Source: Verrucomicrobiota bacterium
Lineage (GTDB): Bacteria; Verrucomicrobiota; Verrucomicrobiia; Limisphaerales; Fontisphaeraceae
NCBI GenBank assembly: GCA_037139415.1
Contig: JBAXGN010000046.1
Location: 1-44,365 of the forward strand
Length of the DNA: 44,365 nt
Reading direction: 5' to 3'
Below, piece after piece: positions 1-44,365 of the stretch. The notes under the pieces were generated by a model. The model was given only the letters and a program-made list of their open reading frames with translations. It searched no databases and had not been told where the DNA came from. Position numbers and translations under genes: made by a program. The stretch's first letter is position 1. The number at the start of each line of letters is the position of its first letter.

Positions 1-52
1 ATGTCCGGGCTTCTTAAAAAAACTGCTTTTCTAAGTCCGACAGGCTGCTAGC

Positions 53-69
53 GCCTCAGTCACTGAGGC
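53..69. repeat. Short perfect inverted repeat upstream of carB
   Basis: A 7-base stem, GCCTCAG, is followed by TCA and its exact complement CTGAGGC. No T-run follows on either strand, so it is not a convincing intrinsic terminator. It could be an operator or a chance hairpin in the 197 bases before carB. No other gene or clear promoter was recognised in this leader. Confidence 0.3.
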
Positions 70-197
70 CAACAACGTCGTCGCATTCATGTTCATGAAT
101 TAACCCTCATTTTACCGGCCTGGCAAGAGCCGGTTTCAAAATCCTCGCAGAAAGGGGATGACAAGCGGGCCAAAATGGGTTTAAGTCGCTCGGTTTT

Positions 198-1703
198 ATG
201 CCGAAGCGCACGGACATACATTCGATTCTGATCGTCGGTTCCGGCCCAATCATCATTGGGCAGGCTTGTGAGTTTGATTATTCCGGTACCCAGGCGTGCA
301 AGGCCCTCCGCGAAGAGGGGTACCGCGTCATCCTGATCAACTCCAATCCGGCCACCATCATGACGGACCCGGAATTTGCCGACCGCACCTATATTGAGCC
401 GATTACGCCGGAGTGCGTGGAGAAGATCATTGTCCGCGAGAAAGCGACGATGGCGGCCATGGGTGCCCAGGGCAAACTGGTGCTGCTGCCCACCCTCGGC
501 GGACAGACCGCCCTCAACACCGCCATGTCCCTTCACCGCAACGGCGCATTGGAGCGGCACGGCATCGAAATGATCGGCGCCAACGCGCACGCCATTGAAC
601 GAGGCGAAGACCGTCAGGTCTTCAAGGATTTGATGATTTCCATCGGGTTGGATGTGCCTGTCAGCGGCACCGCCCATACCTTGGACGAGGCCCGCACGGT
701 GGCGGAGAGGATTGGCCGGTTTCCGGTTATCATCCGACCCGCGTACACCCTGGGTGGCACCGGCGGCGGTATTGCGTATAACCGCGAGGAATTCGAGGAA
801 ATTACCAAGCGCGGGCTCGACCTTTCGCCGGTGACCGAAATCCTCGTCGAGGAATCCCTGCTCGGCTGGAAGGAATTCGAAATGGAAGTGATGCGCGACA
901 AGGCGGATAACTGCGTCATCATCTGCTCCATCGAAAATTTTGATCCCATGGGCATCCACACCGGCGACTCCATCACCGTGGCGCCGGTCCAGACGCTGAC
1001 GGACAAAGAGTACCAGATCATGCGCGATGCCTCGTTCGCGGTCATTCGCGCGGTAGGCGTGGAAACCGGCGGATCGAACATCCAGTTTGCGGTGAACCCG
1101 GACAACGGGCGCATGACGATCATTGAGATGAATCCGCGGGTGTCGCGCTCTTCGGCGCTGGCCTCAAAAGCCACCGGCTTCCCGATTGCCAAGATTGCCG
1201 CCAAGCTCGCCGTGGGCTACCTGCTCGACGAAATCCGCAACGACATCACCCGCGAGACCCCGGCCAGCTTTGAGCCGACCATTGATTACGTGGTCACCAA
1301 GGTGCCGCGGTTTGCCTTCGAGAAATTTCCGCAGGCCGATCCCACCCTCAATACCCAGATGAAATCCGTGGGCGAGGCCATGGCCATTGGGCGCACCTTC
1401 AAGGAGTCTCTGCAAAAGGCGCTGCGTTCGCTGGAAATCGGGCGCTCCGGCCTGGGCGGCGACGGCAAGCCATGGCGCATTGGCACCGAGGTGTACGGCG
1501 ACCGGGATATTCTCCCGCGCGATGTCATCACGCGCAAACTCAGCGTGCCAAACGCCGAGCGCATTTTCTTTTTGCGTCACGCCCTGCGGGCGGGCTTCAC
1601 GCTCGAAGAAATTTTTGAGCTGACCAAGATTGACCGTTGGTTCCTGACGCAGCTCAAAGAAATCGTGGATTTCGAGGAAGTGCTGGCCGCCGAAAAACAG
1701 TAG
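198..1703 (+). CDS. carB: Carbamoyl-phosphate synthase large subunit, N-terminal half (split carB)
   Basis: The large subunit of carbamoyl-phosphate synthase makes carbamoyl phosphate from bicarbonate, ammonia and ATP for pyrimidine and arginine synthesis. This 501-residue protein covers only the carboxyphosphate half. The N-terminus has the [17 protein letters not shown] motif (about residues 14-30), the ATP-grasp motif [16 protein letters not shown] follows at about residues 180-195, and [18 protein letters not shown] lies at about 312-330. It ends in a stop codon shortly after residues matching the start of the oligomerisation domain ([13 protein letters not shown]). The usual bacterial protein is about 1070 residues. 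The second ATP-grasp half and the allosteric MGS-like domain are absent, and the next gene is a helicase. Split carB genes are known in some archaea and in Aquifex, so a separate carB2 elsewhere is likely. No strong ribosome-binding site precedes the ATG. Confidence 0.93.
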
Positions 1704-1789
1704 GGAACGGGCAAAGCCGATGTTGTCCAGTATGAGTTAGCTCCCTATTTCCGCCTTTCCTATTCGTATGACGACGGTAGAGTCGCGGT

Positions 1790-4435
1790 GTGGCTGATAA
1801 ACTTTACGATCTTCTACCGCGCGACGAGTGTCCCGGCAACGACCTGTTGCTGGGGCGGTTCCTGGAGTATGCGGAAGGCCGGGGGCTGACGCTGTATCCC
1901 GCCCAGGAAGCCGCCCTGCTCGAATTGTTCGAGGAAAAGAACGTCATCCTGAACACCCCCACTGGTTCCGGCAAATCGCTGGTGGCGGCGGCGTTGCATT
2001 TCAAGGCGATTGCCCAGGGCCGGCGCTCGGTGTACACGTGCCCGATCAAGGCGCTGGTCAATGAAAAGTGGCTGGCGTTGTGCCGCGAGTTTGGACCCGA
2101 AAATGTCGGGCTCAGCACCGGGGATGCCTCGGTGAACCGGGACGCACCCATCCTGTGCTGCACGGCGGAAATCCTGGCCAACATTGCGCTGCGCCAGGGG
2201 GAGAAAGCGCCCTTCCTGGATGTCGTCATGGACGAGTTTCATTATTACGCGGACCGCGAGCGCGGCGGGGCCTGGCAGATACCGTTGTTGACGCTGCCGC
2301 AGTCGCGGTTCCTGCTGATGTCCGCCACGTTGGGAGACACCGCCTTCTTCGAAGAAGAGTTGACGCGGTTGACTGGCAAAACCACGGTGGCGATTCAATC
2401 CGTGGATCGTCCGGTGCCGCTGGAATACTCATATGCGGAAACGCCGCTGGCGCAAACGTTGGAAATCCTGGTATCCAATGGGCGTAGTCCCGTCTATGTG
2501 GTGCATTTTACGCAACTCGAAGCCGCCCAAAGCGCGCAGGATTTCACCAGCATCAATGTCTGCACTCGCGAGGAAAAGAACGCCCTGGCCGCCGCGCTGG
2601 AAGGTTTCAAGTTCACCAGCCCGTATGGACCGGATTTGAAGAAATGGCTGCGGCACGGCATTGGCCTGCATCATGCCGGACTGTTGCCAAAGTATCGCGT
2701 ACTGGTGGAACAACTCGCGCAAAAGGGCCTGCTCAAAGTGATCTGCGGCACGGACACCCTGGGGGTCGGCATCAACGTCCCCATCCGCACCGTGCTCTTC
2801 TCAAGGCTCTGCAAGTATGACGGCCAAAAGACCGGCATTCTCAGCGCGCGGGATTTCCATCAGATTGGCGGACGCGCCGGACGCAAGGGGTTCGATGACA
2901 AGGGCTGGGTGGTGGTACAGGCGCCCGAGCATGTGGTGGAAAATTTGAAGCTCGAGGAAAAATCCGCGCGCGACGGCAAGAAGTTTGTCAAACGCCGGCC
3001 GCCGGAACAGAACTTTGTCAACTGGGACAAGAACACCTTTCGCCGGCTCATCACCGCGCCGCCGGAGCGGTTGACCTCGCGTTTTCAGGTCACGCACGCC
3101 ATGTTGCTCAACATGCTCAGCCGCGAGGGCGACGGTTGCCGGGCGATGCAGCGGCTCATAAAATGCTGCCATGATGCCCCCAAAGCCAGGGCTGTGCACC
3201 GCCAGCGCGCCTGGCAGTTGTTTCGCTCGCTGGTGGAACGCCGGATCATCGAGTTCATTCCCCGCACCGAGGCGGGCGCGCACCTGCGCGTCAATGTCGC
3301 GTTGCAGGATGATTTTTCGATGGATCAAACTCTGTCGCTCTACCTGCTCGACACGATTCCGTTTTTAACCACGCCGTCCACGGCCAACCCGGACACCGCC
3401 GCTGTGCCACCCGCTACGAATCAGGCACCCGGTGAGACCACGCCCGTCCCGTCGGAGCCACCCGCGCCGTCCACCGATAATTTTGAACTCGATCTGCTCA
3501 CCCTCGTCGAATCCATTCTGGAAGACCCAGACGTTATTTTGCGCAAGCAACTCAACCGGGTGAAGGATCACAAGATGGCTGAGATGAAGCAGCAGGGCGT
3601 GGAATATGACGCGCGCATGGAGGAGTTGGAAAAGTGCGAATACCCCAAGCCGAAGCGGGAGTTTATTTACGCCACCTTCAACGCGTTCGCCGCCAAACAT
3701 CCCTGGGTGGGCCAGGAAAATATCCGTCCCAAATCCATTGCCCGGGAGATGTTCGAGCAATTCCGCACCTTTGCCGATTACATAAAGGATTACGAGTTGC
3801 AACGCGCCGAGGGCGTGCTCCTGCGGTACTTGTCCAGCGTTCACAAGGTCCTGGCGCAAACCGTGCCGGACGCCGCCAAGACGGATACCCTGCGGGAAAT
3901 GGAACTGTACCTGTACACCATGATCCGCCAGGTGGATTCCAGCCTGCTTGATGAGTGGGAAAAAATGCGGAATCCCAACTACCAGCCGCTCGCGCCGCAA
4001 CCCGAGGCGCGGCCGCCGGGCGCAGAAGCCGCCGCCGCCGACATCACCCGCGACACCAAGGCGTTCACGGCCCTCATCCGCAACACTGTCTTTACGTTCT
4101 TGCGCGGACTCGCCGTCGGCGAATACGAACTGGCGCTGGGGCAATTAACCGCGCCGGAACCACCAGGTGAACCATGGACGGTCGCCCGCCTGGCGACGGC
4201 CATGGACCAATACTTCGCCGAGCATCAACAGCTTTGTCTGGACCCCAACGCGCGCAATGCACGCCACACCTACGTGACACCTTCCGAAGACAAAAGCGCC
4301 TGGCACGTTCAACAAATGCTGGTGGATCCCGAGGGGCACAACGATTGGGTGGCGGAATTTACCGTGGATCTGGCTCAATCACGCGCCGCTGGCGCACCAG
4401 TACTGCGGTTAATCAAGCTGGGCAGCCTCGGTTGA
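1790..4435 (+). CDS. Ski2-like DEAD/DEAH-box helicase (DUF3516-type)
   Basis: This is an 881-residue superfamily 2 helicase, likely acting on RNA in the cytoplasm. The motifs run in order: Walker A TPTGSGKS at residues 56-63, motif Ia [12 protein letters not shown] at about 83-94, the Walker B box DEFH at 148-151, motif III SAT at 178-180, and motif [12 protein letters not shown] at 358-367. The DEFH box and the GGRAGRKG form are typical of the Ski2/Mtr4-like branch. The C-terminal 400 residues lack helicase motifs and fit the DUF3516 region known from bacterial members of this branch. A Pro/Thr/Ala-rich linker at about residues 525-560 separates the parts. The start is a GTG about 85 bases after carB; no ATG fits better. 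The substrate is unknown. Confidence 0.85.
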
Positions 4436-4568
4436 CAGAAGGAACATGGCAGGAGTACGCCACTCAGGCCAACGGTCGGCACGCAGGATGGAAAAAAGGC
4501 GGCGAACGTTTACGGTGCCCGTTGGCAGGGTTATTGGGATTGGCTAAAGACCAAAACGTTTTGACCTC

Positions 4569-5093
4569 TCAACTGACGGCACGGTGCCGATCCAGCCAGC
4601 CGCGCCACAGCACCCACAGGCTGATCCCGCTCATGCCAAGCCAGCCCATGATTTTCACTGCGGCGGCAATCCGGGTATCATAGGAGAGGATTCCCCAACT
4701 GAAAAAGATGTGATTCCAATCATGGCCGCCGCCGCCCACCAATGGCAGCAACAAGGCACGGGAATCCGCCATATAGCGAGCAATGCCAATAAAGTTTTCA
4801 AAAAACCACACGAGCGCGATCGCATAAGAAATCGGTTGTTGTTTCCGCCAGAAAGTAATCGCCAACACGATAGGGAAGCACAACTGGCCGAAGGTGCCGC
4901 CATAAGGTTCCAGCCGACTACTGAAAATCCCAATCACCGGATGCCCGGCTTCATGAAACACCAGGTTGGCGTGATCCAAAAGGGGCAAGCCTTCATCCCC
5001 GGCCCGCCAGAGCAGGTAAAATAGCGACAGGATACCCAGGCCGAAGAGAATCAGCCGTCCTTTGGTTACCGGATTCCATTCATTCAGTGACAT
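4569..5093 (-). CDS. Small integral membrane protein with HEAGH metalloprotease-like motif
   Basis: This 174-residue hydrophobic protein has about four membrane segments. It carries the zinc-protease signature HEAGH at residues 47-51, next to a hydrophobic stretch, and a second histidine cluster HDWNH at about 124-128. The layout recalls intramembrane M50/site-2-type proteases, but it is much shorter than typical members and has no PDZ or CBS domain. Peptidase function is therefore an inference from the motif. I chose the ATG at 5093, which has a GGGGCGG stretch just upstream; a TTG three codons earlier is also open. It converges on the helicase gene with 133 bases between them. That gap holds the 12-base palindrome CAAAACGTTTTG at 4552-4563. 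Confidence 0.7.
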   Translation of the reverse strand: MSLNEWNPVTKGRLILFGLGILSLFYLLWRAGDEGLPLLDHANLVFHEAGHPVIGIFSSRLEPYGGTFGQLCFPIVLAITFWRKQQPISYAIALVWFFENFIGIARYMADSRALLLPLVGGGGHDWNHIFFSWGILSYDTRIAAAVKIMGWLGMSGISLWVLWRGWLDRHRAVS

Positions 5094-5519
5094 CCGCCCC
5101 AACTAACCACATCTTTTCACTGGCCGCCAGTGCTTAAATTCAGCCTCACAGGCATAACCCCGTCTCCCGTGACCGGGCAACCCTGAAGGTGGTTGGGCAA
5201 TACAGACACCGTAAACAGCGGCGTGCAGGAGCGGAACCATGGGCGGTCGGTGATACCACGTTGATGGCGGATATCCCGGTTCACGATCTGCCGCAACCCG
5301 TATTGGGTAGGCGGGGAACCGGCGTGATTATGGATAAATTGTTGCTGGTGGATGAATTGAGGTGGATGACTTCCCATTGACCGCGCCGCCCCGTTTGGTA
5401 TGGTTTGCCCATGCCGTTTTCATGGAATGAAGTCCGAGAGTGGGCAAGCGCCTTTGCCAACGAAGGGAAAGGTGGAATCCGCAAGCCTGTTAATTTTGCG
5501 GCATTACCGCCTTTCTAAA
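5094..5519. other. Intergenic region with no recognised gene
   Basis: These 426 bases separate the HEAGH membrane protein from the restriction enzyme. Open frames on both strands reach 60-86 codons, but none has a recognisable domain, a good start or family-like composition. The translation upstream of 5520 in the restriction-enzyme frame stays open back to 5400 and does not look like protein. Promoters for both flanking genes should lie here, but no convincing -35/-10 pair was seen. Confidence 0.5.
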
Positions 5520-8500
5520 ATGACAATCGCCGAGTTTAAAAAGAAATGGGCCCGCTACCAGGGCAAGGAATCCTCCGGTTACGTGGAGCATTTCAACGAC
5601 CTTTGTCGTTTGTTGGGCCACAAGACCCCAGTGGAGGCCGATCCGACCGGCAATGATTTTTTCTGTTTCCAGAAGCGCGTCATCAAGGACGCCGAGTTGT
5701 TCAATATTGAATCGCCAGATTGCGGTGACCCTACTGAACGCGGGTTTGCCGATGTGTGGAAAAAGGATTGCTTCGGCTGGGAATACAAGGGCAAGAAGAA
5801 GAATCTGGATGAAGCGTACCAACAACTCCAGCGGTACCGGGAGGCGCTCTTTAATCCGCCTTTGTTGGTGGTGTGTGATTTCAACCGGTATATCATCAAG
5901 ACCAATTTCAACGGCACGGTCCAGGAACCCCACGAGTTCACCAACGACCAGATTGACCGCCCTGAGAACTGGCGGATTCTGCGGGCCGTGTTTGAAAATC
6001 CCGAATTCCTCAAACCCCAGCGCACCACCGCGCAGGTCACTGAGAAACTGGCGCAGACCATTGCCGAGGTGGCCAAATCCCTGCAAAAACGGGAGGCCGA
6101 GGAATTGACCGATGCCAAAACGCGGGCCGAAGCCAACTTTGCGCAGCGCAAAAACCTGCGCATCGCCCGTTTCCTCAATCGCATCGTGTTCTGCTTTTTT
6201 GCCGAGGATACCGGGCTGCTGCCCAAGAATCTGTTCACGGAGGTGCTGAAATGCGGGCTGGATGATTTGCATCACTTGGCCATAAGCCTCGAAAGCCTGT
6301 TCGCCGTCATGGCCAGGGGCGGCGTGTTTGGCAAAGATAAAATCCGCCATTTCAACGGGCACCTGTTTGAAGACTCCTCCGTGTTTGAACTGACGGAGGA
6401 AGAACTCAAGAAGCTGGCCGAGGCCGGGGAGGCCGATTGGCAGTTCATTCAACCGAGCATCATGGGCACGCTCTTTGAACGCGCCCTGGAGCCGGAGCAG
6501 CGCTCGCAGTTGGGCGCGCACTACACCAGCGAGGGCGATATTAAAATGCTGGTGGAGCCGGTGCTCATGGCCCCGCTGCGCCGCGAATGGTCCGCACTCA
6601 AGGGCGAACTCACCGCCGCTTTTGCCAAAGGCAAAGGGAGCCCGGAGCAACGCCGCAAACTGGATGGCTTTCTCAAAAAGCTGCGCGACACCGTGGTGCT
6701 CGACCCCGCCTGCGGCAGCGGTAACTTCCTCTACGTGGCGCTGCAAATGCTGCTGGGCCTGGAAAAGGAGGTCATCACCTTTGCCACGCAACTCGGCTGG
6801 CGCATTGATCCGGAAGTCAGCGTGCAGCAACTCCGCGCCATCGAGATCAATCCCTATGCGTATGAACTGGCGCAGGTCTCCGTCCAGATCGGTTTCCTGC
6901 AATGGCGGCGCGATAACGGTTTTCTCAATGATCGGACACCGGTATTGCAAAATCTCGACGGCTTCCAAAACGAAGACGCGCTGCTAGTGCCGCACTTCCG
7001 CAACAAAGCCAAGACGCTAAAGGAAGCCCAGGCCGGCGAACACGTGGGCGATGATAATTTGAAGTTCTACACCGAACGCGAATGGCCGGAGTGCGATGTG
7101 ATTGTGGGGAATCCTCCATTTCTTGGTGGCAGCGAAATAAAAGAAGAGCTTGGCCTGCAATACCAAAAAGAGCTTTGGCGAATTTTTGATGGCCGGTTAC
7201 CTGGATTTGCTGATCTATGTTGTTATTGGTTTGAAAAGTCGCGCGAGCAAATCAAAAACAATAAATGCAACCGTGCAGGACTTCTTGCAACACAATCCAT
7301 TCGTGGAGGCGCCAACCGTGAAGTCTTAAAACGAATAAAAAATGATGGGAATATTTTCTTTGCTGAGAGTGATCGTCCATGGATTCTTGCAGGCGCGTCC
7401 GTAAATGTCAGTATGATTGGGTTTGACGATGGTAAAGAGACAATACGAATTCTTGATTCAAAACCAGTGCCGGAAATAAATGCAAACCTGACCTCAAAAA
7501 TAGATATTACATTCGCTGTTGCGCTTCATGCAAATCATGGGATTAGTTTCCAAGGGTCTCAAAAAATAGGGGCTTTCGATATTTCAGAAACACTTGCAAT
7601 CGAATGGCTTGATCTTCCGAATCCACATGCTCGCCCAAACAGTGATGTTTTGGTGCCGCTTTGTAATGGCATCGATTTAACAAGACGTCCAAGAGGTATT
7701 TGGATTATTGATTTTGGATTATATACACCAGTCCAACAGGCAGCACCCTATGAAATACCTTTCAAATATGTTATTGAGAACGTCAAACCAGAAAGGGATC
7801 TAAATCCACGCGATGTTCGGCGTATTAATTGGTGGAAGCATGGAGATGGCCAACCAGCGATGCGTTCTGCGATTTCAACATGTCATAGGTTTATGGCAAT
7901 CTCAGCACACACTAAACACACAACGTTTACATGGTTAAACGCCGGAATTTTGCCAGATAAAGCACTTATCGTTTTTGCTCGCTCAGATGATTTCTTTTTC
8001 GGTGTTATTCATTCACGCATCCACGAGATTTGGAGTTTGAAACTCGGTACCCAGTTAGAAGATCGTCCTCGCTACACACCCACAACCTGCTTCGAGACGT
8101 TTCCCTTTCCATTCCCGGATGATTTGCAGGCATCAGCTCTCCCCGCTCCGGAGCCGCTAGCGGCGAATGGTGGCTGGGACACTGTGATGACGACCCGATT
8201 CTACGAGGTAAAAGAAGATGCGTCACCTTACGGCGGTCCGCCCACCACGCCCGAGGGGCATCGCGCCGCGATTGCCGCCGCCGCCAAGGAACTCAACGAT
8301 TTGCGCGAACGCTGGCTCAACCCGCCGGAATGGACGGAGACCCGTGTGCTCCAATTCCCAGGCACGGTGGACGGTCCCTGGGATCGCTATATTGACCGCA
8401 GTACCGTTCGGGATTGCGGCACCTTCCAAATCGGCACCGTGCGTTATCCGCGTTTGGAACCGCTCGACGCCGAATGCGCCGCCAAACTCAAGAAACGCAC

Positions 8501-8726
8501 GCTGACCAATCTCTATAACGAACGTCCCATGTGGCTCGATCTGGCCCATAAGAAACTGGACGCCGTCGTCGCCGCCGCCTACGGCTGGCCCGCCGACTTG
8601 ACCGATGAACAAATCCTGGAACGGTTGCTGGCGCTGAACTTGGAACGTGCCGCCCAAGAGGAAAAACTGGCTAAAACCAAAAAAACCAAAACATCCCGTG
8701 AGAAAGCGGATGATGAACTGATATAA
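5520..8726 (+). CDS. MmeI-like type IIL restriction-modification enzyme (nuclease and N6-adenine methylase in one chain)
   Basis: A 1068-residue single-chain restriction and modification enzyme that should methylate adenine in its target and cut unmodified foreign DNA at a distance. The N-terminus has a PD-(D/E)xK nuclease core, D78-x9-E88-Y-K90, with the same spacing as known for MmeI. A helical spacer follows. The gamma-class methylase has motif I DPACGSGNF near residue 395 and motif IV NPPF near residue 531. The target recognition domain and a C-terminal helical domain complete the MmeI order. I start at the ATG at 5520 because MTIAEFKKKW begins the conserved part; 5400 would add 40 residues that look non-coding. 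From about 7119 to 8110 the gene becomes much more AT-rich than its flanks, which suggests a swapped specificity segment. No separate methylase or specificity gene is needed or seen. Confidence 0.9.
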   Translation: MTIAEFKKKWARYQGKESSGYVEHFNDLCRLLGHKTPVEADPTGNDFFCFQKRVIKDAELFNIESPDCGDPTERGFADVWKKDCFGWEYKGKKKNLDEAYQQLQRYREALFNPPLLVVCDFNRYIIKTNFNGTVQEPHEFTNDQIDRPENWRILRAVFENPEFLKPQRTTAQVTEKLAQTIAEVAKSLQKREAEELTDAKTRAEANFAQRKNLRIARFLNRIVFCFFAEDTGLLPKNLFTEVLKCGLDDLHHLAISLESLFAVMARGGVFGKDKIRHFNGHLFEDSSVFELTEEELKKLAEAGEADWQFIQPSIMGTLFERALEPEQRSQLGAHYTSEGDIKMLVEPVLMAPLRREWSALKGELTAAFAKGKGSPEQRRKLDGFLKKLRDTVVLDPACGSGNFLYVALQMLLGLEKEVITFATQLGWRIDPEVSVQQLRAIEINPYAYELAQVSVQIGFLQWRRDNGFLNDRTPVLQNLDGFQNEDALLVPHFRNKAKTLKEAQAGEHVGDDNLKFYTEREWPECDVIVGNPPFLGGSEIKEELGLQYQKELWRIFDGRLPGFADLCCYWFEKSREQIKNNKCNRAGLLATQSIRGGANREVLKRIKNDGNIFFAESDRPWILAGASVNVSMIGFDDGKETIRILDSKPVPEINANLTSKIDITFAVALHANHGISFQGSQKIGAFDISETLAIEWLDLPNPHARPNSDVLVPLCNGIDLTRRPRGIWIIDFGLYTPVQQAAPYEIPFKYVIENVKPERDLNPRDVRRINWWKHGDGQPAMRSAISTCHRFMAISAHTKHTTFTWLNAGILPDKALIVFARSDDFFFGVIHSRIHEIWSLKLGTQLEDRPRYTPTTCFETFPFPFPDDLQASALPAPEPLAANGGWDTVMTTRFYEVKEDASPYGGPPTTPEGHRAAIAAAAKELNDLRERWLNPPEWTETRVLQFPGTVDGPWDRYIDRSTVRDCGTFQIGTVRYPRLEPLDAECAAKLKKRTLTNLYNERPMWLDLAHKKLDAVVAAAYGWPADLTDEQILERLLALNLERAAQEEKLAKTKKTKTSREKADDELI

Positions 8727-8738
8727 CGAGGCAAACTT

Positions 8739-9476
8739 ATGGGCCTGACCATTCATTATACATTGTTTGCCCCCGAGACCACCGATGCAGCGGGGGCGCG
8801 TGAAATCGTCCTCCGAATGCGCCGCCGTGCCTTCGGCTTCAAGCAGCGCGGGCGAGTGGATATGGTGCATCCGCTGGGCGACGATCGCAAATCCCTGCGT
8901 TGGGCGCGGGAATGGATGTTCCGCCGTGATCCGCACCATCCCACTCGCGAGTATCAAGCTGAAATTATGCCGCGGGCGGGTTGGATATTCCCGGTCAGCG
9001 TGGGCAAAGATTGCGAACCGCTTTGGCTGGGGTTGTGCCAGTATCCGCAGGAGGTGTTGCTGGGAGGCAAATGGGCGCGCACACGGCTCAAAGGCTGGCG
9101 GTTGCACGGTTTCTGCAAGACGCAATATGCCAGCTTGCACGGTTGGGAGTATTTCCAACGCTGCCATTGCGCGGTGATTGATCTGTTGGTGGAGGCTCGA
9201 TCATTGGGGATGCGAGTGGTCATTAACGACGAGGGCGAGTATTGGCCGCGTCGTTCGCTCAAGACCTTGCGTGTGGAATTGGATCAGATGAATGGCGTGG
9301 TCGCCGCCGCTGCCGGTGCGCTGAAGGACTTGGCTGGGGATGACGCTGGAACAGCGCCCGTCCAATCGCCCATCTTCAAACATCCCCACTTTGAGCATTT
9401 GGAAGCCGCAGGAGCAAAACACACCGCACATCTGACGGAAGCAGTCGAATTGATAAAACAATCCTATGAAACATAA
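8739..9476 (+). CDS. Conserved-looking protein of unknown function next to the restriction enzyme
   Basis: This 245-residue soluble protein starts MGLTIHYTLF and has no signal peptide or membrane segment. I do not recognise a catalytic motif. It is rich in Trp, Arg and His in the first 160 residues, including WLGLCQYP and LHGFCKTQYAS, and ends in a helical Ala-rich part. A GAGG ribosome-binding site lies about 7 bases before the ATG. It begins 12 bases after the restriction enzyme gene and its last 11 bases overlap the start of the GH116 gene, so the three genes are probably cotranscribed and this one is translationally coupled to the glycosidase. The role is unknown; being a restriction-system accessory or a stand-alone cytoplasmic enzyme are both possible. 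Confidence 0.75.
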   Translation: MGLTIHYTLFAPETTDAAGAREIVLRMRRRAFGFKQRGRVDMVHPLGDDRKSLRWAREWMFRRDPHHPTREYQAEIMPRAGWIFPVSVGKDCEPLWLGLCQYPQEVLLGGKWARTRLKGWRLHGFCKTQYASLHGWEYFQRCHCAVIDLLVEARSLGMRVVINDEGEYWPRRSLKTLRVELDQMNGVVAAAAGALKDLAGDDAGTAPVQSPIFKHPHFEHLEAAGAKHTAHLTEAVELIKQSYET

Positions 9477-12400
9477 CCCTTCAACTAACGGCGAGGCAAA
9501 TGCCCCTCACCCAAGGAACGCCCTGGAACGTCGCGATTTCCTGAAAACCATTGGCCTCGGTTCGGCAGTGTTGGCGTACGCACCTTGGCGGGCCATGGCC
9601 GGGCCGTTTGATCCGAAAGAGTTTGAGAAACTGGTCCCCGCCGATAAGAAACTGGCGCCGGAATGGGTGAAGTCCCTGTTTGAACGCGGGACCCGTACGG
9701 TCTATCGCGGGGCGGAGTTGGAAAAGATCGGGATGCCGGTGGGCGGGATTTGCGCCGGGCAACTCTACCTGGGCGGCGATGGCAAGCTGTGGCATTGGGA
9801 TATCTTCAATAAACATATCGGGACGGGCGATAGCCATTATCGCAATCCGCTAAAGCCCTCGTCGCCATTGGATCAGGGGTTCGCGTTGTTGGTGTCGGCG
9901 GGAGGTAAGTCGCAGTTGCGTCCGCTGGACGGCACTGGGTGGAGCGACGTGTCGTTCACGGGAGAATATCCCATTGGTTATGTGGAGTATCGCGATCCGG
10001 AATCGCCGGCGAGCGTATCTCTGGAGGCGTTCTCGCCGTTCATTCCGCTTAATCCCGAGGATTCGAATCTGCCAGCTACGGTCATGCGGTTCACGGTCAA
10101 GAATACCAGCGCGCAGCCGTTGGAGGCGGAGCTGGCCGGTTGGCTGGAGAATGCCGTGTGCCTGTACAGCAGCGAGACGCGGGACATCGTGCGGCGTAAC
10201 CGGGTGGTGAAACGCGACCAATACGTGTTCCTCGAAGCTTCCGCAGAAGCGGCCCCGATGGAGAAGAGCGCGCCCAAGCGGCCAGAGATTGTGTTCGATG
10301 ATTTCGAACGGGAGACCTACGAGAGTTGGATTGCGACGGGCACGGCGTTTGGCACCGGCCCGGTTGAGAAGAGCAAGGTGCCCGGTTACCAAGGGGAGCT
10401 GGGCATGCACGGCACGCACGTGGTGAATTCGCATGCCGCCGCGCCTGGCAACAATACTGGCGGGAAAGACGGTGCCACCGGTACGCTCACCAGCAAACCG
10501 TTTACCATTGAACGCCATTACATCACCTTCCTCGTTGGCGGCGGATCGCACAAAGGCAAGACCTGTGTGAACCTGCTAGTGGATGACAAGGTCGTCCTCT
10601 CCACCACTGGCGCGAGTGACAATAAGATGAGCCCGGCCAGTTGGAACGTGCGCAAGTGGGAGGGCAAGGTGGCAAAGATTCAACTGGTGGACAACGAAAC
10701 GGGGGCCTGGGGCAACATTGGCATAGATTACATCGTGTTCACGGATCAATCCGGCGAGGCGGCGGGGACGCTGGCCGAGGAATCGGATTTCGGCACGATG
10801 GGGTTGGCGTTGCTGGATCCCAAACCGGATGATCTGGCCGTCACGTCGTTGCCGGAAACGCCGGTGCCTTCCGGTCTGTTTTCAAAAAGCGCAATCGTTT
10901 CCGATGCGCTGGCCTCCAAACCGGCCGGGCACAAACTGGTCGGCTCGCTCACGCGCAAGCTGTCCCTGGCACCGGGGCAATCGGGCACCGTGACGTTCCT
11001 GGTCACGTGGCATTTCCCGAACGACAAGATCAAGGGCTTGAAAGCCACGCCGGTCCGGCATTACGCCGTCCGCTTCAATTCAGCGGTGGCCGTGGTCGAA
11101 TACCTGGCCCGGAACCTGGAATTGCTCGCCAGCCAGACGCGACTCTGGCACGACACCTGGTACGATTCGACGCTGCCGTATTGGTTCCTGGATCGCACGT
11201 TTCTCAACACCTCCATCCTGGCCACCTCCACGTCGCACTGGTTCCAGGACAACCGTTTTTATGGCTGGGAAGGCGTTGGTTGCTGCCCTGGCACCTGCAC
11301 GCACGTCTGGCATTACGCCCACGCCATGGGCCGCCTCTTTCCGCAACTTGAACGCAGCCTGCGCGAGTTGACGGATTATGGCACCGGGTTCGAGGAAGAG
11401 ACCGGGCGCATCCGGTTTCGCGCCGAGCACAACAACCACTGGGCGGTGGATGGCCAGTCGGGCACGATCCTGCGCGTGTATCGCGAACACCAGGCGAGTG
11501 CCGACAACCAGTTCCTGAAAAAAATCTGGCCGCGCGTGAAGAAGTCCCTCGAATTCATGATCAGCAAGGACGAGGGCGGCGACGGCATCATGGATGGTCC
11601 GCAGCATAACACGCTGGATGCCGATTGGTGGGGGCAGGTGGCCTGGCTCAGCGGCTTGTATCTCGCCGCGTTGCGGGCCGGGGAAGAGATGGCGAAGGAA
11701 TTGGGCGATGAGGCGTTTGCCCGGCAGTGTCGCGAGATTTTCGAGAAAGGCCGGCGGAACATCGGGGAGAAACTGTTTAACGGCGAGTACTTCGTTCAAC
11801 AGGGTGATCCGGCTCACGCCAAATCCGTCGGGTCTTATGACGGCTGCGAGATTGACCAGGTGTTCGGCCAAAGCTGGGCGTGGCAGGTCCACTTGGGGCG
11901 CATCCTGGATGAGGACAAGGTGAAGACGGCGTTGCGCTCCTTGTGGCGTTACAATTTCACGCCGGATGTCGGCCCGTATCGCGAAGCGTACAAGTCGGGC
12001 CGCTGGTACGCGATGCCGGGGGAAGCCGGGTTGCTGATGTGTTCCTGGCCGAAGGGCGAGGCTGCGCGCGTCAAGGTGAGTTACGATTATTATTTCAACG
12101 AATGCATGAACGGGTTCGAGTACCAGGTGGCCGGGCATATGATCTGGGAAGGGATGGTGCAGGAGGGGCTGGCCATCACGCGTGCCGTTCATGACCGTTA
12201 TCACGCATCCCGGCGCAACCCGTGGAACGAGGTGGAGTGCGGCGATCACTATGCGCGGTCCATGGCCAGCTACGGTGTGTACCTGGCCGCGTGCGGCTAC
12301 GAGTATCATGGCCCTCAGGGGCGGCTTGGCTTTGCTCCGCGGCTGACACCGGAAAAGTTCCAGGCAGCCTTCACGGCGGCGGAAGGGTGGGGGACCTTCA

Positions 12401-12639
12401 CGCAATGGTTGGAGAACGGGACGGCCATGGCACGGGTGGCGCTCAAGTGGGGGCAATTGCGCGTGCGCACGCTGGCGCTCGGGTTGCCGCCGAATACTGC
12501 TGCCGCCAAAGTGAAAATCATTGTGGCAGGGAAAACCATTCAGGGCACCCTGGCCAAACAAGGCGACCGGGTGGAGATTCAGTTAAACGCAGACGTCCTG
12601 CTTAAAGCGGGTGAGACGCTGGAAGTGATGGTGAGTTGA
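9466..12639 (+). CDS. Tat-exported GH116-family glycoside hydrolase with inserted beta-sandwich module
   Basis: A 1057-residue glycosidase related to GBA2-type family GH116 enzymes (beta-glucosidase or beta-xylosidase). It opens with a twin-arginine signal, RRDFLKTIGLGSAVL at about residues 22-36, so it is exported folded. The N-terminal GH116 sandwich starts near residue 75 (RGAELEKIGMPVGGICAG). The catalytic (alpha/alpha)6 part follows residue 560. By position relative to the family, E602 (FYGWEGVG) is the likely nucleophile and D718 (NTLDADWW) the acid/base. Residues about 275-427 form an extra module (FDDFERETYESWIATGTAFG up to IGIDYIVF) that resembles the beta-sandwich module attached to some GH32 levanases. 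It may bind carbohydrate. The ATG overlaps the upstream gene by 11 bases. The substrate cannot be read from sequence. Confidence 0.85.
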   Translation: MKHNPSTNGEANAPHPRNALERRDFLKTIGLGSAVLAYAPWRAMAGPFDPKEFEKLVPADKKLAPEWVKSLFERGTRTVYRGAELEKIGMPVGGICAGQLYLGGDGKLWHWDIFNKHIGTGDSHYRNPLKPSSPLDQGFALLVSAGGKSQLRPLDGTGWSDVSFTGEYPIGYVEYRDPESPASVSLEAFSPFIPLNPEDSNLPATVMRFTVKNTSAQPLEAELAGWLENAVCLYSSETRDIVRRNRVVKRDQYVFLEASAEAAPMEKSAPKRPEIVFDDFERETYESWIATGTAFGTGPVEKSKVPGYQGELGMHGTHVVNSHAAAPGNNTGGKDGATGTLTSKPFTIERHYITFLVGGGSHKGKTCVNLLVDDKVVLSTTGASDNKMSPASWNVRKWEGKVAKIQLVDNETGAWGNIGIDYIVFTDQSGEAAGTLAEESDFGTMGLALLDPKPDDLAVTSLPETPVPSGLFSKSAIVSDALASKPAGHKLVGSLTRKLSLAPGQSGTVTFLVTWHFPNDKIKGLKATPVRHYAVRFNSAVAVVEYLARNLELLASQTRLWHDTWYDSTLPYWFLDRTFLNTSILATSTSHWFQDNRFYGWEGVGCCPGTCTHVWHYAHAMGRLFPQLERSLRELTDYGTGFEEETGRIRFRAEHNNHWAVDGQSGTILRVYREHQASADNQFLKKIWPRVKKSLEFMISKDEGGDGIMDGPQHNTLDADWWGQVAWLSGLYLAALRAGEEMAKELGDEAFARQCREIFEKGRRNIGEKLFNGEYFVQQGDPAHAKSVGSYDGCEIDQVFGQSWAWQVHLGRILDEDKVKTALRSLWRYNFTPDVGPYREAYKSGRWYAMPGEAGLLMCSWPKGEAARVKVSYDYYFNECMNGFEYQVAGHMIWEGMVQEGLAITRAVHDRYHASRRNPWNEVECGDHYARSMASYGVYLAACGYEYHGPQGRLGFAPRLTPEKFQAAFTAAEGWGTFTQWLENGTAMARVALKWGQLRVRTLALGLPPNTAAAKVKIIVAGKTIQGTLAKQGDRVEIQLNADVLLKAGETLEVMVS

Positions 12640-12693
12640 GATAGGTTTGTGACACTATTTACGCAATAAACGCAAATTTACTCCTGCATTATT

Positions 12694-12897
12694 ATGGGTA
12701 TCCAAGATCGAGATTACATGAAGCGACCAAGGGACGATGAGGATTCAAGTTATTCATCGTCCGAGAGCAATGCCGAGGAATTTCTCGCTAACTTCCTGCA
12801 ACGGCATCCCCGATTCTTTATCTACGTTGGCATCGGCCTCGTCGCGCTCATCGTCATTGCGGTTGTCGTTACCATGATCGCTTCCAAGAGGCAGTAG
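12694..12897 (+). CDS. Small single-pass membrane protein
   Basis: A 67-residue protein with a charged and Ser-rich N-terminal half (MGIQDRDYMKRPRDDED) and one strong membrane helix at about residues 42-63, ending in a short basic tail (ASKRQ). The GIQDRDYM-type opening is seen in small proteins of planctomycetes and verrucomicrobia as I recall them, which supports a real gene. No function is known to me. It lies 54 bases after the GH116 gene on the same strand and could share its transcript. The ribosome-binding site is weak. Confidence 0.65.
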   Translation: MGIQDRDYMKRPRDDEDSSYSSSESNAEEFLANFLQRHPRFFIYVGIGLVALIVIAVVVTMIASKRQ

Positions 12898-12972
12898 GCG
12901 GGCTTTGGATTTGCGTTAATGGACTGCATTTTCAGCAATGGGTACATTGTGTCGTATTTTCTGTTCAAAGGA

Positions 12973-14187
12973 TCACGGTGAAGGTTTGCCTGGTGCATCG
13001 CGCAAGGGGGCGCCTGCATCGGTTGGGAGTCGCATCGGACGGCGAACGAGATAATGCGGTTTTCGGGGCGGCTCGTGTCCCCAGTTCTCGCTGTAGCCGT
13101 AATAGAGCCAGCCGCGCAGGCCATCGGCTTCATCAGGGATGAAGGTCGGATGCCATGCCACCTCGCAGCCGGTCCGTGCGATTACCGGCACGCGCCAAAC
13201 CTGCTGCATCCGTTCGCGTGGCCAGTGAATACCATCTTCGGAAAAGGCCGCCCAAATGCCGCTGCGCCGCGCTTGGCATGCCTCGCGCCAGACGTTCATG
13301 CAGAACAGCATCATGTATTGCCGCAACGCGAGAACGAACACGACGTGAGGAAATAGTGCGTCGGCTTCCGGCTGGCCACTGGTCAAGACCGGAGTGTCTT
13401 TGCCTCCCAAGCCTGGTTGGTCGAAATTTCCCAAATGATACTTCATCCATGCACCCGGTTTTGATGCTTCACTCACCGGACAACGCGCCATGCAGATTTG
13501 CACACCGCGACCATCCACGCGTTCGTGGGAGGTGTAATACGCATAGAGAAATTCACCGCGCGGTTCCGCGAATACCCATGGTTCGCCGACGCCTTGATCA
13601 CCCCGCCCCTTGGGGTCTTTCGGCAACTGCCCGGACAGTACCGGCCCACGCTTTTCAAAAGTGATACCGTCATCCGACGACACCGCCAGCGCCACGCTGC
13701 AATAGAAACCGGGGATGCCATTGCCAACGCTGGCCATGTTCTCCTGGTCTTCGGCGTGGTAGAAGGCCAGCAACTCGCCGGTCTTCGCCCGCACGGCGGC
13801 GTTGATGCCGGCATAGCCATTGTCAAACGCGCCGGGCTTGCCTTTGTCGAGTACCTTGGTGGCCTTGGTGAATTTTCCATACTCCGGCCCTTCGAGCAGG
13901 AACGACGATACCCCGGCGGAAACCAGCACGCGATACTCTGGTCCGGATCGAATCACCGCCAGCCGCCCATCTGGGAAATACCGCAAGCCCAAGGCTCGGT
14001 CGGCAAGCACGGTTTCAGGAGGGCCAAGGGTGATGGGCTTTTCGCCGACGGTCCGGCGCACGGCTGAAAGCGGCAAGGGCTGCGCCTCCTCCGCTTGGGT
14101 CTGGGCAGCGATGCAGGCTGTGCCGGACAGAGCCCAGCTCAGCAGGCTTATCACCACTTTGCCGAAAAGGAACTGTAATCGTCGCAT
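12973..14187 (-). CDS. Secreted beta-propeller protein (sialidase / GH43-like fold)
   Basis: A 404-residue exported protein with a Sec signal peptide at residues 1 to about 30 (basic MRRLQF, hydrophobic core, cleavage near CIAAQ). The body has repeated beta-strand blocks with Asp-box-like turns such as SSDDGITFEKRG and SEDGIHWPRE. It also has the DGRLAVIRSGPEYRVLVSAG stretch typical of five- or six-bladed propeller glycosidases. A glycan-active or glycan-binding role is inferred. I cannot name the family with certainty or point to catalytic residues. The ATG at 14187 is preferred over a TTG three codons upstream. It follows the RND pump gene on the same strand after 59 bases that contain a hairpin ending 3 bases before the ATG. 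Confidence 0.7.
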   Translation of the reverse strand: MRRLQFLFGKVVISLLSWALSGTACIAAQTQAEEAQPLPLSAVRRTVGEKPITLGPPETVLADRALGLRYFPDGRLAVIRSGPEYRVLVSAGVSSFLLEGPEYGKFTKATKVLDKGKPGAFDNGYAGINAAVRAKTGELLAFYHAEDQENMASVGNGIPGFYCSVALAVSSDDGITFEKRGPVLSGQLPKDPKGRGDQGVGEPWVFAEPRGEFLYAYYTSHERVDGRGVQICMARCPVSEASKPGAWMKYHLGNFDQPGLGGKDTPVLTSGQPEADALFPHVVFVLALRQYMMLFCMNVWREACQARRSGIWAAFSEDGIHWPRERMQQVWRVPVIARTGCEVAWHPTFIPDEADGLRGWLYYGYSENWGHEPPRKPHYLVRRPMRLPTDAGAPLRDAPGKPSP

Positions 14188-14190
14188 ATT

Positions 14191-14209
14191 CCGCAAGGTT
14201 TTCTTGCGG
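14191..14209 (-). promoter_or_regulatory. Hairpin immediately upstream of the propeller-protein start
   Basis: A perfect 7-base stem (CCGCAAG / CTTGCGG) with a 5-base loop sits 3 bases before the ATG at 14187. It would cover the place of a ribosome-binding site in the mRNA. No T-run follows on the minus strand, so termination of the RND operon here is unlikely. Translational control is an inference. Confidence 0.4.
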
Positions 14210-14246
14210 AAGAATCCTGACAGTAAACCGCCATCAGGAACAAGAT

Positions 14247-17200
14247 TTATGATTTGGACGCGGGTTTGCCCGCATAGGCCATGTAGTACAGTATTGGCAC
14301 CGCCATGCGGCTAATGGTCAGACTGGCAATTTCCCCGGCCATCAGGGCGATAGCCAGCCCCTGGAAAATGGGATCAAACAGAATGACGCCCGCGCCTACC
14401 ACGACCGCCAGGGCTGTGAGTAACATAGGACGGAACCGTACCGCCCCGGCATCAATAACTGCCTCCGCCAGGGGCATGCCTTCCGCGATGCGTTGTTCGA
14501 TGAAGTCCACCAGGATGATGGAATTGCGCACCACAATACCGGCGCCCGCCATGAAGCCAATCATGGAGGTGGCCGAGAAGAATGCGCCCATCAGTCCGTG
14601 CGCCGGGAGAATGCCCACGAGCGAAAACGGAATTGCCACCATGACGATGAACGGCGTCAGGAAGGATCGGAACCAGCCGACCATCAGCACGTAGATCAGC
14701 ATTAGCACGGCGGCGAAGGCCATGCCCATGTCGCGAAATACCTCGATGGTGATGTGCCATTCCCCGTCCCATTTCATGGATGGTTGCGTATCGGCGAAGG
14801 GTTGCACTGCGTTCCAGATTTTTAACTCCGCCGTCGTGCCGCCGTATTGGCGCGGGTCAATTTTGGCCAGCGCTGTGTTCATTTTCAGGATGGCGTACAC
14901 GGGGCTTTCAATGACGCCCGCCACATCGCCAATCACATAAGTCACCTGCATCAAGTTTTTGTGATAGATGCTCTTGTCCGTGATGGTTTGCTCCATGCGC
15001 ACCAGTTCCCGTAACGGGATCAAGGCGCTGCTGTTGGTGCCGGGTTCCGCGAGCATGTTGCCGTCCCCGGAGCGTACGCGCAGCGCCAGGAGTTCTTCCG
15101 GAGTGGTGCGACTGGCGCGCGGCAGGTGCAGCACCAGTTCCACGTCTTCCTTCTCACGCGGCAGGTGGACGAGGTCCACGGAAAGTCCTTCCACCGCCAG
15201 CCGTAAAGTCTGGGAGATGGTTTCCGCGCTGACGCCATTCAACGCGGCCTTTTCCTTGTCAATGATGAACCGGGTTTTGGGCTGGTCCGCTTCCAGATAC
15301 CAGTCGGTATCCACCACGCCCTCGGTTTGCTGGAAGATTTCCCGCACCTTTTTCGACAGCGCCAACCGGGATTCTTCGGTGGGGCCATAGATTTCCGCAA
15401 CCAGCGTTTGCAGCACCGGCGGGCCGGGTGGCACTTCCGCCACGGCCACGCGCGCGCCGTATTTGTTGGCGATGGCAGTGACTTGCGGGCGCACCCGCCG
15501 GGCGATGTCGTGACTCTGGGCCTTGCGTTGGCTCTTGTTGACCAGGTTCACCTGGATATCCGCCACGTGTGAGCCGCGCCGCATGAAATAATGGCGCACC
15601 AGCCCGTTGAAATTGAAGGGGGCGGCGGTGCCGACATAAATCTGGTAGTCGGTCACTTCCGGTTCACCGCGCACCACGGCGGCGATCTCGCGCGCGGCCT
15701 GGGCGGTGCGTTCCAGCGCGCTGCCTTCCGGCATGTTCAGGATGACCTGGAATTCGCTCTTGTTGTCAAAGGGCAGCATCTTCACTTTCACCCAGCCGAG
15801 CAACACCGTGCCCATGACGGCAAGCAACAGGGCCGTGATGATCCCCAGGAATCCATAGCGCCACTTTGCCTGCCCAATGAGCGGCCCCATGATCCGCCGG
15901 TACAGCCGCGTGAAGAAATCCTCCTCATGCTCAAAATGGGAATGCGGGGCGGAAGTTGTGCTGACGGAAGTGGATGCCGCTACTTTGCTGGCTCCCCAGC
16001 GCAGGATGCGCACGGCTGCCCAGGGGGTGACAATGAATGCGATCCCCAGCGAGAACAACATGGCCGCGCTGGAGCCCACCGGAATGGGCCGCATGTAAGG
16101 CCCCATCAGGCCGCCCACAAATGCCATTGGCAGCACCGCAGCAATCACGGCGAAGGTGGCGAGAATAGTCGGGTTCCCGACTTCGTTGACGGCCTCAATG
16201 GCGATTGCACTCCAAGGGCGGCCCTGGTTGTGCGGCAGGTGGAAGTGGCGCACAATGTTTTCCACCACCACAATGGCGTCGTCCACCAGGATACCGATGG
16301 AGAAGATCAGTGCGAACAGCGTGATGCGGTTCAGCGTGTAGCCGTACAAATAGAAGACCAGCAATGTCAATGCGAGGGTCGCGGGAATGGCGATGCCCAC
16401 GATCAGGGACTCGCGCCAGCCCAGGGTCAGCAGGATCAGGATCGAGACACTGACCACCGCGATGCCCATGTGGAACAGCAGCTCATTGGATTTTTCCGAG
16501 GCAGTTTCACCGTAATGGCGAGTCACGGTCAGCGTGATGTCAGCGGGGATCAGGCGGCCCTTCAGGGCGTTCACCTTTCGCATTACGTCGTGCGCCACGT
16601 CAATTGCATTGGCGCCAGGGCGTTTGGCTACCGTGATCGTGACCGCGTTTTGTTCGGTGGCCAGGGATGCGCTGGCGATGCCTTGGCCAAACAGCACATA
16701 CTGGGTTGGCTCTTCTGCGCCATCCACAATGGTCGAAACTTCCCGGAGATAAACCGGCTTGCCGTTGAATACTCCGGCGACCACATTGCCGACTTCCTCC
16801 GCGCTGCTTAGAAATGCGCCGGTTTCCACAGCGACCTCATGATTGTCGCTGGTAAGCCCCCCGGAGGCGGTTTGCCGATTGGCCTGTTGCAGCATAGGGA
16901 TCAGGCCGGCGGCGCTAAGGTTGCGGGAAGCCAGCCGTGCCGGATCCAGGAGCACTCGCACCTGGCGTCGTGCGCCGCCAATGATGGTTGTCTCCGCCAC
17001 CAGCGGCACCTGTTTGACCGCATCGTCCACCTGGGCCACCAGTCGCCGCAAGGTCAGATGATCGTAGCGCGAGCTGTGAAACGTCAGCGCGAGAATCGGC
17101 ACGTCGTCAATCGAGCGCTGCTTGATGAGCGGCGCGGAGACTCCGTGCGGGATGCGGTCGTAATTCGATTGCAGCTTCTGGTTCAACTTTACCAAGCTGC

Positions 17201-17576
17201 GCTCGATGTCCTCCCCAACCTTGAAGCGTACAATGACGAGGCTTTCGCCGGGTTTTGAGGTGGAATATACATACTCAACGCCCGGGATTTCCCATAACAA
17301 TTTTTCCATCGGACGCGTGACGCGCTCCTCAACTTCCCGGGCATTGGAGCCGGGCATGGACACCATCACATCCACCATCGGCACCTTGATCTGCGGTTCC
17401 TCCTCGCGCGGCAACAGCAGAGCGGCGCCTACCCCCAGCAACACGGAGGAAAGGATGATTAACGGCGTGAGCTTGGAATCAATAAACAAACTTGCCACCC
17501 GACCGGCCACGCCAAGCCCGGATGGCGTGTCCTTGGGCCTTTGAGTCCCTTGCGATTTGGTGTCGTTGCTATTCAT
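14247..17576 (-). CDS. RND-family efflux pump, inner-membrane permease (AcrB/HAE1-like)
   Basis: A 1109-residue proton-driven efflux permease. Two halves are visible, each with one membrane helix, a large periplasmic loop and then a cluster of helices. The first helix ([20 protein letters not shown], about residue 37) is followed by the porter domain. The family signature [13 protein letters not shown] in TM4 carries the paired Asp residues of the proton relay. The second half ends with [12 protein letters not shown] and [20 protein letters not shown]. The N-terminal [28 protein letters not shown] stretch, given here in parts, matches the broad drug and solvent exporters more than the metal CusA group, and no Met cluster was noticed. 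Only 6 bases separate it from the adaptor gene, so they form one operon. No outer-membrane TolC-type gene is present in the window. Confidence 0.93.
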
Positions 17577-17582
17577 GGCGGG

Positions 17583-18617
17583 TTATGGCGCGTTGGCTTT
17601 GATCGTCAACGGCTGGCCATCCACCAACGCCGCCGCCCCCTCCGTTACAACCAGTTCTCCCGCTTCCAAGCCGGATACCAGCTCGATTTCGCCATTGATC
17701 AAACGCCCGGTTTTTACCAATCGCAATTGGGCTCTACCGCCTGTCGTCACAAACACGCATTCCATTTGTCCACGATGAACTACTGCGCTGTCCGGCACGC
17801 GTATCTTGGTGCTTTCGCCGACTGGCACGCTGACTCGGCCAAACAGTCCGGCTCGCAGTCCGGCATGGGCTGGCAAACTGAATTTAACCAGGAAGGTGCG
17901 GCTTTGGGGATCCGCCACGGGTTCCACCTCGGCCACCTGCCCGGGAAGCGGTTCAGATAGCGTGGAAAGGAGGACCGGCATTTTTGCACCCAATTGAATG
18001 CGGGACAACAGCGCTTCTGGCACGTCTGCCTCGAAGCGCAAGGTGGCCGGGTCTTCCAGTTCCAACAGGGTGCGACCCGGTCCGGCCAGATCGCCCACTT
18101 CAGCCAGTTTTCGGGTGATGACACCGCCAAAGGGCGCCAGCACCCGACCATAACCCAGCATGGCTTCGGTTTCCTGCACGGTGGCTTCCGCCACCAGGAA
18201 TTGCATTTGGACACGTTCGGCTTCCTGCGGGGTGGTCGCCTGCTTCAGCAGCAATTCGTTGTAACGCTTGCGCTCGGCGTCTGCCTGTTGTCGCACCGCC
18301 TTGACCTGCGCCAATTTCGCACGGATTTCCTGCACATCCAATTCGGCCAGCAGTTCGCCCGCCTTGACCGTTTGTCCGGCGTCCACCGGCAATTGGGTGA
18401 TGTGCCCGGAAACTTTGGCCTCAATGTGCGTGCGCACCTTGGCGCGTACTGTGCCCACCACTTCTTCCACGGCCTGGTGGTTTTTTCCCTCCGCTTTGGC
18501 CACGCGCACGGCTGCCGTTGGTAGTGCGGGCTCGGTGGCTACATGAGATTCCCGGCCGCATCCGCTTACCCATGCGACGGTGACTATGCCAATCAGAAGA
18601 ACACCTTTGGTATTCAT
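17583..18617 (-). CDS. RND efflux periplasmic adaptor (membrane fusion protein), lipoprotein
   Basis: A 344-residue adaptor that would link the RND permease to an outer-membrane channel. The N-terminus is a lipoprotein signal peptide with lipobox VSGC at about residue 20. A lipoyl-like half-motif (VRAKVRTHIEAKVSGHI) is followed by a coiled-coil hairpin rich in Lys, Gln and Glu at about residues 100-150. The second lipoyl half follows (GYGRVLAPFGGVITRK). The beta-barrel and membrane-proximal domains complete the order. It is the first gene of the efflux operon and is transcribed toward the permease. An AT-rich gap of about 100 bases separates it from the DUF6132 gene upstream. Confidence 0.92.
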   Translation of the reverse strand: MNTKGVLLIGIVTVAWVSGCGRESHVATEPALPTAAVRVAKAEGKNHQAVEEVVGTVRAKVRTHIEAKVSGHITQLPVDAGQTVKAGELLAELDVQEIRAKLAQVKAVRQQADAERKRYNELLLKQATTPQEAERVQMQFLVAEATVQETEAMLGYGRVLAPFGGVITRKLAEVGDLAGPGRTLLELEDPATLRFEADVPEALLSRIQLGAKMPVLLSTLSEPLPGQVAEVEPVADPQSRTFLVKFSLPAHAGLRAGLFGRVSVPVGESTKIRVPDSAVVHRGQMECVFVTTGGRAQLRLVKTGRLINGEIELVSGLEAGELVVTEGAAALVDGQPLTIKANAP

Positions 18618-18719
18618 AATGTCATTTAGAAGATTAGCGCATAAAATCGCTATGAATCAGCGCAGTTTATATACCACGTCGTTAAAACAAGCAAGCCTGA
18701 CGATGTTATTTTTTAATGG

Positions 18720-18887
18720 TTATCGCCGGGAGGTGACAAACATCACGAGGCCCCAGAATCCGCCATAAAGCGCGCCCCGCCACCAAGTGGCAGTCAAGGG
18801 ACAGGTCCCGGAACTGCATTGGCCGTAATACCCCAGCAACGACCCCAACCCGGCCCCGATGCCAAGAAAAAGAATCAGCGGCAACAT
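18720..18887 (-). CDS. Small DUF6132-like membrane protein
   Basis: A 55-residue protein with two membrane segments (MLPLILFLGIGAGLGSLLGY and WWRGALYGGFWGLVMFV). Between them lies a Cys-containing loop, GQCSSGTCPLTATW, with the two cysteines five apart. This layout fits the DUF6132 group of small membrane proteins. The ATG at 18887 overlaps the end of the upstream DUF2892 gene by 13 bases and has a GGATGG stretch before it, so the two are translationally coupled. The CxxxxC loop hints at a redox or sulfur-related role, but that is inference. Confidence 0.7.
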   Translation of the reverse strand: MLPLILFLGIGAGLGSLLGYYGQCSSGTCPLTATWWRGALYGGFWGLVMFVTSRR

Positions 18888-19084
18888 GAGCCACCATCCT
18901 TTCCAATCCCGAGTTTGCGCAGGATGTTTTCCGCCGGGCAAAAGCCGGTGAAGGCGGATTGAATGAGGTTCAGGCCGACAAAGGCGGTCAGGGCATGCCC
19001 CCACGGGGAGACCCAATGGGCGATGGCGGTGCCAATCAGCACCATGGTGCCGGCCATAATTCGAATCACATATTCCATTTTCAT
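18875..19084 (-). CDS. DUF2892 / YgaP-like transmembrane protein
   Basis: A 69-residue protein matching the membrane module found at the end of YgaP-type rhodaneses (DUF2892). The features are an N-terminal EYVIRIMAGTMVLIG helix, a short loop with HWVSPWGHALTAFVGLNL, the FCPAENILRKLG motif and a double-Cys tail (GGSCCR). YgaP itself has a rhodanese domain in front; here only the membrane module is present. The ATG at 19084 is chosen because the conserved part starts with MKMEYVIR. Upstream is an AT-rich region with a candidate promoter and an inverted repeat. Confidence 0.75.
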   Translation of the reverse strand: MKMEYVIRIMAGTMVLIGTAIAHWVSPWGHALTAFVGLNLIQSAFTGFCPAENILRKLGIGKDGGSCCR

Positions 19085-19113
19085 AAAAAAATCACGTAAC
19101 GTTTTTAATATGA

Positions 19114-19138
19114 GTATATGATTATACACAATTGTCAA
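19114..19138 (-). promoter_or_regulatory. Candidate promoter/operator for the DUF2892-DUF6132 pair
   Basis: On the minus strand TTGACA (19138-19133) and TATAAT (19126-19121) both occur, but only 6 bases apart, so they cannot be one promoter. One hexamer may serve with a weaker partner. A perfect inverted repeat, GTATA-tgat-TATAC, spans 19114-19127 and overlaps TATAAT, which is a plausible repressor site. YgaP-type genes are known to be controlled by ArsR-family repressors in some bacteria, but no regulator gene is nearby. Confidence 0.35.
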
Positions 19139-19322
19139 ATCTCTTTTTTATCTGTTTTTTGCCAACTTGCTCCACCTGCGTCTGTCGGGCGGCGATCGGC
19201 CACTGTGTTTGTGGCTGCCCGCCCGCTTTTCTGACATCATCCATCCCGACATAAACATTCTGATTTCATGCTTTTATCGTGGCGGGATATTGGTGATGAG
19301 CATAGAGTGACGTACGGCAGCT

Positions 19323-21272
19323 ATGACTGATTTTTTTGCCAGGCAGGCGCAAGCGAAAGCGCGGACCGCGACGTTGCTCATGTATTTTACATTGGCAGTC
19401 GGGTTGACGGTGTTGGCGGTTTATAGCGCGGTGTATTTGACGGCCTCGCTGGTGTTGGCGAACCATGCTCATAAGCTCGCATTTTGGAATGGGCCATGGT
19501 TGGCAGGCACCGGCGGTGTCGTGTTGCTGGTCGTCGGCATTGGTTGCCTGATCAAGCATCAAGAGTTGGCCGTCGGCGGGTCGTCGGTCGCGGTCGCGCT
19601 GGGCGGGCGGTTGGTGTCACCTCGCACCAGTGATCCGTATGAACGCCGGTTGTTGAATATTGTGGAGGAGTTGTCTATTGCCTCGGGGTTGCCGGTGCCG
19701 CAGGTATATGTGTTGGAGCGTGAGGAAGGCATCAACGCGTTTGCGGCAGGGCGCACCCCCGGCGATGCGGTCGTGGCAGTGACGCGCGGCGCCTTGCAAT
19801 GGCTGACCCGCGCCGAGCTGCAAGGGGTGATGGCCCATGAGTTCAGCCATATATTAAATGGCGATATGCGCCTGAATTTCCGCCTCATCGGGTGGATCGC
19901 GGGGATTCTCGGGATTTCCCTGATCGGCAAAGTGCTGTTGTTCGATATTACATTTGAGAAGGAGACCATTCCGCTGAAACTCCTGGGTTTGCTGCTCGTC
20001 GCTGTGGGGGCGGTGGGGGCGTTCTTCGGGTATCTGATTCAGGCGGCGGTATCGCGGCAGCGGGAGTACCTGGCGGATGCCTCTGCCGTGCAGTTCACCC
20101 GGCTGCCGGATGGTTTGGCTGGGGCGCTGAAGAAAATCGGTTCCGTGGCGTCCGGGGCGACCATCAAAACCACCAAGGCATGTGAGGCGAGCCACTTGTT
20201 TTTCGGCAATGCGAAGGTGAGTTGGTTTGAGACGCATCCACCACTGGTGCAGCGCATTCAGGCGTTGGATCCGACGTTCACTGGCACGTTCCCCGCCATC
20301 ACCAAACCGCCGCTGTTTGACGTGCTGTGCCCGGCCGTCCATCCGCCCCCGTTGCCACGTAAGTCTGCGGTGGCGGCTATTCCACCCGTTATTCCACCCG
20401 TCATTCCGCCAATGCTGCCGGTGCCACCGGTGGGGAAGGTGACGGTGCAACAGTTTTTCCAACAAGCCGCTGCTCCCATTTGCTTGGAATTGCAAGGGGC
20501 AGCGGACATCCGGGAGGCGTTGCCGCCGGCGGTGCTCGCCGCGACGCGTGATCCCTTCAGCGCCATGATGCTGGTTTATGGGATGTTGCTGGGCGATGGC
20601 GACGAACCGGTGCGCACCAAGCAGTGGCTGGAATTGGAACAGGAGACTTCTCCGGCCATCACGCAGGAGGTCCGGACGTTGTTTCCGAGCATCCAAGCGG
20701 TGCCCCGGAAAGCCCGGCTGGCCGTTGTGGATCTGGCCATTCCGGCGCTGCGCACGATGTCCACCAACCAATATGAAGGTTTTCAACGGGTGTTGACGGT
20801 GTTGATCATGAGCGACCAACAGGTGGACCTTTTTGAGTTTGCCCTGCAACAGGTGCTACGAAGGCATTTGGATGCCGCTTTTCGCTCGGCCCCGAAACGG
20901 GTGATTCATTATTATGCGCCTAAGGCGCTGTTGCGTGAAGGAGCCTTGTTGGTCTCCGCCCTGGCGTGGGTGGGGCAGGATGGCCCAGCCCAAGTGGAGG
21001 CCGCCTTTCAGACTGGCGTCCGGGCGCTGCCCGCCGCTTGGGCCGGGTTGACGCTGCTGTCCCGGGAAGAGTGTCATCCGGGGAATCTGGAGGCCGCCTT
21101 GGATCGCTGTCGGCAGGCTGTCCCGGGGCTGCGCTCCCAAATCCTGAATGCCTGCGTCCACACCGTGGCGGCGGATGGGGTGCTGCGGGAGGCGGAAATT
21201 GAGTTGCTGCGGGCGATTGCGGATGCCTTGGAATGCCCCATTCCCCCCTGGCTGACGACGCATCCGGAATGA
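19323..21272 (+). CDS. M48-family membrane metalloprotease with C-terminal TerB-like domain
   Basis: A 649-residue membrane zinc protease of the HtpX/Ste24 type (M48). Two N-terminal helices (about residues 16-45 and 57-75) precede the catalytic domain. The zinc-binding motif HEFSH is at residues 172-176, followed by ILNGDMRLNFR. The third ligand is E248 in QREYLADASA. Two more hydrophobic segments lie at about 190-245. After the protease domain there is a Pro-rich linker (about 335-375, with repeated IPPVIPP). A helical C-terminal region follows and ends in a TerB-like stretch (ILNACVHTVAADGVLREAEI). The length is longer than HtpX (about 290) and fits the long M48 type. It likely degrades misfolded membrane proteins, by family analogy. 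Confidence 0.85.
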   Translation: MTDFFARQAQAKARTATLLMYFTLAVGLTVLAVYSAVYLTASLVLANHAHKLAFWNGPWLAGTGGVVLLVVGIGCLIKHQELAVGGSSVAVALGGRLVSPRTSDPYERRLLNIVEELSIASGLPVPQVYVLEREEGINAFAAGRTPGDAVVAVTRGALQWLTRAELQGVMAHEFSHILNGDMRLNFRLIGWIAGILGISLIGKVLLFDITFEKETIPLKLLGLLLVAVGAVGAFFGYLIQAAVSRQREYLADASAVQFTRLPDGLAGALKKIGSVASGATIKTTKACEASHLFFGNAKVSWFETHPPLVQRIQALDPTFTGTFPAITKPPLFDVLCPAVHPPPLPRKSAVAAIPPVIPPVIPPMLPVPPVGKVTVQQFFQQAAAPICLELQGAADIREALPPAVLAATRDPFSAMMLVYGMLLGDGDEPVRTKQWLELEQETSPAITQEVRTLFPSIQAVPRKARLAVVDLAIPALRTMSTNQYEGFQRVLTVLIMSDQQVDLFEFALQQVLRRHLDAAFRSAPKRVIHYYAPKALLREGALLVSALAWVGQDGPAQVEAAFQTGVRALPAAWAGLTLLSREECHPGNLEAALDRCRQAVPGLRSQILNACVHTVAADGVLREAEIELLRAIADALECPIPPWLTTHPE

Positions 21273-21307
21273 TTAATATATTTAATACAAAATTTTTAAG
21301 GAAAAGT

Positions 21308-21336
21308 TTGACAAGCAACGTGAATGCGTCGTAAAT
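21308..21336 (+). promoter_or_regulatory. Weak candidate promoter for gdhA
   Basis: TTGACA at 21308-21313 is followed after 17 bases by GTAAAT, a poor -10. It lies in the 245-base gap before the gdhA start at 21518. No other gene was recognised in that gap. Confidence 0.25.
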
Positions 21337-21373
21337 GCGCGCTGACCAATGATGTTGCGGAAAAGCCATGTAG

Positions 21374-22858
<1,485 letters not shown>

Positions 22859-22874
22859 AATCGGTAGTTTTCAG

Positions 22875-22919
22875 GGTGGGCGTGGTTGGTGGCAACATCA
22901 GCCGCGCCCGCCGTTTTTT
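22875..22919 (+). terminator. Intrinsic terminator after gdhA
   Basis: A 12-base stem (22875-22886 with 22901-22912, allowing three G-T pairs) encloses a 14-base loop and is followed by GTTTTTT. It starts 16 bases after the gdhA stop. Confidence 0.75.
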
Positions 22920-23066
22920 ACTGAACTTGTTTTTGATCAGTCTATTGCAGCAATTAGCTGACGGCGAGTGGTGATTCATGACCAGTGCAAAAGTAGCCTG
23001 GTTGTAACACGCGGGCAGGGTTTTTGCATTGTGTTTGAGTGTGTGGTGTATATATTGAGACCGTTC

Positions 23067-24023
23067 ATGGCTAGTGACGAAACAAATATCCAGCAGCCGG
23101 TGAAGACTGCCGGGAAAGAAATTCGGGAATTCCTTGAGGCATTCCCGAATAAGGCTTTTTTTTCTGTGGTAGCTTTGGGATGGTTGGCGCTGTTTTATTT
23201 CTATGGGAACTCCACCTTTGGTTATGTTTCTACGAACAGTTTGTTTCGATGGTTGCATGGAGTGTACCAAAGTAGCGATGATGATGCGCACGGTTACCTG
23301 ATCCCCTTTGTGGTGGTTGGCTTATTGTGGTGGCGACGCAACGATATTATCGGGCTGAAAAAGGATGTGTGTTGGCCCGCATTGTTACTGGTTATCCTAG
23401 GTTGCGCGATGCATGTTCTGGGCTATATGGTGCAACAGCCCCGTATTTCATTGGTGGCTTTTGTATTGGGGTTGTATGGGATCACCGGGCTGTTTTGGGG
23501 GGGGGCTTGGATGCGTCAAGCGTTCATTCCATTTTTCATGTTCGTTTTTTGTGTTCCGGTATCGGCGATATCTGAATCTTTGACCGTGCCCTTGCGGTTG
23601 TTGGCCACCAAGATCACTGCTTGGGTGGCGCAGCACATTCTCGGCATCGGGGTATTACAAGTGGGTAATCGGCTGCTGGAGCCGGAAGGCCGGTATAGCT
23701 ATGAAGTGGCGGCGGCTTGCAGTGGCATTCGCAGCCTGACGGCCATGCTGGCCATTACCACCGTCTTTGGTTTAGTGCAATTTAACCGTTCGTGGAAACG
23801 CCTGATGATGATGCTGTTAGCAGTACCATTGGCGATTGTGGCGAACGTCGTGCGCTTACTCATGATCGTGGTTGCGGCGGAAATATTCGGTCAACGCGGT
23901 GGGTATTATGTGCATGATAGCGAGTGGTTGAGTCTGATACCATACGTGCCCGCCATGGTCGTCGTTTTCCTGATTGGCAACTGGATGCGTGATAAGACCA
24001 CTAAGGAGGACCGTCCCGCGTGA
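23067..24023 (+). CDS. Exosortase/archaeosortase-family transpeptidase
   Basis: A 318-residue membrane cysteine protease-transpeptidase with about eight helices. Exosortases cleave C-terminal PEP-CTERM-type sorting signals of exported proteins. The three family active-site residues are all present: Cys218 in AAACSGIRSL, Arg263 in ANVVRLLMIV, and His283 in YYVHDSEWL. The N-terminal DAHGYLIPFVVVGLLWWRR is also a family landmark. The ATG at 23067 (MASDETNIQQP) is chosen; upstream codons in frame do not look like protein. It overlaps the next gene by 4 bases (GTGA). No obvious PEP-CTERM substrate is encoded in the window. The neighbours are exopolysaccharide genes, the usual company of exosortase. 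Confidence 0.92.
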   Translation: MASDETNIQQPVKTAGKEIREFLEAFPNKAFFSVVALGWLALFYFYGNSTFGYVSTNSLFRWLHGVYQSSDDDAHGYLIPFVVVGLLWWRRNDIIGLKKDVCWPALLLVILGCAMHVLGYMVQQPRISLVAFVLGLYGITGLFWGGAWMRQAFIPFFMFVFCVPVSAISESLTVPLRLLATKITAWVAQHILGIGVLQVGNRLLEPEGRYSYEVAAACSGIRSLTAMLAITTVFGLVQFNRSWKRLMMMLLAVPLAIVANVVRLLMIVVAAEIFGQRGGYYVHDSEWLSLIPYVPAMVVVFLIGNWMRDKTTKEDRPA

Positions 24024-24769
24024 ACGCCAAAGTCATTGTGGCCGGGTTGCTCGTGTTGGCATTTGCCGGTGTGACCGCCGTTACACTGGATTATGTGAAA
24101 GGCCATCATCGCCTGACGCCGCCGGGAGTCAAGGTAGTACCGGAAGCGCTGAAAGACGAAGATGGCAAACCGGTGGGTACCAACAGCGTGTATTTGCCAC
24201 CGGTTGTTTTGGGTGGCAAAGGCAAACTCATGCCGGTAACCAAAATGGAACGGATCATGCTGCCGTCTGATACCACGTTCGGGCGCATGCTCTATGAATG
24301 GCCTGATCAACCAACGTTGTACACCAGTGTCGTTTTGATGGGTGCCGACCGAACCAGCATGCATGCAGCCCAGTATTGTTTGATTGGGCAGGGTTGGACG
24401 ATCGATGATACGCGGCAAATCTCGGTTCCCATCGCTCAACCGCGCGCTTACCAGATGCCGGTGACGCAATTACTTCTATCGCGTCAAGTGTCGCACAAAG
24501 AGGAAATGATGACGGTTCGGGCGATGTACCTCTATTGGTTTGTGAGCAACGATGGAGTTGTGGCGCAGACCGCCAAACACCACTGGGCCTCTTCCATGCA
24601 GGTTATCCGCGAAGGCACTGTCAAACGGTGGGCCTATGTGTCCATGTTAGCGTTGTATGCGCCGGGACAGGAGGCGTCAACATTGGCGCGGGTGAAACAG
24701 CTTATAGCTGAAATCGTGCCGCAAGTGCATCTTGATTCCACCCTTCCCGCCATGCTAACCAAACGCTAA
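24020..24769 (+). CDS. Exosortase-associated EpsI-type protein
   Basis: A 249-residue protein anchored by one N-terminal helix (VIVAGLLVLAFAGVTAVTL), with the rest outside the cytoplasmic membrane. The C-terminal part carries features of the EpsI/DUF3485 group: a conserved CLIGQGW block near residue 120, a YLYWFVSNDGVVA strand and a final helix. EpsI domains are often fused to or placed directly after exosortase, as here. The start is a GTG that overlaps the exosortase stop (GTGA), so translation is coupled. The biochemical role of EpsI is not established. A role in exosortase function or exopolysaccharide export is inferred from context. Confidence 0.8.
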   Translation: MNAKVIVAGLLVLAFAGVTAVTLDYVKGHHRLTPPGVKVVPEALKDEDGKPVGTNSVYLPPVVLGGKGKLMPVTKMERIMLPSDTTFGRMLYEWPDQPTLYTSVVLMGADRTSMHAAQYCLIGQGWTIDDTRQISVPIAQPRAYQMPVTQLLLSRQVSHKEEMMTVRAMYLYWFVSNDGVVAQTAKHHWASSMQVIREGTVKRWAYVSMLALYAPGQEASTLARVKQLIAEIVPQVHLDSTLPAMLTKR

Positions 24770-24830
24770 ATAAGACTTTCTTTTTTTGAAGCGTTGTGGT
24801 ACCAGTGGTCTTCTCGGACAACGATAAGTT

Positions 24831-26207
24831 ATGTTACGGCGATATCGCCAATTGCGCACGCGAATGCATCAGGTCGTGGACACGGCCTTGTTTATGGTTG
24901 CGTTTTGGCTCGCGCATATCCTTCGCACTTGCTGGGGCTGGAGTCATGATCCCATCGGGCCTTTCGATGATTATATCTGGCTGTGGGCGGTGATTCTGCC
25001 CGTGTCGCCATTTGTGCTGGAATGGCAGGGCGTCTATGGGCGTCCGGTGATTGCTACGCGTCGGGAGATGTTTTGGCCGTTATTCAAGGCCAGCGCGTGG
25101 GTGGCCGTGATCTGCATTCTGGCGACGTTTTTGGTGCGGGAACAGTTGGCGCGCGGCGTATTCCCCTTGTTCGGTGCGATTAGTTTGTTGCTGGTCCTCA
25201 TCAAGGAAGAGTGTCAGCGAGCGATTTATCGCACGAATTTTGGCATGGCTCAACTAAAACGGCGCGTCATCCTGGTGGGACGCAAAGTGGACAGTGACGG
25301 TTTCCGTGAAAGACTCCAACGGTCGTCGTTGCCCATCGAATTGGTGGCGGAACTGGATTTGAACCAACAATCCATCGAGAACCTGGCCGATCAGTTGCAC
25401 GAACTCTCTCCGAGCGGGGTGATTCTTTGTGCCAATCATGCGTACTTCCCTCAAATCGAGAAAGCCATCCAGATTTGTGAATTGGAGGGGGTGGATACCT
25501 GGTTGGTGGCCGACTTTTTCCGAACCAAGACCTTCCGCTTGAGCGCGGATGATTTCCACGGTCTGCCGGTGCTGGTTTTCAGCTCGGCACCCGAGGCATC
25601 CTGGCAGGCCGTGGTCAAGCAGTTTATGGATGTGGTTCTGGCGTTGCTGGGGTTGGTCGTATTGAGCCCCTTGTTTATGGTTCTGGCCATCCTCATCAAA
25701 TTCACCTCCAAAGGCCCCGTTCTGTTTCGTCAGCAGCGTTGCGGGCTGAACGGCCAGCCTTTTACCATGTATAAGTTTCGCACCATGGTGCTGGACGCGG
25801 AGGCGCGCCAGTACGAACTCGCCGCAAGGAATGAGATGAGCGGCCCGGTTTTCAAGGTGACCAATGATCCTCGTATCACTTCGGTTGGCCAGTTCCTTCG
25901 CAAGTTCAGTTTGGATGAATTGCCGCAAATTATCAATGTCTTGCGCGGTGAAATGAGCCTGGTGGGACCGCGTCCGCTCCCAGTCCACGAGGTCAAGCGA
26001 TTCGATAACCACGCTTTTCGCCGCCGTCTAAGCGTCAAGCCCGGGCTAACCTGCCTCTGGCAAATCAGCGGGCGCAACCAGGTGCAGGATTTCCGCGATT
26101 GGGTCCGCTTGGATCTCGAATATATTGATAATTGGTCCCTTTGGCTGGACATCAAAATCCTGTTCAAAACCGTTCCGGTCGTCATTGTGGGCACCGGTGC
26201 CAAGTAA
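24831..26207 (+). CDS. Polyprenyl-phosphate glycosyl-1-phosphate transferase (exopolysaccharide initiation)
   Basis: A 458-residue membrane enzyme that moves a sugar-1-phosphate from a nucleotide sugar to undecaprenyl phosphate, the first step of exopolysaccharide assembly. Four N-terminal helices occupy residues 15-125, a Rossmann-like segment follows (RRVILVGRKVDSDGF near 142), and a fifth helix lies near residue 265-285. The catalytic C-terminus has the family motifs GPVLFRQQRCGLNGQPF, MYKFRTMV, SLDELPQIINVLRGEMSLVG, PRPLP and GLTCLWQISGRN. This is the WbaP/WcaJ class; the exact sugar is not readable. It starts 61 bases after the EpsI-type gene and is followed 30 bases later by a nucleotide-sugar enzyme, so they likely form one operon. 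Confidence 0.92.
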   Translation: MLRRYRQLRTRMHQVVDTALFMVAFWLAHILRTCWGWSHDPIGPFDDYIWLWAVILPVSPFVLEWQGVYGRPVIATRREMFWPLFKASAWVAVICILATFLVREQLARGVFPLFGAISLLLVLIKEECQRAIYRTNFGMAQLKRRVILVGRKVDSDGFRERLQRSSLPIELVAELDLNQQSIENLADQLHELSPSGVILCANHAYFPQIEKAIQICELEGVDTWLVADFFRTKTFRLSADDFHGLPVLVFSSAPEASWQAVVKQFMDVVLALLGLVVLSPLFMVLAILIKFTSKGPVLFRQQRCGLNGQPFTMYKFRTMVLDAEARQYELAARNEMSGPVFKVTNDPRITSVGQFLRKFSLDELPQIINVLRGEMSLVGPRPLPVHEVKRFDNHAFRRRLSVKPGLTCLWQISGRNQVQDFRDWVRLDLEYIDNWSLWLDIKILFKTVPVVIVGTGAK

Positions 26208-26237
26208 AACCCAATCCACATCGTTCCGTTTTTACTT

Positions 26238-27227
26238 ATGAAAAAAAGCAAACGTCCGGCGGCCGTTGCCGCCCCAGTCGCCAAGACCGCCCTTCAACCT
26301 GTTTCTGTGGTAATGGGAGGCGCTGGTTTTTTAGGTTCGCACTTGGTGGATTATTTGTTGGCCCGCGAGCACAAGGTGGTGGTCATGGATAATTTCGTGA
26401 CGGGCTCGGTGGATAACATTGACCATCTGGCAGGCAACCGGAATTTCCGCTTTATCCAGCAGGATGTTACGGAATTTCTGTTTTTACAAGGCCCGGTGGA
26501 TTACGTATGGCACTTTGCCTCACCCGCCAGCCCGGTGGATTATCTGGAGTTACCCATCCAAACCTTGAAAGTGGGTTCGCTGGGCACCCATAAAGCGCTT
26601 GGGTTGGCGCGTGAAAAAGGCGCTCGCTTTCTGCTGGCTTCCACCTCGGAGGTCTATGGTGACCCTTTGGTTCATCCCCAGCGTGAGGAATACTGGGGCA
26701 ACGTCAATACCATTGGGCCGCGCGGATGCTACGATGAATCCAAACGATTCGCCGAAGCCATGGTCATGGCGTACCAACGCGAGCACAAGATGCAGACGCG
26801 CATCGTGCGCATTTTCAACACGTATGGACCGCGCATGCGCCTGCGGGATGGCCGGGTAGTGCCGGCGTTTGTCAGCCAAGCACTTAACCATGAGCCGCTT
26901 ACCGTGTTCGGCGAGGGGAATCAAACCCGTAGTTTTTGTTATTGTGCTGATTTGATCGAGGGCATTTACCGCTTAATGATGAGTGACTATTCTTTGCCGG
27001 TAAACATTGGTAACCCGCACGAAATCACGGTACTGGATTTTGCCAAGGAAATCATCCGCCTTACCGGGTCTCGCAGTCGTATCAGTTATAAGCCATTGCC
27101 GCAGGATGATCCTAAACAGCGCCGGCCGGATATTACCAAGGCGCGTACCATGCTTGGTTGGGAACCCGCCGTCAAATTGGAAGAGGGGCTGGCCAAGACA
27201 ATCGCCTATTTCCGCAACAAGATTTGA
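26238..27227 (+). CDS. UDP-glucuronate decarboxylase-like NAD-dependent enzyme (UXS group)
   Basis: A 329-residue short-chain dehydrogenase/epimerase. The NAD-binding motif GGAGFLG is at residues 27-33, the STSEVYGDP block at about 135-143 and the catalytic YDESK at 165-169. The block [20 protein letters not shown] (150-169) and the later [13 protein letters not shown] are typical of UDP-glucuronate decarboxylase, which makes UDP-xylose. A dTDP-glucose-type dehydratase is less likely. About 20 extra residues rich in Ala and Lys precede the fold. The product may feed the polymer started by the sugar transferase just upstream. Confidence 0.88.
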
Positions 27228-27335
27228 GCGCGTCCGAGGTAGTACGATGGCTTTAGTATCTGCGCTTGGCATCCGCAGTTGCGTTTGGGTGAAATTCCAT
27301 TATGGTTGGCTTGGTTTGATAATGGATTGAAGCCC

Positions 27336-28505
27336 ATGAATTGTTTGGCGGCACATTATCCACTGCCTCGCATTCGTGAGAAGGTGGAGCGCGGCGAACG
27401 GATTAATGAATCCGAAGCGTTGCAATTGCTGGAGTGCCGCGATCTGAATGCCGTCGGCACGCTGGCGGATTTGGCCCGTGAGCGGCGGGTTGGCAACCGG
27501 GCCAGCTATATCGTCAATCGCTATATCAATTATTCTAATTACTGCGTTCTTTCCTGTCAGTTCTGTGCCTTTTCCCGTAAGAAGCGCAATGGGGATGGAT
27601 TTGAATTATCCATTGAGGATATTGTCCAAAAGGCTCGGGAAGCCTTGGCGGTAGGCGTCACGGAATTACATATCGTTGGCGGGCTGCATCCCGGCCTGCC
27701 ATTTTCATATTACACCGACCTGTTGCGCACGCTGAAAGCGTTGGATGCCCGACTGCAACTGAAGTGCTTCACCGCCATTGAGATCCGACACTTGGCTTGG
27801 CTGGCCAAAAAGGGAATCGGTGATACGCTGGAGTTGTTGAAAGACGCCGGATTGGATTCCTTGACGGGTGGCGGGGCGGAAATTTTTAAAAAAGATGTCC
27901 GGGAAGCCATTGCGCGGGGTAAAGAGACTGCCGAAGAGTATCTTGATGTCCATCGCGTCTGGCACCGCATGGGAGGACGCAGTACCAGCACCATGCTCTA
28001 TGGCCATGTGGAAACACTGGCAGATCGGGTGGATCATTTGCGCCACCTGCGGGATTTGCAGGATGAAACCGGTGGATTTTGTGGTTTGATTCCGCTGCCG
28101 TACCAACCGGAAAACAATGCCATCCCGGTCCATCATGCTCCCACCGGATTTGACTCCCTCCGTACCATCGCGGTGAGCCGGATTTATCTCGATAATGTGG
28201 ATCATATCACGGCGTACTGGGTCGGCCTCGGGATGAAATTGGCCCAGGTGGCGCTGAGTTTTGGCGCGGATGATTTGCATGGGACGATTGGTGAGGAGCA
28301 TATTTTCCGCATGGCGGGAGCTAAATCTCCACAATTGCAAACCGAGTTGGAGATGGTCAAAGCCATTCGCGAGGTTGGACGGATACCGGTACAACGGAAC
28401 ACCTTTTATGAGCCGATCAAGATTTGGGAGGACTGGCAGACTGTGAAAATGGCTAATCACAAACAGGTTTCGCATATTTTACAGGAAAACTTGGTAACCG
28501 GGTAG
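27336..28505 (+). CDS. mqnE: Aminodeoxyfutalosine synthase (radical SAM), menaquinone pathway
   Basis: A 389-residue radical SAM enzyme of the futalosine route to menaquinone. It joins 3-(1-carboxyvinyloxy)benzoate and S-adenosylmethionine to give aminodeoxyfutalosine. The iron-sulfur motif C70-x3-C74-x2-C77 (NYCVLSCQFCAFSR) is present, followed by VGVTELHIVGGLHPGLP, which is typical of MqnE and its relative MqnC. Direct linkage to mqnA and the KKDVREAIARGKETAEEYL region favour MqnE. The ATG at 27336 gives the family start; the frame upstream to 27279 is open but not protein-like. It follows the UXS-like gene by 108 bases and precedes mqnA by 6 bases. Confidence 0.92.
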   Translation: MNCLAAHYPLPRIREKVERGERINESEALQLLECRDLNAVGTLADLARERRVGNRASYIVNRYINYSNYCVLSCQFCAFSRKKRNGDGFELSIEDIVQKAREALAVGVTELHIVGGLHPGLPFSYYTDLLRTLKALDARLQLKCFTAIEIRHLAWLAKKGIGDTLELLKDAGLDSLTGGGAEIFKKDVREAIARGKETAEEYLDVHRVWHRMGGRSTSTMLYGHVETLADRVDHLRHLRDLQDETGGFCGLIPLPYQPENNAIPVHHAPTGFDSLRTIAVSRIYLDNVDHITAYWVGLGMKLAQVALSFGADDLHGTIGEEHIFRMAGAKSPQLQTELEMVKAIREVGRIPVQRNTFYEPIKIWEDWQTVKMANHKQVSHILQENLVTG

Positions 28506-28511
28506 TCAACC

Positions 28512-29399
28512 ATGGATGACACTAACAAATTACCAAAATTGCGACTGGCCGCCAGGGAGACCATCGAGGAAATGACCCGGCGTGTGGACCGCCAGCAGCG
28601 TGCGGAAGGATTGCAACGGGAATCGCGGTTGGAAAATTCCCTTGCCCCTTTCCGGGTTGGTTCGGTGCCACACCTGAATGCCGCGCCGCTCACGCGTGGG
28701 TTGGAGGATCAAATTCTGTACGCCCCTCCCTCCCAATTGGCCGAGTTATTGCGGAATGACCAGTTGGATGCCGCGCTAATCAGCGTCACCGAGGTGTTGT
28801 TTTCTGATCGGTATGACGTGCTGGATGGGGTGGCGATTGGCTCTTTGGGGGAAGTGAAAAGCGTTTTTTTGGCTCATCGTAAGCCATTGGAAAGCCTGCG
28901 CGAGGTCTATTGCGACACGGCTTCTCTCACGAGTGTCAATCTGTTGAAAGTGATCTTGGCTGAGCGCGGCTTGCATCCTGAATATAAACCGCTTCCAGAT
29001 TATGAGTCTGCGTCCAATTTGGACGCTGTGATGCTGATAGGCGATCACGCGCTCAATTTTCTATTTAGTGGTCCACCGCATGAAATTCTCGACCTGGGGG
29101 CCGCGTGGAGCGAGTTGACCAGCCTGCCTTTTGTTTATGCGGTCTGGGCGTTGCGGCGCGGTGTTGAAAATGAGAAATTACGACGAATATTATTGGAAGC
29201 CAAGGACTTCGGGTTGGATACCATGGAGACATTACTCCTGAGTAGAAATGAATATGACTACGATTTTCGCAAGGATTACTTAACTTGGCATATTCATTAT
29301 CATTTCGGTACCGACGAACGTTGTGGATTGAACAAGTTTGCCGAACTGCTACAAAAACATCAGCAGTCGCCAATCTACCCTATTCACTTTGTAGCCTAG
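28512..29399 (+). CDS. mqnA: Chorismate dehydratase, menaquinone pathway
   Basis: A 295-residue MqnA that removes water from chorismate to give 3-(1-carboxyvinyloxy)benzoate, the substrate of MqnE. The periplasmic-binding-protein-like fold starts near residue 46 with FRVGSVPHLNAAPLTRGL. Conserved later parts include DAALISVTEVLF, VYCDTASLTSVNLLKVIL and VMLIGDHAL. The first 45 residues are an extra charged helical region (AARETIEEMTRRVDRQQRAE) not usual in MqnA. No later ATG suits the fold start, so the extension may be real. Six bases separate it from mqnE, and a perfect hairpin terminator follows 40 bases after the stop. mqnB-D are not in the window. Confidence 0.92.
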   Translation: MDDTNKLPKLRLAARETIEEMTRRVDRQQRAEGLQRESRLENSLAPFRVGSVPHLNAAPLTRGLEDQILYAPPSQLAELLRNDQLDAALISVTEVLFSDRYDVLDGVAIGSLGEVKSVFLAHRKPLESLREVYCDTASLTSVNLLKVILAERGLHPEYKPLPDYESASNLDAVMLIGDHALNFLFSGPPHEILDLGAAWSELTSLPFVYAVWALRRGVENEKLRRILLEAKDFGLDTMETLLLSRNEYDYDFRKDYLTWHIHYHFGTDERCGLNKFAELLQKHQQSPIYPIHFVA

Positions 29400-29439
29400 T
29401 GCTGTTTACGATATGTCTATTTATTGGACAGTCTGTCTT

Positions 29440-29466
29440 AAAACTGTACACTTAATGTACAGTTTT
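29440..29466. terminator. Bidirectional-type hairpin terminator after mqnA
   Basis: A perfect 11-base stem (AAAACTGTACA / TGTACAGTTTT) with loop CTTAA lies 40 bases after mqnA. The arm ends in TTTT and more T-rich sequence follows. The A-run on the other side makes it usable from both strands. The rest of the 335-base gap before the prepilin holds the promoter at 29586 and AT-rich leader. Confidence 0.75.
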
Positions 29467-29585
29467 CGGTTTTTCTGGCATGGTTTTAAACAGTATTCGT
29501 CACCTGTTTGAATTGGTATCCCCCTTTGTTTTCAGGGATAAATTCTGTCTGTAGGGTATTATGGGCATATATTTATAGTTCATAT

Positions 29586-29613
29586 TTGACATTGGCACAA
29601 GGTGTGCTATACT
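29586..29613 (+). promoter_or_regulatory. Sigma70-type promoter of the prepilin gene
   Basis: TTGACA at 29586-29591 and TATACT at 29608-29613 are 16 bases apart, close to the ideal. Transcription would start near 29620 and give a leader of about 115 bases before the ATG at 29735. This is the best promoter match in the window and suggests high expression. Confidence 0.7.
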
Positions 29614-29734
29614 ATTTTGTACGGTCGGCATACGGTAATCAGTGAACGAAGATTGTACTAATAATTGGACTGTATGCCATGTTCACGCCGTGTACGGTAA
29701 AACAAAAAAACAAAACACAGAAAGAACAAAGCAT

Positions 29735-30085
29735 ATGAAACTGCAAACCTCGCGCCAGAGCGCCTTCACATTGGTAGAAATCATGATCGTTGTGGCGATC
29801 ATCGGCTTATTGGCCGCCATCGCCATTCCGAACTTCGTGAAAGCCCGCACCACGGCCCAGAAGAATGCCTGCATCAACAACTTGCGGCAGATTGATGGTG
29901 CCAAGGAACAGTGGGCGCTCGAAAATAAGAAGACCACGGCGGATACCCCCGTGACCTCCGATCTGATCGGGGCCACCTCTTATATCAAGCAGTCCCCGTC
30001 CTGCCCTGGTGCTGGTACGTATTCATTCAATGCGGTCGGGACCAAACCGGCCTGCAGTGCCGCGACCAGCGATCATACCCTGTAA
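29735..30085 (+). CDS. Type IV pilin-like prepilin (N-terminal methylation motif)
   Basis: A 116-residue prepilin or pseudopilin. The leader MKLQTSRQSA is followed by FTLVEIMIVVAIIGLLAAIAIPNF, shown here as the class III signal, with the conserved Glu at position +5. The residue before cleavage is Ala rather than the usual Gly. The mature part has the long hydrophobic alpha-1 helix, NNLRQIDGAKEQWAL typical of short verrucomicrobial pilins, and two Cys near the C-terminus that could form a D-loop disulfide. I start at 29735 because this gives a normal leader. The gene stands alone between a strong promoter and a strong terminator, as expected for an abundant structural protein. No pilus assembly genes are in the window. 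Confidence 0.9.
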   Translation: MKLQTSRQSAFTLVEIMIVVAIIGLLAAIAIPNFVKARTTAQKNACINNLRQIDGAKEQWALENKKTTADTPVTSDLIGATSYIKQSPSCPGAGTYSFNAVGTKPACSAATSDHTL

Positions 30086-30101
30086 TCGTAGGGTTGACTT
30101 C

Positions 30102-30138
30102 AAAGCTTGGAGGCTCGCGCTTCCAAGCTTTTTTTTTG
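30102..30138 (+). terminator. Strong intrinsic terminator after the prepilin gene
   Basis: A perfect 10-base stem (30102-30111, AAAGCTTGGA, with 30122-30131) has a 10-base loop and runs into a series of nine or more T. It starts 16 bases after the pilin stop. Confidence 0.9.
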
Positions 30139-30205
30139 TCTGCAAGAGCATCCGATAGAACGATTGGTCTGATTTGTGAAGCTGAGAGATGTTGAAACAC
30201 TGTTT

Positions 30206-31276
30206 ATGACACCGTGCGCTTGCTCCTCCCGAAGGGATTTCATACGGAATTCATTGCACGGTGCTGCCGCGCTGGCCGCGTGGAAATTGCCCGTTGCCTT
30301 TGGCGCTGAAGCCGAAACGGTCGCCAAAAACTTTACCAGCCGTGTGGCACTTACCTCCGGCAACGACCGTGCGGATCTCGCCTTCAAGGCGTTGGTGCCT
30401 TTCAAAAAGGAAATAGCCGCCGCCATCGGTGATAAACGGGTCATCCTCAAGCCGAACAACGTCGCCATTGACCGTCCCCTCTGCGCCAGTGATGCCGCCA
30501 ATCTGGAAGGCATCTTGGAATTCCTGAAGTCCATTGGCAAAACCAACGTTGTCATCGCCGAGTCCGCCGCGAACGGTCCCTCGCTCGAAGGCTTTGCCAA
30601 TTACGGCTACGATAAGCTCGCTGGCAAATATGGCGCCAAGCTGATGGATCTCGACCAGGAAGGGTTCGAGATTCTGCATTGCTTCGACGAACTGGATTTT
30701 CGGCCGCACCCGCTTCGCGCCTCCAAGGTGTTACTTGATCCCAACAACTTCATCATCTCAGCGGCGAAATTCAAGACGCACGACCGCGTCCTCGCCACCC
30801 TGTCGCTGAAAAACATTGTGGTCGGTGCGCCGATCAAGGATGCCGGTTTCAGGTGGGGGCCCGGCAGCAAACGCGGGGCCAAGAATGACAAGTCCCTCAC
30901 TCATGGCAGCGGTTTCCGGGGCATCAACTATAACCTCTTTGCGCTCGCGCCGCGCCTTCACCCACACCTGGCGGTGATTGACGGCTACGAAGGCATGGAG
31001 GGCAATGGTCCGGTCGGCGGCACACCGGTGGACCATAAAGTGTGCGTGGCAAGTTTGGACTGGCTGGCGGCGGACCGCACGGCGGTGGAATTGATGGGCA
31101 TTGATTTCGCCCAGGTTGGCTACCTGAATTTTTGCGGTCAGGCCGGCATGGGTGAAACCGACTTGGCAAAGATCGAAATCCTCGGCCCCAATCTCAAAGA
31201 CCACATTAAACCCTACAAGCTGGCCAAGAACATTGAGCAACAGTTGATCTGGATGACGCCGGTGAAGAAAAGCTGA
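30206..31276 (+). CDS. Tat-exported DUF362-domain protein
   Basis: A 356-residue protein with a twin-arginine signal (SSRRDFIRNSLHGAAALAAW), so it is exported folded. The body matches the DUF362 group: VILKPNNVAIDRPLCASD near the start, VVIAESAANGPSLEGF, then FIISAAKFKTHDRVLATLSLKN and HPHLAVIDGYEGMEGNGP. DUF362 proteins are sometimes linked to iron-sulfur clusters, but here there is no ferredoxin motif. The biochemical function is unknown. The ATG at 30206 is preferred to a GTG at 30176 because the signal peptide then begins normally. It sits right after the pilin terminator, so it needs its own promoter, which I could not identify. Confidence 0.82.
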   Translation: MTPCACSSRRDFIRNSLHGAAALAAWKLPVAFGAEAETVAKNFTSRVALTSGNDRADLAFKALVPFKKEIAAAIGDKRVILKPNNVAIDRPLCASDAANLEGILEFLKSIGKTNVVIAESAANGPSLEGFANYGYDKLAGKYGAKLMDLDQEGFEILHCFDELDFRPHPLRASKVLLDPNNFIISAAKFKTHDRVLATLSLKNIVVGAPIKDAGFRWGPGSKRGAKNDKSLTHGSGFRGINYNLFALAPRLHPHLAVIDGYEGMEGNGPVGGTPVDHKVCVASLDWLAADRTAVELMGIDFAQVGYLNFCGQAGMGETDLAKIEILGPNLKDHIKPYKLAKNIEQQLIWMTPVKKS

Positions 31277-31308
31277 GGATTCCCGCAGGCTAAAACGCCA
31301 AATTCATA

Positions 31309-33198
31309 ATGGTTTGCTTCATGAACACGGTAACCCGAGTGCTCCTGTATGGCGGCTTGCTGGTGGGATTGTGCGCGTGCCGCCTCGTGCCAATGGCACC
31401 GGCTGATAAGACCGGCTCGGCCACGCCGACCGGCGGCGCACTGAATCTCAAGGAGTACCGCACTGTGGCTACGGCGATTACCGCGGTGCAATCGCCGGCC
31501 AGTGCCACGGTAACGGTCAATCAGTCGGGATATTTGGGGGTGGAAGTTGAATCACTCCGCAACGGCAGTTTGCGCGTTACCATGGTTGAACCAGCCTCCC
31601 CGGCGGCAGTGGGCGGAATTCAGGCCGGCGACCTGTTGCTGGCACTAAACGGTGAAGCACTCAAGACCCGGGAGGGCTTGCATGAACAATTGCAGTCGCT
31701 TGAGACCGGGAAACCAGTTCGCTTGCGCTTGGCGCGTGCCAGTGCGCAACTGGAAGTCCCCGTAACACCGGGGCTTCTCAGCCAGCCGTTGAAGGTGGCG
31801 GGCGAACGCGGTTTGTTGGGACTTTCGGTGGGCGAGCCTACCGATGGCGCTGGGTTGCCGATCACTCGCGTCACCACCGGTTTGCCAGCGGACAAGGCCG
31901 GAATCCGCCACGGCGACGTGTTGTTAAAAATCGGGGATACGCCACTTTTCACACCATCCGATCTCACGGTTCTCCTGACGGAACACAGTCCGGGTGAGAC
32001 GGTCACGGTAACCTATCGTAGCAAGGAGAAGGTTGCCAAACAGGCACTGACGCTGGTGCCGGATCCGAACGCGGAGGATACCTCGTACATTCGTTCAACA
32101 CATAATCTCTGGAAACAACCCGTTTTTCGCGTCGCCGTGGTGCCGGTCGAATATTTGGATGTCAAACACAACCCGCGCATCATCACGAACGAATGGGCGC
32201 AGGCCTTTTTCAGTCGGGGTGTTTATCACGATAAAACCAACGCTACCGGGCAGACCGTATATGGAAGTCTGGCGGATTATTATGCGGAACAATCCGGCGG
32301 GACACTGCGGGTGTCGGGTAGCGTGTTTGATTGGGTGGAGTTGCCAAAGAAACGCGCGGATTACGCGCCGTCTGGAAGCAACGTGAGCCACAGTGTTTTC
32401 TTCACCAACGCGCTGAATTTGCTGATGGCGAGAGTGGGGCGGGAGACACTGACCAATTTTGACGGATTCGTGTTTGTTTTTGCCGGCGACCGCTTTCCGG
32501 GAGCCAGCCGTAATAGTTTATACTGGCCGCATAAGTCCAATCTCAATTGGCAGGGCCGGCGCTGGCCGATTGTCATCTGCCCGGAAGGTGGCGCACGCAT
32601 GAACAACATCAGCGTGTTCTGCCATGAATTCGGGCACGTCCTGGGGTTGCCTGATCTTTATGCCCGGCCGGAGAATCCGGGTTCCGAAGGGCTTGGCCGG
32701 TGGTGCGCCATGTCCCATCAAAGCCCCGGCGGACAACCGCAGCATTTCTCGGCCTGGTGCAAGGAACAGTTGGGCTGGCTCAAACCGGCGGTGCTGGATC
32801 CGACCGTGAAACAAAAACTGCTGCTCGGTCCGGTGGAAGGGTCCACTCGCGAATGTTACAAAATTCTGGTGCGGCGCGACGGCTCTGAATATTTCCTGCT
32901 GGAAAATCGGCGAAAGACCGGTTTTGACCAAAGCCTGCCGGCGGAGGGATTACTGATCTGGCGCGTGGTGAGAAATCATCCGATCCTGGAGGAATCCCAT
33001 GGAGTGGAGGGGCCGTTGGGGCCACGGGTTTACCTGCGTTCAGTTCCTTATCCCAGCGAGGCGAATCACGCCTTCACGCCGTTTACAATTCCCTCCAGCC
33101 GGTCTTTGCTTGGCGGCGGCCTGCCCGTGCACCTGACCGGCATTCGCCGGTTATCCGATGGCCGTATCGCCTTCCAGATCGGATACGAATATGAGTGA
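31309..33198 (+). CDS. Lipoprotein metalloprotease: two PDZ domains plus M6-type peptidase
   Basis: A 629-residue exported protein. The signal peptide ends in a lipobox-like LCAC near residue 24. Two PDZ domains follow at about 75-150 (GYLGVEVESLRNGSLRV; GGIQAGDLLLALNGE) and 165-250 (GLLGLSVGEPTDGAGLP; AGIRHGDVLLKIGD). The C-terminal part is a zinc protease of the immune-inhibitor-A type (M6): HEFGHVLGLPDLY at 439-451 gives the HExxH plus a distal Asp ligand, and WCAMSHQ is the Met-turn. PDZ domains in front of an M6 peptidase are an unusual order. It may cleave cell-surface or secreted proteins. Starts at 31309 or 31321 are both possible. The stop overlaps the next small ORF. Confidence 0.85.
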   Translation: MVCFMNTVTRVLLYGGLLVGLCACRLVPMAPADKTGSATPTGGALNLKEYRTVATAITAVQSPASATVTVNQSGYLGVEVESLRNGSLRVTMVEPASPAAVGGIQAGDLLLALNGEALKTREGLHEQLQSLETGKPVRLRLARASAQLEVPVTPGLLSQPLKVAGERGLLGLSVGEPTDGAGLPITRVTTGLPADKAGIRHGDVLLKIGDTPLFTPSDLTVLLTEHSPGETVTVTYRSKEKVAKQALTLVPDPNAEDTSYIRSTHNLWKQPVFRVAVVPVEYLDVKHNPRIITNEWAQAFFSRGVYHDKTNATGQTVYGSLADYYAEQSGGTLRVSGSVFDWVELPKKRADYAPSGSNVSHSVFFTNALNLLMARVGRETLTNFDGFVFVFAGDRFPGASRNSLYWPHKSNLNWQGRRWPIVICPEGGARMNNISVFCHEFGHVLGLPDLYARPENPGSEGLGRWCAMSHQSPGGQPQHFSAWCKEQLGWLKPAVLDPTVKQKLLLGPVEGSTRECYKILVRRDGSEYFLLENRRKTGFDQSLPAEGLLIWRVVRNHPILEESHGVEGPLGPRVYLRSVPYPSEANHAFTPFTIPSSRSLLGGGLPVHLTGIRRLSDGRIAFQIGYEYE

Positions 33199-33380
33199 TG
33201 GCTTGCATCATGTTTGAGCAGAACTCCGGACTTGGATGCTATTATCTGAGCCTGTTCGGCAAGGACGTCAAGAAGGGCCAGACTCTCATCGGCCATGCGC
33301 GCATGGCCTTCGGCAAAAATATTACCGAAGAACAGGCCATCCAAAAATATCAGGACTATCTCAAGGGCCTCAAACGGTAG
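33198..33380 (+). CDS. Very small protein, translationally coupled to the M6 protease gene
   Basis: A 60-residue open frame whose ATG shares the last base of the protease stop (TGATG), the usual sign of coupling. The product (CYYLSLFGKDVKKGQTL and a C-terminal ITEEQAIQKYQDYLKGLKR helix) has ordinary protein composition with no signal peptide or membrane segment. I do not recognise a family. It ends 8 bases before the convergent PA14 gene. It may be a real accessory peptide or a chance ORF; the coupling and helix-like tail favour a gene. Confidence 0.5.
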   Translation: MACIMFEQNSGLGCYYLSLFGKDVKKGQTLIGHARMAFGKNITEEQAIQKYQDYLKGLKR

Positions 33381-33388
33381 AAATCCGC

Positions 33389-34861
33389 TCAATGGGTCAA
33401 AACACTGGCTGGCACAATGCGCTTGGGCTGACCCGGGGGTTGCCACAAAAACCGGCAACCGGCATCCCCTTCGTTCTCATAGTACTCCAGCTTCAGCGCG
33501 TGTTCGCCGGCTTGTAGTTCCACTTCCCCGGACTTTTCCACCATGGGATGCATGCCGTCGTTATCCACCACCTGGTTACCATTAATGAACAGGCGTGAAC
33601 CATCATCCGATTCCACATAAAAGGTGTAACGGCCCGGCTCGGTCACCTTCAATTTGCCAGTCCAACGAATATAAAAGTGATCGCTCAGCGTGGTGCCGGG
33701 CCAGGAATCCGTGCCCACATTCACGTTGATCTTGCGGTCCACCCGCTCCACGGTGGGCCGTTTGTCCGCACTGATACTGGGAAAACTCTCCACGGCCCCA
33801 TCCAATGCGAACAACTCCGCCTTCAAACCCGCGTTGGGCTGGTCTATCAGCTTGGAGGCTGGGCAGTAAAGCGCGGTTGCCGGGACGATTTGTTTCTCCC
33901 GATCCGGCTGTTGCCAGGAGAATTTGCAGCCTGCCTGGCCATCGTTTTCATAATAGTCAATCCGCACCTCGTGTTCCCCGGATCGTAATTCTATCTCGCC
34001 GGATTTTTCCTCCATGGCGTGCAGGCCCCCATTATCCACCACCTGCCGTCCGTCAATAAACAGACGCGACCCATCATCCGATTCGAGAAAAAACGTGTAT
34101 TTGCCATCGGTCGGCACGCGCAAAAAACCGTCCCAACGAATGGAAAAATGATCCTTCAACTCGGTCCCCGGCCAGGCCTCATCACCGACATTGACATCAA
34201 TTGTGGCGTCCACTCGCTCCAGGGTCGGCTTTTTCCCTTCCGCAATGGTGGGGAAGTCTTCCAGCGCCGATTCAAAGGCATGGATTGTCGCCCGCAAACC
34301 GGCGACCGTGCCCTTGGGGGATGGTTCGGCCGGGGGTGCCTGACAGGATAGCACATTGGCAGGCACGATTTCCTTATCTTTACCCGGCGCCTGCCATAGG
34401 AACTTGCAGCCGGCCTGCCCGTCATTTTCAAAGTACTCGATTTTAAGGTCATGGTCCCCGGCTTTAAGCTGTGTCTCCCCCGATTTTTCCTCCATGGCAT
34501 GGAGTCCGCCGTGATCCACGACCTGCTGGCCGTCAATGAACAGGCGCGACCCGTCATCTGACACCAGGAAAAATGCGTATTTGCCTTCGGCGGCAATACG
34601 GATTTTACCGGTCCAGCGAATGAAGAAATGATCACTCCAACGGGTGCCGGGCCAGGCATCATCGCCGACATCCACATTGATCGTGGCATCCACGCGTTTA
34701 AGCGCTGGTGCCCGCTCCGCCGGAATATTGGGAAACTCCTCAATGGCATTATCCGAGGGATAAAACTCCGCCAGCAATCCAGGTTGGGTGGTTTCTGCGG
34801 CTGCCAGTGCCCAGCCAAGCCCGGCGGAACAACAAAGTAAAAAGGCAGTGATAATCTTCAT
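33389..34861 (-). CDS. Secreted protein with three tandem PA14 domains
   Basis: A 490-residue exported protein with a Sec signal peptide (MKIITAFLLCCSAGLGWALA). Three PA14-type domains of about 145-150 residues lie in tandem, beginning near residues 27, 185 and 340. Each holds WPGT, SDHF or KDHFxIRW, the block SDDGSRLFIDG, a short VVD(N/H)xGxH, E(K)SGE and YxENxGxAGC(K/R)FxWQ, and ends with IVPA. PA14 domains often bind glycans. No catalytic domain is attached, so binding or scaffolding is the likely role. The repeats are close enough to suggest duplication. It is divergent from the SUMF-PEBP-sulfotransferase operon across 231 bases. Confidence 0.87.
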   Translation of the reverse strand: MKIITAFLLCCSAGLGWALAAAETTQPGLLAEFYPSDNAIEEFPNIPAERAPALKRVDATINVDVGDDAWPGTRWSDHFFIRWTGKIRIAAEGKYAFFLVSDDGSRLFIDGQQVVDHGGLHAMEEKSGETQLKAGDHDLKIEYFENDGQAGCKFLWQAPGKDKEIVPANVLSCQAPPAEPSPKGTVAGLRATIHAFESALEDFPTIAEGKKPTLERVDATIDVNVGDEAWPGTELKDHFSIRWDGFLRVPTDGKYTFFLESDDGSRLFIDGRQVVDNGGLHAMEEKSGEIELRSGEHEVRIDYYENDGQAGCKFSWQQPDREKQIVPATALYCPASKLIDQPNAGLKAELFALDGAVESFPSISADKRPTVERVDRKINVNVGTDSWPGTTLSDHFYIRWTGKLKVTEPGRYTFYVESDDGSRLFINGNQVVDNDGMHPMVEKSGEVELQAGEHALKLEYYENEGDAGCRFLWQPPGQPKRIVPASVLTH

Positions 34862-35029
34862 AATCAGGTTTTCACGTTGAATGTTTATGATGCACGGTTT
34901 CGACTTCTTGCTTCATTGAGTGGCACCGTAGTTCCTGCTGATAGAGTCGTCAATCTCTTTTGCCACCAAGCTTTAGTGTGTAGTTTTGGTTTTGAACGTC
35001 GGCTGTTCAGAATTGGAAGGGCTTGCTTG

Positions 35030-35070
35030 GATTAAATTTTTTTAATGAAACCCAGCGGGCTTTTTTAATC
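35030..35070 (+). promoter_or_regulatory. Hairpin in the leader of the SUMF-PEBP-sulfotransferase operon
   Basis: GATTAAA (35030-35036) pairs exactly with TTTAATC (35064-35070). A small inner CCC/GGG stem lies between them. It ends 22 bases before the ATG at 35093. It may be a leader structure or a weak attenuator (a run of six T is inside). No clear -35/-10 pair was found in the 231-base divergent gap. Confidence 0.3.
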
Positions 35071-35092
35071 TGGCGGATGTCTAGTTGGGTAT

Positions 35093-36388
35093 ATGAAATT
35101 GTGTTATGCAATGTTGCGGTTGGTGCTGACGCTCACTTTGGGCCAGTCTGCGGTCATGCCGGTCCAGGCTGCGTTGCCGCCCGGGATGGCGCTGATTCCT
35201 GTCGGCACCTTTGAAATGGGCGATCACCATGGCTTCGTGGACCCCAAGCATGGTAGTGACGAAATCCCCATCCACAAGGTGCAACTGGATTCGTTCCATA
35301 TCGGGATCAACAATGTGACGACGAAGGAATACTGCGAGTTTCTCCATGCTGCGCAGGGGCAGAAACTGATCGAGGTGCGGAATGGCGGCGTGTACCTCGC
35401 GGGCGGCAAGGACCTGCTTTGTGACACGCGCCAGACATCCACGTGCAGCCGGATTGGTTGGGACGGCAAGACCTTCAGCGTGCTCGATAAAAAGGAGCGC
35501 CATCCGATGGTATGTGTCCGCTGGGCGGGGGCGGCGGTTTACTGCAACTGGCTGAGCGCAAAAATGGGAGTGCCAGCGTGCTATGACACGGCCACCTGGG
35601 ACTGCGACTTTAACAAAAGTGGTTACCGGCTGCCCACTGAAGCCGAGTGGGAATACGCCGCGCGCGGTGGCCAGTATAATCCTTACTGGAATTTTGCCAC
35701 GGCCAACGAGGCGGATCCCACCAGAGCCAACTGGCCGGAATCCAAGAACCCCTTCCGCAGCGGTTCGCTGCCGTGGACCACGCCGGTCGGTTTCTTCGAC
35801 GGCAAAGTGCATCAAAAAGCCGAGGCCGGTTGGCCCGGGGCACAGGATACGTTTCAAACCGCCAATGGCGTGAATGCCTTCGGCCTTAACGACATGGCCG
35901 GCAACGTCTGGCAATGGTGCACCGAGTGGTATGAGCGCAATTATTATGCGTATTCGCCAGCCACCAATCCGCCCGGTCCGGCCACGGGCAGTCCCATGCC
36001 GGATGGCAAACCGTACCGGTGCATGCGCGGCGGCAGTTGGTTCAATGGCGAGTATGGGCACAGCCGCGTCTCGAATCGCGATCCCTCGTATTTCCGCGGC
36101 CCTGACCCCATCACCCACCTTAGCGATCCCGATGGTCCCTATTTCCATATCGGCTTCCGGGTATTGCTGCCGATCAACGCCGAGAGCCGTCCGGTGATCA
36201 AGCCAACCCCCGTCCAAAAGGTACAACAGAACGACGGCGGTGGCGGCGGCGGTGATCGTCCGCCGCGCGATCCCAATCGCCCCGGTGGCGGGCAAAAAGG
36301 CAAAGGCAAGGGCGGCAGAGACGGCGGCGGACGAGGCCCCGAGGGCGGGACTGGTGACCGCCCGCCGCGTGATAATAATCAGCAATAG
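35093..36388 (+). CDS. Exported SUMF/FGE-fold protein with Gly-Arg-Pro-rich tail, catalytic Cys absent
   Basis: A 431-residue protein with a Sec signal peptide (MKLCYAMLRLVLTLTLGQ to about residue 27). It has a formylglycine-generating-enzyme fold: PPGMALIPVGTFEMGD near 29, VRWAGAAVYCNWLS, GYRLPTEAEWEYAARGGQ, NDMAGNVWQWCTEWY, RCMRGGSWF and HIGFRVLLP. True FGE has two active-site cysteines right after the GGS(Y/W) block; here the residues are FNGEYGHSRV, so oxidase activity is unlikely. A binding or structural role is more likely. Residues 380-431 are a low-complexity tail of G, R, K, P and D with DRPPRDPNRPGGG and a final DRPPRDNNQQ. The next two genes, 26 and 13 bases apart, carry similar tails. 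Confidence 0.86.
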   Translation: MKLCYAMLRLVLTLTLGQSAVMPVQAALPPGMALIPVGTFEMGDHHGFVDPKHGSDEIPIHKVQLDSFHIGINNVTTKEYCEFLHAAQGQKLIEVRNGGVYLAGGKDLLCDTRQTSTCSRIGWDGKTFSVLDKKERHPMVCVRWAGAAVYCNWLSAKMGVPACYDTATWDCDFNKSGYRLPTEAEWEYAARGGQYNPYWNFATANEADPTRANWPESKNPFRSGSLPWTTPVGFFDGKVHQKAEAGWPGAQDTFQTANGVNAFGLNDMAGNVWQWCTEWYERNYYAYSPATNPPGPATGSPMPDGKPYRCMRGGSWFNGEYGHSRVSNRDPSYFRGPDPITHLSDPDGPYFHIGFRVLLPINAESRPVIKPTPVQKVQQNDGGGGGGDRPPRDPNRPGGGQKGKGKGGRDGGGRGPEGGTGDRPPRDNNQQ

Positions 36389-36414
36389 GAATTCCCGATG
36401 CACCTCCCAAAATT

Positions 36415-37086
36415 ATGAACGCACGAAAACAACTTATTCAATATCTGCCCCTGCTGATTGCGGCACTAACGCCTGGTGTATTCTCCCTATTGGCTCTGGC
36501 CGCCGAACCGAATGAAACTGGAAACACCGGCGCGAAACCGAAGTCTGCGTTGGTGCTGCGCAGTTCCGAGGTAACTAATGGCGGAACCTTGCCCAAGGAT
36601 TACACTGGGGATGGCACCAGTTCCACCCTGCCGCTGGAATGGAACGGCGCACCGGGCAACACCAAAAGTTACGCCGTCATCATGCACCATATTGATCCCA
36701 AAGGCGAGGCCAAGTGGTACTGGACTCTCTATAACATTCCGGCCAGCGTTCAGTCCCTGCCCAAAAATGTGAAAGGGGTGGGCACGCTGGGCAACAACAG
36801 TGTCAACAATCGCACCGAATATGCGCCCCCGCATTCCAAGGGGCCCGGTCCCAAGACCTATATCTATACCGTCTATGCGCTCTCCGCACCGCCGGAAATC
36901 ACCGTTCCGCCCGCCAAAGTCAATCGCGAGGTGTTGCTCACCGCGATGAAAGATAAAATCCTCGCCACCGCAGAACTGAGCGTCGTTTATTCACGGCCCG
37001 CCGGTGCGACGGATGGCCCGGCTGACCACCCCCCGCGTGATCCCAATCGCCAAGGGGGCGAACGCAGACCGCCAACCCAACCATGA
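36415..37086 (+). CDS. Exported PEBP / YbhB-YbcL-like protein with PPRDPNR tail
   Basis: A 223-residue protein with a signal peptide (IQYLPLLIAALTPGVFSLLALA). It has a phosphatidylethanolamine-binding-protein fold of the bacterial YbhB type: LVLRSSEVTNGGTLPKDYTG, LPLEWNGAPGNTKSYAVIMH, IDPKGEAKWYWTLYNIP, YAPPHSKGPGPKTYIYTVYA. Bacterial YbhB-type proteins have no firmly known ligand. The final 24 residues are a non-domain tail, HPPRDPNRQGGERRPPTQP, almost the same motif as in the upstream SUMF protein; 18 of 19 bases coding the motif are identical (36263-36281 and 37033-37051). This points to a shared function or origin for the tails. Confidence 0.87.
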   Translation: MNARKQLIQYLPLLIAALTPGVFSLLALAAEPNETGNTGAKPKSALVLRSSEVTNGGTLPKDYTGDGTSSTLPLEWNGAPGNTKSYAVIMHHIDPKGEAKWYWTLYNIPASVQSLPKNVKGVGTLGNNSVNNRTEYAPPHSKGPGPKTYIYTVYALSAPPEITVPPAKVNREVLLTAMKDKILATAELSVVYSRPAGATDGPADHPPRDPNRQGGERRPPTQP

Positions 37087-37099
37087 ACCAACAAAAATT

Positions 37100-38809
37100 A
37101 TGAAAACAGCATTCAAAACCATCGTTAATACAATCAAGGCCGCCCTGTGTGCGTTGCTGGTCACCGGCGGAGTTCTCCAGTTCCCTTCCAGTACCTCCGC
37201 CCAGGAAGAACCCAATAGTCACCCGCCCCGTCCGGACGGTCAACGGCAAGGCCAAGGTCAGGGCCAGGGCCGGGGTCAAGGCCGCGAGGGTGGCGGTGGC
37301 GGCGGCGGTGGAGCACGGCATGACATGCCGGAGAACAAAACCCCGACGTCGCCCAATCCCGGCCAGACCGTGGGGCTATTCCTCAATACCTCCAAGGCTT
37401 GCAGCGGCTATACACTTTTCGCGCCCAAGCATAACATGGTCACCTATCTGATGGACAATCAGGGACAGGTGATACACCAGTGGAAAAGCCAATACGAACC
37501 CGGACAATCCGTTTATCTGCTGACCAATGGCCACCTCATCCGTGCCTGTATGCTTCGGGTGCAGGGCGGCACCGGCGGCGGCGAAGGCGGACGGATTGAG
37601 GAGTACGACTGGGAGGGCAACCTCGTATGGGAGTTCGATCATGCCACGCGCGACTATCAACTGCATCATGATCTCAAGCCGATGCCCAACGGTCACATTC
37701 TTGCTTTGATGGTCGAGCGCAAGTCGTCCGAGCAGGCGCTGGCGGCTGGCTTCACTGCCAACCTGCTGCGTGATGAATATCTGGTGCCCGATGCCATTGT
37801 GGAGATCGAGCCCATCAAGCCCAAAGGCGGCCGTATTGTCTGGGAGTGGCACGTCTGGGATCACTTGATTCAGGATTTGGACCGGACCAAGCCCAATTAC
37901 GGTGACGTTGCAGCGCACCCGGAGCTAATCAGTGTGGCCTGCAATGGGCGGAGTTCACCCGCTTTCTGGAATCACATGAATTCGCTCGATTACAACCCGG
38001 CGCTCGACCAGATCGCCTTGAGCGTGCGTGGTTGCAATGAGATATGGTTGCTGGACCATAGCACCACCACCAAGGCGGCTGCCGGCCACAGTGGCGGTAA
38101 ACACGGCAAGGGTGGGGACCTCATTTATCGCTGGGGTAATCCGGCTGCCTACAAACGCGGCACGATGCAGGATAAACAACTGGTCCAGCAGCACGATGCC
38201 CAGTGGATTCCCGCGGGCTATCCCGGCGCCGGTCATCTCACTATTTTTAATAATGGCTACGATCGCGGTTACACCAGCATCGAAGAAATCGTGTTGCCGG
38301 TGGATGCCAATGGCCGATACATCCTCGAGCCGGGCAAAGCATACGGGCCCGAAAAACCTGTCTGGCATTACGAGGCGAAAATTCGCACCGACTTTTTCTC
38401 CTCGGAAATTTCCGGGGCTCACCGGCTGCCCAACGGCAACACCCTCATCTGCGCGGGCATCGTGGGCAACCTGTTTGAAGTTACCCCGACGGGCGAGATG
38501 GTATGGCAATACGTGAACCCGATGGTGCGTGGCGGCATCCTGGCGCAGGGCGAATTGCCCGGCAAAGACATGCGCGGCCACTTGTGGAACGCCGTCTTTA
38601 AAATCCATCGCTACGAGCCCAATTATCTGGGTCTCGCTGGACGGGACCTGACGCCCAAAGGCGTGGTTGAACTGCCCGCATCGCAAAAAGGCAAAACCGG
38701 CCTGCATCTCATGACCGAAGCCCAACGCACAGATCGTCCCGGCGGTGGTGGTGGCGGTGGTAAAAAAGGACGCGATGGCGGACAACAACCTCGCGAGCGG
38801 CTACAGTAA
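37100..38809 (+). CDS. Exported aryl-sulfotransferase-like (ASST) protein with Gly-rich ends
   Basis: A 569-residue protein with a signal peptide ending near SSTSAQ. After it comes a low-complexity segment (about residues 40-75) of HPPRP and repeated GQ, GR and G. A beta-propeller of the arylsulfotransferase type follows: TPGYTLFAP-like GYTLFAPKHN, YLMDNQGQVIHQW, LLTNGHLIRACM, HHDLKPMPNGHILALM, FWNHMNSLDYNPALDQI, SGAHRLPNGNTLICAG and EVTPTGEMVWQYV. Bacterial ASST moves sulfuryl groups between phenols using a catalytic His; I cannot assign that His here. The C-terminus ends with DRPGGGGGGGKKGRDGG and a basic QQPRERLQ. It is the last gene of the three-gene operon. I use the ATG at 37100, since the frame upstream overlaps the PEBP gene. 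Confidence 0.84.
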   Translation: MKTAFKTIVNTIKAALCALLVTGGVLQFPSSTSAQEEPNSHPPRPDGQRQGQGQGQGRGQGREGGGGGGGGARHDMPENKTPTSPNPGQTVGLFLNTSKACSGYTLFAPKHNMVTYLMDNQGQVIHQWKSQYEPGQSVYLLTNGHLIRACMLRVQGGTGGGEGGRIEEYDWEGNLVWEFDHATRDYQLHHDLKPMPNGHILALMVERKSSEQALAAGFTANLLRDEYLVPDAIVEIEPIKPKGGRIVWEWHVWDHLIQDLDRTKPNYGDVAAHPELISVACNGRSSPAFWNHMNSLDYNPALDQIALSVRGCNEIWLLDHSTTTKAAAGHSGGKHGKGGDLIYRWGNPAAYKRGTMQDKQLVQQHDAQWIPAGYPGAGHLTIFNNGYDRGYTSIEEIVLPVDANGRYILEPGKAYGPEKPVWHYEAKIRTDFFSSEISGAHRLPNGNTLICAGIVGNLFEVTPTGEMVWQYVNPMVRGGILAQGELPGKDMRGHLWNAVFKIHRYEPNYLGLAGRDLTPKGVVELPASQKGKTGLHLMTEAQRTDRPGGGGGGGKKGRDGGQQPRERLQ

Positions 38810-38819
38810 ATGCTGCTGT

Positions 38820-39134
38820 CCTGGATATTTCATCGCCGGGATAGAATTGGGGGTTGGGCCTGGAGTTGCAGCGGTGACCGACGAGCCCACCCATTCTGTG
38901 CCGGGAAAAATCCGGGGCTCCGCCCTCGTGGGCCTGAGCTTCTTCGGGCTGATGCCCTTTGCCAGCCTGGGCATCACGAGCCTGGCGGATTGGGTGGGCA
39001 TGCGGGAATCGCTGCTGATTGCGGCGGGCCTTTACGCGGCGGTTTCCATTCCCGTCCTGATCGGGTCCCGCAAGCGAATCTGTGAAGAATCAGGGAAGAA
39101 TGCCGAAAGCCCGAACGCCGAGCCGGGGAAGTGA
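38820..39134 (+). pseudogene. C-terminal remnant of an MFS transporter
   Basis: About 105 codons remain open with no plausible start of their own; upstream the frame runs into the sulfotransferase gene. The product resembles the last two or three helices of an EntS-type (MFS_3) exporter: AGIELGVGPGVAAVTDE, then VPGKIRGSALVGLSFFGLMP, ASLGITSLADWVGMRESLLI and AAGLYAAVSIPVLIGSRKRI. The normal protein is about 400 residues, so most of the gene is missing. It abuts the sulfotransferase stop within 11 bases and its stop lies inside the left copy of a 31-base direct repeat. Translation is unlikely. Confidence 0.6.
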
Positions 39135-39158
39135 TGCTAGGTTGTCCTTCAGTTTATC
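39128..39158 (+). repeat. Left copy of diverged 31-base direct repeat
   Basis: This segment matches 40059-40089 at 28 of 31 positions in the same orientation. The two copies bracket the inverted-repeat element and the toxin-antitoxin pair. They may mark the ends of an inserted block. Confidence 0.6.
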
Positions 39159-39240
39159 AAGGAAGACCCCGGGTGTGCTGTTACGCATTTGACTTTTTTC
39201 TCACGGGGCTGCCCCAGATATTGGAGGTAGTGATCCTCAG

Positions 39241-39290
39241 CTCCAACGGAGTTGCGGTTTCCCAAAACAAAACCGTGTTCCGTTGAATCC
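39241..39290 (+). repeat. Copy of a dispersed stem-loop repeat (CTCCAACGGAG type)
   Basis: The stem CTCC-AAC-GGAG followed by TTGCGG is identical over 17 bases to 44172-44188. The next 33 bases align without gaps to 44189-44221, giving 38 of 50 matches by hand count. The two copies are 5 kb apart and belong to no gene. Confidence 0.6.
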
Positions 39291-39332
39291 ACGTCAGGAA
39301 CGGTAAAAATTTCTTTTATTCCAATGAGCTTT

Positions 39333-39464
39333 CAAGATGAGGCGAAGGCGCGCAGGATTTTGGGCGGCTGGCGAGACGCGAGCGAGGCGCATACCCGCAG
39401 CGGTCTGCAACGAGCGAGCAACGAAGCCAGCAGCTCAAAAGACCAGCGAATTAGTCTCATCTTG
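39333..39464. repeat. 132-base imperfect palindrome with CAAGATGAG ends (MITE-like)
   Basis: The element starts with CAAGATGAG and ends with its exact complement CTCATCTTG. Inside, the left arm (GGATTTTGGGCGGCTGGCGAG) and the right arm (CGAAGCCAGCAGCTCAAAAG) are also partly complementary, so the whole can fold into one long hairpin. It is GC-rich, codes for nothing clear and lies 54 bases before the antitoxin start. No clear target duplication flanks it. It could be a miniature inverted-repeat element or a structured RNA. This and the repeats around it fill the 384-base gap after the MFS remnant. Confidence 0.6.
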
Positions 39465-39518
39465 ATAACGATTTGGAATTAGCTGGCAGATTTGCCGGGA
39501 GCAAGGTATTGTTACTGC

Positions 39519-39728
39519 ATGATAGCGGAAGAAGTTAAAGCACTGCCGATTGACCGAAAGCTTCAGATCATGGAGGCTATCTGGGAGGATTTCCGGGACC
39601 GCTTTGACCGGTTGGACGTACCCCAGCAGCAAAAAGACCTTTTGGATCGCCGTCGCGCACGGGTGCGAGCGGGCGTGGCACAACTCCTGGACTGGGATTC
39701 GGTAAAAGGAACCATCGGCAGGCCATGA
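39519..39728 (+). CDS. Type II antitoxin, addiction-module family
   Basis: A 69-residue antitoxin of the small addiction-module family paired with ParE/RelE-type toxins. The N-terminus MIAEEVKALPIDRKLQIMEAIWEDF is the typical opening, followed by a charged helical part with DRRRARVRAGVAQLLDW near the end. I take the ATG at 39519 rather than 39492 since the family starts at this Met. Its stop overlaps the toxin ATG by 4 bases (ATGA). The gene looks intact while its toxin partner is interrupted, so it now lacks a normal target here. Confidence 0.85.
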   Translation: MIAEEVKALPIDRKLQIMEAIWEDFRDRFDRLDVPQQQKDLLDRRRARVRAGVAQLLDWDSVKGTIGRP

Positions 39729-40021
39729 ATCGGGTGCGGATTTCAGAAGACGCACTTCAGGATCTAAACGATGGATTCCTGTTTTACGAAGCGCGGGCGG
39801 CTGGACTCGGTGAATAATTTGCGGCTTGTCTTCGCGCGGACATTGAGGGGTTGAAAGTTTCAGCGGGCATTCACCGGGTTGTCTATCTCGACTACCATCG
39901 CCTCCTAAGCAAAGTTTTCCCGTATGGCATTTACTACACCACCGAGGACGAATATGCTGTGGTGTGGGCAGTGATTGATCTGCGAAGAGATCCCGTGTGG
40001 ATACGGGAAAAATTGAAGTAA
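39725..40021 (+). pseudogene. RelE/ParE-family toxin interrupted by an in-frame TAA
   Basis: Reading through one stop, this is a full 98-residue toxin: MNRVRISEDALQDLNDGFLF at the start, then LGE-stop-FAACLRADIEGL, GIHRVVYLDYHRLLSKVFPY, GIYYTTEDEYAVVWAVIDLR and RDPVWIREKLK. The only defect is TAA at 39815-39817 (codon 31), where relatives have Tyr; TAT or TAC to TAA is a single change. The rest has no frameshift and normal codon use, so the damage is recent or the call is a sequencing error. Full toxin cannot be made unless the stop is read through. Confidence 0.85.
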
Positions 40022-40058
40022 GGGGGAGGCTGAATGGTTGAATTGGGAACCGAACTCC

Positions 40059-40089
40059 GAAGTGATCCTCGGTTGTCCTCCAGTTTATC
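40059..40089 (+). repeat. Right copy of diverged 31-base direct repeat
   Basis: Matches 39128-39158 at 28 of 31 bases. It lies in the 208-base gap between the broken toxin and the kinase gene. In that gap one frame is open up to 40159 and ends GGDLRHNPEIKRAYFWK, which looks protein-like but matches nothing I know; it may be a further gene remnant. Confidence 0.55.
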
Positions 40090-40229
40090 GCTCCACCACC
40101 CTCTCCGGCGGCGACCTCCGCCACAACCCCGAAATCAAACGCGCGTATTTTTGGAAATAGTGAGTTGGCCTACAAGTGGTACCACCTTTTTTCTTTTCTC
40201 TGCCCACCAATTTCCTGTAGCATCTGGAT

Positions 40230-42575
40230 ATGCCAGCTCCGATTGGTGACGCAAATTTTGCACCCGGCCAAAAGGTCGGGGCGGGACGCTTTACCTTGGT
40301 CAAGCAACTGGGGCAGGGCGGCATGGGCGTGGTGTGGCTGGCCGAGGATGCGGAATTGCTGCGTTCCGTCGCGCTCAAGTTTGTCTCCCCACTCTTGCAG
40401 GCGGACCTGGATGCCATGGAAGGGTTGAAGCGCGAGACCGCCCGCGCCCTGATGCTCACCCACGACAACATCATTCGCATTTATGATTTCCACCGCAATA
40501 CCGGGGAACTGCCGTTCATCTCCATGGAATATGTGGCGGGCAAGAGCCTGGTGGAATTGCGTTACGAACAGCCGGGCGAGGTGTTCACCTGGGAAGTCCT
40601 GCGCCCGTGGGTGCAACAGCTCTGCCAGGCGTTGGAATACGCGCACGGCAAGGGCGTCATCCATCGGGACCTCAAGCCGGGCAACCTGATGGTGGACCAG
40701 TCCGGGACATTGAAGCTGGCGGATTTCGGGATTGCGGCGGTGATTCATAACTCCATGAGCCGGGTATCGGTACAGCACGCGTCGAGCGGCACCCCGGCGT
40801 ACATGAGCCCGCAGCAGGTGGAGGGTGAACGCCCCAAGGTGGGTGATGACATTTATGCATTGGGAGCAACGTTGTACCATCTGTTCTGCGGAGAACTGGT
40901 CTTTGATGGTCCGGCACTGTTGCACTTGGTCAAGAATTCGCCTCCACAACCTTTGCCCGCAAGGCTGGCGGAATTGGGCATTGCCAATACGCTGCCTCCG
41001 CAAGTAGTCGAGACGGTGATGGCCTGTCTGGGCAAGAAACCTGAGGAACGGCCCGTCAGCATCAAGGCGGTTTGGGAACGGGTGGAAAGTGGCATGGGCG
41101 TTCCGCCCGTAAGTGTGCCCGCTGCTATACCGCTCAAAACTACGTCCTTGTCGGTCACCATTCCTGTTGAAACGGGTGAAGGGGAAGTCTTGCCTGCAAC
41201 TGTGGCAGCCTTGCAAGCTGAGGTAATCCCCGTCACGATTCCGGTGAAGCAAATACAAGCCATCCCTGCCACTAAACCGGCGATGCACCTGGAACTGCCG
41301 TCCACCATTGCGGCGCGCCCGACGGAACGTCCAGAGGTAATCAAGCGCCGGTGGATCTTGGCGGTTGTGGTGCTGGTGGCCTTGTTGGCGGTGGGGGGAT
41401 GGTATTGGGGAATGTATTTACCAATCCAACGCAAGACGATTGCAGACTCAAATCAACTCAGCCTGCGACTGGCGAGAGACCAGCACTTGCGAGTAAAACT
41501 GACCAGCTTCCCTGACGGTGCAGAAATGATATTGAATCCGAAAAATGAACAGGGCATACCGATTACTCAAATTACCAACCGAAATCAGATCACATACAAC
41601 GCCAGAGTGTATCATCGTAAATTTGACCTGAGTGAACTGGAAGAGCCAGGTGCGGTCACAAACCAGCAGTCGGGGGTGGTGGAAATGTTCTATAAATTCA
41701 AATGCGGGGTGGCGGATTTGAATAGTTCTCCAACGGGGGCAGTGGTTTATTGTGGCAACCGAAAGATTGAAACCCCAACGCAATGGTGGTTCAAACCCGG
41801 GCCTTTGGAATTAGCCATGGTGTTGGGAGGTAAAACCAATCTTATCAAAACCTATATTGTTCCTGATCAATCCACAAACATTACCGGCATCTTTGCCGCC
41901 ACTCCGGAAATGTCCCCTGGTGTTGTTGTCAGCGCTGGCGGCTACAATAAAGCCGAAACGTTTACGAATACCATCGGCATGGTGCTATCGTGGGTCCCCA
42001 ATCTGCTTGGGACCAAAGGCGCGTATGTGGGGAGGTATGAAGTTTCTCATAGTGAATTCTTCCAAGTAACCAGCAGGGATCCCAGCGTCGTTAATCAAAG
42101 TCAACTGACCATGTGGAGTCCGGATCTCCCGGTGGACTCTGTAAATGTCAAAGAGGCACTGGAGTTTTGCCGGAAATTGACGGAAAAGGAACGGGGAAAA
42201 ACGTTGCCAGACAATGCTGAATACACACTGCCCACACTTGCGCAATGGCGGGTTTTCTCGGATTTATTTGGCGCCGGGATGGATCAGTTGCGCGATGATA
42301 ACGCCTATGCGCATGTCGGTTGGCCGTTGAGATACAGTAGTGGTAAAACCAATAAATTCGGGCTGACCTTCACCATGGGTAATGTCAAGGAGTGGTGTAA
42401 AAGCGAGGGGGCATCTGGGACGTCATGGTATTTGGCAGGGGGATGTTACACGAATGCGGCGGCTTTCAATGTCAAAAAACTTGTGGGGGGTATCATGAAC
42501 GCTTCCGCTGATCCCGTAGGCCCAGATACAAAATCCACCGTGGGCGGATTTCGTTGTGTCCTTATTGAAAAATAA
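40230..42575 (+). CDS. Membrane Ser/Thr protein kinase with C-terminal SUMF-like domain
   Basis: A 781-residue eukaryotic-type kinase. The Gly loop is LGQGGMGVVW at about 27-36, the ATP lysine is K50 in VALKFVSP, the catalytic loop HRDLKPGN is at 145-152, DFG is at 165-167 and the GTPAYMSPQQ activation end follows. A Pro, Val and Thr-rich linker leads to one membrane helix (WILAVVVLVALLAVGGWYWG, about 375-395). The outside part has PEGA-like strands (about 410-560), then a SUMF/FGE-fold domain (GMVLSWVPNLLGTKGAYVGRYEVS, LPTLAQWRVFSDLFG, FTMGNVKEWCKSEG, VGGFRCVLIEK). The FGE cysteine pair is absent, so this end is probably a sensor or binding module. Its target is unknown. Confidence 0.9.
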   Translation: MPAPIGDANFAPGQKVGAGRFTLVKQLGQGGMGVVWLAEDAELLRSVALKFVSPLLQADLDAMEGLKRETARALMLTHDNIIRIYDFHRNTGELPFISMEYVAGKSLVELRYEQPGEVFTWEVLRPWVQQLCQALEYAHGKGVIHRDLKPGNLMVDQSGTLKLADFGIAAVIHNSMSRVSVQHASSGTPAYMSPQQVEGERPKVGDDIYALGATLYHLFCGELVFDGPALLHLVKNSPPQPLPARLAELGIANTLPPQVVETVMACLGKKPEERPVSIKAVWERVESGMGVPPVSVPAAIPLKTTSLSVTIPVETGEGEVLPATVAALQAEVIPVTIPVKQIQAIPATKPAMHLELPSTIAARPTERPEVIKRRWILAVVVLVALLAVGGWYWGMYLPIQRKTIADSNQLSLRLARDQHLRVKLTSFPDGAEMILNPKNEQGIPITQITNRNQITYNARVYHRKFDLSELEEPGAVTNQQSGVVEMFYKFKCGVADLNSSPTGAVVYCGNRKIETPTQWWFKPGPLELAMVLGGKTNLIKTYIVPDQSTNITGIFAATPEMSPGVVVSAGGYNKAETFTNTIGMVLSWVPNLLGTKGAYVGRYEVSHSEFFQVTSRDPSVVNQSQLTMWSPDLPVDSVNVKEALEFCRKLTEKERGKTLPDNAEYTLPTLAQWRVFSDLFGAGMDQLRDDNAYAHVGWPLRYSSGKTNKFGLTFTMGNVKEWCKSEGASGTSWYLAGGCYTNAAAFNVKKLVGGIMNASADPVGPDTKSTVGGFRCVLIEK

Positions 42576-42715
42576 CTACTGTCTTCCATGTGGAACTCAG
42601 TGGCCGCCACCATGTGGGGCGGGGTACTACGCAGATATGACCAGCCGACATAAGTTCGATGAACAATGGACGGTTATTGAGTCTTAAAAAATAAATGCTA
42701 ACGACAATAATCACA

Positions 42716-43246
42716 ATGACCGGTGACGAGTATTTCAATGACCATATTCCGCATCGCGTAAATCTGCTCACGACGTTTCGTGAGCGGTATGGTCCAAAGC
42801 CGAGTAGACCTGGATACCGCGACGGAGAGCCACCTGACTTTTTTCGGTGCTCAAAAGATATTTCGATGTTGATGGTACGATTTTTTTGCACAGAGATGGG
42901 ACTACATCTTCCGAAGCGAGGTATGGGAAAGAAGCAGGGTGTGGAACTTGAGGAAAGCCATAAATTGCCACATTCCTTCAATATTCAAAGATTTACTGTG
43001 CTCGAAGCTAAAAGTGATTCTCGTTACCAGAGCCTTTTGGCAGTCATGAAAGCAGCAAATAGAGCTGTAGCGCACATTGAGGATCTGGATGTCAATCACC
43101 CTATCCAAACTGAGGCTGAACACTACATGCTTATTGATAGCATTGATTGGGTTGAGGAACTGATCCAATCCCACATGTATGGACCCAATAGGCGGTTGTT
43201 AAAGCATGCAATGACACTTCCTCAAAATGTTATGGACAGACGTTAA
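42716..43246 (+). CDS. Unknown soluble protein in AT-richer DNA
   Basis: A 176-residue protein without signal peptide or membrane segment. It starts MTGDEYFNDHIPHRVNLLTT and has GYRDGEPPDFFRCSKDISML, HKLPHSFNIQRF and a helical C-terminus (KAANRAVAHIEDLDVNH, YMLIDSIDWVEELIQSH). The RAVAH in a helix is only a faint echo of HEPN-type motifs, not enough to assign. The DNA is visibly richer in A and T than the kinase gene upstream, and the sense frame is the best on either strand. The start at 42716 is the ATG giving the cleanest protein; 42695 is also open. It may be transferred accessory DNA. Confidence 0.65.
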   Translation: MTGDEYFNDHIPHRVNLLTTFRERYGPKPSRPGYRDGEPPDFFRCSKDISMLMVRFFCTEMGLHLPKRGMGKKQGVELEESHKLPHSFNIQRFTVLEAKSDSRYQSLLAVMKAANRAVAHIEDLDVNHPIQTEAEHYMLIDSIDWVEELIQSHMYGPNRRLLKHAMTLPQNVMDRR

Positions 43247-43330
43247 CAAGGTAATTCATGCAGCGTTACCAGCGGCTGTTTTCAGTCACTGGCCACCAAA
43301 GCTATTGGTTAACATTATTATAAATATCAT

Positions 43331-43603
43331 ATGGAACGCATCTATTACAAATCCAAGTGGAGGTATGAAGACCTTCAGGATAAAAAAGTACAGTTCACTT
43401 TAACTACCCAAAAGTTATCAGTTAAAGGGTTTGGCGTTTTTCAAGTCCACGTACGCGGAGAGTTAGTTTCGATCGATATTGTTGTGCGTGATCAGAAAAA
43501 TGAGGCTGAACATATCCACCACCAGCTTTACGAGACTTCGCTTGCTGATAAAATTGAACGTCATCCAGATCAATCAGTGGCCGATTTTCGACTTTTGGGC
43601 TAG
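43331..43603 (+). CDS. Small unknown protein in AT-richer DNA
   Basis: A 90-residue protein rich in Lys, Gln and His (MERIYYKSKWRYEDLQDKKV, FGVFQVHVRGELVSIDIVV, EAEHIHHQLYE). It looks like a compact mixed beta-alpha domain; no family was recognised. It follows the previous orphan by 84 bases on the same strand with a similar low GC. It ends 21 bases before the opposing hydrolase remnant. A real gene is likely but not certain. Confidence 0.55.
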   Translation: MERIYYKSKWRYEDLQDKKVQFTLTTQKLSVKGFGVFQVHVRGELVSIDIVVRDQKNEAEHIHHQLYETSLADKIERHPDQSVADFRLLG

Positions 43604-43624
43604 TCTTTCTGATCTTCTGAAACC

Positions 43625-43806
43625 CTACCGCCCCGCTGCATGTTTCACGATGAACTCCACAACAGGGGTGGGATCGGTCAGGCCATGGGAATGCTGTTTG
43701 ATGCCGGGTTTGCCGATCAGGACAATCGTGCCGCCCAACCTGCGATAGCGTTCGGCGATATCCGGAAAGACATCTGAGCACACATTGTACTTTGGAGGAG
43801 GCCAGA
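43625..43806 (-). pseudogene. C-terminal remnant of an alpha/beta hydrolase
   Basis: Reading the minus strand gives about 60 codons, VWPPPKYNVCSDVFPDIAER, YRRLGGTIVLIGKPGIKQHS, HGLTDPTPVVEFIVKHAAGR, then a stop. The KPG-HSHGLTDPTPVVEFI end is typical of the last part of secreted alpha/beta hydrolases (prolyl-oligopeptidase-like or SGNH-linked), where the His is catalytic. An in-frame TAA lies directly upstream of the segment, and no start is present, so at least three quarters of the gene is missing. The break is next to the inverted repeat at 43809-43835. Confidence 0.55.
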
Positions 43807-43808
43807 CG

Positions 43809-43835
43809 TAACTTTAACGCCTGCTATTAAAGTTA
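43809..43835. repeat. 9-base perfect inverted repeat
   Basis: TAACTTTAA and TTAAAGTTA are separated by 9 bases. The pair lies exactly at the broken edge of the hydrolase remnant and 57 bases before the transposase stub, so it may be a transposon end or an old insertion scar. An operator is also possible. Confidence 0.5.
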
Positions 43836-43891
43836 GAGGCTATAAATATTTTCGTGTAAGTGGCCGACGATAGCTGAGAGGATAAGAAACT

Positions 43892-43981
43892 ATGGCCATT
43901 ACCGATGACATGCTGGATGAATTATTGAAAGATTATCAAAAGCCCGAAGATTTGTTGGGGCAGAACGGGTTGCTCAAGCAA
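43892..43981 (+). mobile_element. N-terminal stub of an IS256-family transposase
   Basis: The first 30 codons read MAITDDMLDELLKDYQ then KPEDLLGQNGLLKQ, the characteristic start of IS256-type DDE transposases, which continue with LTKALVERAL. Here similarity stops after LLKQ and the frame runs into unrelated sequence and palindromic repeats up to 44305. About 370 of 400 residues are missing, so the copy is dead. Confidence 0.75.
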
Positions 43982-44073
43982 GGTTCTTCGCTATTTTCAG
44001 TGGAGCAAGGGCCATACCGTAGTCAAAGTGGATTTTCCTGGCACTCGTTTGACGAAACCCGATGGCGGCCGCT

Positions 44074-44293
44074 AAACACCAACGGTGTTTCGACCTCCAG
44101 CCCAGGGCTAAATCGCCGGGGGCAAAAGGGCGGTGATTTAACCCTGGGGATAAGCCCACCGATGGGACCAACTCCAACGGAGTTGCGGCCGTCCGAAATC
44201 GAACCGTGGGGCGTTAAATCCGTTGTTGAAACGATGAACTGGGGAGGAAAACAATGGCCGCCAGTTAGTCCTGCCACAACTCCGTTGGAGTTG
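44074..44293. repeat. Cluster of stem-loop repeats
   Basis: Four hairpins follow one another: AAACACC-AAC-GGTGTTT (44074-44090), a 14-base stem with one mismatch (44101-44114 with 44135-44148, CCCAGGG outer part), CAACTCC-AAC-GGAGTTG (44169-44185) and CAACTCC-GTT-GGAGTTG (44277-44293). The loops AAC and GTT are complementary, so the last unit is the third one in reverse orientation. The third unit recurs at 39241. The layout resembles REP/BIME-type palindromic clusters. The 137-codon frame running through it from the transposase start is a passenger and not a gene. The last 60 bases of the window hold nothing recognisable. Confidence 0.7.
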
Positions 44294-44365
44294 ACGAGCC
44301 CTTAACCTCATACCCAGCAACGGTGTTAATTTTTGCAACTGTTTTCGGTGATTTTTTTATCCGTG

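Follow-up and report, generated by a model that had tools for sequence, protein, structure and literature searches.

In FGE/SUMF1 the catalytic cysteine pair has the form C-x4-C and follows an RGGS sequence, and the anion-binding pocket of PEBP proteins is marked by the motifs DPDxP and GxHR. Cysteine-less relatives of FGE are also described, namely the OCTIN superfamily and GldK/PorK. Among sulfotransferases, the closest described systems are AssT (EcAST) of Escherichia coli CFT073 (PDB 3ELQ) and Cpz4 of Streptomyces (PDB 9KF6), both propellers with a His/Asn/Arg/His active site; an excerpt of PMC13426309 lists the active-site residues of AssT as His436, His356, Asn358, and Arg374. The type IX secretion cargo of Bacteroidota, which carries a sorting domain (Por_Secre_tail), also bears on the locus described here.

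The operon and its three domains

Proteins related to FGE, PEBP, and AssT are encoded side by side in the window, the 44,365-nucleotide stretch of Verrucomicrobiota DNA that we analysed. All three genes lie on the forward strand: P0001 (35093..36388) encodes an exported SUMF/FGE-like protein with a Gly/Arg/Pro C-terminal tail (Pfam PF03781, FGE-sulfatase, 1.6e-44), P0002 (36415..37086) an exported stand-alone PEBP-like protein (PF01161, PBP, 8.3e-23), and P0003 (37100..38809) an exported ASST-like propeller (PF05935, Arylsulfotrans, 7.7e-23). They are separated by 26 bases (36389-36414) and 13 bases (37087-37099), and each product has a hydrophobic N-terminus, called a signal peptide by eye; for P0003, the ATG at 37100 was favoured over a longer GTG frame at 37004 because the ATG opens a signal-like segment. 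An earlier note, made from the DNA letters, had described three exported folds with this spacing and with low-complexity tails, and the Pfam domains, the coordinates, and the N-termini agree with that description. Promoter and terminator scans of the window gave no excess over shuffles, and neither RNA families nor tRNAs were found in it. Some 10 kb from the trio there is an exosortase gene, and by eye the ends of the three proteins are hydrophilic tails.

A search of the PDB with the P0003 sequence alone returned chance matches only, and profiles were required. The AlphaFold2 model of P0003 (pLDDT 70.9, pTM 0.72) had its best fold matches in the PDB with Cpz4 (Z 29.4) and AssT (Z 23.7), followed by unrelated propellers at 21.4 or lower. 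In a profile alignment H292, N294, R310, and H365 of P0003 fall on H356, N358, R374, and H436 of AssT (an earlier alignment with fewer sequences had placed H365 one column off H436), and across 83 ASST domains scoring above 450 bits the first, second, and fourth of these residues are kept in 83/83 and R310 in 81/83. Judged from the alignment and the model, P0003 keeps the AssT fold and its catalytic residues, and we predict that it is a PAPS-independent sulfotransferase, probably an active one. P0003 differs from AssT and Cpz4 in sequence (the aligned cores are about 17% identical), in its disordered tails, and in that proteins of its type stand in tandem with, or are fused to, SUMF-like and PEBP-like domains; unlike AssT, it has no Dsb gene beside it that we could recognise by eye.

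The SUMF-like part belongs to the FGE-sulfatase fold family, but its cysteine columns set it apart from FGE. The place of the first FGE cysteine is taken by Asn in all 79 SUMF domains in which the column is filled, and the second by His, Tyr, Arg, or Met when judged by spacing and by Ser or Ala when judged by profile alignment to FGE structures; a single Cys occurs nearby in a few rows, and the pair in none. C310 of P0001, which a single-sequence HMMER alignment had placed at its end as an FGE cysteine, was rejected, as neither the RGGS anchor nor the profile alignment places it at the equivalent site and relatives mostly have Gly there. Lacking the cysteine pair, the SUMF-like part should therefore not activate sulfatases, and we rejected this activity for P0001. 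Sulfate-ester chemistry, which the earlier note had suggested as a possibility for the assembly, is thus plausible for the ASST part only. P0001 resembles the OCTIN-type proteins in lacking the catalytic cysteines, as far as these are described in an excerpt of PMC5915273, and differs from FGE and its cysteine-less relatives in having PEBP and ASST as C-terminal partner domains, conserved His residues at 45, 53, and 61, and a signature of its own that most rows share (GG[NS]W[YF]NG..GH[SG]RV[SA]NR[DN]PSYY).

The PDB relatives of P0002 are 1fux and 3n08. In most PEBP rows HHxxP stands at the first pocket site and Gx[KR]T at the second, and His92, Tyr136, and Pro139 are invariant across 34 rows. 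Among 146 genomes of the order, relatives at E below 1e-30 were found at 22 places, 20 of them in frames of at least 434 aa; P0002 is one of the two short frames. The YHYH-PEBP proteins of Verrucomicrobiota have the same type of PEBP domain, likewise placed after Gly/Pro/Arg-rich linkers, but their partner domain is YHYH, and none of the four scanned has an ASST domain in the same chain.

Fused forms of the module and the probable split form

Forty trio-type loci were retrieved by ASST alignment alone. At 37 of them a SUMF domain is encoded no more than 4.5 kb upstream in the same orientation, and at 29 a PEBP domain as well; two of the three loci without SUMF are truncated by a contig end, so that they start within the ASST gene. 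The 37 comprise 13 in which all three domains form one chain (S=P=A), 15 with a SUMF-PEBP chain followed by a separate ASST gene (S=P|A), four each of S=A and S|A, and L068, which also encodes the PEBP domain but is interrupted by a stretch of N. At one S=P|A locus, L060, an ASST paralogue lies between the two genes. The choice of the longest frame lost the ASST of L074 and L066 to an antisense frame; both are outside the 40. Three intact separate genes, as in the window, were found at none of the 29 loci with SUMF, PEBP, and ASST, and the window's own genome also has a fused copy of 1315 aa (G000:C205). An ASST paralogue is present near 18 of the 40 copies and an S1 sulfatase with CTP[ST]R near 10, as seen within limited flanks; unlike these, the window's contig yielded no ASST paralogue (9 of the genome's 17 candidates were scored), and no sulfatase was recognised by eye among the window's frames.

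The P0001 tail (44 residues, 36254..36385) aligns with the SUMF-PEBP linkers of fused relatives, and in ASST and SUMF trees, one of them restricted to 14 of the outgroup rows, the window sits among mostly fused rows. We consider it likely that the operon represents a conserved exported SUMF-like/PEBP-like/ASST-like module split over three genes, and that the tails are its former linkers. The disordered linkers of an ancestral chain would have become protein ends when the chain split in the window lineage, the separated parts would have gained new signal peptides, and the tails would retain the old linker motif, RPPRDxNR(PPRP). The ASST propeller, in the envelope or at the surface, would transfer or remove sulfuryl groups via the conserved histidine, and the cysteine-less SUMF-like and PEBP-like domains may bind or position the substrate. 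In the trees, the nearest relatives differ between the window's SUMF, PEBP, and ASST, the PEBP placement being weakly supported, and the operon may thus be a mosaic rather than the product of a single fission of one ancestor; the trees do not fix a root, and several lineages may instead have fused the domains. A model of the fused chain of L073 was poor (pLDDT 46, pTM 0.43).

The tails and their motif

PPRDPNR occurs in P0001 at 36260-36280 and in P0002 at 37030-37050, and P0001 has PPRDNNQ in addition at 36362-36382; the P0002 tail as a whole (37024..37083) reads DHPPRDPNRQGGERRPPTQP. P0003 has no full PPRDPNR. The N-terminal stretch of the mature protein (37205..37333), with HPPRPDGQ after the signal, GQ/GR repeats, and poly-Gly, and the C-terminal tail (38705..38806), with DRPGGGGGGGKKGRDGG near the end, are both disordered in the model (pLDDT below 50 at residues 23-78 and 536-569).

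Tails of this kind are rare: among 426 exported-like frames in 0.96 Mb of the same genome, 2 have them. We collected 87 SUMF, PEBP, and ASST tails of 8-160 residues (SUMF at least 540 bits, ASST at least 600 bits; 89 before removal of two near-copies), including the window's three. Nine of the 87 contain the long form, RP[PAS]R[DN]xN[RQ], and 21 contain PPRD, against means of 0.00 and 1.14, respectively, when the tails were shuffled 1000 times, although these figures are not a probability because the tails come from related sequences. On the shuffles and the genome census, we rejected the idea that the shared motif arose by chance or from composition. By tail type, the long form was seen in 8 of 29 SUMF, 1 of 28 PEBP, and 0 of 30 ASST tails (P0003 included), and PPRD in 7, 8, and 6, respectively. 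Many tails keep the composition only, for example those of L055 and L060; the list of SUMF sequences compared for this takes in rows of giant proteins with long stretches of ordinary sequence.

Codon scans carry less weight, because their raw counts exceed those of reversed-pattern controls by no great margin, and their patterns allow only CGN arginine codons and so overlook copies like the one in L057 (AGG). The motif was matched 6 times in the window's own genome (control, 5), with three matches outside the trio in short frames, and 12 times in 11 of 387 genomes of the phylum (control, 7), where the window's match alone falls within the tail of a credible gene, and that of L192 overlaps a gene start. 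PPRDxNR was matched 31 times in 32 trio-bearing genomes, L074's left out (control, 8); of the 30 places inspected, 7 are in trio proteins and 23, by eye, in frames of no gene. Together with the census, these scans support the view that the tails are largely confined to the SUMF-PEBP-ASST system and, in the sampled genome, not spread over many unrelated proteins, a spread that the earlier note had named as refuting its idea. Nor did we find close orthologues of the trio without tails: 32 measurable trio-type ASST proteins continue for 28-91 residues past the ELPAS that closes the core, the first 10-20 or so being themselves conserved, with weaker cases in L061 (not Gly-rich), L073 (poor), and the remote L097, which ends almost at the core.

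It is possible, but in our view unlikely, that the tails are docking or surface-retention tags, with RPPRDxNR(PPRP) read by a common extracytoplasmic partner that holds the proteins together or at the surface even as separate chains. The excess of the long form over composition in SUMF tails and one PEBP tail, the presence of PPRD in all three tail types, the seven places in trio proteins, and the recurrence of the motif in Verrucomicrobia, Lentisphaerae, Hydrogenedentes, and Planctomycetes bins argue for such a tag; against it, no partner or reader of the motif was found, ASST tails lack the long form, many tails share composition alone, and in fused forms a linker role suffices. The earlier note's view that common tails imply a shared partner and one assembly stands insofar as natural fusions show the folds to form one exported unit, whereas for the tails themselves linkers are the simpler explanation. 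Among the literature matches listed for low-complexity linkers in Planctomycetes, nothing was relevant.

A comparison with type IX secretion also speaks for a tag. In 15 of the 18 loci of remote relatives in Bacteroidetes/Ignavibacteriae (L116, L124, and L129, with a fused, absent, or cut SUMF frame, were left out), a type IX sorting domain is present at the SUMF end in 15/15 and at the ASST end in 15/15, in the same C-terminal slot in which the window proteins carry tails. The window tails, in contrast, are Gly/Arg/Pro sequence: no sorting domain was found in P0001-P0003, the window's genome has no match to SprA or Por_Secre_tail at E 0.001, and SprA was not matched in five trio-bearing Verrucomicrobiota genomes. 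One could envisage that in Verrucomicrobiota, Planctomycetota, Hydrogenedentota, and Lentisphaerota the RPPRDxNR(PPRP) tails serve as a novel short motif, for addressing or docking, that occupies the sorting-domain slot and brings the three unrelated folds to one surface site without a type IX system, a proposal that we regard as rather doubtful.

We think it improbable that the tails are generic basic disordered extensions, bound by charge to an anionic cell-surface or sulfated polysaccharide with no specific motif. A net positive charge was calculated for 27 of 29 SUMF and 27 of 30 ASST tails, and the ASST propeller and neighbouring sulfatase would fit anionic sulfated substrates; however, most PEBP tails are neutral or negative, with 8 of 28 positive, and the motif is more frequent than in composition-matched shuffles. 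Copying of a low-complexity, GC-rich repeat between neighbouring genes is very improbable and largely refuted: the DNA around PPRDPNR is G-rich in its codons and identical at 18 of 19 bases between P0001 and P0002, as the earlier note had stated and re-reading confirmed, but the motif persists from phylum to phylum in different codons, and at L059 the SUMF-side and PEBP-side copies differ at one residue and at 6 of 7 codons, which argues for retention at the protein level.

Meaning of the module

The analysis defines a widespread exported three-domain module, on which no paper was found among the matches listed in the literature searched. The module joins a predicted PAPS-independent sulfotransferase, probably active, to two domains that are usually mis-annotated, the SUMF-like one as a sulfatase activator and the PEBP-like one as a Raf kinase inhibitor. 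The probable split form described here, its fused counterparts at other loci, and the Bacteroidota relatives that carry type IX tags together constitute a natural experiment on the role of the tails, and surface sulfuryl transfer in such bacteria becomes directly testable.

Three adjoining genes and their surroundings

The genes encoding P0001 (SUMF-like), P0002 (PEBP-like) and P0003 (ASST-like) lie consecutively at 35093-38809 on the plus strand of contig C46, which belongs to an assembly of 7.9 Mb in 378 contigs (98% complete), and Pfam assigned FGE-sulfatase, PBP and Arylsulfotrans domains, respectively, to their products. The earlier note had described three unrelated exported folds with common PPRDPNR and Gly/Arg-rich tails, and its observations were borne out: the intergenic gaps are 26 and 13 bases, all three proteins have a hydrophobic N-terminal stretch and Gly/Arg/Pro-rich ends with the strings that were named, and the DNA for the motif is identical at 18 of 19 bases between the first two genes. 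Both ends of P0003 are predicted to be disordered in a structure model.

Directly 3' of P0003, in another frame (38820-39134), a stretch resembles by eye the last helices of an MFS permease that lacks its front part, and a Pfam search of it gave no match; the end of the operon behind P0003 may be a recombination joint. Close 3' of the trio is a gene for a Ser/Thr kinase with a C-terminal FGE-like domain (40230-42575; PF03781, 1.1e-5), and an exported-looking protein with three PA14 domains is encoded divergently (33389-34861, minus strand). At 22968-24769 the window carries an exosortase (EpsH type) and EpsI-like pair followed by an apparent sugar transferase; the pair is another C-terminal sorting system on the contig of the trio.

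Relatives of the trio and their gene architectures

A relative of P0003 at E 1e-20 was present in 14 of 146 genomes of the order. From a genome collection we took the best 80 of 459 confirmed loci, 40 of which exceeded 600 bits and were classed as the same ASST type. Of these 40 loci, 37 have a SUMF-like domain on the same strand no more than 4.5 kb upstream, and 29 have PEBP. Two of the three SUMF-less loci start within ASST itself, at the edge of a contig; the third, L093 on a 4.7-kb contig, has another ASST-like frame in the place of SUMF. The three domains were fused in one chain in 13 loci, SUMF-PEBP was fused and followed by a separate ASST gene in 15, and one locus (L068) was broken by a run of N in the sequence; the remainder comprised SUMF-ASST fusions (4), separate SUMF and ASST genes (4), and an ASST gene that was alone or cut (3). 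In none of the 40 were all three genes intact and separate, as they are in the window, and the window's own genome carries a fused copy of 1315 aa on contig C205. In the order, 20 of 22 places with PEBP relatives (E <1e-30) are in frames of at least 434 aa; the two exceptions are the window and a place in genome G017 that has a stop in the match, as do 5 of the 20 long-frame places.

The position of the window differed among the domain trees. The ASST tree placed it in a seven-row set (100/98) with five rows of fused SUMF-PEBP and separate ASST and with L060, which also has fused SUMF-PEBP but with an ASST paralogue in between, and which received another architecture label under the distance limit. 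In the SUMF tree the window belonged to a 12-row set (100/97) with L058, L061, L079, L080, L082, L059, L065, L078 and planctomycete rows, apart from its ASST neighbours, and in the PEBP tree it stood beside L091 (89/90) in no starred set. The modules of the window thus have different nearest kin, mostly fused. Although the trees are unrooted, the simplest reading of these sequences would be the splitting of a fused ancestor together with module exchange.

Other arrangements were also observed. Giant proteins of ~2500-4700 residues that combine a single SUMF-like domain with two or three ASST-like domains are encoded at L038 8535-20000 plus L039 1-2472 (contig C125 of the window's genome), L042 1063-11703, L046/L047, L048 10612-18261, L049 7603-17109 and L104 4179-14810, the last of which also holds Lcl_C, SGL, Ig and cadherin domains. 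A YHYH domain is fused ahead of the same PEBP type in L239, L242, L243 and L245, with a Gly/Pro/Arg-rich linker in between; no paper on YHYH with PEBP was found in the literature searched. Beside the fused homologue on C205, an exported-looking protein of 175 residues (L040 7939-8466, minus strand), its second half mostly Gly/Gln/Pro/Arg, gave no Pfam match.

Tails, linkers and the RPPRDxNR motif

The P0001 tail aligns with the SUMF-PEBP linkers of fused relatives, which contain RPPRDPNR, RPPRDANRPPRP, RPPRDTNRPPRP, RPPRDSNR and similar variants in bins named Verrucomicrobia (L059, L064), Lentisphaerae (L057), Hydrogenedentes (L089, L092) and Pirellulaceae (L083), although individual phylum labels of such metagenome bins may be wrong. 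The counterparts of the trio tails are linkers of a chain that other bacteria keep whole, a relationship that the earlier note missed. In stretches of at least 10 residues counted from the conserved-core ends, the median Gly/Pro/Arg/Gln/Asn/Asp/Lys fraction was 0.55 after SUMF, 0.71 after PEBP and 0.73 after ASST, compared with 0.375 for the C-terminal 40 residues of 397 further frames in the loci, 17 of which reach 0.6. PPRD occurred in 21 of 87 tails versus 1.14 in shuffles of the same tails, and the long form of the motif in 9 versus 0.00 (SUMF 8, PEBP 1, ASST 0). PPRD or PPRN was present in 11 of 32 ASST ends (e.g. L052, L058, L059, L062, L063, L069, L079, L087). The motif codons vary between species, and even between two copies inside one L059 gene. 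On the opposing side, many tails retain composition only, Gly is not abundant in the ASST tail of L061, and L085 and L097 have hardly any tail or none at all. ASST proteins of Hydrogenedentes bins (L081, L086, L088, L089, L090) end in SLGYL in place of RPPRD, and SLGYL, a second end motif, is also found inside one linker (L077). The linker after SUMF contains EF-hands in L076, L086 and L090 (L086 by Pfam, the others by eye) and, by eye, an LTXXQ-like helical stretch in L067, L069, L079, L080 and L082.

Tail-type ends were rare elsewhere. Among 426 frames with a hydrophobic N-terminus in 60 stretches (~0.96 Mb) of the same genome, two ended in this way, of which one is probably no real gene, and none of the frames picked passed a stricter cut; tails on many unrelated proteins were thus not seen in this sample. 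Within the window these ends are confined to the three trio genes, and on three other homologue-bearing contigs of the genome three further proteins have them, namely the fused homologue, a paralogue of ASST and a small protein rich in Gly. PPR[DN] was counted 36 times in 140,080 residues of SUMF-, PEBP- and ASST-type proteins of the 80 loci. Their neighbours gave 7 occurrences in 193,532 residues, three of these within co-clustered exported proteins, and the genome sample gave 6 in 288,475 residues. A scan of 387 genomes of the phylum for RPPRDxNR, limited to CGN arginine codons, gave 12 matches versus 7 for the reversed control, and only in the window does the match fall in the tail of a plausible gene. 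PPRDxNR gave 31 matches versus 8 for the control in 32 trio-bearing genomes; of 30 places inspected by eye, trio proteins of six genomes account for 7, and the other 23 lie in frames where no gene was recognized. The proposal that the trio is one system with a shared, largely specific tail is upheld. RPPRDxNR may have a dedicated docking or address function.

Domain functions, neighbours and location

The P0003 model best matched the PAPS-independent aryl sulfotransferases Cpz4 (Z 29.4) and AssT (Z 23.7), with unrelated propellers at 21.4 or below. AssT His356, Asn358, Arg374 and His436, whose roles are described in PMC13426309, align with H292, N294, R310 and H365 of P0003, although a smaller alignment of six sequences put H365 one column off His436. 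Among 83 ASST domains above 450 bits, these residues were conserved in 83, 83, 81 and 83, respectively; among 46 ASST paralogues, 33 have Gln in place of the arginine and no more than 38 have His in the catalytic column. The position of the FGE cysteine pair in the SUMF-like domain has no pair in any of 79 filled rows, which excludes a role as sulfatase activator; FGE domains without cysteines are already known (PMC5915273). Because the pair is missing and the domain has its own, strongly conserved signature, its sequence indicates a role in binding or structure, or else a different enzymatic activity.

Neighbours were counted by score and string matches within limited flanks, with domains verified on examples. 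An ASST paralogue was near 18 of the 40 copies, an S1 sulfatase near 10 (CTPSR 9, CTPTR 1 in L072), Lcl_C proteins near 6 and metallophosphoesterases near 3; CotH, GH106 rhamnosidase and PQQ_2 proteins were neighbours at single loci. No paper combining ASST with FGE and PEBP was found in the literature searched, which omits most subscription journals, and a looser search gave none on the three-domain module by title among the matches listed. Searches joining ASST to Verrucomicrobia plus sulfatase, or to Planctomycetes, yielded PMC10866078 alone, which takes arylsulfotransferase and sulfotransferase genes in two bins as supporting sulfated polysaccharide synthesis; sulfated exopolymers of Pontiella are, by its title, the subject of PMC7356697.

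Remote SUMF-ASST neighbours in 15 Bacteroidota/Ignavibacteriae loci matched a type IX sorting domain in 15/15 SUMF and 15/15 ASST proteins (NCBIfam, E <=0.01, although some missed the NCBIfam cut-off, e.g. L107 SUMF at 17.3 versus 23 bits), and in 14/15 and 15/15 by Pfam; the test covered 15 of 18 loci with such titles, the three excluded having fused, absent or cut SUMF frames. SprA was present in the three genomes of these groups that were tested; five Verrucomicrobiota genomes with the trio returned no SprA match. In those Bacteroidota, type IX tails occur commonly (at least 150 matches each), so the shared tail there shows only that SUMF and ASST are destined for the surface. By analogy, the trio proteins may also be exported to the surface. 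We infer that the system would work outside the cytoplasm on sulfated polysaccharide or phenolic sulfates, in either direction, which fits the neighbouring genes.
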